40,286 nt of DNA, from positions 13,717 through 54,002 of the forward strand of contig JAHCML010000003.1 of assembly GCA_019192455.1 (NCBI GenBank), given 5' to 3'. The translations under genes and the position numbers were made by a program. The number at the start of each line of letters is the position of its first letter. Position 1 is the first letter of the stretch. Under the pieces are notes generated by a model. It saw nothing but the letters and a program-made list of their open reading frames with translations. It searched no databases and was not told the origin of the DNA. Of the stretch, positions 1 through 40,286 are shown one piece after another. This stretch comes from Alphaproteobacteria bacterium SS10 (GTDB lineage Bacteria > Pseudomonadota > Alphaproteobacteria > TMED2).

Positions 1-2640
1 GGTGATGTGGCCATTGCGACGGTTGGCATCACTGGTGATGGCTTTTCCCTCGCCCAATTGGAAGACATCGCAGAGGAGTTACGGCGAGAGCTGTACCTGC
101 TCGACGGCATCTCCAAGGTAACCCTGCATGGTGTTCAGGATGAGCGGATTTGGCTCGACCTCGACACCCGTCGCCTAGCGTCTGTCCGTGGTCAGATCGG
201 CCAGCTGCTTGAGGATTTGGCGGCGCAGAACGTCATCTTGCCAGCGGGTGAGATTGACGCCAATGGCACCCGTGTCGTGCTGGAAGCCAATGGTGATCTA
301 GATTCAGTCGAAGAGATCAGTGAGGTCCTGACCAAGGTTGATGGGTTGGACGGCTTCATTCGCCTGTCGGATCTGGTTGAGGTTCGCCGGGGCTATATCG
401 ACCCCAAGGATGATCCGGTTTTCATCAATGGCGAGCCCGCGGTGATCCTGGCCGCTGAGATGGCGGAGACCGCAGATATTCAGGTTTTGGGCCGGGCCTT
501 ACGGGTTGCACTCGATAACTTCGAACAGCGTCAGCCAATCGGGGTAGAGCTGCACATCTCAGCATTCCAAGAGACCAACGTGACGGCGGCGATTAACAGC
601 GCCCTGTCCAATGTGGGTCAGACCTTCATCGTTGTCTTCATTGTGATGCTGCTGTTCTTGGGCCTGCGCGCGGCCTTTGTGATCTCGTGTATCGTGCCGT
701 TCACCGTGATGTTTGCACTCAGCAATATGGGCATTGTCGGTGTTGATATTGAACAGGTCTCAATCGCCGCCGTGATTATCTCGCTCGGCCTGTTGGTCGA
801 TAATGGCCTGGTGGTCGTTGAGGATATTCAGGGCCGCATCAAAGACGGGGTCGACCCGGCTGAGGCCGCAAAGCAGGCGGGGTCGCAATACATGATCCCC
901 CTCGGCGTGGCGTCGATCACGACCATCTCTGCCTTCGTGCCGATGCTGATGATGACGGGTTCATCCGGTGAGTTTGCCTTCTCCCTCGGCGCGGTTGTGT
1001 CCTTGATGCTGTTAGGCTCATGGCTAACAGCCCTCTATGTCCTGCCTTTCTTGAGTGCCCGCCTGTTCAAGCAGCCGAAGCAGGAAGAGAAAGAGTCCGC
1101 CAACAAGCTTGCTTGGTATGGAAGCTTGACCCGCAAGCTGCTGCCTTACGGCATTCCGCTAACGGTGCTGGTCTATCTGCTGGTCGCTGGGGCTGTGACC
1201 CAGTTCTCAAACGTGAAGCCGGAGATGTTCCCGCTTAGCGATCGCGGTGACTTCATCATCTATATGGATATGCCTGAGGACACGGCGATCTCAGAGACCG
1301 AGCGCTATGCCCTCGAGGTTGAGGCTTGGCTGTCGGATAAGTCGGTCAACCCAGATGTGGTGAACACCGCCACCTATGTTGGTTATGGCGGCCCCCGTTT
1401 CTATCTGGCGCTAAGTCCTGCTGACGCTAACCCGTCGAGCGCGTTCTTCGCCGTCAATATGACTGATGTCGATGCGGTTCGGGAGATTGTGCCCCGGGTG
1501 CGCCGTGCCTTCATTGAACAGTTTCCAGCCGCCCGGTTCCGCATCACCCGTCTCTCAATGGGCGGTAGTGAGTCTGGCATTGTCGAGGTTCAAATCACCG
1601 GCCCTGATGCCGCTGTCCTGATGGATGCGGCCGATAAGGTTGAGCGCGCCTATGCCGGTGTTCCCGGTATCAGCCGGAACGAGATTGATTGGGGTAAGCG
1701 AGTTCTGAAAATCGTCCTCGACATCGCCCAGGATAAGGCCCGGGAATCTGGCATTACCTCAGAAGACCTATCGCAGGTGATGGAAGCCTACTTCTCAGGC
1801 TCCGCCTATTCAGTGTTCCGGGAGGCCGATCAACAGATCCCAATCGTTCTCCGCGCGGAAACCCGAGATCGGGATAGTATTGAGGACCTGGCCAATATGT
1901 CGGTCAATGTGGGCGATCGCCTTATCTCTGTCGATCAGGTCGCATCCTTCCAGCCGCGCTTGGAGTACTCGGAAATCCGGCGTGAGAACCAGGTCCGCCA
2001 AATCACCATCTATGGCAAGAGTGAGAACTTCTCTGCCCAGGGTCTGTTGGCTGAGATCCAGCCGGTTCTTGATGGTTTAGATTTGGGGCCTGAATACGCC
2101 ATCACCATCGGTGGTGAGCTTGAGGATAGCGGCGATACCTATGGTGAGATTGGCGGCAATCTGCCAATCGCGCTCGGCATTATGCTGGCCGCCTTGGTGT
2201 TTCAGTTCAACTCTATGCGCCGGACTTTGGCGACCTTCATGACCATCCCGGTGATCATGATCGGTGCCCCCTTCGCCCTGATCATCACGGGGCAGCCAAT
2301 GTCATTCTTTGCCGTGCTTGGTTTGATGTCCCTGATGGGGATCATCATCAACAACGCCATCGTCTTGATTAACCAGATAGATCTGGATGCTGAGACCATG
2401 TCGATTGAGGATGCCATTGTCAGTGCGGCCCAGAAACGGGCAACGCCGATCATGCTGACCTCACTGACCACGGTGTTTGGTCTGGTGCCGCTGGCCCTTG
2501 CCGGTGGCTCGTTGTTTGAGCCGATGGCGACGATCATGATTGGTGGTCTATTGGTGGCCTCGCCACTGACCCTGCTATTCGTGCCGAGCCTCTGCTACAC
2601 GCTGATGAAGCGGGAGCAGCGACGGGCTGCTGCGTCTTGA
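1..2640 (+). CDS. RND efflux transporter permease subunit (5' truncated)
   Basis: This is the C-terminal 879 or so residues of an inner-membrane RND pump of the HAE1/AcrB type, which uses the proton gradient to export compounds from periplasm or membrane. The reading frame is open to base 1, so the gene starts outside the window; the GTG at base 7 is not its real start. The sequence shows a periplasmic docking and porter region, then the first cluster of membrane helices with the proton-relay segment VDNGLVVVED. This is equivalent to the AcrB VDDAIVVVEN segment, with the second Asp replaced by Asn. A second periplasmic loop and a second helix cluster ending near the C-terminus follow. A membrane fusion partner would be expected upstream, out of view. 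The exported substrate cannot be deduced. Confidence 0.93.
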   Translation, partial: GDVAIATVGITGDGFSLAQLEDIAEELRRELYLLDGISKVTLHGVQDERIWLDLDTRRLASVRGQIGQLLEDLAAQNVILPAGEIDANGTRVVLEANGDLDSVEEISEVLTKVDGLDGFIRLSDLVEVRRGYIDPKDDPVFINGEPAVILAAEMAETADIQVLGRALRVALDNFEQRQPIGVELHISAFQETNVTAAINSALSNVGQTFIVVFIVMLLFLGLRAAFVISCIVPFTVMFALSNMGIVGVDIEQVSIAAVIISLGLLVDNGLVVVEDIQGRIKDGVDPAEAAKQAGSQYMIPLGVASITTISAFVPMLMMTGSSGEFAFSLGAVVSLMLLGSWLTALYVLPFLSARLFKQPKQEEKESANKLAWYGSLTRKLLPYGIPLTVLVYLLVAGAVTQFSNVKPEMFPLSDRGDFIIYMDMPEDTAISETERYALEVEAWLSDKSVNPDVVNTATYVGYGGPRFYLALSPADANPSSAFFAVNMTDVDAVREIVPRVRRAFIEQFPAARFRITRLSMGGSESGIVEVQITGPDAAVLMDAADKVERAYAGVPGISRNEIDWGKRVLKIVLDIAQDKARESGITSEDLSQVMEAYFSGSAYSVFREADQQIPIVLRAETRDRDSIEDLANMSVNVGDRLISVDQVASFQPRLEYSEIRRENQVRQITIYGKSENFSAQGLLAEIQPVLDGLDLGPEYAITIGGELEDSGDTYGEIGGNLPIALGIMLAALVFQFNSMRRTLATFMTIPVIMIGAPFALIITGQPMSFFAVLGLMSLMGIIINNAIVLINQIDLDAETMSIEDAIVSAAQKRATPIMLTSLTTVFGLVPLALAGGSLFEPMATIMIGGLLVASPLTLLFVPSLCYTLMKREQRRAAAS

Positions 2641-2847
2641 GGAGGGCCATTGGCGCCATTTTTTCGACGCCTGGGTCAAAATCACCTGTTGAGTATTTCG
2701 GCATGGGCGGCCATAGAAGGGGCAGCTAGCGTTTTTCTAATCGGACCACTGCCTTCCGTTCCTACGGCTACCAGTTGAACGATACAGACTGACTATGCCG
2801 GGCTGCCGCATCCCGTGGGCAGCAAAATTGAATAGGAGAACACGGAA

Positions 2848-3054
2848 ATGGCCACTGGCACCGTGAAATGGTTCAACAACACCAAAGGCTTCGGCTTTAT
2901 CGCCCCTGAAACTGGCGGCAAGGACGTTTTCGTCCACATCTCTGCCCTGGAGCGTGCGGGTCTTTCCACCCTCGAAGACAACCAGAAGGTTACCTTCGAT
3001 CTGGAGCCAGGCCGCGATGGCCGCGAAGCTGCAACCAACATTGCACTCGCTTAA
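2848..3054 (+). CDS. cspA: CspA-family cold-shock protein
   Basis: This 68-residue protein is a complete single cold-shock domain, a five-stranded OB fold that binds single-stranded RNA or DNA and acts as an RNA chaperone. It starts MATGTVKWFNNTKGFGFI, and both nucleic-acid-binding motifs are visible: KGFGFI (RNP1) and VFVHIS (RNP2). An AGGAGA ribosome binding site lies 8 bases before the ATG. The roughly 200 bases upstream carry no gene and would give room for a long 5' leader, as many cold-shock mRNAs have. A strong terminator follows the stop codon, so the gene is probably transcribed alone. The symbol marks the family only; alphaproteobacteria usually carry several paralogues. Confidence 0.95.
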   Translation: MATGTVKWFNNTKGFGFIAPETGGKDVFVHISALERAGLSTLEDNQKVTFDLEPGRDGREAATNIALA

Positions 3055-3068
3055 TCGATAAGAATTCT

Positions 3069-3103
3069 AAAAAGGGCGCCTTATGGCGCCCTTTTTGTTT
3101 TTT
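3069..3103 (+). terminator. Rho-independent terminator of cspA
   Basis: A perfect 10-base-pair stem (AAAGGGCGCC at 3071-3080 with GGCGCCCTTT at 3085-3094) encloses a TTAT loop and runs into a T-rich tail. It lies 16 bases after the cspA stop. It also ends just before the stop of the convergent SDR gene and may work for both strands. Confidence 0.9.
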
Positions 3104-3106
3104 GGC

Positions 3107-3928
3107 CTAGGCTTTGTCCGACCGGAATTCTGGCTTGATCTCTTTCATCGCAATGCGATCCAGCAGGCCAGGCGCCAATAGGCGCAACCAGCGACCCAGA
3201 TGGGTCTGCCGCGTCATGATGATGTCCCGCTTACGGGCATCCATGCCCTTCATAATCCGCGCGGCGCATTCTTCCACCGACATCGCTTTGTCTTCCCGCA
3301 CACCACTTTTGCCGAGTGGTTGGCCGCCAGCCGCATAGCCACGCTCTCGGATCGCGGTTGCCACCACGCCGGGATAGGCGATGGTGACGGTGATGCCCTG
3401 ATGGGCAACCTCACTGCGTAGGGATTCAAAGAACCCGCCCATGGCCCACTTGCTAGCGCAATAGGCGCTGCGTCCCGGCACCCCAACCAGCCCAGCGACG
3501 GAGGAGACGGCCACAATCTGGCCCTTGCTCTCAGTCAGGTGCGGCAGCGCATCCTTGGTCAGCCATACCGTCGACCAAAGGTTCAGGGTCATCAAATCCT
3601 GATACCAGGCAAGGTCATCATCGGTCAGATCAGCAAAATTCGCATGGGCCGACATGCCGGCATTCTGAACCAGCACATCCAACCGGCCATGGGCTTCAAT
3701 CGTGCCATTGATCAGTTGGCGGCAGGCCTCCCTGTCGGTGACATCGGTCGGGATGACGGTGGCGGCAGCCCCCACGGAACGCACGGCATCGGCAACGGCA
3801 TTCAGCTTGTCCGCATTGCGTGCGGCAAGGACCAGCGCGATGGCCGCGCCGTGCTTGGTCGCCAGCTGCCGCGCCAGCTCCGCCCCAATGCCGTCAGAGG
3901 CACCGGTGATGACAACCGTCATGGTCAT
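3107..3928 (-). CDS. Short-chain dehydrogenase/reductase (SDR) family oxidoreductase
   Basis: This 273-residue classical SDR is a cytoplasmic NAD(P)-dependent oxidoreductase with a Rossmann fold. The cofactor glycine motif TGASDGIG is at residues 8-15, NAG at about 89-91, the catalytic Ser at about 142-143 and YCASK (Tyr156, Lys160) at 156-160. An Arg after the second strand (AARN) favours NADP(H). A C-terminal extension of about 60 residues is basic and resembles SDRs of the DHRS7/YqjQ kind. Two in-frame ATGs lie 6 bases apart; the first is used here. The NTF2-like gene upstream ends 9 bases before it, so the two are probably one operon. The substrate is unknown. Confidence 0.9.
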   Translation of the reverse strand: MTMTVVITGASDGIGAELARQLATKHGAAIALVLAARNADKLNAVADAVRSVGAAATVIPTDVTDREACRQLINGTIEAHGRLDVLVQNAGMSAHANFADLTDDDLAWYQDLMTLNLWSTVWLTKDALPHLTESKGQIVAVSSVAGLVGVPGRSAYCASKWAMGGFFESLRSEVAHQGITVTIAYPGVVATAIRERGYAAGGQPLGKSGVREDKAMSVEECAARIMKGMDARKRDIIMTRQTHLGRWLRLLAPGLLDRIAMKEIKPEFRSDKA

Positions 3929-3937
3929 ACTGGTCCC

Positions 3938-4375
3938 TTACTCCTCCACCGGCGGTAGCCAGGTAAGGGAGGAATGGTGGAGGGAGATCAGCACCCGGCC
4001 ATCAAGCTTATGATAGGCGAAGGTATAGTCGGCCCGGGTCGCATTCCCGTCACCATCGACGAAGGTGTAGTGGCCCATATCCTTATAGCCGAGGCCGCCA
4101 GCCTTCAGGATTGGCCCAGCCGCACTTTGGAAGTCCACCCGCACCCAGCCCCGGTTCAGGAACCCATCATCATTGGGATAGCTGGGGTTGCCACCAACGA
4201 AGTAAGAGCGGGCGCCCGCCCGGTCTAGGCGGATCACATCAGCCAGGGTTGGCTTAAACAAAACCGGTTCATCCGGCGCGCCAAAATCATAGAGGTCGAG
4301 TAGTGCCTCAACATTCTGCTCGGTCACATGCTTCGACCAGGCACGCTGGGCGGCCACAACCTCAGCCTTCGTCAC
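3938..4375 (-). CDS. NTF2-like (CaMKII-AD/SnoaL-like) protein, candidate iota-class carbonic anhydrase
   Basis: This 145-residue single-domain protein has the layout of the COG4337 family, in which iota-class carbonic anhydrases were found. It has an N-terminal helix with W13 and LDLYDFG, then VLFKPTL (38-44), YFVGG (58-62), DDGF (69-72), MGHYTF (100-105), a Tyr/Phe-rich strand and the hallmark HHSS (133-136). In that family a Thr, a Tyr and the His-Ser pair line the active site; T104, Y117/Y121 and H133-S136 are the likely equivalents. Known members catalyse CO2 hydration, some without a metal. There is no signal peptide, so this one should be cytoplasmic, whereas many relatives are exported. 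The assignment rests on motif memory; a non-catalytic SnoaL-like protein is the alternative. It is co-directional with the SDR gene 9 bases downstream. Confidence 0.72.
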   Translation of the reverse strand: MTKAEVVAAQRAWSKHVTEQNVEALLDLYDFGAPDEPVLFKPTLADVIRLDRAGARSYFVGGNPSYPNDDGFLNRGWVRVDFQSAAGPILKAGGLGYKDMGHYTFVDGDGNATRADYTFAYHKLDGRVLISLHHSSLTWLPPVEE

Positions 4376-4452
4376 AGTTTCAAAATTACGCTTAGAAATA
4401 GCCCTGCCCTCGCATCACGGATCATTGTCTGGTGTGATTGCGAATAACCAAC

Positions 4453-4496
4453 AGTGCGGCTGGCTGCAACTCAATTGAACTGCAGCCAGCCGCGCT
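4453..4496 (-). terminator. Long perfect hairpin, probable terminator of the PepSY gene
   Basis: GCGGCTGGCTGCA (4456-4468) pairs perfectly with TGCAGCCAGCCGC (4481-4493), and the stem extends about three more pairs including a G-T wobble. The 12-base loop holds the palindrome TCAATTGA. It lies 30 bases beyond the PepSY stop on the minus strand. The following minus-strand tail (GTTGGTTATT) is only moderately T-rich, so termination is likely but not certain. Confidence 0.5.
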
Positions 4497-4525
4497 ACTT
4501 GAGGGGGTAAGTCTAACTAAAGGGA

Positions 4526-4885
4526 TTAGCCGTCAGTGTCTTCCTCACCCGGATCATCGGAGGGGTCGTCGTCGGTCCAGCTTGAGATGATGTCGCCGGT
4601 TTGTGGGTCGAGCATGAACTCAACCTCATCGCCCTGATCGGTAAGCACCTCAATCTCGATGAAGACCTTGCCATCCTCCCGCTCCAGCGCGATTTCTTCG
4701 ATTGTGCCTGGTTGCTGTTCCAAGGCGATGGCGATTGCCTGGTCAAAGGTTAGGGGGGAGGCAAGCGGCGGCTTTGGCTCTGAGTCAGCCAGGGCCTTGG
4801 CGCCAATAATGCCAAGTGGGATGGCAACGGCGATGGCGGTGGCCAGGATAGGGACCCATTGAATGCGGTTTGGTCGGTCACTCAT
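4526..4885 (-). CDS. PepSY-domain membrane-anchored protein
   Basis: This 119-residue protein has one N-terminal membrane segment (about residues 10-32) followed by a periplasmic PepSY domain (about 45-105) and a very acidic C-terminal tail (DDDPSDDPGEEDTDG). The ATG at 4885 is chosen because GAGGA lies 7 bases before it; an upstream in-frame ATG adds 17 unlikely residues. PepSY proteins occur next to PmrA/QseB/CarR-type two-component systems and are thought to modulate signalling or bind ligands or metal in the periplasm. Here the gene diverges from the response regulator, and the shared 198-base spacer carries two copies of the palindromic box. The acidic tail could bind cations, but that is inference. 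Confidence 0.85.
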   Translation of the reverse strand: MSDRPNRIQWVPILATAIAVAIPLGIIGAKALADSEPKPPLASPLTFDQAIAIALEQQPGTIEEIALEREDGKVFIEIEVLTDQGDEVEFMLDPQTGDIISSWTDDDPSDDPGEEDTDG

Positions 4886-4973
4886 TTGAGTTTCCTCAAT
4901 ATTACGGGACGGGCATGAACACTGCCCACCCAGCAATATGAGGCGACGGATATCGCGCTAGCCTGTCACCAAG

Positions 4974-4989
4974 TTTACAAATCTGACAG
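4974..4989. promoter_or_regulatory. Degenerate TTACA-N4-TGTAA box (site 1) in the PepSY/response-regulator spacer
   Basis: TTTACAAATCTGACAG has the intact left half TTACA and a weak right half (TGACA). It lies exactly 30 bases (about three helical turns) from site 2 start-to-start, 88 bases from the PepSY start codon. It could be a second half of a cooperative site serving the divergent PepSY promoter. Confidence 0.45.
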
Positions 4990-5003
4990 CTTCGCCGCCC
5001 TGG

Positions 5004-5019
5004 CTTACAAAACTGTAAG
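5004..5019. promoter_or_regulatory. Palindromic TTACA-N4-TGTAA box (site 2) upstream of the response regulator
   Basis: CTTACAAAACTGTAAG is a perfect inverted repeat (CTTACA / TGTAAG, 4-base spacer). It ends 64 bases before the response-regulator ATG. Near-identical boxes precede the two downstream transcription units at the same distance, which suggests binding by this response regulator and autoregulation. Confidence 0.65.
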
Positions 5020-5083
5020 GTGCAGAGCGGGCGCTTGTGATTTACCAAAGTCTCACGGGCGATGACGCGTAGAGATAGGCTTA

Positions 5084-5761
5084 ATGCGATTACTGGTTCT
5101 CGAAGATGATGACACCCTTGGTCCCTGGATCCAGAAGGGGTTGCGTGAGGCTGGGCATGTGGTCGACCTATTCGCCAATGGCAAGGATGCCCTGGTTGCC
5201 GCCATGGGCCAGAGCTACGACGTGCTGATCCTTGATCGCTTGGTGCCTGGGCTTGATGGCCTTTCGGTACTTCGTTCCCTCCGCCAGGCCAAGGTTACAG
5301 CGCCGGCGATTTTCCTCACCGCGTTGGGCGAGGTTGATGATCGGGTTGAGGGGCTTCGGGCCGGCGGGGATGATTATCTGGTTAAGCCCTTCGCCTTTAG
5401 TGAGTTGCTGGCCAGGATTGAGGTTTTAGCGCGGAGCCAGGGGGCGACGGAGCAGCAGAGTTCAGAACTCACCGCCGGTGACATCATTATCGATCTGCAT
5501 AAACGCAGCTGCACCAGGCAGGGCCAGCCAATCGATTTGAACCCAAAAGAGTTCCTGTTGCTCGAGGTTTTCATGCGGTCCAAAGGGCGGGTGCAGACCC
5601 GCACCATGCTGTTGGAACGGGTTTGGGATATGAATTTTGATCCCACGACCAGCGTTGTAGAAACCCATATCAGCCGCCTGCGCGGTAAGATCGAAAAGCC
5701 GTTCGGCGATACCCTCATTCGCACCATCCGTGGCACGGGCTATGTTTTTGAGCCGAGTTAA
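5084..5761 (+). CDS. OmpR/PhoB-family response regulator
   Basis: This 225-residue regulator has a receiver domain (1-115) and an OmpR-type winged-helix DNA-binding domain (about 128-223). The receiver carries the acidic pair D8-D9, phosphoacceptor D51 (LILDRLVPG), T79 and K101 (KPF), so it should be phosphorylatable. The winged helix shows NPKEFLLLEVF and SVVETHISRLRGKI. It resembles the PmrA/QseB/CarR group. It should be phosphorylated by the kinase encoded immediately downstream, whose frame overlaps its 3' end. The palindromic boxes in the upstream spacer and before the next two transcription units are its most likely binding sites. Confidence 0.95.
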   Translation: MRLLVLEDDDTLGPWIQKGLREAGHVVDLFANGKDALVAAMGQSYDVLILDRLVPGLDGLSVLRSLRQAKVTAPAIFLTALGEVDDRVEGLRAGGDDYLVKPFAFSELLARIEVLARSQGATEQQSSELTAGDIIIDLHKRSCTRQGQPIDLNPKEFLLLEVFMRSKGRVQTRTMLLERVWDMNFDPTTSVVETHISRLRGKIEKPFGDTLIRTIRGTGYVFEPS

Positions 5762-7028
5762 AGCCCTGTTGCGCCTGTCCGCCATGCGTCAAACCCTTTG
5801 GCTGTTGGGGCTGTTCTCCCTAATCACCTTGGTTGCCTGGGGCGGCACCTATTGGTTGGTGCAGCGGGAAATGACCCTCGCCGTCGACACCAGGCTGAAT
5901 GAGCGGATGGAAGCGGCCATCGCGGCCTTGGATGCAGGATCGGGATTGCCGCTGCCGGATACTGGTGAGACGGCGGCCATCGTTCGAACGGATCAGGAAG
6001 ATGGTTTCGAGACGGTGGATATGGCCCCGCCGGGTCCTGAGATGCGGTTCCTGTTACAGACCACTCAGCATGGGCGTATTAGGCTTGGCGAGAACACACA
6101 GCGTCAGGAGGAGCTTCGCGATATCCTGACCGCAGGCATGCAGGTCAGCCTGTTCGGTGCGTTGTTGTTAAGTGGCCTGGTTGGTGTCTGGCTCGCCAGG
6201 CGTGGGCAGGCGCGACTGAACACAATCAGTGCTGGCTTGGCCGAGGTGGCCCAGGGCCGACTGAACCAGCGGATTGTTCTGGATGGTCAGGATGATTTGA
6301 GCGAGTTGGCCGATCGCATCAATGACACGACGGCGCGCCTCGACGATGCCATGACCCAGATGCGGGTTCAGTCATCCAATATCGCCCATGATCTGCGTAC
6401 CCCGCTGGCCCGCCTTCGTGCGCAAATCGAAACCAGCCTCATCGCCGCGACAGAGAGGGGGCATGCCGTCGAACCGGCCGAGTTGGAAGCAGCGCTGGAG
6501 CAAATTGACCAGATCAGCGGCACTTTTGAGGCCTTGCTGCGCTTGGCCCGGATTGAGAGTGGCGCCGGCCGTGAAGCCTTTGCCCCGGTTGATCTTGGTG
6601 AGCTGGCCGATGACATCGCCCAGACCTTTGGTCCGGTGATTGAGGATACGGGCCACGCCCTGACGGTCGACCGGCATCAACCTGCCAGCGTAAATGGCGA
6701 CCGGGCCCTGTTGGTCCAGCTTCTCGCCAATCTGGTGCAGAATGCCCTCCGCCATGGTGCGGAGGGGCAGGCTATCGTGCTACAGGTTCAGGGCGCCATG
6801 TTGACCATCAGTGACCAGGGCGTTGGGATCCCCGCCGGGGAGCGGGAGAAGGTTCTGCAACCCCTCTATCAGGGGGAGGCATCGCGCCAGGGTGAGGGGG
6901 CCGGGCTGGGTCTGTCGCTAGTGCGTGCGATTGCCGAGCTTCACGACGCCGAACTCACGCTTAGTGATGGTCCCGGTGGGCGCGGCCTGACGGTTTCGGT
7001 TCGATTTAAGCCCCTTACAGAAATGTAA
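5742..7028 (+). CDS. Membrane sensor histidine kinase (HAMP, HisKA, HATPase)
   Basis: This kinase of about 428 residues has two membrane helices (about residues 17-40 and 134-153) flanking a periplasmic sensor of roughly 95 residues, then HAMP, HisKA with H216 in SNIAHDLRTPL, and an HATPase domain with NLVQNALRHG, DQGVGIP and GAGLGLSLV. The ATG at 5742 overlaps the response-regulator gene by 20 bases. A GTG at 5730 and an ATG at 5784 are alternatives and no start has a clear ribosome binding site, as expected for coupled translation. The short sensor loop and PepSY neighbour fit the PmrB/QseC/CarS group, which senses cations or envelope conditions. The stop codon lies inside palindromic site 3. 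Confidence 0.92.
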   Translation: MFLSRVKALLRLSAMRQTLWLLGLFSLITLVAWGGTYWLVQREMTLAVDTRLNERMEAAIAALDAGSGLPLPDTGETAAIVRTDQEDGFETVDMAPPGPEMRFLLQTTQHGRIRLGENTQRQEELRDILTAGMQVSLFGALLLSGLVGVWLARRGQARLNTISAGLAEVAQGRLNQRIVLDGQDDLSELADRINDTTARLDDAMTQMRVQSSNIAHDLRTPLARLRAQIETSLIAATERGHAVEPAELEAALEQIDQISGTFEALLRLARIESGAGREAFAPVDLGELADDIAQTFGPVIEDTGHALTVDRHQPASVNGDRALLVQLLANLVQNALRHGAEGQAIVLQVQGAMLTISDQGVGIPAGEREKVLQPLYQGEASRQGEGAGLGLSLVRAIAELHDAELTLSDGPGGRGLTVSVRFKPLTEM

Positions 7029-7029
7029 A
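7014..7029. promoter_or_regulatory. Palindromic TTACA-N4-TGTAA box (site 3) upstream of the HbpS-like gene
   Basis: CTTACAGAAATGTAAA overlaps the last codons and stop of the kinase gene and ends 69 bases before the HbpS-like start codon. Core halves TTACA and TGTAA are both intact. This implies a separate promoter for the HbpS-like gene controlled by the same regulator. Confidence 0.62.
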
Positions 7030-7098
7030 TCTGCGGTCAGGAAAGGCGTGGCCGGGCGCCCTATTTTCCAAGCTCTTAATCATTGAGAAGGAAAGATC

Positions 7099-7611
7099 AT
7101 GACCCGCTTCATGAAGTCACTTGGCATGGCCGCCGTTTTTAGTGTCGCGTTCGCAGGCACCGCAAAGGCAGAGCCCCATGTTGAAATGAGCATCCCGCTC
7201 AATTGGGCCCTAGAGGCTGCGACGGTGGCATCTGACGTCTGTGCTGAGATGGGGTTTGCTACAACCGTCACAGTCGTTGACCAAAGGGCGCAACCTCGTG
7301 TGCAGCTAATGCGAGAAGGTGCCTTCCCGCATACGGTTCAGACCAGTAACCGGAAGGCCATCACCGCCGCATCCCGTCGCGTCGCCACCTCGGTGATTGA
7401 GGCGGAGAATGAGCATGAGCCAACCCTAGGTGCGGTGTTTAATGAGATTGGCCTCATCACCCTCTCTGGTGGTGTTCCAATCCTCTATGACGGTGAGGTT
7501 ATCGGCGGCATAGGCATTGCCGGGTCACCAGGTGAAGATGAGAGCGGCAAAGAGTTCGATGATATCTGTGCCGAGGCTGGCATCGCCGCCATCGCCAATA
7601 AGCTGAAATAG
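7099..7611 (+). CDS. Secreted HbpS/GlcG-family (DUF336) protein
   Basis: This 170-residue protein has a Sec signal peptide (MTRFMKSLGMAAVFSVAFAG, cleavage after TAKA at about residue 24) and a HbpS/GlcG-like domain. Visible family features are VTVVDQRAQPRV (57-68), RKAITAA (85-91), the glycine-rich SGGVPILYDGEVIGGIGIAG (123-142) and the C-terminal DDICAEAGI helix. C48 and C157 could form a disulfide in the periplasm. In Streptomyces the relative HbpS binds haem and iron outside the cell and controls the SenS sensor kinase. Its position right after a sensor kinase, with a shared operator, suggests a comparable accessory role here. Haem binding is not shown by the sequence; other DUF336 members have unrelated or unknown roles. 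A GAGAAGGAAAG ribosome binding site precedes the ATG. Confidence 0.85.
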   Translation: MTRFMKSLGMAAVFSVAFAGTAKAEPHVEMSIPLNWALEAATVASDVCAEMGFATTVTVVDQRAQPRVQLMREGAFPHTVQTSNRKAITAASRRVATSVIEAENEHEPTLGAVFNEIGLITLSGGVPILYDGEVIGGIGIAGSPGEDESGKEFDDICAEAGIAAIANKLK

Positions 7612-7644
7612 GCTAAATGCCTTACCTGTGGATAGGATCAGGGC

Positions 7645-7660
7645 GTTACAGATTTGTATG
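7645..7660. promoter_or_regulatory. Palindromic TTACA-N4-TGTAA box (site 4) upstream of the PAP2 gene
   Basis: GTTACAGATTTGTATG matches the consensus at nine of ten core positions. It lies 62 bases before the ATG at 7723, the same geometry as sites 2 and 3, and is in the 33-base-offset gap after the HbpS-like stop codon. It places the PAP2 gene in the same presumed regulon. Confidence 0.55.
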
Positions 7661-7694
7661 GCTGACGCCAATCTGATGTGAATCCGCTGGCTAA

Positions 7695-7722
7695 GGATGC
7701 CCCCATCAACAAGGGGGCATCC
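7695..7722 (+). promoter_or_regulatory. RBS-occluding hairpin directly before the PAP2 start codon
   Basis: GGATGCCCCC (7695-7704) and GGGGGCATCC (7713-7722) form a perfect 10-base-pair stem with the 8-base loop ATCAACAA. The 3' arm contains the AAGGGGG ribosome binding site and ends one base before the ATG, so the folded mRNA should block translation initiation. There is no T-run, so it is unlikely to be a terminator. Confidence 0.6.
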
Positions 7723-8322
7723 ATGGCGCTTTTTAAACAAGATTTCGTTCGGTCAAAACGCTGGTGGATTGCCATCGGCATCCTGCTCTGTGCCACCTTC
7801 TATCCAACGGATCTTGAGGCGCATTACAGCGAGTCCCGCAATGGCCGGGACAACCATCTCGTTGTTGGGGTTGAGGAGTATGGGCGGCATCTGAACACCA
7901 TCATCCCAATCGTCATTGCCATTGCCCTTCGGGATGTCGGCGGCCTCAAGCAGGCAGCGGCAATCGTCTTCACTGGGATTGTCGCCTCCCACGGACCTAA
8001 GCGATTGTTGAATGATGTAGAAGTTATGGGCACCCGATTGGGTGAGCGGCCAAAATCATCCGATAGCCGCCATAACATGCCGTCAGGCCATTCAACACTC
8101 GCCAGTGCAGGCGCTTACTACACGGTCCGGCGATACTCGCATTGGCTTGGCCTCATAGTCTGGCCGGTTCTGTTCCTTACCATGTATGCGCGCTTCATGC
8201 TCGATGCCCACACCGTCTCCGCCACCATTGCGGGCGCGATGACGGGCATCTTGGTTGCGGCACTTTTCACCCGTCCAAGCTTCCGCTTCCGACGCCTTAT
8301 GGTGACGCTGTTGGCAAGATGA
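7723..8322 (+). CDS. PAP2-family phosphatase-like membrane protein
   Basis: This 199-residue polytopic inner-membrane protein carries PAP2 phosphatase signatures: GERP at about 107-110 (motif 1), PSGH at 120-123 (motif 2) and a motif-3-like ARFMLDAHTVSA (R157, H163). The essential motif-2 His and motif-3 Arg and His are present. The motif-1 Lys at the usual spacing and the motif-3 Asp are not, so activity may be altered. Relatives dephosphorylate lipid A, undecaprenyl pyrophosphate or phospholipids. With the upstream PmrA/CarR-like system, lipid A or another envelope lipid phosphate is a reasonable but unproven substrate. The ATG at 7723 has AAGGGGG before it; a GTG at 7678 in the same frame would add 15 residues and place the hairpin inside the gene. 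Confidence 0.8.
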   Translation: MALFKQDFVRSKRWWIAIGILLCATFYPTDLEAHYSESRNGRDNHLVVGVEEYGRHLNTIIPIVIAIALRDVGGLKQAAAIVFTGIVASHGPKRLLNDVEVMGTRLGERPKSSDSRHNMPSGHSTLASAGAYYTVRRYSHWLGLIVWPVLFLTMYARFMLDAHTVSATIAGAMTGILVAALFTRPSFRFRRLMVTLLAR

Positions 8323-8949
8323 TTATTGGGCGGCGAAGGTCAGGAGTAGGTTGTTCGCGGGCATTGCATCGGTTGCAACTTGGGTAAGGCCCGCCTTGGC
8401 TGCCATCTCCACGACCGCTTCTACCGATTTGTAGCCAATCGTCGGGTCGCTGGCGCGTAGTGAGCTGTCGAAGGCCCAATCACCGTCGGAGGCGTAGTCC
8501 GTCCCCCGCATAAACGGGCCATAGATGATGACCTGGCCCCGATCGTCCAAGGCTACCCGGGCACCCGTGAAGAAGTGGGTGACATAAGGCTCGGGGATGA
8601 GGTGGAGCAGATTGATGGTCAGTACCGCCTGCATGGTGCCGGGTGTGATTGGCCATGGGGCAGAGACATCGATCGTTACCGGTGCGGCCAGGTTCTTCAG
8701 GCCGCTCTCCCGGCGCCATGCTGCGATACTGTACAGCTGCGCCGGGTCCATGTCTGATGGCACCCATTCCAATGTTGGAAACGCCTCAGCGAAGGCAGCG
8801 GCATGCTGGCCCGTGCCGCTCGCCACTTCTAAGACACGCCCACGGTCAGGGAGCCTTGTCTGCAAAGTCTCGATAAGGGGAGCGGTGTTTCGGAGGGCGG
8901 CTGTGGCGGTTCGCCGACCATCACCCCCATCAACCATGCGCATGATCAT
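8323..8949 (-). CDS. DUF938 protein (class I SAM-dependent methyltransferase-like)
   Basis: This protein of about 208 residues has the Rossmann-like methyltransferase fold of the DUF938 family. VLEVASGTGQHAAAFA is the SAM-binding loop, WVPSDMDPAQL the second acidic strand, and an INLLHLIPE segment follows, as is typical of DUF938. The target is unknown. The start is one of three clustered ATGs (8949, 8943, 8937); the first lies 2 bases after the msrA stop, which suggests translational coupling to msrA. The gene meets the convergent PAP2 gene with no spacer: their stop codons at 8320-8322 and 8323-8325 abut. Confidence 0.85.
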   Translation of the reverse strand: MIMRMVDGGDGRRTATAALRNTAPLIETLQTRLPDRGRVLEVASGTGQHAAAFAEAFPTLEWVPSDMDPAQLYSIAAWRRESGLKNLAAPVTIDVSAPWPITPGTMQAVLTINLLHLIPEPYVTHFFTGARVALDDRGQVIIYGPFMRGTDYASDGDWAFDSSLRASDPTIGYKSVEAVVEMAAKAGLTQVATDAMPANNLLLTFAAQ

Positions 8950-8951
8950 GG

Positions 8952-9638
8952 TTAGTTGACGAAGGGGGCATCGGGACCCCACAGGGCCTTAACCCGTGCG
9001 TCACGTCCGCAGCCTTTACGGTAGCGTTTATAGGCCTGCGCCCGGGTGATTGGACCAAAGCGGGTCAGCACGATGGCGCTGCTCTTGTAGTAGTCCTGGT
9101 GGTAATCCTCAGCCACATAGAAGGTAGCGTCGGGCAGGATTGGGGTCACGATGGTTCGGCCCAGCTCTTCTTGCGCTGCCGCCTTGGCGGCCTGGGCCTT
9201 GGCGGCGTTGTCGCCGGTTGCAAAGATTGCCGTACGATAGCTTTCGCCGCGGTCACAGAATTGGCCACCGGCATCCGTTGGATCGATTGAGCGGAAGAAC
9301 AGGTCGTACAGTTCGCGTGGCTGTATCTGTGTGGGATCATAGATGATGCGCACGGCCTCATAATGCCCGGTACCGCCGCCGGTAACCTGCCGATAGGTTG
9401 GGTTCTCGGTTCGGCCGCCAATGTAACCGGACACTGCCTCAACCACGCCCTCGACGGATTCAAAATCCTTCTCAACGCACCAGAAGCAACCGCCGGCCAC
9501 GATGATCTCTTCAGTCTCGGCCGCCTGGCTTTGGTTGGTACCGATGGCCATGGCGAGCATGGCCAAGACGCCCACAAAGATAGAGCGGATTTGGCGATTC
9601 GTGGGGGTGGCCAGCGATAAGGGCATCATGGTTTCCAT
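8952..9638 (-). CDS. msrA: Peptide-methionine (S)-S-oxide reductase MsrA, exported form
   Basis: This 228-residue protein reduces methionine-S-sulfoxide in oxidised proteins. The catalytic Cys sits in GGCFWCVEKDFE, and the MsrA landmarks YIGG, TGHYEAV, FFRSIDPT and YHQDYY are present, with a possible resolving Cys in KGCGRD near the end. The N-terminus has a signal-peptide-like stretch (RSIFVGVLAMLAMAIG, then SQAAE), so the enzyme is probably periplasmic, where it would repair envelope proteins. The start is uncertain: ATGs at 9638, 9629 and 9626 are all plausible and all keep the signal peptide. The DUF938 gene follows after 2 bases. Confidence 0.93.
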   Translation of the reverse strand: METMMPLSLATPTNRQIRSIFVGVLAMLAMAIGTNQSQAAETEEIIVAGGCFWCVEKDFESVEGVVEAVSGYIGGRTENPTYRQVTGGGTGHYEAVRIIYDPTQIQPRELYDLFFRSIDPTDAGGQFCDRGESYRTAIFATGDNAAKAQAAKAAAQEELGRTIVTPILPDATFYVAEDYHQDYYKSSAIVLTRFGPITRAQAYKRYRKGCGRDARVKALWGPDAPFVN

Positions 9639-9738
9639 CCGGTTAGCGTCAAGATGTCGACCAAGGGCGGGCAGCAGCAATCTGCCAGTGGCCGATAACT
9701 GATGTTCGCCGGATTTTATTGCTTAAGCTACTGGTAAA

Positions 9739-9814
9739 TGGTGCCGCAGAGAGGACTTGAACCTCCGACCCCATCATTACGAATGACGTGCTCTACCAAC
9801 TGAGCTACTGCGGC
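9739..9814 (-). tRNA. tRNA-Thr (anticodon CGT)
   Basis: The minus strand reads a full cloverleaf. The acceptor stem GCCGCAG pairs with CTGCGGC; the D arm contains AGCTCAGTTGGTAGAGC, the anticodon loop TTCGTAA gives CGT (reads ACG, threonine), and the T arm contains GGTTCAAGTCC. A CCA end is encoded (9739-9741). The length is 76 bases. No integrase gene or duplicated 3' end lies nearby, so it does not look used as an attachment site. Confidence 0.97.
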
Positions 9815-9869
9815 ATCGCGGGTTTCGGGGCTTGGCGCCCCCACGCGAATGAGCGCGGAACATACAGCC

Positions 9870-11429
9870 TCAATTCGGCGTGATCAATTGCTTGTTCTCA
9901 TTCGCAAGGCCTATCAGGACGGCCGATCCGTCTTCCGCGACCTTAAGGACGGCAAATCGACCGGTTTGATAGAGCGGGGCGAGCCCTTCCTGGAAGAAAA
10001 AGCTGTCGATCCCGTACTCAACCCGGCCGCCGCGACCGAAGCCACCGCGCTGGGGATGATAGCGCAGCGTGATGCGATCAACCGCCCCTCGGGCGCGGTC
10101 GAGATTGACCGCACCATTCGAGGCCTGTTCGGAGCGGGCCAGCACAACCCCATCGGCATCGATATCAAGTTCAATACTGCCAATGCGAGGCTCAATATCC
10201 TGTGGTGGCAGGATGTCTTGTTGAAGCAGCAGGGTCATATAATCGCCCTGGATGATAGAGCGCGGATCAATTGGTGCTAAAGGCAGCAGCACTGTCTTGC
10301 CGGTGGCAATAACGTGCTCCCGGCTCGTCACAGCCTGGGTGGCCACAACCCCAACCAGAGCTAGCCCGACAAGCGCCCCAATGGCTGCTGGCCGCATTGG
10401 GTCGAGGGAGGCTCGCTCCACCGCCCTAGGCTTTGCGAACAGGTCGAACCAGGCAATCAGGGCAATTACGCCGATTACTGCCAGGATGACAGACTTCACC
10501 AGCAGCGTTTGATCAAGGCTGTAGTAGAAGCGAGCAATCGCCACGACCTCAAGCAAAGCCGCGATGATAAGTAGGCCGCGTGAGACGACGACATAGGCCA
10601 GGATCATCAACCCAAGTGCTGCGGCAGTTGTCAGTGGGCCAAGTATCATCAAGGCGAACACCGCGGCCATAACTGACCAGAGCTGCTGTTGCGTTAGGGC
10701 TGGCTTCATGCGGGCTAATGCAAGCCAAGCCATCCCCATCCAAGCAAGCTTTGTGGGCCAGCCAGCAAAAGGCTCAGCGCGGCCATATTGGATAACCAGA
10801 TCATTCAGTTGACCGCCGTCTACGCTTAGCATTAGAGCGCCAGCAGGCACCATAAGTAGCAAGCTCGCCGCTGCTGCGATCCGGACAGGTTTGTCACGCT
10901 GGCTAAGCATGGCCCATCCCCCGGCCACGATCGTTAAAACCATAAGAACGTCAAAGCCGTAAGGTGCCTGAAGCTCTTCCAAAGCAACAGCTGCTGCAAT
11001 GCCGGTCATGATCGTGGAGAGGAAGGCCAATGCGGCGCTAGGGTGCTTGGCCACCAGCAATGCCGTGACAGCAAGGCAAACCGGTAGAGCCCCGAGCCCG
11101 TTCTCGATGCCGATCACGGCCCCTGCTGCGGCAAGTCCTTGGCCACTCAAGCATAAGAGGAGGCTTGCCTGTTCGCGAAAAATGCTGGCTTTGCCGGGGC
11201 CAATCACAAGGCCGCCCACTAGGCTAGCGAGGCCGAGTATTGCTATTGGCCAGCCATAATCACGGAGGTCGAGCAGGTGCATCAGCGCGAGGCCGGTGCC
11301 AATGCCAAACATGGTGGTGATCCAGGCGCCAAGGCCAATCCAGGCCTTCACGAACCAGGGGGTGTCATCCTGTTCATGATCGTTGGCCTCACGCTTGGCG
11401 GCTATCGCTTGGGTGTCAGTGGCGGTCAT
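9870..11429 (-). CDS. DUF4401 / GDYXXLXY-domain fusion membrane protein
   Basis: This protein of about 519 residues joins a polytopic membrane region of about ten or more helices (residues 30-370, DUF4401-like) to a C-terminal GDYXXLXY domain. The signature GDYMTLLL starts at about residue 395, followed by mostly beta sequence outside the membrane. In many bacteria these are two genes next to a DUF2157 gene; here they are fused. The ATG at 11429 overlaps the DUF2157 stop as ATGA and has GGAGG before it, so the two genes are translationally coupled. An in-frame ATG 39 bases upstream is inside the DUF2157 gene and less likely. Function is unknown for the family. Confidence 0.85.
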   Translation of the reverse strand: MTATDTQAIAAKREANDHEQDDTPWFVKAWIGLGAWITTMFGIGTGLALMHLLDLRDYGWPIAILGLASLVGGLVIGPGKASIFREQASLLLCLSGQGLAAAGAVIGIENGLGALPVCLAVTALLVAKHPSAALAFLSTIMTGIAAAVALEELQAPYGFDVLMVLTIVAGGWAMLSQRDKPVRIAAAASLLLMVPAGALMLSVDGGQLNDLVIQYGRAEPFAGWPTKLAWMGMAWLALARMKPALTQQQLWSVMAAVFALMILGPLTTAAALGLMILAYVVVSRGLLIIAALLEVVAIARFYYSLDQTLLVKSVILAVIGVIALIAWFDLFAKPRAVERASLDPMRPAAIGALVGLALVGVVATQAVTSREHVIATGKTVLLPLAPIDPRSIIQGDYMTLLLQQDILPPQDIEPRIGSIELDIDADGVVLARSEQASNGAVNLDRARGAVDRITLRYHPQRGGFGRGGRVEYGIDSFFFQEGLAPLYQTGRFAVLKVAEDGSAVLIGLANENKQLITPN

Positions 11430-12415
11430 TCTGTGGCCTCCTGACTGATGCCCTTCATTTGTGCCCATTGCCGCTTAACCCAGGTGGCGTAGGCGACAAC
11501 CAGGCCCAGACCACAAAGCGTCATCACGATCAGGCGCGGCAGGATCTCATCAACACCACCAAGGCTGTCATCGAAGATCAGTCGGGCCGCCAACATGCCA
11601 GTGGCAAGGGCCAGGGTTGCACCGCCAAGGCTAGCGATCGCGAAGTTGTGGCGGCGGCGGAAGAACAGGGCAAAGACAATCCCCAGCCCAATAAAGCTTC
11701 CGGCACCAATCCAGGCAGCGGCGCTATCCCCATGGTCCCGGAATGACCAGATCAAACCTAGTGTCACGGTGCCTAGATAGCCGAGGGCCGAGAGCGCCAT
11801 CAGGCAGGCCAGCCAAAGCGGCGCCTTCGGCCAGAAGGGGATGAATCTGGGGGCATGGACCGTGGTGAAGAAGATGGCCGCCCCGATCAGGCCAATAATG
11901 GTCAACGCGCCTTCACGGCTAACCCAATCCAATGGTATCGCGTACTGGCCCGCGAAGATGGTCGCTGCAACATGGGCAATAACCAGCCAGATCAACCAAT
12001 GGGCCGGATGCCGCGCGATCAGCACAAAAGGCAGGCTGAGCGCTGCCCAGGCGGCGAAGAGCTGCCAAGCATCGGCGCCGGTTTGATAAATCTGGCCAAT
12101 CACGGCGAATAAGGTGCCGGTTAGGACGGTGGCGACCATGGCGCCGATATGGCCGGCCAGATCACCGGCGGGTCTGAAAATAAAGATGCCAACACCGAGG
12201 GTAATACCGGTGCCAATCACGCCCAGCTTGGTCATGGGCGCCATCGCGGCCCAGTTGAAAGCAAAGAAGAAAACAACCGCCGCCAGCAGATGGCCAACCG
12301 CGATGGCCAGCAGCGCGCGACCGGCCCAGGCTGGGGCGATGATGCCGTCGCGCCGTGCTTGCCAGGCCTCCAGGGTGCTGGGTTCGTTAGCGTCTATGGT
12401 GGTGCTGTCACTCAT
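11426..12415 (-). CDS. DUF2157 membrane protein
   Basis: This 329-residue inner-membrane protein has a soluble N-terminal stretch (WQARRDGIIAPAW, typical of DUF2157) and then about nine hydrophobic helices. It is the first gene of a two-gene operon with the DUF4401-GDYXXLXY protein, as in many proteobacteria, and the two probably form one membrane complex. There are no catalytic motifs that I recognise. The last residues are QEATE, with a four-base ATGA overlap into the next gene. Confidence 0.85.
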   Translation of the reverse strand: MSDSTTIDANEPSTLEAWQARRDGIIAPAWAGRALLAIAVGHLLAAVVFFFAFNWAAMAPMTKLGVIGTGITLGVGIFIFRPAGDLAGHIGAMVATVLTGTLFAVIGQIYQTGADAWQLFAAWAALSLPFVLIARHPAHWLIWLVIAHVAATIFAGQYAIPLDWVSREGALTIIGLIGAAIFFTTVHAPRFIPFWPKAPLWLACLMALSALGYLGTVTLGLIWSFRDHGDSAAAWIGAGSFIGLGIVFALFFRRRHNFAIASLGGATLALATGMLAARLIFDDSLGGVDEILPRLIVMTLCGLGLVVAYATWVKRQWAQMKGISQEATE

Positions 12416-12487
12416 GCTCGCACTGTGAGTGATGTGGCGATGCCTTGGCTACCGGGCTGGTGCAAGTGCCGCTCACCCTCTGTCGCC

Positions 12488-13990
12488 TCAGGCCGCTGGC
12501 TTCGGCTGCGCAGCGGCATCCCCGTTGGCATCATCTGCCTGTTTCTCATCAGCGTCTGACGCGCCATCCTTCTCACCTTTGCCATCAACCTCCTGATAGG
12601 GGGCATCAATGGTTGGTGGTTGGCTGGCGGCATCGGCGATGGCCTTCTGGGCTGGCGGTGCGATGCTGATGGTGTTGGTGCCTGCGGGTGCCGGAACCAA
12701 CCAAGCCAGTACGTCAAAGCGGGCCGTATCCTTTGAAAACGGGGTCCAGTTTGATTGGGTGGCACCGGTCTCAACGGAGACCCAGGTTGGCGCAGGCGTG
12801 GCCTTGCCCGCCTGATCCAGCCAAGCCGTCGCGGCCACGGTGTCGCTGGCCTCTTTCAGCTCAAGATCGGCGAGCAAGCGCATGGCGCGCACGCCGCCAT
12901 TCTGTTCCAGTGCGGCGAGGAGTAGGCGTCGCGCCTCTTCCCACTCGGCATTCTCGAGCAGGACCGGGACGAGGGCCAGCTTGTCTTCAACGGTCGTTCC
13001 AGCGCAGAGACGGCGCATCCAGCGCAGCTTGCCTTCCGCATCATCACAGGGGGACAGGCCAACCCAGCTAGTGGCCAGTTCCGGGTGCGGGTTCTGTGCC
13101 CAGGCCCGGTCCAGGATATTGCGCGCCTTGCGAAGCTTGCCGCCATCGGCATGGAATTTGGCAAGGCGGGTAACCGCGGGGGCAAAGCTTGGCTGCAGCT
13201 TCACCGCCTTCTCGGCATAGTTCCGGGCATCGCGCAGATGCTCCTTCGCCTCGGCTGCCATACTGCGCGCAAGATAGATGGCCGCTTTGCGCTGCTTGGC
13301 GGTGTCGGCATCGATCAGGCCGACGCGCCGCATCTGATCGGCAAGGCCAAGGCCGCGATCATAATCCTCGGCCAGCATCTCAAGATCGAAAAGGGTTTCA
13401 ACGACCCAAGGGCTTGATGGCTCAAGCCGGAATGCCTCGCGGGCTAGGCGCAGCGCTTCTCGGTTCACCTGGCCAGTGCTGTCCTGGCGACCCTCGGTGC
13501 GCAGCTCATGGGTTAGCAGGCCACGAATGCCGAAGAAGGCCAGTTCAGGCTGGTCCAACATGGCGCGGAAGCTGTCCCGAGCATTCTCGGTATCACCGGA
13601 CAGGTGCGCCGCCTGGGCCGATAGCAGCATGGTGAGCGGCGCATCATCCAAGAGCTTGCGCGCCTTGGCGGATAGCTTAACCGCCATGGCGCCATCACCG
13701 GCGGCAACGGCGATCAGACCTTTCGTTAGGGCCTCATAACCGCGGCTGCGCTTTTTGATCCCCCGGCCAATGCCCCAGCGGGATGGCCAATCAAGCAGGT
13801 TGCGGTAGAGGTGATAGATGATGGCAATCGCGCCGATACCAACCAGCGCCATTAGGGCGACGATCGGGGTGTCGGCACTGACGATATAGCCTTGCCAATC
13901 AAGGGTCAGGGTGCCTGGGTTTTCAATCAACCAGTAGCCAATGGCCAGGATGATCGCGATTTTGATCGCATAGCTGAGGATCTTGATCAT
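12488..13990 (-). CDS. hemY: HemY-like heme-biosynthesis-associated TPR membrane protein
   Basis: This 500-residue protein matches the proteobacterial HemY N-terminal family. Two N-terminal membrane helices (about 5-22 and 42-62) enclose a short loop with NPGTLTLDWQGY, followed by a TPR-like helical region (about 100-400) and an Ala/Asp/Lys-rich, probably disordered tail with KPAA at the end. The family sits next to hemC, hemD or hemX but its biochemical role is unsettled; it is not the Bacillus HemY oxidase. It is the last gene of the hemD-mitofilin-hemY row and overlaps the mitofilin stop by 4 bases. Confidence 0.88.
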   Translation of the reverse strand: MIKILSYAIKIAIILAIGYWLIENPGTLTLDWQGYIVSADTPIVALMALVGIGAIAIIYHLYRNLLDWPSRWGIGRGIKKRSRGYEALTKGLIAVAAGDGAMAVKLSAKARKLLDDAPLTMLLSAQAAHLSGDTENARDSFRAMLDQPELAFFGIRGLLTHELRTEGRQDSTGQVNREALRLAREAFRLEPSSPWVVETLFDLEMLAEDYDRGLGLADQMRRVGLIDADTAKQRKAAIYLARSMAAEAKEHLRDARNYAEKAVKLQPSFAPAVTRLAKFHADGGKLRKARNILDRAWAQNPHPELATSWVGLSPCDDAEGKLRWMRRLCAGTTVEDKLALVPVLLENAEWEEARRLLLAALEQNGGVRAMRLLADLELKEASDTVAATAWLDQAGKATPAPTWVSVETGATQSNWTPFSKDTARFDVLAWLVPAPAGTNTISIAPPAQKAIADAASQPPTIDAPYQEVDGKGEKDGASDADEKQADDANGDAAAQPKPAA

Positions 13991-15564
13991 CGGCCAGCAC
14001 CCTCGGCTAGGGCTAGATCAGTGGCGCGGGACAGAATAATCCTGCTCGCCTCTTCAACATCTAGCCGGGCCTCTGCCTCACCACGCCAGGTGGCCAGGGC
14101 TTCGGTTGCCGGTGTTGGCAGGCGACCAACCAAATCCAGGGCGGCGCGAACATTACCGGCGCGCAGGCTATCCTCAGCTCGCGCTAGCAAAGCGGCGGGG
14201 TCATCCCCCTCCACCTGGCCAGGGGCGCGGCGGACGGTAACCAGCCCTTGCAGCTGGCCCAAGGTACGGTCGAGTAGGGAGGCATCCTCATCCATATGGA
14301 TCGCTTTCAGCGCGGCACCGGCATTATCGGCGAGGCTGTCGGCAAGTTGTTGTGCCGTTGGAACGCCGCTATTGGCATGGGCCTCAAGCGTGGTGATGGC
14401 CCCACCAATTGCCGGGTCCGATGGGCCCAGGCGGATCAGGGCGGATAACTCAGCCGGGAAGGGGGATGAGCCGCGAACCGCGCTCAACAACGTACCGGCA
14501 GCCAGCACGGTATTGACCTGGCGTGCTGGAACACCCGCCTGGTCCGTCGCTTCAAGGGCATCGAGGCGGTCATTCAGATCCTGGATGTTGCTGGCTAGGG
14601 GCTCCAAATCACGGCCAATATCGCGGCGGAGGCGTTCGATAGCCTGCGGGTTCGCGGTGGGCGCAGTGCTGGTTACACCAGTACCACTGCTTGCCACACC
14701 CTGGGCTAGGCTTTGCTCCAGCTGCTGGATGTCTTGATCAATACGGGCGATCACCTGTTGAAGCTGCTCAACCTGTACCCCCTCGCCACGACCAGACAGG
14801 CGGATCACATCTTGGGTCAGCTCGGTTAGGGCGGTGTCCATACTGTTTAGGCGGTCACTCGGATTCCCGCCCGGTGCCGGTTTTTGCCATAGGCTGTAGA
14901 GATCGTTGACCCATAGGGGTTGGGTCGCAATCGCGCCCAGCGCCGCAAAACTCATCAGTACGGCAAGGCTCGCACGTTTCGAGCCGACAACCCGAACTTT
15001 CGCTGGTGCTGCTGTGTTGCTGGTTGATGCCGTGCTGGCCGTTCCAGAACCGTCCGCTGGGCGTGCCGCTGTTTCGCCCCGGCTGGCGGCGGCACGCTCT
15101 TTCACCTCACGTGCGCGATCGATGGCCGATGGGTTCTGCTCATCCGCTGCTTGGCGTGCCTTCGCCGGGTCATCGTCTTTAGCCGGGCTAGCGTCTTTCG
15201 ATGACGCTTTGGTGTCCGTCTTTGCCGCTGCGTCAGTTTTATCGGAGCTGCTTGCGGTCTTATCTGTCGTGCTTACAGCCGCGCTGGCGGTCTTTGTTTT
15301 CTTGGCCGTATCAGCTGCTTCATCTGGCGCTGTGGAGGCGAGCAAATCGGCGGGCAGTTCAATCTCAAGCTTGGTTGCACCGGCGGCAATCTCTTCATGC
15401 CGGTTGGCTGGGATTGCCTGACGCTTCTTCCAGCCCTGAACCGTTGTGACAGGTATTTTGAGCTTGGTTGCCATGGGGCGAATGCCGCCGAATAGCTTGA
15501 TTAGCTGCTCGGTCGCTGATGGATCAGATTTGATCCCGCTGCCGGTTTCCGATGTGCTGGTCAT
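13987..15564 (-). CDS. Mitofilin-like (COG4223) inner-membrane protein with N-terminal carph-isopro domain
   Basis: This protein of about 525 residues is the alphaproteobacterial relative of mitochondrial Mic60/mitofilin, a membrane-shaping protein. From the ATG at 15564 it shows a helix-turn-helix-like carph-isopro segment (about 22-62, with KLFGGIRPMATKLKIPVTTV and the WKKR that follows). Next come a long Ala/Lys/Asp/Thr-rich low-complexity linker (about 75-190), one membrane helix (about 198-218), coiled coil (about 245-335) and a C-terminal helical mitofilin domain ending LALAEGAGR. An in-frame ATG at 15699 would add 45 atypical residues. Its place between hemD and hemY is the classical alphaproteobacterial synteny and supports the call. 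Confidence 0.85.
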   Translation of the reverse strand: MTSTSETGSGIKSDPSATEQLIKLFGGIRPMATKLKIPVTTVQGWKKRQAIPANRHEEIAAGATKLEIELPADLLASTAPDEAADTAKKTKTASAAVSTTDKTASSSDKTDAAAKTDTKASSKDASPAKDDDPAKARQAADEQNPSAIDRAREVKERAAASRGETAARPADGSGTASTASTSNTAAPAKVRVVGSKRASLAVLMSFAALGAIATQPLWVNDLYSLWQKPAPGGNPSDRLNSMDTALTELTQDVIRLSGRGEGVQVEQLQQVIARIDQDIQQLEQSLAQGVASSGTGVTSTAPTANPQAIERLRRDIGRDLEPLASNIQDLNDRLDALEATDQAGVPARQVNTVLAAGTLLSAVRGSSPFPAELSALIRLGPSDPAIGGAITTLEAHANSGVPTAQQLADSLADNAGAALKAIHMDEDASLLDRTLGQLQGLVTVRRAPGQVEGDDPAALLARAEDSLRAGNVRAALDLVGRLPTPATEALATWRGEAEARLDVEEASRIILSRATDLALAEGAGR

Positions 15565-15749
15565 GGGCGTGTTCCAGTTGTTGGTCCCTGATAGGGCCAA
15601 TTTGTATGCTTGATTTGCCGCTGTATTGGCGAGAGCTCGCCTAAAGCACCCGTACCTTACACGCGGGTTTGTGCAGGTACAAACAATTGAGTCAGCCAAT
15701 TTTGGACATCGTCCACCAGGATTGGGGACGGCGTACGCAGGCCTTGTTG

Positions 15750-16487
15750 CTAGCCTTCAACTAAATCGCGCAGGCAATCGATCATTGCCTGCTCGCGCGG
15801 CTCATCCGCAATGCGAACCGAGCGCCAGTGGGCGGCCACGCGCGCGGCCTCGGCTACCGCCCTGGACATGCAGATCGCCGTCATTTGTGGGGCCGCCGCC
15901 GCAAACCCCTGATTGCGACCAAGGATGCCAAAGGTCTCAGCGGTTCGGGGGGAGAAGAACATGACATACGGTATTTCGCCCGCGTACATCTCGTTCATGA
16001 TCTCCTTCTCAATACCCTCACTCGTACGTGCGTTGTAGATGACCGTGCTTTCGGTCTGATAGCCTTTGGTCTGTAGGCTTTTAGCCAGGTCATTGGCCAC
16101 ATCTGCGCCACGTACGTGTACGATGACGCCACCTTCCGGTTTGGTGCTAGCGAGGACCAGTCGTTCAAGATCAGCGCCGTCGCCTTTAGCGTTCCGGATC
16201 TTTTTGAAGCCCGCCCGCTCAGCTGCTGCTGAGGTGGCATCGCCAACGCAATAGGCTGGCAGGTGACGGGCATCGACCTCGTTCTCGCGACACCGGCGGG
16301 AGAACATGTTCACCCCATGCTGGCTGGAGAACACGAGAGCCTGGGCATGGTTGACCGGCGGGATGGCCGAGACCATGGACTCAATCTCCAGCATCGGCGC
16401 GACGGCACATTCGATGTCATGAACCTTCAACTTCTCGGTTAGCGAGACCGATTGGTCGAGTGGACGGGTCAGCAGGACTTTAGACAA
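15750..16487 (-). CDS. hemD: Uroporphyrinogen-III synthase
   Basis: This 245-residue protein has two-lobed HemD architecture. It should close and isomerise hydroxymethylbilane to uroporphyrinogen III in the haem/cobalamin/sirohaem pathway. It begins with a typical strand, VLLTRP, and keeps family segments such as ALVFSSQHGVNMF, YCVGDATSAAAERAGF and VMFFSPRTAETF, while overall HemD conservation is low. It lies downstream of hemC in the same direction with a 97-base gap. About 185 bases separate it from the mitofilin gene, so an internal promoter is possible. Confidence 0.9.
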   Translation of the reverse strand: MSKVLLTRPLDQSVSLTEKLKVHDIECAVAPMLEIESMVSAIPPVNHAQALVFSSQHGVNMFSRRCRENEVDARHLPAYCVGDATSAAAERAGFKKIRNAKGDGADLERLVLASTKPEGGVIVHVRGADVANDLAKSLQTKGYQTESTVIYNARTSEGIEKEIMNEMYAGEIPYVMFFSPRTAETFGILGRNQGFAAAAPQMTAICMSRAVAEAARVAAHWRSVRIADEPREQAMIDCLRDLVEG

Positions 16488-16584
16488 GTGGTAATCCGAG
16501 AGGTTGGATCTGTGATTGGTTGAGGGTAGCGATATTAGCCGGGCAGCGCGAGCGACAACAGAGTATGGCGTGCATCCAGGACTA

Positions 16585-17532
16585 TCAGTCGCTGTTTAAT
16601 ATCCGATCAAAGTGGGGGCGAAGTTTCTCCCCCAGCGTATGGCCAAGTTCAAAGGCATCCCCACTGTCGCCTTCAATTTCGTCAGCGGTATGCATGCCGC
16701 CGGTGGGGTGGGTAACCGATCCCCGTAGCCAAATGCGCCCATTTTTGTCCGACAGTCGGGCATATCCGGCGATTGGTGTGCGGCATGAACCATCGAGAAC
16801 GCCAAGCATTGCGCGCTCTGCCGTGACCTGGGTGGTGGTGGCCGCGCAATTGATGCCAGCAAGCAGCTGGGTCGTTCGATCATCGCCAATACGCTGCTGG
16901 ACCCCGATGGCACCCTGGCCAACGGCGGGCAGCATTTCCTCCGGCTCTAAGGGGGTCGCGATCGACATGTCTTGGTCAATACGCTCTAGCCCTGCAATGG
17001 CCAGGAAGGTTGCGGCAACTTCACCGGCGGCAAGCTTCTTTAGCCGCGTATTGATGTTGCCACGGATCGGCACGGTCTTCAGATCGGGTCGCTGGCGGAG
17101 CAACAGGGCCTGGCGTCGAACACTAGCGGTCCCAACCACGGTTCCGGGCGGCAGGTCGGCGATGGACTTATGATTGAGCGATATCAGGGCATCACGCGCA
17201 TCGGCCCTGGGCAGCAGGCAATCAATGATCAGGCCATCGGGCATCTGATCCGGCATATCCTTCATCGAGTGCACGGCGAGATCTGCCTCACCGGACAGCA
17301 TTGCCTCCTCCACCTCTTTGGTGAAAAGACCTTTGCCGCCGGCGGCCTGCAGGGTCCGATCCTGGATTTTGTCACCCGTGGTGGTGATGGCCAGAACTTC
17401 AAACTGCTCTTTGGTCAACGCCGGGTGGGCGGCAAGCAGCCGGTCCCGCACCTCATAGGTTTGGGCAAGTGCCAGGGGGGAGGCGCGGCTGGCCAGTCTG
17501 ATGGGCCCGTCAAAGATGCTGGTATCGGCCAT
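16585..17532 (-). CDS. hemC: Hydroxymethylbilane synthase (porphobilinogen deaminase)
   Basis: This 315-residue enzyme polymerises four porphobilinogen molecules into hydroxymethylbilane. The family start LASRASPLALAQ, the lysine/arginine-rich substrate region, VHSMKDMP, GTASVRRQALL, GNINTRLKKL and the dipyrromethane-cofactor cysteine in LDGSCRTPIAGY are all present. The ATG at 17532 gives normal family length; a more upstream in-frame start adds 62 atypical residues and would run into tsaD. The gene diverges from tsaD across a 136-base spacer that should hold both promoters. Confidence 0.97.
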   Translation of the reverse strand: MADTSIFDGPIRLASRASPLALAQTYEVRDRLLAAHPALTKEQFEVLAITTTGDKIQDRTLQAAGGKGLFTKEVEEAMLSGEADLAVHSMKDMPDQMPDGLIIDCLLPRADARDALISLNHKSIADLPPGTVVGTASVRRQALLLRQRPDLKTVPIRGNINTRLKKLAAGEVAATFLAIAGLERIDQDMSIATPLEPEEMLPAVGQGAIGVQQRIGDDRTTQLLAGINCAATTTQVTAERAMLGVLDGSCRTPIAGYARLSDKNGRIWLRGSVTHPTGGMHTADEIEGDSGDAFELGHTLGEKLRPHFDRILNSD

Positions 17533-17668
17533 GGCGGAAGAGTGCGGTCGGTTGGGCCTGCGATGGGGCCTGGATGAAGGCTCATATCGACGCGGCCAGT
17601 GGCAGGGTGCTAAGACCGCGAGCAAGAACGAATGACACCTATCATTAGGGGGCCATTGAGGCCAGCAG

Positions 17669-18730
17669 ATGCGAATTCTTGGTATCGAAACAAGCTGTGA
17701 TGAGACCGCGGCGGCCATTATCGGGCTGGACCCGGCGAGGCCCGATGGTCCCGGGCAAATTGTGGCCCAATGCTTGTTAAGCCAGGTTGATGAGCATGCA
17801 GCGTTTAAAGGCGTCGTGCCCGAAATCGCCGCGCGCAGTCATCTAAGTCATCTTGACCAGCTAATCGCCCAGGCTATGGAAGATGCGGGCTGTATCTGGA
17901 ATGACCTTGATGGCATCGCCGCCACCGCTGGACCAGGCCTTATCGGTGGGGTGATCGTTGGGGTAACCATGGCCAAGGCCATCTCGCTTGCCCAGGCCAA
18001 GCCGTTTATCGGGGTTAATCACTTGGAGGGGCATGCCCTGACCCCGCGCTTAACCGATGGTCTCGCCTTTCCCTATCTCTTGCTCCTCGTTTCTGGCGGG
18101 CATTGTCAGCTGCTAAGCGTTGAGGGTGTTGGCCAGTACCACCTATTGGGCACCACCCGCGATGATGCGGTGGGTGAGGCCTTCGATAAGGCAGCGAAGC
18201 TGATGGGCTTCGGCTATCCGGGCGGTCCAGTGATTGAGCGCCTGGCTAAGGATGGTGATCCCAAAGCGATTGATTTGCCGCGGCCCATGATGGGGCGGGC
18301 TGGCTGCGACTTCTCTTTCGCTGGTTTGAAGACGGCGGTTCGGCAAGTTGTTGAGGGGTGGCCCGACGGCGCCCAGGATCAGCAGCTGATGGCCGATCTG
18401 GCCGCTAGCTTTCAGGCCGCAACGGCGGATGTGCTTGTTGATCGTGGCCGCCGGGCGATGGCGGTGTTCAGGGAAAAGCACGGTGATGTTGACCGTCCTG
18501 GTTTCGTTGTGGCCGGTGGTGTTGCGGCGAACCAGTTCCTGAATGGTCGGCTTAGCGAGCTTGCCGAGGCTGAGGGGTTCAAGTTTTGCGCACCGCCATT
18601 GGCCTTGTGCACCGATAATGCGGCGATGATTGGTTGGGCGGGTCTTGAACGCCTGCGCTTAGGCCTGATCGATGATCTGACCTGCCAGCCGAGGCCCCGA
18701 TGGCCGCTGACTGAATTGGGCGCTGCATGA
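17669..18730 (+). CDS. tsaD: tRNA threonylcarbamoyladenosine synthase subunit TsaD
   Basis: This 353-residue protein belongs to the Kae1/Qri7/TsaD family, which transfers the threonylcarbamoyl group to A37 of tRNAs that read ANN codons, working with TsaB and TsaE. It begins [15 protein letters not shown], carries the metal-binding HLEGH, the phosphate-binding [10 protein letters not shown], and the C-terminal [12 protein letters not shown] and [10 protein letters not shown] motifs. The length is typical. TsaB and TsaE are not in the window. The stop overlaps the start of the next small gene (ATGA). The divergence from hemC is common in alphaproteobacteria. Confidence 0.97.
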
Positions 18731-19071
18731 GCAGTGATCGGCGCGATCTGTTTGGTGAGGTGCCGGATGAGGCGCCTGAACTTCGGGCACGCTGGAAGCG
18801 ACTGGTGATGGAAGACATGCCAGCGGCCGCTGACGGGCGTGATTGGCCGGTTCATCTGGACCATTGCTTTGCTCGCATCCTGCTCGACAATGCCTGTGGC
18901 CGGGCCTGGCGTGAGGTTATTCAAGCGCCCGCCTGGCGAAACGCACCGGCGCCCATCCTGGCGCGGGCGGTTCGGTTGGGTGAGGCGGTGCTAAATGATC
19001 GTGCGGATTTGCATGCCCTAAACCGGAAGTCGTTGGCCCTGCGCGGGAAGCTTAAATCGCCAGCGGGCTAA
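18727..19071 (+). CDS. Conserved hypothetical protein translationally coupled to tsaD
   Basis: This 114-residue soluble protein overlaps the tsaD stop by 4 bases and so is probably co-translated. It has an N-terminal [10 protein letters not shown], then a central [25 protein letters not shown] segment and a mostly helical C-terminus. I recall similar short proteins in alphaproteobacteria, sometimes labelled GCN5-related acetyltransferases, but no acetyl-CoA-binding motif is visible and I give no function. The central His-Cys-containing segment looks most conserved. Confidence 0.75.
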
Positions 19072-19125
19072 GGGTTCTGCAATCAGAGGCTTGCCAAGGC
19101 GGATAACGGTTTCTATACCGGCAGA

Positions 19126-19707
19126 ATGAGCAAGCGCGATGACATTCTGGCCGCCGCAGAGGCCCTGTTCGATGCCAATGGTTTTCATGCCGTGGGCGTT
19201 GATGCGGTGATTGCCAAGGCGGGGGTTAGCCCACGCACGCTATACCGGCATTTCGTCTCCAAAACCGCTTTGGTTGAGGCCGTGCTGACCAGTCGTGACG
19301 AACGGTTCTGGGCCTTTTACGGCAGGATGACGGCCGAGCATCAGGCGAGCCATGGCGACCCGGTCCTGGCGGCCGTTGATGCCATTGGTGACTGGCTGGC
19401 CGGGGAAACGGCGCAGGGTTGCTTGTTCCTTAAAGCGATTGGTGAGTTTGGCGATGCCGAACCTGGCATCATCGAACAGGCCCGTGCCCATAAGGAAAAG
19501 CTGCTCGCCGATCTGTGCACCCGTGCGGCTGCACATGAGAAGGCCGCCGTCGATGACGCCGCAGCCCAGGTTCTGGGTCGTCAGCTGTTCTTGCTGGTTG
19601 AGGGGGCGATTGCTGAGGCGCGCCTTTTCGGTGCTAATGAGGCAACGGACTATGCCCGCGCTGCGGCCTGGGCGCTGGTGCAGCAGCCGGTTATCGCGCC
19701 CGCCTAA
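19126..19707 (+). CDS. TetR/AcrR-family transcriptional regulator
   Basis: This 193-residue regulator has an N-terminal helix-turn-helix (about residues 5-50) reading AAEALFDANGFHAVGVDAVI, followed by SPRTLYRHFVSKTALVEAVL, which is the TetR recognition helix and its flanks. The C-terminal ligand domain contains a Cys (GCLFLKAIGEF) and is typical of the family. It is convergent with the hydrolase gene, whose stop overlaps its own by 4 bases. The regulated genes and inducer are not evident. Confidence 0.92.
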   Translation: MSKRDDILAAAEALFDANGFHAVGVDAVIAKAGVSPRTLYRHFVSKTALVEAVLTSRDERFWAFYGRMTAEHQASHGDPVLAAVDAIGDWLAGETAQGCLFLKAIGEFGDAEPGIIEQARAHKEKLLADLCTRAAAHEKAAVDDAAAQVLGRQLFLLVEGAIAEARLFGANEATDYARAAAWALVQQPVIAPA

Positions 19708-20897
19708 TCTAGCGCCTCTACTTCCACAGCCTCTGTCTCAACAGCATCGATCTCGTCGATGATGCCGTCCGCGCTCTCTGGCTCCGATGGTTCGGTGATC
19801 GGTGGGTTTACAACGCCCTGGCCGATCAGCCAGCCCGTTGCCACCGATGTTAGCGTCCGAAGGATCCGCGGGGTTTCCGGGTCAGGGCCGATATGACCGC
19901 CATCAATGGTCAGGGTGTCCTTCGGGCTCGGCGTTAGGTTGGTCAGTAGCTCAACGGAACTGGCCGGGATAACGCTATCCGCGCTCGCATTCACCACCAT
20001 GAATTGCCCGACCAAGCGGGGTAGATAATGCGATGGTTCGACGGGATAAAGCGCACGTCCGGCTGCCCAGGCCACGGCTTCTTGGGCCCAATCGCGACCT
20101 TCGAAGATCGGGGATTGGGCGAGTGTTGGGTTGGCGCGCACCATTTGATCAATGCCGGCACCACCAAAAGCCAGAAGTGTGGCGGCAAGTGGCTGACCCT
20201 CGGTTTGCTCTTGGATCAGATACTGGGCCGCAGGTGCGATTAAGGCGCCGAGCGATACACTCACCAGGCTAATACGGTCTGCATCAACCCAGGGCTGTGA
20301 CCTTGCCCAATGATAGATGGCCGCGATTTGCCCGGGCGCTGCCAGGATATCCGTGCGTAGGCTTGGTGCCGCAGGAATAAGGTCCCAGCCACGGGGCATG
20401 TCGTCTGGCACTGGCATTGGCCAGTCGAGCGAGATGACCGCATTCTGGCCAACCGGCGGCATATAGGTCAGAGCCTGCCGCCCCTCTGGTGCACCGCCGA
20501 GCAGAATGATAACGGGCAGGCGTTCTTCCTCTTCCAGCTGTGCTGGCTTCTGAACGGTAAAACCAATCTGGCCTAAGGCTGGCTCCTCGATGGTCCAGTC
20601 CTGGAGGTGGGGTGCCGTGTCGAGGTCCCCAACCGGTTTTGGCTCACCCGAAGCGCGGGCTGTTGCGTCACTGCTTGGTCTTGGCAGGGCGTCTGGCGGT
20701 GCCCGCCAATCGACAGTCTCAAGCCACAGGATAAGCGCTAGCGGCATCGAGATGGCAAGCAACAGCACCATCGAGAATAGGCGCCGGATCATGCCAAACA
20801 GGCCGGAGCCTTTCGGTTTTACCGCGACAGTTCTTGTCGGCTTGACCGCTGGTTGGACCTTCGCGGGCGCTTTGACGGCGAGCTTTTTCTGCGACAT
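19704..20897 (-). CDS. Membrane-anchored alpha/beta-hydrolase
   Basis: This 397-residue protein has a basic cytoplasmic N-terminus, one membrane helix (about 38-60) and an extracytoplasmic alpha/beta-hydrolase domain (about 110-365), followed by an acidic Glu/Asp-rich tail. The probable catalytic triad is S215 (SVSLGA nucleophile elbow), D307 (NASADSVIP) and H335 (DGGHIGP). ILLGGAPEG supplies the oxyanion-hole region. It resembles dienelactone hydrolase/prolyl oligopeptidase-like enzymes; the substrate is unknown. The length and anchor suggest a periplasmic esterase or peptidase. The gene has its own upstream region of about 190 bases shared with the divergent yciI-like gene. Confidence 0.82.
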   Translation of the reverse strand: MSQKKLAVKAPAKVQPAVKPTRTVAVKPKGSGLFGMIRRLFSMVLLLAISMPLALILWLETVDWRAPPDALPRPSSDATARASGEPKPVGDLDTAPHLQDWTIEEPALGQIGFTVQKPAQLEEEERLPVIILLGGAPEGRQALTYMPPVGQNAVISLDWPMPVPDDMPRGWDLIPAAPSLRTDILAAPGQIAAIYHWARSQPWVDADRISLVSVSLGALIAPAAQYLIQEQTEGQPLAATLLAFGGAGIDQMVRANPTLAQSPIFEGRDWAQEAVAWAAGRALYPVEPSHYLPRLVGQFMVVNASADSVIPASSVELLTNLTPSPKDTLTIDGGHIGPDPETPRILRTLTSVATGWLIGQGVVNPPITEPSEPESADGIIDEIDAVETEAVEVEALD

Positions 20898-21089
20898 GGG
20901 TTACTCGGCTGCTCTTGGTTCTAAGTCCTGGTGGTCTTGTGATGACCAGGTTGCAGTGATCTTGCGGCATTCCGATGGCATCTTGCCCGTCTTGCCCCAT
21001 ATCGGTACCGTCCCGCTTCCAGTTGTTGCCGCGCAGCCGCGCTTGGTGACACCCCTAAAAAACGGCTAACAGCCCAGAAAGGGCCCGAC

Positions 21090-21380
21090 ATGGCATTCTA
21101 TTTCCTTTGTAAAGATAAGGCCGGCGCCGCCGAGGTTCGGATGCAGAACCGTGAAGCGCATCTTGCTTATCTCGGCCAGCATAAAGAGCAGCTGGTCGCC
21201 GCTGGTCCGCTTCAGGATGAGGCGGGTGAGGGAATGATTGGCAGCCTGTTGATCCTAAACTTCAATGATCGTGCGGAGGCCGATGCCTTTGCCGCCGGCG
21301 ATCCCTATGCCAAGGCGGGGCTGTTTGAGAGTGTTGAAATCGGCCGCTGGAAGCAGGTTGTTCCACCCGTTGATGGCTAA
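21090..21380 (+). CDS. YciI-family protein
   Basis: This 96-residue protein has the ferredoxin-like YciI fold. It starts with the typical MAFYFLCKDKAGAAEVR, has REAHLAYL, a central GSLLILNF strand, then DPYAKAGLFESVEIGRWKQV, which is a family signature. Family members are proposed to bind or convert small molecules through a His-Asp pair, but physiological roles are mostly unknown. AGAAAGGG lies before the ATG. It is followed 27 bases later by the EVE gene, a pairing common in alphaproteobacteria. Confidence 0.9.
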   Translation: MAFYFLCKDKAGAAEVRMQNREAHLAYLGQHKEQLVAAGPLQDEAGEGMIGSLLILNFNDRAEADAFAAGDPYAKAGLFESVEIGRWKQVVPPVDG

Positions 21381-21407
21381 AAGCGTTAATCGTAAGGTAT
21401 ATTGACG

Positions 21408-21821
21408 ATGCAGTATTGGTTGGTGAAATCAGAACCCTTCAAATGGTCCTGGGACCAGCAGGTCGAGAAGGGGGTTGAGCATTGGGATGGTGTCCGTAAC
21501 TACCAGGCCTCCAACAACATGAAGAAGATGGAGCTGGGTGACCGTTCCTTTTTCTACCACTCCAATGAGGGGTTGGAGATTGTCGGCATTGTTGAGGTTG
21601 TGAAGCTCTACTATCCAGATCACACCGACGAGACGGGCCGGTTTGGCATGGTGGATTTTAAGGCACTTTACCCAATGAAGACGCCGGTGACCCTCAAGCA
21701 GATTAAGGCCGACCCAGCACTTGAGAACATGGCGTTGATTAAGCAGTCACGGCTGTCGGTTTGCCCGGTCAGGTCAGATGAGTGGCACCACATCTGTAAG
21801 CTTGGCGGCGTCGACCCGTAA
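21408..21821 (+). CDS. EVE-domain protein
   Basis: This 137-residue PUA-like protein belongs to the EVE/YTH superfamily, which binds modified bases in RNA or DNA. It shows YWLVKSEPFKWSW, WDGVRNYQASNNM (the aromatic pocket region), DRSFFYHSNEG and a C-terminal LSVCPV strand. The ATG at 21408 is preferred over a TTG 6 bases earlier. In alphaproteobacteria this protein is linked to YciI and tsaD, which suggests a link to modified RNA, but its ligand is not known. Confidence 0.93.
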   Translation: MQYWLVKSEPFKWSWDQQVEKGVEHWDGVRNYQASNNMKKMELGDRSFFYHSNEGLEIVGIVEVVKLYYPDHTDETGRFGMVDFKALYPMKTPVTLKQIKADPALENMALIKQSRLSVCPVRSDEWHHICKLGGVDP

Positions 21822-21834
21822 GCTGAGCTCGCTG

Positions 21835-22122
21835 TCAGTGCTGTGCTGTGCTGGTGGCGCTAAATTCAAGCTGATCGCTGACATCCTGTACCCGCTCCAT
21901 CATGGCGAGCGCGCTATCGATCCTTGATTTTGCCAGGGCGACGGTATCAAGGGCGACTTGATCCGGGTGGCCAACTTGCCCCGCTGCGGTCAGCACAAGG
22001 TTCAGGGCTTCTAATGTCGTCTGCCAGCCAGCCTCCGCTGCATCCAGGCGTGCTTGATCGGCCATGTCGGCTGGGTTTTCGTCGTTTAGCTGAAGTGGAA
22101 GAACCTTGTTCGGGGCGCTCAT
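21835..22122 (-). CDS. Small hypothetical protein
   Basis: This predicted protein has 95 residues, is acidic and is mostly helical, with repeated Ala/Leu/Asp and no membrane segment or Cys. An AGGAG lies about 11 bases before the ATG. It sits alone between the convergent EVE gene and the divergent acs gene. I do not recognise a family; the amino-acid composition and clean start make a real gene more likely than not. Confidence 0.55.
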   Translation of the reverse strand: MSAPNKVLPLQLNDENPADMADQARLDAAEAGWQTTLEALNLVLTAAGQVGHPDQVALDTVALAKSRIDSALAMMERVQDVSDQLEFSATSTAQH

Positions 22123-22371
22123 ACGGGCCTGACTCCTGAAAGCGGGGATCGACCGGTGACACCGGCCTTGTCATGCACGATGACGGCAATTGCCTAGGGC
22201 TTCGTTAATTCGCTTTAGCCAGGCGTGGTGCGGCGCAGCACGGACAAATTCCTTGTCGCGCGGGCCGCTACATTGCACTCTGCTGTCCACAAACAAATTA
22301 CCCCGGGCCCAGCGCTGCTGAGAAACCGGCGAAAAGACAACGAATAAGAGAGTAAGCGGAGGATTAGACCC

Positions 22372-24309
22372 ATGCCTGACGGCGCGATTTTCCCTGTCAA
22401 AGAGTCAGTGGCGGCCAAGGCCCTGATCGACCAGGCAACCTATGAGGCTTGGTACAAGCGCTCTGTCGAAGACCCAGAGGGATTCTGGGCTGAGCATGGC
22501 AAGCGCGTTGAGTGGATGAAGCCTTACACCAAGGTGAAGAACACCTCTTTTGACCCCGTCGATATCAAATGGTTTGAGGATGGCTCCCTAAACGTCACTC
22601 AGAGCTGCGTTGACAGGCATGCTGAGAAGACACCAGATCGCACCGCCATCATCTGGGAAGCCGACGACCCGAACGAAGCGCCCCAGCACATCTCTTACGC
22701 TGAGCTGAAGAGCCAAGTCTGCAAGTTCGCCAACGTTCTTAAAGCTCAGGGCGTTAGCAAAGGTGACCGGGTCACCATCTACATGCCGATGATCCCAGAG
22801 GCGGCCTACGCCATGCTCGCCTGCGCGCGGATTGGTGCCATCCACTCCGTTGTCTTTGGTGGCTTCTCCCCGGACGCCCTGCGGGACCGGATCATCGATT
22901 GTGACAGCAACTGCGTGATCACCGCGGATGAGGGCCTTCGCGGTACCAAGAAGGTGCCGTTGAAGGCAAACACAGACGCGGCTGTCGCCCAGGCCGATAT
23001 GGTTAAGTCGGTCGTGGTCGTGAAGCGTACCGGCGCTGACGTCACCATGCAGGACGGCCGGGATGTCTGGTACCATGATGAGGTGGCCAAGGTTTCCGAT
23101 GACTGCGCGCCAGAAGAGATGGCCGCGGAAGATCCGCTGTTCATCCTCTACACCTCCGGCTCCACCGGTAAGCCAAAGGGCGTGTTGCATACGACGGGTG
23201 GCTACCTCGTCTATGCATCCTTCACCCACCAATATGTCTTCGACCTGCAACCTGATGACATTTACTGGTGCACGGCTGATGTGGGTTGGGTCACTGGCCA
23301 CTCCTACATCGTCTATGGCCCGCTGGCGAATGGTGCGACCACCCTGATGTTTGAGGGTGTGCCGAACTATCCAGATGCTTCCCGGTTCTGGGACGTCGTG
23401 GACCGGCATAAGGTCACGATCTTCTACACCGCCCCGACCGCCATCCGCGCATTGATGCGTGAAGGTGAAGAGCCGGTTAAGAAGACCGATCGATCCAGCC
23501 TCCGCCTGCTCGGCTCGGTTGGTGAGCCGATTAATCCTGAGGCCTGGCTTTGGTATTATGAGGTGGTGGGCGAGAAGCGTTGCCCAATCATCGATACCTG
23601 GTGGCAGACCGAAACCGGTGCAGCGCTGATCACGCCGCTAATCGGCGCGATCCCGCTGAAGCCGGGCTCTGCAACCAAGCCATTCTTCGGCGTTCAACCG
23701 CTGCTGGTCGATAACGATGGCAAAGAGCTAGATGGTGCCACCGAGGGTAACCTCTGCCTCCGCGATAGCTGGCCTGGTCAGGCCCGCACCGTGTTCCGCG
23801 ATCATGAGCGGTTCGTCCAAACCTACTTCTCAACCTTCAAGGGCCTCTACTTCACCGGTGATGGCTGTAAGCGGGATGAGGATGGCTATTACTGGATCAC
23901 CGGCCGGGTTGATGACGTGATCAATGTCTCCGGCCACCGCATGGGTACGGCAGAGGTTGAGAGCGCGCTGGTGTCCCATGACCTGGTCGCTGAGGCCGCT
24001 GTGGTTGGTTACCCGCACGATGTGAAAGGCCAGGGCATCTATGCCTATGTGACCCTGGTTGCAGGCGAAGAGCCGACCGAGGAGCTCCGCATGGAGTTGG
24101 TCAAATGGGTGCGGAAAGAGATCGGCCCGATTGCGACGCCTGATCTGGTGCAATGGGCGCCTGGCCTGCCAAAGACCCGGTCGGGCAAGATCATGCGCCG
24201 TATCCTCCGCAAGATTGCCGCCAATGAGCATGATGCGCTGGGTGATACCTCAACCCTCGCCGATCCAGCCGTCGTCGATGATCTGGTTGAGCAGCGGATG
24301 AACAAGTAA
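22372..24309 (+). CDS. acs: Acetyl-CoA synthetase (AMP-forming)
   Basis: This 645-residue enzyme activates acetate to acetyl-CoA through acetyl-AMP. It has the full ANL-superfamily order: the N-terminal WFEDGSLNV block, P-loop [12 protein letters not shown], the acetate-pocket segment [28 protein letters not shown], the hinge region and the C-terminal [10 protein letters not shown] whose Lys is the catalytic and acetylation-controlled residue. Length is typical. A purine-rich GCGGAGGA ribosome binding site is present. A strong terminator follows, so it is transcribed alone. Confidence 0.97.
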
Positions 24310-24343
24310 GGGCAGTCGCTCTTAGTCAGCTTGATGAAACAAT

Positions 24344-24380
24344 AAAGACCAGGGGCCTGCGATTGGCCCCTGGTCTTTTT
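24344..24380 (+). terminator. Rho-independent terminator of acs
   Basis: AAAGACCAGGGGCC (24344-24357) pairs perfectly with GGCCCCTGGTCTTT (24365-24378) around a 7-base loop and ends in a T-run. It lies 34 bases after the acs stop. Confidence 0.93.
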
Positions 24381-24524
24381 CGTTCTGCACAAAGCGCAAT
24401 GCCGATCCCAGCCTGTGTAATTGGTGTTTTCAGTACAAAGGCGCTAATTGCCCGCCAGCAACTTGGCAGGCCCGCTAGCATAAGCGCCCCATGCCAAGAG
24501 TTAACAAAGCAATGGAGGCCGCAA

Positions 24525-24935
24525 ATGGCCCAAGCATTGGCAAGTGGGCCGCATGCCCTCGATCACAGCATGGCAGAGCGTCTGCGTAAGGTCCTGACAA
24601 CAACGAACCTTGATCGGACGCTTAAAGAGCCAGTACGACGCGCGGCTAGATCAGCCCTTGGTGTCCTCGACAATAAGAGCGTCGATTGGAGTGTGGAGGG
24701 CGTTAAGGCAGGCGTACACAGCAGCCTTCATGCGGTCTCCACGGTCAAATCAGTGCTCTCGACCATTGCTGGCGCGCTGGAAGATACTGGCCGTCCAGAG
24801 TTGGCGCGCAAGACGAGCCGGCTGTCATCCCGCTTCGCGCGTCTCTATAAGCCTGAACGCGAACCCTCCCCAATGGCCGGGGTCGCGGCGCTGAAGACGC
24901 TGCAGGATATTGGCCGCCCACGGATACGCGCTTAG
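24525..24935 (+). CDS. Hypothetical basic helical protein
   Basis: This 136-residue protein is started at the ATG at 24525 because GGAGG lies 6 bases before it; the open frame reaches 162 bases further upstream, into the acs terminator, and is not used. The sequence is basic and helical, with several Arg/Lys clusters (RLRKVL, EPVRRAARS, ARKTSRLSSRFARLYK) and no membrane segment. I do not recognise a family. Its stop overlaps the stop of the convergent 377-residue gene by a few bases. Confidence 0.65.
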   Translation: MAQALASGPHALDHSMAERLRKVLTTTNLDRTLKEPVRRAARSALGVLDNKSVDWSVEGVKAGVHSSLHAVSTVKSVLSTIAGALEDTGRPELARKTSRLSSRFARLYKPEREPSPMAGVAALKTLQDIGRPRIRA

Positions 24936-26065
24936 GCGGCTTCTTCCTGTTTGAGGAATTCTGGGCGGAGGCCCTTGCGGAAGTCGTTCATGATGTCGAG
25001 GAACTCTTCTGCGGTACAGTTGGTCTTGCTTTCCGTCCCAAAGCGGAAGTCCCAAAAGGACATCGCGTGCTTAATCGCCGCGATTGAGGCTCCCAGATCG
25101 TAAAACATCTTTGGTGCATCATCGAGGAAGGCTCGGAATGCCTTCGGATCGCGCGAACGGATCAGCCCTGATTTATAGGCGTGATCATATTTGGCGATGG
25201 TCTTTTGGATCTCCACCAACTCACGCTTCATGCCGGTGATGGTCGTGCTGCGCATGTCCTCGATTTGGAACTCAATGTCCTTACTCGAGAAGTGGGTGAT
25301 CCGCATGTATTTGACCCGGTTCTGGAAGCCCTCAAACTTCTGCTTCACCATGCCAAGATTACTCTTGTAGTAGATGAAGCCCTTCCAGGCGAAGAGCACT
25401 TCTGGCGCATCCTCGGGCTTGATCTGCAGGCTATTAATCAGCGGGCGAATGGCCTCAACATCCCGGCTGTCCCACATCTTGTCGACAAGCCGCTGAATGC
25501 TCTCATCACTGGTGGCCCCACCTTCGGATTGGCCCTCATAGGCAAGCTCAGCCAGCGGGGTGAACTCGCGTTCGACGAAGCCGCGGATCTGCTTGTACTC
25601 CGCCGGGTTCAGGTCGAAATACGCCATGTGAGGATTGTAGCCCTCAAGGCGCATTTTCTCGCGTAGTAGGAACGGATCAAGCGACGGCAGATGGTCTAGG
25701 ATGCGGAGCAGGTTGATGTCCTTCACCACATCGTCTGGGTTGGTTTCTGGGCCTAGGCCAAAATGCTCATGGAACACGTCGGCGGCGCCGCGTTGATCCA
25801 CGAAGATATACTTGCCGCCTTCTTCCAGGCGGTCGGCGTTAAAGGCAGCGAAGATTTTGGTGCCGACACTGCGGCCACCATCAAAAATCTCTAGCTCATC
25901 CTCGCGCAGGCGGTGCTTGAGGAAGATGCCGTGATTAAGGGATGCATTGCGGAAGAAGGGGGCGAAGTCACCATCCGTATCGGCCACCATCTTGGCGACG
26001 GAGGGGGTGCGTTCCAGCAAGTTTAGGATCCGAGCCGATGAGGGCCGATCCTTGATGTTTGCCAT
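24932..26065 (-). CDS. Uncharacterised soluble protein, about 377 residues
   Basis: This is a long, charged, largely helical protein with no membrane segments, signal peptide or catalytic motif that I can name. The ATG at 26065 (MANIKDRPSSARI) is preferred; a more upstream in-frame ATG adds 14 residues. Notable stretches are GRSVGTKIFAAFNADR, YIFVDQRGAADVFHEHFG, the aromatic FAWKGFIYYKSNLGMV and FWDFRFGTE, with a probable coiled coil (SSKDIEFQIEDMRS to AKYDHAYKSG). Its size and clean codon usage argue for a real, functional gene. Whether it is lineage-specific needs a profile search. Confidence 0.85.
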   Translation of the reverse strand: MANIKDRPSSARILNLLERTPSVAKMVADTDGDFAPFFRNASLNHGIFLKHRLREDELEIFDGGRSVGTKIFAAFNADRLEEGGKYIFVDQRGAADVFHEHFGLGPETNPDDVVKDINLLRILDHLPSLDPFLLREKMRLEGYNPHMAYFDLNPAEYKQIRGFVEREFTPLAELAYEGQSEGGATSDESIQRLVDKMWDSRDVEAIRPLINSLQIKPEDAPEVLFAWKGFIYYKSNLGMVKQKFEGFQNRVKYMRITHFSSKDIEFQIEDMRSTTITGMKRELVEIQKTIAKYDHAYKSGLIRSRDPKAFRAFLDDAPKMFYDLGASIAAIKHAMSFWDFRFGTESKTNCTAEEFLDIMNDFRKGLRPEFLKQEEAA

Positions 26066-26152
26066 GTTGCGGTATGGCGTGTTGACGACAGCCAATGGTC
26101 CCCTCACTGACCTCTAATCGGCTAACCTACAGCTTCGGGAGGCTAGGCCGAG

Positions 26153-26677
26153 TTATTCTTCGTCGTCACTATTCACGTGTTCGAACCACTCCGCAAGTAC
26201 CAGTTCGACGATCTGGGCCCTGGTCTTATGACGCACCGCTCCAGCGTTATCGAGGGCCTGAATGGTGCGGGCGGAGAGCTTCAGTTCAATTGTTTCTGGC
26301 TCGTTGTCATCATCGGCGGGCCAAGGCTCGATCATCACCGCCAACCCCTCGCCATGTTGTGGGTCGCGGGCGAGGTCATAGAGATTGGTTGGGCGCGGCG
26401 GCCGGCGTCGCAGTTCCATGAGGCCTTGTAGATGAAGCGCCAACGCCTCGCGGGCGGAGAACAGCGCCTCTTCAATCGTCCGGCCAGCAGTCACACAGCC
26501 AGGTAGATCTGGGAAATACATGCTGTATTCGGAATCCGGATCCTTGCTCAACACACCGGCATAGGCCGTCGGCTCCAACGCATCCAGTTTCACCCGGGCG
26601 CGAAGATCACGGCCTGGGCGCGGCGGTGCGCCAGCACGTGCTGGGCGTCGAGAGGTTGGGCGATCACGGTCAGTCAT
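26153..26677 (-). CDS. hicB: HicB-family antitoxin with C-terminal ribbon-helix-helix segment
   Basis: This 174-residue antitoxin has a partial RNase-H-like HicB core (about 38-90) with YFPDLPGCVTAGRTIEEAL and a C-terminal segment (about 128-165, ETIELKLSARTIQALDNAG) that resembles a ribbon-helix-helix DNA-binding domain. It should neutralise HicA and repress the operon. It is longer than common HicB proteins owing to a basic Arg/Pro-rich N-terminus of about 28 residues and an acidic linker. hicA lies upstream in the same direction with a 102-base gap, unusually wide for this pair. Confidence 0.85.
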   Translation of the reverse strand: MTDRDRPTSRRPARAGAPPRPGRDLRARVKLDALEPTAYAGVLSKDPDSEYSMYFPDLPGCVTAGRTIEEALFSAREALALHLQGLMELRRRPPRPTNLYDLARDPQHGEGLAVMIEPWPADDDNEPETIELKLSARTIQALDNAGAVRHKTRAQIVELVLAEWFEHVNSDDEE

Positions 26678-26779
26678 GGGGAATAGGGTGCATTAGCGGT
26701 GAGCAAGGAAGCAAACTAATCCGCGATTTATGACGGTTCGATGCTCATGCGCAAGCAGGCTTTGCGAGCCGGGCCAAAC

Positions 26780-27028
26780 TTAAGGGGCTGGCCGTGACGT
26801 ATGGTCCGTCGCTTCCCTTGGCTTGATACCGCGGTTGCGGAGGTCGATCCCGGTACTGCGCTCAATACCGGCGACGGTGCCCACAGACAGCACCCGCTTC
26901 ATCTTCGGCACTGTCACATAGCGCCGGTCACTCTCGCGGAACCATTGGGTATGGGTACCCTTCTGGCGCTTCATGACGAAGCCCTCTTCCTTGAGGCGAT
27001 CGGTTATTTGCTTAACTTTTAAAGGCAC
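26780..27028 (-). CDS. hicA: HicA-family mRNA interferase toxin
   Basis: This 82-residue dsRBD-fold toxin should cleave mRNA and be blocked by HicB. The family order is visible: an N-terminal helix (VKQITDRLKEEGFVMKRQ), the catalytic His26 in KGTHTQW, a strand YVTVPKM and the C-terminal LSVGTVAGIERSTGI helix. The C-terminal 15 or so residues (KPREATDHTSRPAP) extend beyond the usual end. It is the first gene of the hicA-hicB pair, which is the classical order. Confidence 0.88.
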   Translation of the reverse strand: MPLKVKQITDRLKEEGFVMKRQKGTHTQWFRESDRRYVTVPKMKRVLSVGTVAGIERSTGIDLRNRGIKPREATDHTSRPAP

Positions 27029-27124
27029 GAAACCAGCCTAAGCTGCGACAAGCGGTAACACCCTTGTAACATTAGGCCGGTTTGATGAAAGCCCCGCGCC
27101 CGCTTTAGCAGTAAAAAATGACGC

Positions 27125-27787
27125 TTAGGGTAGGTAGGCCATGGCAAAGATGGCGGTTTCTGCCGGAACGGCGGCCTGCAGAATGGTCAGGCCCATAAAG
27201 ACCAAGGCAATCACCAGATTAATCGCCCGGGCAACGGGGCCACGCTCGATTGAGATGGGCTCGATGCTGCGCCAGAACCCAAATTTGCGCAGAAGGCGCA
27301 GCGGGAAGGTGGTGAAGATGCCGGTGCCCAAAGCCAACCAGGTCAACGGATTGATCAGACCCTCAATCGACCGGCGCAACTCAACATTAAGGCCGCCAGC
27401 ATACTGTTCGACATGGTCCCGAACGTAATTCGCATCCTTGATCACCAGATGAGTGTGGCCGTTTAGGCGGTTCTTGCCGACATCGGCGATCAGGTTGATG
27501 ACCAGGTGGTATTTGGAGAACAGGAATTTGGCGCCACGTGGCTTGTATTTAACAATGCCCAGGCGGCCCATATCCCGTTGAATCCGACGGGCGTGCCGGT
27601 TCAGCCACTCAAAGGTCCGGCGGTTCCGGCCCTCTTCAGCAATCAGAAGATCGAGCTTGGCTAGGAAGGTCTGGGCGGTTTGGCGCCGCTCCCAGTCGCG
27701 AAAGAGCATTGCCCCGCATCGACCTAGGCCGAGCAGCATAATGACGATCAACATGATTGGCGCGTAACCGATCAGTGTTGCGAACAC
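27125..27787 (-). CDS. Uncharacterised membrane protein
   Basis: This 220-residue protein starts with GTG, with GGGAG about 10 bases upstream. It has one N-terminal membrane helix (about 5-27), a basic, charged cytoplasmic or periplasmic domain (30-140) and two C-terminal helices (about 146-166 and 188-212). The middle part contains YKPRGAKFLFSKYHL and NGHTHLVIKDANYVRDHV, which may bind something but match no motif that I know. It is probably transcribed alone. The 15-base palindrome at 27825-27839 lies 38 bases before the start. Confidence 0.75.
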   Translation of the reverse strand: MFATLIGYAPIMLIVIMLLGLGRCGAMLFRDWERRQTAQTFLAKLDLLIAEEGRNRRTFEWLNRHARRIQRDMGRLGIVKYKPRGAKFLFSKYHLVINLIADVGKNRLNGHTHLVIKDANYVRDHVEQYAGGLNVELRRSIEGLINPLTWLALGTGIFTTFPLRLLRKFGFWRSIEPISIERGPVARAINLVIALVFMGLTILQAAVPAETAIFAMAYLP

Positions 27788-28288
27788 GCGACGTCGTCTC
27801 CCTATGCTTGTTGCGGGTAATGACCTAGGCGGCGCCTAGACCCGGCGGTTGAATGCCCCTTTGCGAGCGGCGGTTTATAGCGCCAATTCGAAATAAGGCA
27901 AAATTGTGTCCAAATCTGTTTTAGCGGATGGGTAAGAAAGCCGCTGGTGCTTTAAATATCTGTAACATTCGATGAATGTCTGAAGTGCGTAATTGGCAGG
28001 GCTGGTTTGTCAGCTGTTTCTACCGCTGCTTCTGCCCTCAAATCTTACAACAGCCCAGCGAAAGCGCGCGCTTCCGGATTACAGATGGCCAACGCCTGAT
28101 GGGCGGTGAATAGGGCAAGTGGGCTTGATCAAAGAATCACAGTTCGTTGAGAAAACACGTCAGAGTCGTCGTCGCCATGGGCGTTTTAGAAAGACTCGCC
28201 ATAATGCGAACAGCGTAGTGATCAGGCCGCCCGATATGGGCTATCGCCGTTGATCACGGTCAGACTGCAGAATGCGGCGGAGGCGAAG
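27788..28288. other. 501-base stretch without a convincing gene, with three palindromes
   Basis: Only very short frames (13-15 codons) with no ribosome binding site are seen. It holds CTAGGC-GGC-GCCTAG (27825-27839), ACATTC-GAT-GAATGT (27965-27979), and a paired GTGATCA (28218-28224) / TGATCAC (28251-28257) with an inner GCCC/GGGC stem, which lies 31 bases before the lipoprotein start. The first may be an operator for the divergent membrane-protein gene and the last a 5'-leader structure. Confidence 0.5.
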
Positions 28289-28492
28289 ATGCGGCGTGTA
28301 ACGGTTCTTATGGTGATGGTCATGCTCGGCTTGGGCGCCTGCACGACATCAACGCAGCCAGCTTATCTCTACGGTGAACGGCCAGATAGCATGACGTATC
28401 CGAAGGCGCCGCGGCTCACCCCGCTGCAGCAGTTGGAAGGCTACTGGACTGATCCTTACTATTGGCCTTCCGATTTAGATCCGGCCAACTAG
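28289..28492 (+). CDS. Small outer-membrane or inner-membrane lipoprotein
   Basis: This 67-residue lipoprotein has a short signal peptide (MRRVTVLMVMVMLGLGAC) with a lipobox LGAC, so the Cys at position 18 is the acylated N-terminus of a mature protein of about 50 residues. GCGGAGGCGAAG before the ATG at 28289 contains a good ribosome binding site. The mature part is rich in Tyr, Trp and Pro (QPAYLYGERPDSMTYPKAP, then YWTDPYYWPSDLDP). Residue after the Cys is Thr, with no Asp retention signal, so the outer membrane is likely. No family recognised. Confidence 0.75.
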   Translation: MRRVTVLMVMVMLGLGACTTSTQPAYLYGERPDSMTYPKAPRLTPLQQLEGYWTDPYYWPSDLDPAN

Positions 28493-28595
28493 GCACAGCA
28501 ATATTCGAAAAATTTCCCGTTTGCGGTTTAACTGGCGTACTGGCAGTGTATGTTATTATCTGTGCGCGATTGTGTGCTGCGTGTTCATCGCTACG

Positions 28596-28609
28596 CATTC
28601 CATGGAATG
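28596..28609. repeat. 14-base perfect palindrome upstream of the ankyrin gene
   Basis: CATTCCATGGAATG is a perfect inverted repeat located 171 bases before the ankyrin-gene start. It shares the arms CATTC/GAATG with the palindrome at 27965-27979. The 287 bases between the lipoprotein and the ankyrin gene show no convincing gene. Confidence 0.35.
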
Positions 28610-28779
28610 TCGAGCGGGGTTTGGCAAATCTCAATGGGGTTGAGATTGGTCGTGACCTAGATGCATGGCGGATAGTTGCGGCCGTTTAAGAGGGGATACT
28701 TAATCCTGAACTGACTAGCGTTAGGGTGCTGGCACCTTAACCTTCGGGCCTTATGGCTCTCGGAACAGGTGGGGGATTT

Positions 28780-29193
28780 ATGCTCGAATATGCGCGGATG
28801 GTGCGTGCTATTCTAACTGATGACGCCGATGATCTTCGTCGTGCGGTCCAGGGTCCGGAAGTGGCGAACAGCTACGATGAAACCGGCCGTACACCTCTGC
28901 ATATCGCCGTTATGCACTCACGGGAGAAGGCGATTGAGCCTTTGATGGCCGCTGGTGCTGATAGCGAGCTACCAGCCAGCGATGGCCGCACCGCGAGTGA
29001 GATGGCGGAGGAGAAGGGCGGTAAGGTGCACCAGCATATGATCGCTGGTCAGATGTCCCAGCGTATCGCCATGGCGGAACAAGCCGCGCGAACCAATCGC
29101 CTTAAACAGGGTGAACGGAAGCCAACCTCAAGGGATGCCGTTGACGCCTTTAAACAACAGCGTCGGAGTGCCGCGCTACTCAGTGATAACTAG
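28780..29193 (+). CDS. Ankyrin-repeat protein
   Basis: This 137-residue soluble protein has an N-terminal helix pair (ARMVRAILTDDADDLRRAV) and two ankyrin repeats (about 35-67 and 68-98; DETGRTPLHIAVMHSREKAI, then LMAAGADSELPASDGRTASEMA), followed by a charged helical tail. Ankyrin repeats mediate protein-protein binding; the partner is unknown. The ATG at 28780 follows GGTGGGGGA and is preferred over one 27 bases upstream. A terminator follows the gene. Confidence 0.85.
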   Translation: MLEYARMVRAILTDDADDLRRAVQGPEVANSYDETGRTPLHIAVMHSREKAIEPLMAAGADSELPASDGRTASEMAEEKGGKVHQHMIAGQMSQRIAMAEQAARTNRLKQGERKPTSRDAVDAFKQQRRSAALLSDN

Positions 29194-29251
29194 GCGAACT
29201 AGCCGGTAGGCGGCGCAAATTGCGCGATACATACCATTGTAAGTTTTGATT

Positions 29252-29280
29252 AGGGCGCCCTCGGGCGTCCTTTTTGTTTT
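29252..29280 (+). terminator. Rho-independent terminator after the ankyrin gene
   Basis: AGGGCGCC (from 29252) pairs with GGGCGTCCT (to 29270), including one G-T pair, and is followed by TTTTTGTTTT. It lies 58 bases after the stop. Confidence 0.85.
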
Positions 29281-29380
29281 CCAGTCACTTAGTGGTTAGC
29301 ACCACTTCGCTTGCTCTTCGGTCTTGTGAAGGATACTCTGCCAAAAGTGTTTCATTTCGCATCAGTTTTAAGATCCCTTT

Positions 29381-29782
29381 ATGAGCAGCATGACCAGTAC
29401 CGTGGCCTTGGATGCCAACCTGATCCTGTTCAGTGATAAGCCGGTATTGATGCGGGCGATCCGTGACCATCTGCGCGAATGCAAGTTCACGAATGTAACC
29501 GTTATTACGGATCCTGAGCGTTTGATGACCGCCATGCGCAGTCAAGGCGCGGATCTACTGATCGCCGATATGGATGTTGAGCAGGACTGCTCCCTCAAAG
29601 TGATGAAGAAGATCCGTGAGGATGATCATCTGTTTCGGGTGCCGATCATCGCCCTTAGCGGTAATGCCTCCAAAGATACGGTGCTTAAGGCCGCGCGTGC
29701 TGGCGCCAATGACGTGGTGGTTAAGCCATTCCCGCTAAAGCAGCTTCATGATCGTGTGGTTGCTGCCCTAAGCCGCGACTGA
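29381..29782 (+). CDS. Stand-alone CheY-like receiver protein
   Basis: This 133-residue single-domain response regulator carries phosphoacceptor D63 (LLIADMD), S93 in place of the usual Thr (IALSGNAS) and K115 (VVVKPFPL). The usual acidic pair after the first strand is S18-D19 rather than DD or ED, so the Mg-binding site is weaker than usual, though D19 may suffice. No output domain is fused. It could act on a partner kinase or protein elsewhere. It is followed 12 bases later by the DUF429 gene, likely co-transcribed. An alternative ATG lies 9 bases downstream. Confidence 0.9.
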   Translation: MSSMTSTVALDANLILFSDKPVLMRAIRDHLRECKFTNVTVITDPERLMTAMRSQGADLLIADMDVEQDCSLKVMKKIREDDHLFRVPIIALSGNASKDTVLKAARAGANDVVVKPFPLKQLHDRVVAALSRD

Positions 29783-29794
29783 TACTTCCCAACT

Positions 29795-30775
29795 ATGACC
29801 GCAATTTCGCTGCCCCCTGGTGGCGCTGTTTGGCATGTGGATTGGAGTATCCGACCAGCTAAACGCTGGATGACCGCTATTACCATGGCCACTGATGGCC
29901 GTTTGATAGCCTCTGGCCCACAGCCTTTTCAGCCCCAGCTCGACAAGTTACTCAGCATTGATGGCGTTCTACCCGCGCCGTTGGTGATCGGGTTGGACAT
30001 GCCCATTGGCCTGCCTGAGCCCTATGCCAGAAGGGTCGGGATCACTGATTTTTGTCGCTTCCTCAAAGGTGAGGAGGGGCCAGATTGGTCGGATTTCTCA
30101 ACCGTGTCTGAGCGGCTTGCGACCGTTACCCCGAACCGCCCCTTTTTCCCGAAGGGTAATATCGCTGACACTGACAAGCAGGGCGGCAAGCCACAGCAGA
30201 ACTGGCTAAAGCAGCTGGGCATGGAGAAAGCGGAAACCTATCGCCGCTGCGACTTGGGCACGGATGATCGCGCCTCAGCGGCAAGCCTGTTTTGGACCAA
30301 GGGGGCCAATCAGGTAGGTAAGGCAGCGCTGTCCGGCTGGTCTGAATTGATCGCACCACTGCTTCGCCATCAGGCGGATCAGGTTGGCCTTTGGCCATTC
30401 GATGGTGACCTTGCGGCACTCGTCCAGGACCGGCGGGTCACAGTCGTTGAGGCCTATCCGGGTGAAATCTATGGCTGGTTTGGTTGCAAGCCCAGATCAA
30501 AGACCAAGCGAGACTCCCGGTTGGAGCAGGTCGTAGCTTTAGAAGCAGCAATCGACCAGCTGGAGCTTCAGCTTTCATCTGACGCTAAGCAGCAGCTGGC
30601 CGATGGCTTTGGCGATGATGATAAGGGTGAGGACCGTTTTGACTGCTTTGTTGGCGCGCTGGGGTTGGTTGCCGTGCTTGCCGACCACCAACCGGCACCA
30701 ACCCCAGAAGACCCAATCTTCCGATCAATCGAAGGATGGATCTTGGGGCAGTCGCTGGATTGTTTAGAGCGCTAG
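29795..30775 (+). CDS. DUF429-like protein (RNase H-fold)
   Basis: This 326-residue protein resembles DUF429 proteins, which have an RNase H-like fold of unknown activity. Expected acidic strand ends are visible: HVDWS (D16), IGLDMPIGLP (D68), VVEAYPGE near residue 220 and EDRFDCFVGALGL near 288. Between them lies a variable insertion with NRPFFPKGN and a Trp-rich segment. It shares an operon with the receiver, but no functional link is known. The acidic residues suggest a metal-dependent nuclease or hydrolase, which is inference from the fold. Confidence 0.8.
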   Translation: MTAISLPPGGAVWHVDWSIRPAKRWMTAITMATDGRLIASGPQPFQPQLDKLLSIDGVLPAPLVIGLDMPIGLPEPYARRVGITDFCRFLKGEEGPDWSDFSTVSERLATVTPNRPFFPKGNIADTDKQGGKPQQNWLKQLGMEKAETYRRCDLGTDDRASAASLFWTKGANQVGKAALSGWSELIAPLLRHQADQVGLWPFDGDLAALVQDRRVTVVEAYPGEIYGWFGCKPRSKTKRDSRLEQVVALEAAIDQLELQLSSDAKQQLADGFGDDDKGEDRFDCFVGALGLVAVLADHQPAPTPEDPIFRSIEGWILGQSLDCLER

Positions 30776-30784
30776 CGGTGCCGC

Positions 30785-31864
30785 TTACTGTTGTGCGGTT
30801 TCTTCGCTTTCCGCATAGGCGCGGGGGCGGAACACCGTCTCGGCCAGGCGGCTGAATGGACGGCCCAGGGCTGTGGTCGTGATCTGCACCTTACTGAACA
30901 GTGGCAAATCACTCTCAGTGTGCATGAAGTCGATGCGCACCAGCTGGCGACGATCCGTTGGCTCGAAGGTCCGTTGGAATTCTTCACTCAGTTTGGAGGC
31001 GACTGGATAGATGTGCTTCACCCGGCCAGACATGCTCTCAACACCCGCTTGGATAACGACCTCTTGCTCAAGCTCTAGGTTATAGGCGGTGCCGGTAGGA
31101 ACCTGCGCCAATACAAAGGGCTTGTTGAAGTAGATCTCCATCAGGCTATCGCCGGGTTCAACGACGGCACCTTCAAGGATGTTCAGATTGGCAATCAGCC
31201 CCTCATGGGCGGCAAGGACATCACCGTTGTTGTAAGCGTCTTCCAGAAGGCTCAACGCCTCAGTCAGCTCATCCAGGCTGTGGCTCATCAACTCGATCGT
31301 GTTGTCGATGGTCTTGGCGTCAGCAATAACCTGCTGCGCGTCGCGCATGCTGGTGAACGCCTCATCAACCGCATTGGCCAGCCGGTCGGCACGAACCAGG
31401 CCACGCTCTTTCGCGTCGCGGGTGTTGCGCAGGCTCTCTTCCAAAATGCGGGAGCGTTCGAGTGCGGCGGTGCGGGTCGCGAGCAGCACCTCACGCCGGG
31501 AGACCATGGCGTTCAAATCGCGCTGCATGGTGAGCTGTTGGGAGCGGAGGTCGGCCAGACGCTCAAGCACGTCACGGCTGCGGATACGGGCCAGCAAATC
31601 GCCCTTCTGGACGACGGTGCCTTCCTCAACAAACAGCTCCATTACCGTGCCGCGATGCTCAGTCGCGACGGCGTAATTGTCCTGCATCACCTGACCATCG
31701 GCATCGAGGTATAGCAGGTGACCGAAGGCCAGGTCGGCGATGCCCAGGGCAACAATGCCCAGCAGCCCCAGATAAATCTGGCGGCCATAGCTCTTCTTAG
31801 GCTTACGCTTTTCGGTAACCAGTTGGTCGACGCGGGCCTTGGGTTTGATACGACGCATTACCAT
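30785..31864 (-). CDS. HlyD-family membrane fusion-like protein
   Basis: This 359-residue periplasmic adaptor-like protein has a basic cytoplasmic N-terminus, one membrane helix (about 29-51), a first lipoyl-like half (GTVMELFVEEGTVVQKGDLL, about 72-91), a long coiled coil (about 97-215), a second lipoyl half with AHEGLIANLNILEG and a C-terminal beta-barrel region. Such proteins bridge inner and outer membrane machinery, or act as the Alg44-like copolymerase of polysaccharide synthases. It overlaps the upstream glycosyltransferase gene by 7 bases, so the two are translationally coupled. No PilZ domain is seen, unlike Alg44. No ABC transporter or outer-membrane factor lies in the window. Confidence 0.88.
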   Translation of the reverse strand: MVMRRIKPKARVDQLVTEKRKPKKSYGRQIYLGLLGIVALGIADLAFGHLLYLDADGQVMQDNYAVATEHRGTVMELFVEEGTVVQKGDLLARIRSRDVLERLADLRSQQLTMQRDLNAMVSRREVLLATRTAALERSRILEESLRNTRDAKERGLVRADRLANAVDEAFTSMRDAQQVIADAKTIDNTIELMSHSLDELTEALSLLEDAYNNGDVLAAHEGLIANLNILEGAVVEPGDSLMEIYFNKPFVLAQVPTGTAYNLELEQEVVIQAGVESMSGRVKHIYPVASKLSEEFQRTFEPTDRRQLVRIDFMHTESDLPLFSKVQITTTALGRPFSRLAETVFRPRAYAESEETAQQ

Positions 31865-33135
31865 TGTTGGACGCTCCGGCGCACTTTCTCCGGATAGAAG
31901 CTGTCTTTGTAGCTGCTGCGGAACGCGAGTTCCGTGAAGCAGGCGGCAATCCGGATGAAACGTAGGAAGAAACTAACATAGACGCTGTAGCCCGGGATGT
32001 AGATCCAGAGCCGGTGCATACCGCGGCGCGGCGCCACCAAAGCGCAGGTGAAGAAGGTGAAAGCAGACATCGTGGTGTAAACGGCCCAAAGGAACAGGAC
32101 CAACGGCACCAAGAGATGCGGGAAGAAGATGACCACGTAAGGCAGGTACAGCAGCCAGCTGAACGGCAGCAACACATTGAAGAACAGCGCATTAACGCTG
32201 GCAAAGATATCGCGCCAGCGGAACTGCTTAGAGGTCGGGCTGAACACGCTGCGGAACTTGCGGAAGCGGTTGCGGATCAGGCTGCGATCCCAACGCATGC
32301 GCTGGCGGATAACGCCCAGGTCGCTATCTGGCACATTCGTTAGGCACCAAGCATCCTCAGCAAAGCCAACCTTCCAGCCGGCACGGCGCAGCTTGATGGT
32401 CAGGTTACTGTCATCGCCCGGGCCTACATCCCAGCCGCCGACACGCTCAACGGCTTCACGCCGGAACGCACCGAACGCGCCAGAGACGATCATCAGCCAA
32501 TCCATCTGATCGAGGAACTGACGACCCAGGCTGATATTGTCGAGATACTCAATCGCCTGGAACCGGGTGATCAAATTGTCGTCAACATTGCGCGCGGCAA
32601 TATTGCCGGACACGGCGCCAATTTCATCATCGGATAATAGGCGGGCGACGATGCGCTCAATCGCGTCATCATCAAAGCTGGTGTCGATATCGCAGGACAC
32701 CAACACATCATGCTTACAAAGACTGAAGCCCAGGTTGAGCGCCGCTGCCTTACCACCACGTAGATCGGTTGAGCGGTAGTCATCAATCAGACCCTGACGC
32801 TTTAGGCGGCGGGCGACTGAGCTCATATCATCGGTTGAGCCATCGTCGATTACGACGATCTGGATGTTTTCCTGGGTCTGGCGGCGCAGGGTGCGAACCG
32901 CTGCCGGCAGGCGGCTGCCCTCGTTATGGCCCACTAGCAGGACACTAACCGGTACCTCGCGGCGGCTTGGCGCCGGTGGACGCCGGACCAGGGCCCAGGT
33001 CAGGCCAACTGCCAGGGTTGAGAGGGTGAAGCGCGGCAAGTCAAAGAGGAACAGTGGCCAAAACAGGTAGAAGGCTGCCTGCCAGTCAAGCTGGCCAGCC
33101 AACAAGAACCCCTCTTTGAGCCAATCGGAAAACAT
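31858..33135 (-). CDS. Membrane glycosyltransferase family 2 (processive polysaccharide synthase-like)
   Basis: This 425-residue inner-membrane enzyme has the bacterial cellulose, alginate and hyaluronan synthase layout. It has N-terminal hydrophobic segments (about 20-50) and a cytoplasmic GT-A domain with VVIDDGS (D97-D98), DxD at D149-D151 and the acceptor-site GPGDD (D241-D242). QRMRW (278-282, the QxxRW motif of processive synthases) follows. Three or more membrane helices at about 312-400 should make the export channel. The sugar is unknown. The HlyD-like protein probably guides the chain through the periplasm, and the TackOD1/degenerate GGDEF protein encoded just upstream is a candidate regulator. 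Confidence 0.93.
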   Translation of the reverse strand: MFSDWLKEGFLLAGQLDWQAAFYLFWPLFLFDLPRFTLSTLAVGLTWALVRRPPAPSRREVPVSVLLVGHNEGSRLPAAVRTLRRQTQENIQIVVIDDGSTDDMSSVARRLKRQGLIDDYRSTDLRGGKAAALNLGFSLCKHDVLVSCDIDTSFDDDAIERIVARLLSDDEIGAVSGNIAARNVDDNLITRFQAIEYLDNISLGRQFLDQMDWLMIVSGAFGAFRREAVERVGGWDVGPGDDSNLTIKLRRAGWKVGFAEDAWCLTNVPDSDLGVIRQRMRWDRSLIRNRFRKFRSVFSPTSKQFRWRDIFASVNALFFNVLLPFSWLLYLPYVVIFFPHLLVPLVLFLWAVYTTMSAFTFFTCALVAPRRGMHRLWIYIPGYSVYVSFFLRFIRIAACFTELAFRSSYKDSFYPEKVRRSVQQW

Positions 33136-33158
33136 GACGCCGCCCTAACCCGTTACTT

Positions 33159-34601
33159 TCAAGCGGCTGCGCTTAGGTCGGACCAGTTGGCCTCAACCGT
33201 CACATCAGTCTCTTCACCACCAGACAGCATGGCAAAGCTTGGGTCGATGCCGAACAGGTCGTGCAGCGAGCTGGACAGCTTGTTCACCACAACCTGCACA
33301 TTCTCAGGTGGTGTGTCGGGCATCAGCACATAGATCTGCGGGCCACGCCAAGCGAGCAAGTCACTATCGCGTAGACGCTCTGCGGTCACCTCAGCGGCCT
33401 GCTTATACAGGGCGTTGATTGAGGCCATGCCTAGGCGCTCAATCTGTTTGCTGCTGGCTTGCAGCGTCACGCGCAATACTACATGCGGGCGATTGCTGCG
33501 GCGGGTGCGGCGACCCTCAATGATGACCAGGCGATCAAACTCTTCGACCGAAATGATCCGCGCGGGCTCACCGATCTGACCCAGCAGGCCAGGTAGGGCA
33601 CCCGATAGAACAGCCTGACGGCCATCGGCGGTTAGGTCGTAATGGTAGATATCGCGGGTCGCGGCATCCTTGCCGGCGGTGTGCTCACCGCAATCCATGC
33701 AGGTGAAGCCAACTTCCACATCACCGGATTGGTGGCCGCAATCATTACAATGGGTCACGTCACCTGAGATGTCGTAGTCGACACCGTAATGGCGCAGGCG
33801 CTCATTACATTTTGGGCAGACAAGCCGCTCACCCTGCACAAACTGGCTGCGTAGGCCCTGGTGGCCACAGCTGTAGTGGTGGATCAGAGGCAGTGATTGA
33901 ATGTTGCTGGAGTGGCAGCTCTCGCATTCTTCCTGCGCGATGAGGCGGGCAGAATCGCAATGGCTGCACTCATGCACGCGCTGGAAGAAGCTGCGTTGAA
34001 GCAGGCCATCATTCGCCAGGTTCTCAAGTCGTTCGTTAGAGAATGGGATGCCGGTCAGGGTTGGGTAGGCAGTCACACCAGGCTTGTGGGGGGCCCATTG
34101 TGCGGTGATCTGTTGCTGGCGTGAGTAAGCCATGGCGAGAACCAGGAACTCTTCGCGTTGCTCGCTTGGGATCTCAGGGATGTCATCCAACAGGTTGCGA
34201 GCGTCTTCGATTTCACTCAGGGCTTCACGCAGGGTTTCTTCCGTAATCCGGCGGATGCGGGCATCGGCGCGTGGGAGATTGCCGATGGCATCGATTACGG
34301 GAAGCAGGCTGCGCTGGTTCGCCCAAAGGCCACGGAACATGCGTGATGGGTTGGCACCCGGCATGGCCAGCAAGGCATCGGTGTTCTTGCTCAACCGGCG
34401 CTCATAGGTAATGCCAGAAACGGGTGGGAGGTTTTCAACATCGCCGCCGACGACACAGAGATGCCAGCTGGTCCGTGGTGCACGAACTGGCCGTGTTGGC
34501 TGGTTTGATCCCCGGGTATTCTGTTCAGCAACGGGCTTGCGGCCGCCGATAGTCACAGCGCCGGATTGGCCGTTCTGTTTTCCTTTACTAAATCCCCACA
34601 T
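33159..34601 (-). CDS. TackOD1 zinc-ribbon protein with degenerate GGDEF domain
   Basis: This 480-residue soluble protein has an N-terminal region of about 200 residues with no clear family. A Cys-rich TackOD1-like domain (about 205-330) follows, carrying five CxxC pairs (C212/215, C226/229, C262/265, C285/288, C301/304) plus C245 and the landmarks HHYSCGHQG, LVCPKC and GVDYD. Residues 350-460 look like a degenerate GGDEF domain: ERLRDSDLLAWRGPQIYVLM aligns with the active-site strand but has GPQIY where GGDEF should be, so it should not make c-di-GMP. TackOD1 is an output domain found with receivers and in diguanylate-cyclase-like proteins. AAGGGAG precedes the ATG. It leads the glycosyltransferase operon, separated by 23 bases. 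Confidence 0.8.
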   Translation of the reverse strand: MWGFSKGKQNGQSGAVTIGGRKPVAEQNTRGSNQPTRPVRAPRTSWHLCVVGGDVENLPPVSGITYERRLSKNTDALLAMPGANPSRMFRGLWANQRSLLPVIDAIGNLPRADARIRRITEETLREALSEIEDARNLLDDIPEIPSEQREEFLVLAMAYSRQQQITAQWAPHKPGVTAYPTLTGIPFSNERLENLANDGLLQRSFFQRVHECSHCDSARLIAQEECESCHSSNIQSLPLIHHYSCGHQGLRSQFVQGERLVCPKCNERLRHYGVDYDISGDVTHCNDCGHQSGDVEVGFTCMDCGEHTAGKDAATRDIYHYDLTADGRQAVLSGALPGLLGQIGEPARIISVEEFDRLVIIEGRRTRRSNRPHVVLRVTLQASSKQIERLGMASINALYKQAAEVTAERLRDSDLLAWRGPQIYVLMPDTPPENVQVVVNKLSSSLHDLFGIDPSFAMLSGGEETDVTVEANWSDLSAAA

Positions 34602-34711
34602 GGTCGCACTCCCTTACGTGACCCATTCTCACCTGTTTTTGAGGCGGTTTTTGCCGCCTCAGAGCCCCCGGATTTGATCAACAAGCCTGATCAATAGGAG
34701 GGTGTCATATT

Positions 34712-34740
34712 TTGAAAATGTTTAAAATTTAAGCTTTATT
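34712..34740 (+). promoter_or_regulatory. Promoter-like TTGAAA-N17-TTTATT
   Basis: TTGAAA (34712-34717) and TTTATT (34735-34740) are separated by 17 bases inside an AT-rich block that stands out against the GC-rich surroundings. It would fire toward the RTX gene and give a leader of about 420 bases, or a short RNA ending at the 34869-34889 hairpin. The match to a sigma-70 promoter is moderate. Confidence 0.3.
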
Positions 34741-34868
34741 TTTTGTATTACACACACTATCCAATGGCGGCCGACCGGTTGATCCGGGGGCGTAACCCTA
34801 ATTCGTTGATTTAAAACACTTTGTAGTGGTGTGGTTCAACTCGCCTAAGCGGGTAATCCACTTTCACG

Positions 34869-34889
34869 ACTGTGTATGACACAGTTTTT
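34869..34889 (+). terminator. Small hairpin with T-run (possible terminator or attenuator)
   Basis: ACTGTGT (34869-34875) and ACACAGT (34879-34885) form a perfect 7-base-pair stem with a 3-base loop, followed by four more T residues. It could end a short upstream transcript or be an operator palindrome. Confidence 0.35.
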
Positions 34890-35168
34890 ACGCGTGCTTT
34901 GCGAAAGTGCCGAACTCACAAGACATGGCCTTTCTGCATAGCTGGAATAAGCAAGTTTCGGACCAGTTTGGCGTCGGTGCTTTCGTTAACCGAGATTAAG
35001 CCCCGTACACAGATTAGCCGTGCTGCTTTTTAGATATCGTTAACGCGAGTTTGGTTTCGTTGAGAACTGAAGCGTTGGGGTAGCGTCGCGGTGACTGGCC
35101 ATAACGGCCAACCGGTTGGGTGAAACTCAGCCGCGTAGATAGAACGCTTATTTGCAGGATGAAAAACC

Positions 35169-37238
35169 ATGACTGGCCAAATCAAAATCGGCACATCCGG
35201 AAATGACACCTTCTCCACCGGTGGTGGTGACGACCTTCTTAAAGGTATGGCTGGTGATGACTCCCTGCGCGCTGGCTATGGCCAGGACACGCTGAACGGC
35301 GGTGACGGTAATGATTACGCCCATGGCCATAAGGGTGATGACAGCATCCTCGGCGGTCGCGGCGACGACACCCTGGTCGGTGGTCAGCAAGACGACACCA
35401 TGCGCGGCGGCGATGGCAACGACACCCTTTATGGTGACGGCCACAATGACAGCCTGACCGGCGGTAACGGCAACGACTTCATCACTGGCGATAATGAGCG
35501 CGGTACCCAGAGCCCAGGTTACGACACCGGCTCTGACACCATCCGTGGCGGCAATGGCGACGATACCCTCGACGGTGGCGCTGAGGCCGACACCGTTCAC
35601 GGTGGCAATGGCGCCGACTCAATCGATGGTGGCACCGGCGATGATCGCCTGACCGGCGGTAATGACCGCGACACCATCTTCGGTGGCGCTGGGGCTGACA
35701 CGATCCATGCTGGCAACGACGAAGATTATGTTGAGGGCGGCGACAATGCTGACCGCATCGGCGGCGGCGAAGGCGCCGACACCCTCTATGGCCAAGACGG
35801 TGACGACACCGTCCATGGCGGCAATGATGATGACCTCATCTATGGCGGTGAAGGCAATGACAGCCTGACCGGCGGCAATGGCGATGACACCATCATCACC
35901 GGCAATGGCGATGATACTGCCCGCGGTGGCAATGGCGATGACTTCATTGAGGGTGCCGATGGCAACTACCTGCTCTCTGGTGGTGAAGGTCGTGACACCC
36001 TATTTGGTCAGGCTGGCGATGACACCATCCACGGTGGCCGCGACGCTGACACGATTGAAGGTCGCGATGGCAATGACAGCCTGACCGGTCACACCGGCGA
36101 CGACACCATCAAGGCTGGCGAGGGTGCCGACACCCTGCGCGGCGGCGAGGGCAATGATTTCCTCGATGGCGGCAACGGTGCTGACTCTATAGCTGGTGGC
36201 GGCGGTGATGACACCGTCTTTGCTGATGATGGCGATGACCGCGTCCATGGCGGCTCCGGTAATGACAGCCTGCGTGGCTTCCACGGTGATGACACGATCC
36301 ATGGCGGCAATGGCGATGACCGTGTGTTCGGTGGCGTCGATCCAAACGCCGATGCGTTCGATCCAACCGAGAGCGATAATGACAGCCTGACCGGCGGTAA
36401 TGGCGATGACCATCTGTTCGGTTACAACGGCGCTGACACTATCCGTGGCGGCAATGATGATGACACGCTTGAAGGCGGCAACGGTGCTGACAGCCTGGCT
36501 GGCGGTAGCGGTAATGACGAGATCTTCGGCGGTACCGGCGGCGACCGTGCCCATGGTGGCAATGGCGACGACATGATCCGCAGCTTCACCGGCGATGACA
36601 CCGTGTTCGGTGGCAATGGTGATGATGTCATCATCTCCGGCGTTGGCACCGATGATTTGGCTGAAATCTCACCGGATGAGACCGATAACGATCTGGTTCG
36701 TGCCGGCAATGGTGACGACACCGTTGAGGGCCAAACCGGTAACGACACCCTGTTCGGTGGCAACGGTAATGACCGCCTGGACGGCAATGATGGCGATGAC
36801 ATCGTTCGCGGTCAGAACGACAATGACAGTCTGAACGGCAATGGCGGTGATGACACCGTCTATGGCGACCGCGGCAACGACACCGTTCGCGGTGGTACCG
36901 GTAATGATGACCTCTACGGTGGTGATGATGCCGACACCCTTCAGGGCAGCAGCGGCGAAGACTATCTCGATGGTCAGCGCGGTGATGATGTTCTGGAAGG
37001 CGGTAACGCGGCAGACATCTTCGTTCTGACCCGTGTTGGCGGCCACGACTTCGTGCTCGACTTCGGCAACGGTAACGACCGCATCGACGTTTCAGCCTTC
37101 AATGTGAATGGTGGTGTCGACAGCCTGAACATCTCCCAAAACGGTGATGGCGACGCGGTTATCGATTTCGGTAGCGCCTCTCTGACCCTTGATGATGTCG
37201 ATGGTGAAACCCTCACCGATAGCGACTTCATCTTCTAA
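35169..37238 (+). CDS. RTX (hemolysin-type calcium-binding repeat) protein, repeat-only
   Basis: This 689-residue protein consists almost entirely of glycine- and aspartate-rich nonapeptide repeats of the GGxGxDxUx type, each turn binding calcium in a parallel beta-roll. There is no enzymatic domain or signal peptide. Longer insertions break the repeats at intervals (around NERGTQSPGYDTGSD, VDPNADAFDPTESDN and VGTDDLAEISPDETDN). The C-terminal 70 residues change to a serralysin-like end (DIFVLTRVGGHDFVLDF) and finish in DFIF, an acidic-hydrophobic type I secretion signal. It is probably exported by a type I system not in this window and folds outside on calcium. A role as adhesin, surface layer or polysaccharide-associated protein is inference from its neighbour. 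Confidence 0.9.
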   Translation: MTGQIKIGTSGNDTFSTGGGDDLLKGMAGDDSLRAGYGQDTLNGGDGNDYAHGHKGDDSILGGRGDDTLVGGQQDDTMRGGDGNDTLYGDGHNDSLTGGNGNDFITGDNERGTQSPGYDTGSDTIRGGNGDDTLDGGAEADTVHGGNGADSIDGGTGDDRLTGGNDRDTIFGGAGADTIHAGNDEDYVEGGDNADRIGGGEGADTLYGQDGDDTVHGGNDDDLIYGGEGNDSLTGGNGDDTIITGNGDDTARGGNGDDFIEGADGNYLLSGGEGRDTLFGQAGDDTIHGGRDADTIEGRDGNDSLTGHTGDDTIKAGEGADTLRGGEGNDFLDGGNGADSIAGGGGDDTVFADDGDDRVHGGSGNDSLRGFHGDDTIHGGNGDDRVFGGVDPNADAFDPTESDNDSLTGGNGDDHLFGYNGADTIRGGNDDDTLEGGNGADSLAGGSGNDEIFGGTGGDRAHGGNGDDMIRSFTGDDTVFGGNGDDVIISGVGTDDLAEISPDETDNDLVRAGNGDDTVEGQTGNDTLFGGNGNDRLDGNDGDDIVRGQNDNDSLNGNGGDDTVYGDRGNDTVRGGTGNDDLYGGDDADTLQGSSGEDYLDGQRGDDVLEGGNAADIFVLTRVGGHDFVLDFGNGNDRIDVSAFNVNGGVDSLNISQNGDGDAVIDFGSASLTLDDVDGETLTDSDFIF

Positions 37239-37339
37239 AACCCTGCCCTTTAGGGCTTTGACATAACGACGGGCTCTCCCCATTCGGGCCTCGCATCACT
37301 CCCCATCCCTTAGGATGCCAGGTCTTGCTCGTCGCCATG

Positions 37340-37405
37340 AACAGACCGGATACGTCCAGCCGCATCCCCCATCCCATTCGCGGCGGACACGTATTCGGTC
37401 TGTTT
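37340..37405 (+). terminator. Long stem-loop after the RTX gene, possible terminator
   Basis: The arms 37340-37363 and 37380-37405 pair over more than 20 bases (AACAGACCG with CGGTCTGTT at the base, GCCGC with GCGGC at the top), with one mismatch and a 2-base bulge, around a 16-base loop. A short T-rich tail (TTTATTTC) follows. It lies about 100 bases after the RTX stop and 46 bases before the convergent kinase stop, so it may terminate both. Confidence 0.5.
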
Positions 37406-37450
37406 ATTTCTGGAAGGTACGTTAAAGCGCCAAAACCGGTGGCTTAACGC

Positions 37451-38770
37451 CTAACCGTCGTCAGCATTTTCGGCTGGGTTCGGGAAGGTCACGGTGATCT
37501 TCGTGCCTTCACCGGGCGCGCTTTCAATACCAAACCGCCCGCCATGCAGCTGTACTAGCTCACGCGCTAAGGGCAGGCCGAGGCCCGTCCCCTCGCGCTT
37601 TGTGGCAAGCTCGCTATCAACCTGCTCAAACGGCCGTAGGGCGACCTCAACCTCTTCGGCGGTCATGCCGATGCCGTTATCGGTCACCGTCACCTCAACC
37701 CCGCTCTGGTCCTCAAGCGGTTTTGCCGCCAGGGCAACGATGCGCCCCTCTTCGGAGTACTTAATGGCGTTGGAGACCAAATTGACCAGGATTTGCTTGG
37801 CCGCCCTTGCATCGCCGAACAGGCCATCTAACCCCTCCGCGATCTCGACCTGCACTTCCATCCGGTACTCTTTGGCGTAGCCACGGGTCAGGGTGACGAC
37901 GGTCTCAAGCATCGGCTTTACCGATTGCCACTCCGGTTCAATCACCATCTTGCCCGCCTCAATCTTGGAGAGGTCGAGCAGATCGTTGATCATCGACAGC
38001 AGGTGCTGGGCACTCTGTCCGATATAGCCTGCATATTCCTTATAGATATCGGCCCCGAGGGGGCCGTGCAGCTCATCCCGGATCAGTTCATTGAAGCCGA
38101 TGATGCTGTTTAGCGGTGTACGGAGTTCGTGGCTCATCTGGGCCAGGAACTCGGATTTATTGAAGTTGGCTGCCTCTGCCGCCAGCTTGGCTGCCTCAAG
38201 CTCAGTATTCAGCTGGGCCAGGCGGTCTGCCTGCTCGGCCTGACGATCGCGGGCGAATTTCAGGGCCTCTTGGGCCTCTTTGATCTCAGTGATGTCGATG
38301 ATTTGCGAGACGAAATAGATCGGCTTGTCCTGATCATCGCGGATCAGGTTCATCTTCAGCATGCCCCAGACCATCTGGCCGTCTTTGCGGTAATACCGCT
38401 TCTCCATATGGCCAGAGGAGCGTTTGCCGGCCAGGATCTCATCGACCATCGCCTGGTCGGGTTCAATATCGTCGGGGTGGGTAATCTCACGCCAATGAAC
38501 GCTGCCCAGCTCTTCCAGATCATAGCCGATGAAATCAGCCCAGGCCTGGTTGCCACGGACCAGCGTGCCATCCGCCATGTTCATGCAGATCGGCGTCGGC
38601 GCGTTGTGGAAGATGATGGAGTAATATTCGTCGGCAAGCAGATGCTCAGGCGGGCTGTCGAGGGACAGCTTGCCGCCCCCATGGCCAGCACCCAACTCAC
38701 GCATCTCTTCGGATTTACAGCCCGCACCGACGAGTGGCAGCGCGTCCTTATCAGTCGTCGCTTGCGACAA
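37451..38770 (-). CDS. PAS-domain sensor histidine kinase (soluble)
   Basis: This kinase of about 439 residues has no membrane segment. It has a PAS domain (about 48-165, with HNAPTPICMNMADG and the PAC-like WGMLKMNLIRDDQDKPIYFV), a coiled-coil linker (165-205), HisKA with H214 (MSHELRTPLNSIIGF) and HATPase with N334, DNGIGM (364-369) and GTGLGLPLA (394-402). It should autophosphorylate in response to a cytoplasmic or bound signal. No response regulator is adjacent. The first possible start is a TTG at 38770 with GGGAAG upstream; an ATG at 38704 is an alternative. Confidence 0.93.
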   Translation of the reverse strand: MSQATTDKDALPLVGAGCKSEEMRELGAGHGGGKLSLDSPPEHLLADEYYSIIFHNAPTPICMNMADGTLVRGNQAWADFIGYDLEELGSVHWREITHPDDIEPDQAMVDEILAGKRSSGHMEKRYYRKDGQMVWGMLKMNLIRDDQDKPIYFVSQIIDITEIKEAQEALKFARDRQAEQADRLAQLNTELEAAKLAAEAANFNKSEFLAQMSHELRTPLNSIIGFNELIRDELHGPLGADIYKEYAGYIGQSAQHLLSMINDLLDLSKIEAGKMVIEPEWQSVKPMLETVVTLTRGYAKEYRMEVQVEIAEGLDGLFGDARAAKQILVNLVSNAIKYSEEGRIVALAAKPLEDQSGVEVTVTDNGIGMTAEEVEVALRPFEQVDSELATKREGTGLGLPLARELVQLHGGRFGIESAPGEGTKITVTFPNPAENADDG

Positions 38771-38867
38771 TAATCACTTCCCCAAAGGGCACGACAACGT
38801 AATTGCGTACCCCATTACCGCTCATGCAAATATCAGCATTTATCCTGCAACAGGCAAAGTGTAACGC

Positions 38868-38905
38868 GTTTTGGCGGGTTTGAGAACGGTTTGGCGGGTT
38901 TTGAG
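38868..38905. repeat. Short direct repeat upstream of the kinase gene
   Basis: Two copies of TTTGGCGGGTTT with matching flanks (GTTTTGGCGGGTTTGAG, then GGTTTGGCGGGTTTTGAG) lie 20 bases apart in the 155-base gap between the kinase start and the NlpC/P60 stop. They may be a tandem regulator site or chance duplication. Confidence 0.35.
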
Positions 38906-38925
38906 TGCCCTGGTACCGCCCAACG

Positions 38926-39777
38926 CTACAAACGGTTCACACCGGTAATGCCAGCGCCGTCGCTTTTTAGGGTCCAGCTGGCCACCTCTAATGCGGGGTC
39001 AATGCTGACGGCCATATGGGTCGCATTGGCGTGAAGCATTTGGGTGTCATCCAGCATTATGCCGATATGGCCGGGGAAGAATGCGAAATCGCCGACCTTG
39101 AGTGGCGTGTCCGGTGGCAGCATTTGGCCCAGCCCCTCACGCTGCTGATCCGTATCACGCGGGCAGTCATGCATCCCGGCGAAGTTTAGTGCCAGCTGAA
39201 CAAGCGCTGAGCAATCAAGCCCAGCACCGCTGCGGCCACCCCAGATATAGGGCAGCTCCATAAACCGTCTGGCGGTCGCGATGTAGTCCTCGGTAACCGT
39301 ATCTAGGGGTTCAACATGGCGGCTATAGATCCAGCTGCCATCGGCCTGCTCGACGAACCGGTTCTTCTCCTGCCCGGTAAGGGAAACGCGGCTGCCGATG
39401 CTGCGCCAGCTGATCGTCGGTTTCTTCAAATCAGGCTCGGGGAATACAGGCGCCCGGATGGCCCGTACCCGATGGGTTGGCGGGTTGGTGGCGGCCTGCA
39501 ATGCCTCGGCGGCGACATAGCCGACATAGCCATCAACATCCGATTGGCACCAGGCGAGGCCACCGCGAATATCGAAGACCTGTACCGTCTCACCATAGAG
39601 CAGTTCACTGCCCCAACGGCTGTCGAGGCGGCTGTTCTGCCAAAGCGGAACGCGGGTCACGGAAACGGTGAAGGTGGCCCCATCCACAAAGCTGGGCGCC
39701 TCAATCTTACCTTCCAAACGCCGATCGGCCATGTCTGGACGATAGGCGTGAATACGCGGGTCTAGGGTACTGCTCAT
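38926..39777 (-). CDS. NlpC/P60-family (C40) peptidase with SH3 domains
   Basis: This 283-residue protein has two bacterial SH3-like domains (about 37-95 and 105-158) and a C-terminal NlpC/P60 cysteine peptidase. The catalytic residues are C189 (GAGLDCSALVQ), H237 (PGHIGIM) and probably H249 (MLHAN). YIWGGRS is the usual substrate-pocket entry. The family cleaves gamma-D-glutamyl-diaminopimelate bonds in peptidoglycan. No signal peptide is visible, which suggests cytoplasmic recycling of muropeptides or non-classical export. The gene follows the MarR gene by 12 bases and is probably in its operon. Confidence 0.92.
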   Translation of the reverse strand: MSSTLDPRIHAYRPDMADRRLEGKIEAPSFVDGATFTVSVTRVPLWQNSRLDSRWGSELLYGETVQVFDIRGGLAWCQSDVDGYVGYVAAEALQAATNPPTHRVRAIRAPVFPEPDLKKPTISWRSIGSRVSLTGQEKNRFVEQADGSWIYSRHVEPLDTVTEDYIATARRFMELPYIWGGRSGAGLDCSALVQLALNFAGMHDCPRDTDQQREGLGQMLPPDTPLKVGDFAFFPGHIGIMLDDTQMLHANATHMAVSIDPALEVASWTLKSDGAGITGVNRL

Positions 39778-39789
39778 ACTGACACTGGC

Positions 39790-40275
39790 TTAGCCGTTAG
39801 GGTCAAAGGGGTCGCCGCGTTCGGCGGCATAGTCCCAGTTCACCCGCTGCATCAGATCGGCGAACTCACTCAAAAATACGGAGCCTGGCACCGTACGCTG
39901 GATCAGGACCGACCGCCGATCCTCAGTATCCACTTTGCGCTTCACATAACCGAGGCGGGAAAGGGTATCGACGGCCCGGACCACAGCCGGTTTTGAGATG
40001 CTTAGTTGCTCGGCCAGCCCCCGCACCGTGTGGGGTGGATCGTTCATGTAGACAGCTAGCAGCAGCGCGTATTGCCGGATCGTCAAATCCGGCGCGTCTG
40101 AGCGGACGATGGACAGATGTACCCGGCGCCAAAGCTCCAGCGGTTCAAGCCGTTGCGACATGCTCTCGCCGGTTAGCTTGGTTAGACCGGCGCCATCACC
40201 GCCTGGCATCCCCCCATTGGTTTCGGCCTGGGGGTCGGCCTGGGGATCGGTTTGGGTATCGATGGTCTCGCTCAT
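39790..40275 (-). CDS. MarR-family transcriptional regulator
   Basis: This 161-residue regulator has a disordered acidic N-terminus (about 40 residues rich in Asp, Gln and Pro) and a MarR winged helix-turn-helix (about 50-130) with LTIRQYALLLAVY, the recognition region LAEQLSISKPAVVRAVDTLSRLGYVKR and the wing DTEDRRSVLI. It lies 12 bases upstream of the NlpC/P60 gene, so it may regulate its own operon. The effector is not evident. The ATG at 40275 lies at the edge of the window; the gene seems complete. Confidence 0.9.
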   Translation of the reverse strand: MSETIDTQTDPQADPQAETNGGMPGGDGAGLTKLTGESMSQRLEPLELWRRVHLSIVRSDAPDLTIRQYALLLAVYMNDPPHTVRGLAEQLSISKPAVVRAVDTLSRLGYVKRKVDTEDRRSVLIQRTVPGSVFLSEFADLMQRVNWDYAAERGDPFDPNG

Positions 40276-40286
40276 CTTGCCTCACT

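Follow-up and report, generated by a model that had tools for sequence, protein, structure and literature searches.

The window (the whole 40,286-nucleotide stretch analyzed here) contains a compact three-gene operon, read from 34601 to 30785, whose products are, in order, a TackOD1/degenerate GGDEF protein, a synthase of the GT2 family, and a membrane-fusion protein of the HlyD type. By sequence comparison, this operon is a homolog of the mxdABC biofilm operon of Shewanella oneidensis and an alphaproteobacterial relative of it, a kinship that the first-pass annotation had overlooked. We consider it probable that the operon serves synthesis of a secreted biofilm polysaccharide and that its MxdA-like protein is a dead cyclase acting as an I-site c-di-GMP receptor that activates the GT2. 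The product of the first gene is most likely a receptor of the PelD and PssE kind and not a sensor of redox state or zinc that replaces c-di-GMP, because the I-site is conserved, the GGDEF motif is lost, and c-di-GMP binding has been reported for MxdA (PMC7666153, PMC11395469).

Table 1. Features of the mxd-type operon and its upstream region (positions in the window unless given as residues).
Feature	Position	Strand	Basis
mxdA-like gene, 480 aa	33159..34601	-	TackOD1 match; BLASTP to S. oneidensis MxdA
mxdA-like protein, N-terminal pseudo-receiver-like region	residues ~45-140	-	weak support
mxdA-like protein, TackOD1 zinc module	residues 147-323	-	PF18551 match
mxdA-like protein, degenerate GGDEF domain	residues ~345-465	-	putative I-site R411xxD414 + K441; RGPQI 419-423 instead of GGDEF
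mxdB-like gene, 425 aa membrane GT2 synthase	31858..33135	-	D98, DxD 149-151, D242, QRMRW 278-282; BLASTP to MxdB
mxdC-like gene, 359 aa HlyD-type membrane-fusion protein	30785..31864	-	HlyD domains; family-seeded HMM
Divergent intergenic region, 567 bp	34602..35168	.	direct sequence reading

In the ORF list of the window, three minus-strand ORFs fit exactly the interval first annotated as a polysaccharide operon, 30785-34601 (Table 1). The genes are tightly spaced in the order A-B-C, and the start codon of the mxdC-like gene overlaps the stop codon of the mxdB-like gene. Most relatives share this order, unlike three loci in which the HlyD gene comes first (L145, L150, and L151). A ribosome-binding-like AAGGGAG lies immediately 5′ of the mxdA-like ATG, and the operon promoter is presumably located in the divergent intergenic region. 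A stand-alone receiver gene is found near the operon (29381-29782).

Mutants of S. oneidensis in the mxd genes do not form three-dimensional biofilms. We located the mxd locus of strain MR-1 by exact match to published mxd-promoter primer sequences (PMC3691769). In BLASTP comparisons, the first protein of the window matched S. oneidensis MxdA with 27% identity over 285 aa (E 1e-25), and the GT2 matched MxdB with 29% identity over 380 aa (E 2e-50). The HlyD protein had no BLASTP match to MxdC; an HMM seeded with family members reached MxdC at 164 bits, and Pfam HlyD domains are present in both proteins. The S. oneidensis system (mxdABCD, SO4180 etc.; PMC3691769, PMC7666153) has the same gene order, and its first protein likewise combines TackOD1 (E 4.7e-71) with a degenerate GGDEF domain that carries RxxD (RVTD in MR-1). 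It differs from the window operon in the modest identity of the first two proteins, the strongly diverged membrane-fusion protein, and the presence of mxdD; in the GT2 tree, the window synthase falls on an alphaproteobacterial branch, unlike MxdB. A phmmer search with MxdD across every fetched locus, those from other Shewanella among them, matched MR-1 alone, and mxdD was therefore not counted as defining an Mxd-type operon.

The domain search recovered the TackOD1 domain that had been proposed for the first protein (PF18551; E 1.4e-45; score 155.6 bits, cutoff 32), together with all five of the proposed CxxC pairs (212/215, 226/229, 262/265, 285/288, and 301/304). With H241 and C245, these make a set of 11 Cys and 1 His that is nearly invariant among 112 aligned homologs and that, as a sequence pattern, fits structural zinc. 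A family-profile search of solved structures returned none related to TackOD1.

C-terminal to this module, the protein matched GGDEF_2 weakly and below cutoff (E 0.0055). The family profile matched solved GGDEF structures at E 4e-12, and the C-terminal model matched GGDEF chains with VIA Z 13-14.5 and an rmsd of ~3 over 125-138 residues. The first-pass annotation had described a pseudo-cyclase with GPQIY at the active site. The catalytic signature is indeed lost, and the site is degenerate; the quoted motif is off by one residue, because the alignment to relatives places RGPQI at the GGDEF position. GG(D/E)EF occurred in 0 of 95 relatives and was missing wherever the site could be aligned among the 112 homologs. 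An active diguanylate cyclase was thus rejected, the motif being absent from both the window protein and its family. MxdA itself has reportedly been assigned an "NVDEF" motif. This string, in the MR-1 protein, sits at the DxDxFK position (QMLNVDEFLRAEG) rather than the GGDEF position, which rules it out as the GGDEF-site motif, and the literature searched did not couple "NVDEF" with MxdA.

The I-site, by contrast with the lost catalytic motif, is kept. The window protein carries an intact RxxD (R411-D412-S413-D414, RDSD), and RxxD is retained in 86 of the 95 relatives. When the 120 columns of the GGDEF-like domain were scored across 112 sequences, R411 and D414 were the two most conserved. K441 aligns at the position of PleD R390, the third I-site position, as Lys rather than Arg; this position is K or R in 99 of the 112 homologs. 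The spacing from RxxD to the GGDEF position is 4 residues in the window protein versus the usual 5. Intact GGEEF and GGDEF motifs do occur in proteins of the host genome, and c-di-GMP is therefore probably made there.

The first-pass annotation had instead placed the GT2 under redox- or zinc-sensitive control. In such a scheme TackOD1 would be the real input and the GGDEF-like domain a mere scaffold. We regard this as quite unlikely. It draws on the near invariance of the Cys/His set, on relatives that lack the I-site and still retain TackOD1 and the operon, and on the sole paper naming TackOD1, which assigns it no function (PMC5847659). Against it, structural zinc sites typically have paired CxxC knuckles; one locus (L029) lacks two CxxC pairs yet has TackOD1, GT2, HlyD, and I-site; and no part of the GGDEF-like domain is better conserved than the I-site, in a family whose member MxdA is described as binding c-di-GMP. 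This analysis found no indication of redox sensing by the mxdA-like protein.

A second possibility is that the protein is a phospho-relay output. The GT2 would then be driven by a receiver, either the pseudo-receiver of the protein itself or a CheY partner, with no role for c-di-GMP, as seems likely in REC-TackOD1 relatives. MxdA interacts with CheY3 (PMC7666153, PMC11395469). A family model (L077, residues 14-462) aligns end to end with the REC-GGDEF proteins PleD, DgcR, and WspR (Z 14-15, flexible rmsd 12-22). True REC domains are fused to TackOD1 in Roseibium (L017) and Palleronia (L018), with Hpt proteins in the vicinity, and the stand-alone receiver gene of the window would also suit such a relay. 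The window protein itself argues otherwise: no true receiver domain was found in it and no phospho-acceptor Asp could be placed, and it keeps the I-site, unlike its REC-fused relatives. Its N terminus is modeled poorly and with low confidence, and profile comparison of the N-terminal region with a receiver by hhalign gave a weak match (p 0.006, probability 2.7%). We consider a purely phospho-relay input rather unlikely; receiver and c-di-GMP inputs may act together.

The processive-synthase motifs claimed for the GT2 were all present and are invariant among relatives (D98, D149xD151, D242, and Q278RxRW282). HlyD domains were confirmed by Pfam in the third protein, which has a single hydrophobic segment (residues 30-48), and the domain search gave no PilZ match in any of the three operon proteins, as had been claimed. 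A likeness to Alg8/Alg44 did not hold up. The alginate polymerase shares with the window operon a GT2, an HlyD-like protein, and c-di-GMP control; there, however, c-di-GMP is received by a PilZ domain that forms part of the HlyD protein. The adjoining GT2 and HlyD genes and the missing PilZ might suggest a degenerate alginate-type operon that lost PilZ. However, the GT2 scored 164 bits against S. oneidensis MxdB versus ~19 bits against the Alg8-like synthase encoded in the same genome. That synthase belongs to a separate Alg8/Alg44-like cluster encoding a PilZ-HlyD protein (Alg44-type), a GT2, and a UDP-glucose/GDP-mannose dehydrogenase. The single PilZ match of the genome is the Alg44-like protein of that cluster. 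On these grounds an Alg8/Alg44 origin was rejected, and we hold it to be highly improbable.

Degenerate GGDEF receptors that drive exopolysaccharide synthesis have precedents in PelD (PMC8461298) and PssE (PMC4125290). In PelD, c-di-GMP bound at the I-site activates a polysaccharide synthase, much as proposed for the window receptor; it differs in having transmembrane helices and a GAF domain, in serving the GT4 enzyme PelF, and in lacking TackOD1 and the GT2-HlyD pair. PssE of Listeria monocytogenes has a dead GGDEF motif preceded, at a distance of five residues, by RxxD, and is essential for synthesis by its exopolysaccharide operon (PMC4125290); no TackOD1 is described for it, the operon is another one, and the host is Gram-positive. 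The mxdA-like protein looks like a dead signal-making enzyme with a kept c-di-GMP pocket and would therefore probably switch the polysaccharide synthase on. In the mechanism we favor, I-site reception in the MxdA-like protein, c-di-GMP would bind R411xxD414 and K441, and the induced change would be relayed to the GT2, possibly by direct contact and probably via the zinc-stabilized TackOD1 module as transmitter. The MxdB-like GT2, once switched on, would polymerize the glycan and probably also extrude it, with the MxdC-like protein coupling it to the periplasm. The I-site is thus a specific candidate for the c-di-GMP binding reported for MxdA, and TackOD1, a Pfam domain of unknown function, is tied to a testable role in control of a biofilm polysaccharide synthase.

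The neighborhood survey bore out the linkage of TackOD1 with GT2 and HlyD. A GT2 gene lies directly downstream of the TackOD1 gene in 80/80 best genome loci; in a sample drawn evenly across phyla, the two genes adjoin in 15/15 loci; four class-sample loci have no GT2 directly downstream. A single-sequence genome scan found no close relatives of the window protein, and a scan of 58 same-class relatives gave one sub-threshold match besides the host itself. Mxd-type operons span Alpha-, Beta-, and Gammaproteobacteria, beyond Shewanella; a review of c-di-GMP-regulated exopolysaccharides does not mention Mxd (PMC8461298). Archaeal TackOD1 proteins share the zinc-ribbon-like domain, sometimes with REC, and are reported close to type IV pilus genes (PMC5847659); at the one haloarchaeal locus examined (L026), neither GT2 nor HlyD was present.

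The I-site has been lost and the operon kept in Phyllobacterium, Aminobacter, Roseibium, Palleronia, and Rhodobacteraceae, a rhizobial/rhodobacterial branch in which two members have a fused receiver domain. Thus, such an operon can also work with an input other than c-di-GMP. Tentatively, and at a little under even confidence, we propose that a widespread, unrecognized class of c-di-GMP-controlled GT2 synthases (REC-like region, TackOD1, and dead GGDEF with I-site) uses TackOD1 as its dedicated coupling module, and that one alphaproteobacterial branch was rewired from c-di-GMP gating to two-component gating through decay of the I-site and, in part of its members, fusion to a true phospho-receiver. 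The I-site-less branch constitutes a natural experiment on input change in such a synthase.

ORF calling placed three genes on the minus strand that fill the unit completely (see table); the 23 bp gap between ORF1 and ORF2 and the overlap of ORF2 with ORF3 are as in one operon. Domain searches identified TackOD1 in ORF1 (480 aa; 155.6 bits, Pfam cutoff 32) alongside a weak match to a GGDEF-like Pfam model, a GT2 glycosyltransferase in ORF2, and an HlyD-type membrane-fusion protein in ORF3, with no PilZ domain in any of the three, as the first-pass annotation had described. The closest named family for the GT2, PgaC/IcaA, is matched so far under its equivalog cutoff (137 versus 422 bits) that the polysaccharide product cannot be named.

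Coordinates of the genes and loci discussed
Feature	Coordinates	Strand	Source
Three-ORF unit (ORF calling)	30785-34601	-	window
ORF1, mxdA-like	33159-34601	-	window
ORF2, mxdB-like GT2	31858-33135	-	window
ORF3, mxdC-like HlyD	30785-31864	-	window
RTX-repeat protein, 689 aa	35169-37238	+	window
Stand-alone CheY-like receiver	29381-29782	+	window
Alg8/Alg44-like cluster (PilZ-HlyD, GT2, UDP-glucose/GDP-mannose dehydrogenase)	G000:C4:178000-197000 (L122), ORFs 2206-3618, 3816-5489, 5411-7057		host genome
MxdA	L116 6879-8267		S. oneidensis MR-1
TackOD1 protein with receiver	L017 4035-5945		Roseibium
TackOD1 protein with receiver	L018 4461-6158		Palleronia
OEP-domain protein, 686 aa	L108 8431-10491		Pseudomonas-type locus
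TackOD1 gene in two frames	L070 5905-7341		Shewanella indica
TackOD1 gene in two frames	L025 4692-6001		Alisedimentitalea
TackOD1 gene in two frames	L046 5950-7360		one Vibrio hepatarius strain
TackOD1 protein	L026 4842-5843		haloarchaeal plasmid

The gene order GGDEF-like/GT2/HlyD is reminiscent of mxdABCD of Shewanella oneidensis, which is needed for three-dimensional biofilm (PMC3691769, PMC7666153). We sought the MR-1 mxd locus across 129 Shewanella genomes using an mxd-promoter primer (PMC3691769), which had a single exact match, with a second primer matching close by. The gene downstream encodes a 462-aa protein, MxdA, that combines TackOD1 (E 4.7e-71) with a degenerate GGDEF domain and carries an RxxD motif. 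Identity is 27% over 285 aa between ORF1 and MxdA and 29% over 380 aa between ORF2 and MxdB; ORF3 and MxdC are too divergent for BLASTP to find a match and are connected by a family HMM. MxdD homologs were found in no fetched locus other than MR-1. In a GT2 tree, the window sequence falls in an alphaproteobacterial group. The host operon is Mxd-type, a kind already known and described in one genus; the link to MxdA is added here for TackOD1, a domain whose function was termed obscure in the one paper found to name it (PMC5847659). The NVDEF string of S. oneidensis MxdA sits at the DxDxFK position, and the GGDEF position reads TRDGL.

The resemblance to Alg8/Alg44 initially proposed for this operon was not borne out. 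The host carries a separate PilZ-HlyD/GT2 cluster, and the ORF2 GT2 scores ∼19 bits against its Alg8-like GT2 versus 164 bits against MxdB, which together rule out that identity. Beside the cluster lie a mannose-1-phosphate guanylyltransferase-like gene and an RTX-repeat protein; in the window, a protein made almost entirely of RTX calcium-binding repeats is divergent from the mxdA-like gene. Perhaps these are matrix proteins, each partnered with one polysaccharide.

The C-terminal domain of ORF1 is a true GGDEF homolog: the family profile matches solved GGDEF chains at E 4e-12, and a structure model matches them at Z 13-14.5. The catalytic signature is absent from all 95 scorable sequences. 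The most conserved of 120 scored columns of the domain are D414 (94%) and R411 (92%, tied with R368), and 99 of 112 sequences have Lys or Arg at position 441, equated with PleD R390 by spacing. Judged by conservation, the domain retains its inhibitory/product site while its active site is dead, and this near-universal I-site alongside a dead active site is a further addition here. The same pattern, with RxxD kept and the catalytic signature lost, is seen in PelD and PssE; both switch on exopolysaccharide synthesis and have c-di-GMP bound at RxxD (PMC8461298, PMC4125290). According to published reports, MxdA binds c-di-GMP, interacts with the cyclase PdgA and with phosphorylated CheY3, a chemotaxis regulator, and serves the Mxd machinery as an effector (PMC7666153, PMC11395469).

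Most likely, c-di-GMP controls the GT2 through the I-site of ORF1: its binding to ORF1 would activate the GT2, with the signal passing, at a guess, via TackOD1. Given the near-universal I-site and the reported c-di-GMP binding by MxdA, the redox- or zinc-sensitive control suggested in the first-pass annotation is not needed. Of the four GGDEF proteins that the host encodes, two have an intact GGEEF/GGDEF motif. The N-terminal part of ORF1 resembles a degenerate receiver: the model of a relative can be aligned over its full length with PleD, DgcR, and WspR, in a flexible fit only, and profile comparison gives weak receiver homology. Because S. oneidensis MxdA binds CheY3, the CheY-like receiver ∼1 kb from the operon end is a candidate partner.

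Mxd-type operons proved widely distributed, which is also added here. Relatives of the TackOD1 protein are encoded at 509 loci in genome contigs; in the best 80, chosen by similarity, a GT2 gene directly follows on the same strand in 80/80, and HlyD follows the GT2, sometimes with one gene between. Because of that choice, an even phylum sample was added, in which TackOD1 exceeded the cutoff in 15 of 398 genomes, host included. GT2 adjoins TackOD1 in all 15 loci fetched from its non-host genomes and HlyD is present in 14, the remaining locus being cut by a contig end. A class sample gave the full triad at three of seven non-own loci; at two the nearest GT2 lies 1.5 kb off on the opposite strand, one is near its contig end, and one lacks GT2. 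Chance is excluded as the source of the linkage.

Three phylum-sample loci from two families (L145, L150, L151) have the order HlyD-TackOD1-GT2. Pseudomonas-type loci including L108 carry, between GT2 and HlyD, a 686-aa protein with an outer-membrane efflux (OEP) domain, probably the export channel; its additional C-terminal region lacks a Pfam match and is barrel-type hydrolase-like by eye. The two-frame TackOD1 genes are due to frameshift or sequencing error. One Aliivibrio fischeri contig from a single strain holds two different Mxd-type operons ∼14 kb apart (L048, L054). The neighborhood of the haloarchaeal TackOD1 gene contains neither GT2 nor HlyD. The triad also occurs on annotated plasmids of Phyllobacterium, Aminobacter, Methylocystis, Roseibium, Palleronia, two Rhodobacterales, and Plesiomonas.

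A branch without the I-site is likewise added here. RxxD is lost in Phyllobacterium, Aminobacter, Roseibium, and Palleronia, and since the operon is kept although the motif is lost, its input seems, from sequence, to have been switched. In Roseibium and Palleronia, the TackOD1 protein has a real receiver at its N terminus, and Hpt genes adjoin the operon. RxxD was lost a second time in Rhodobacteraceae M382 and Tropicimonas.
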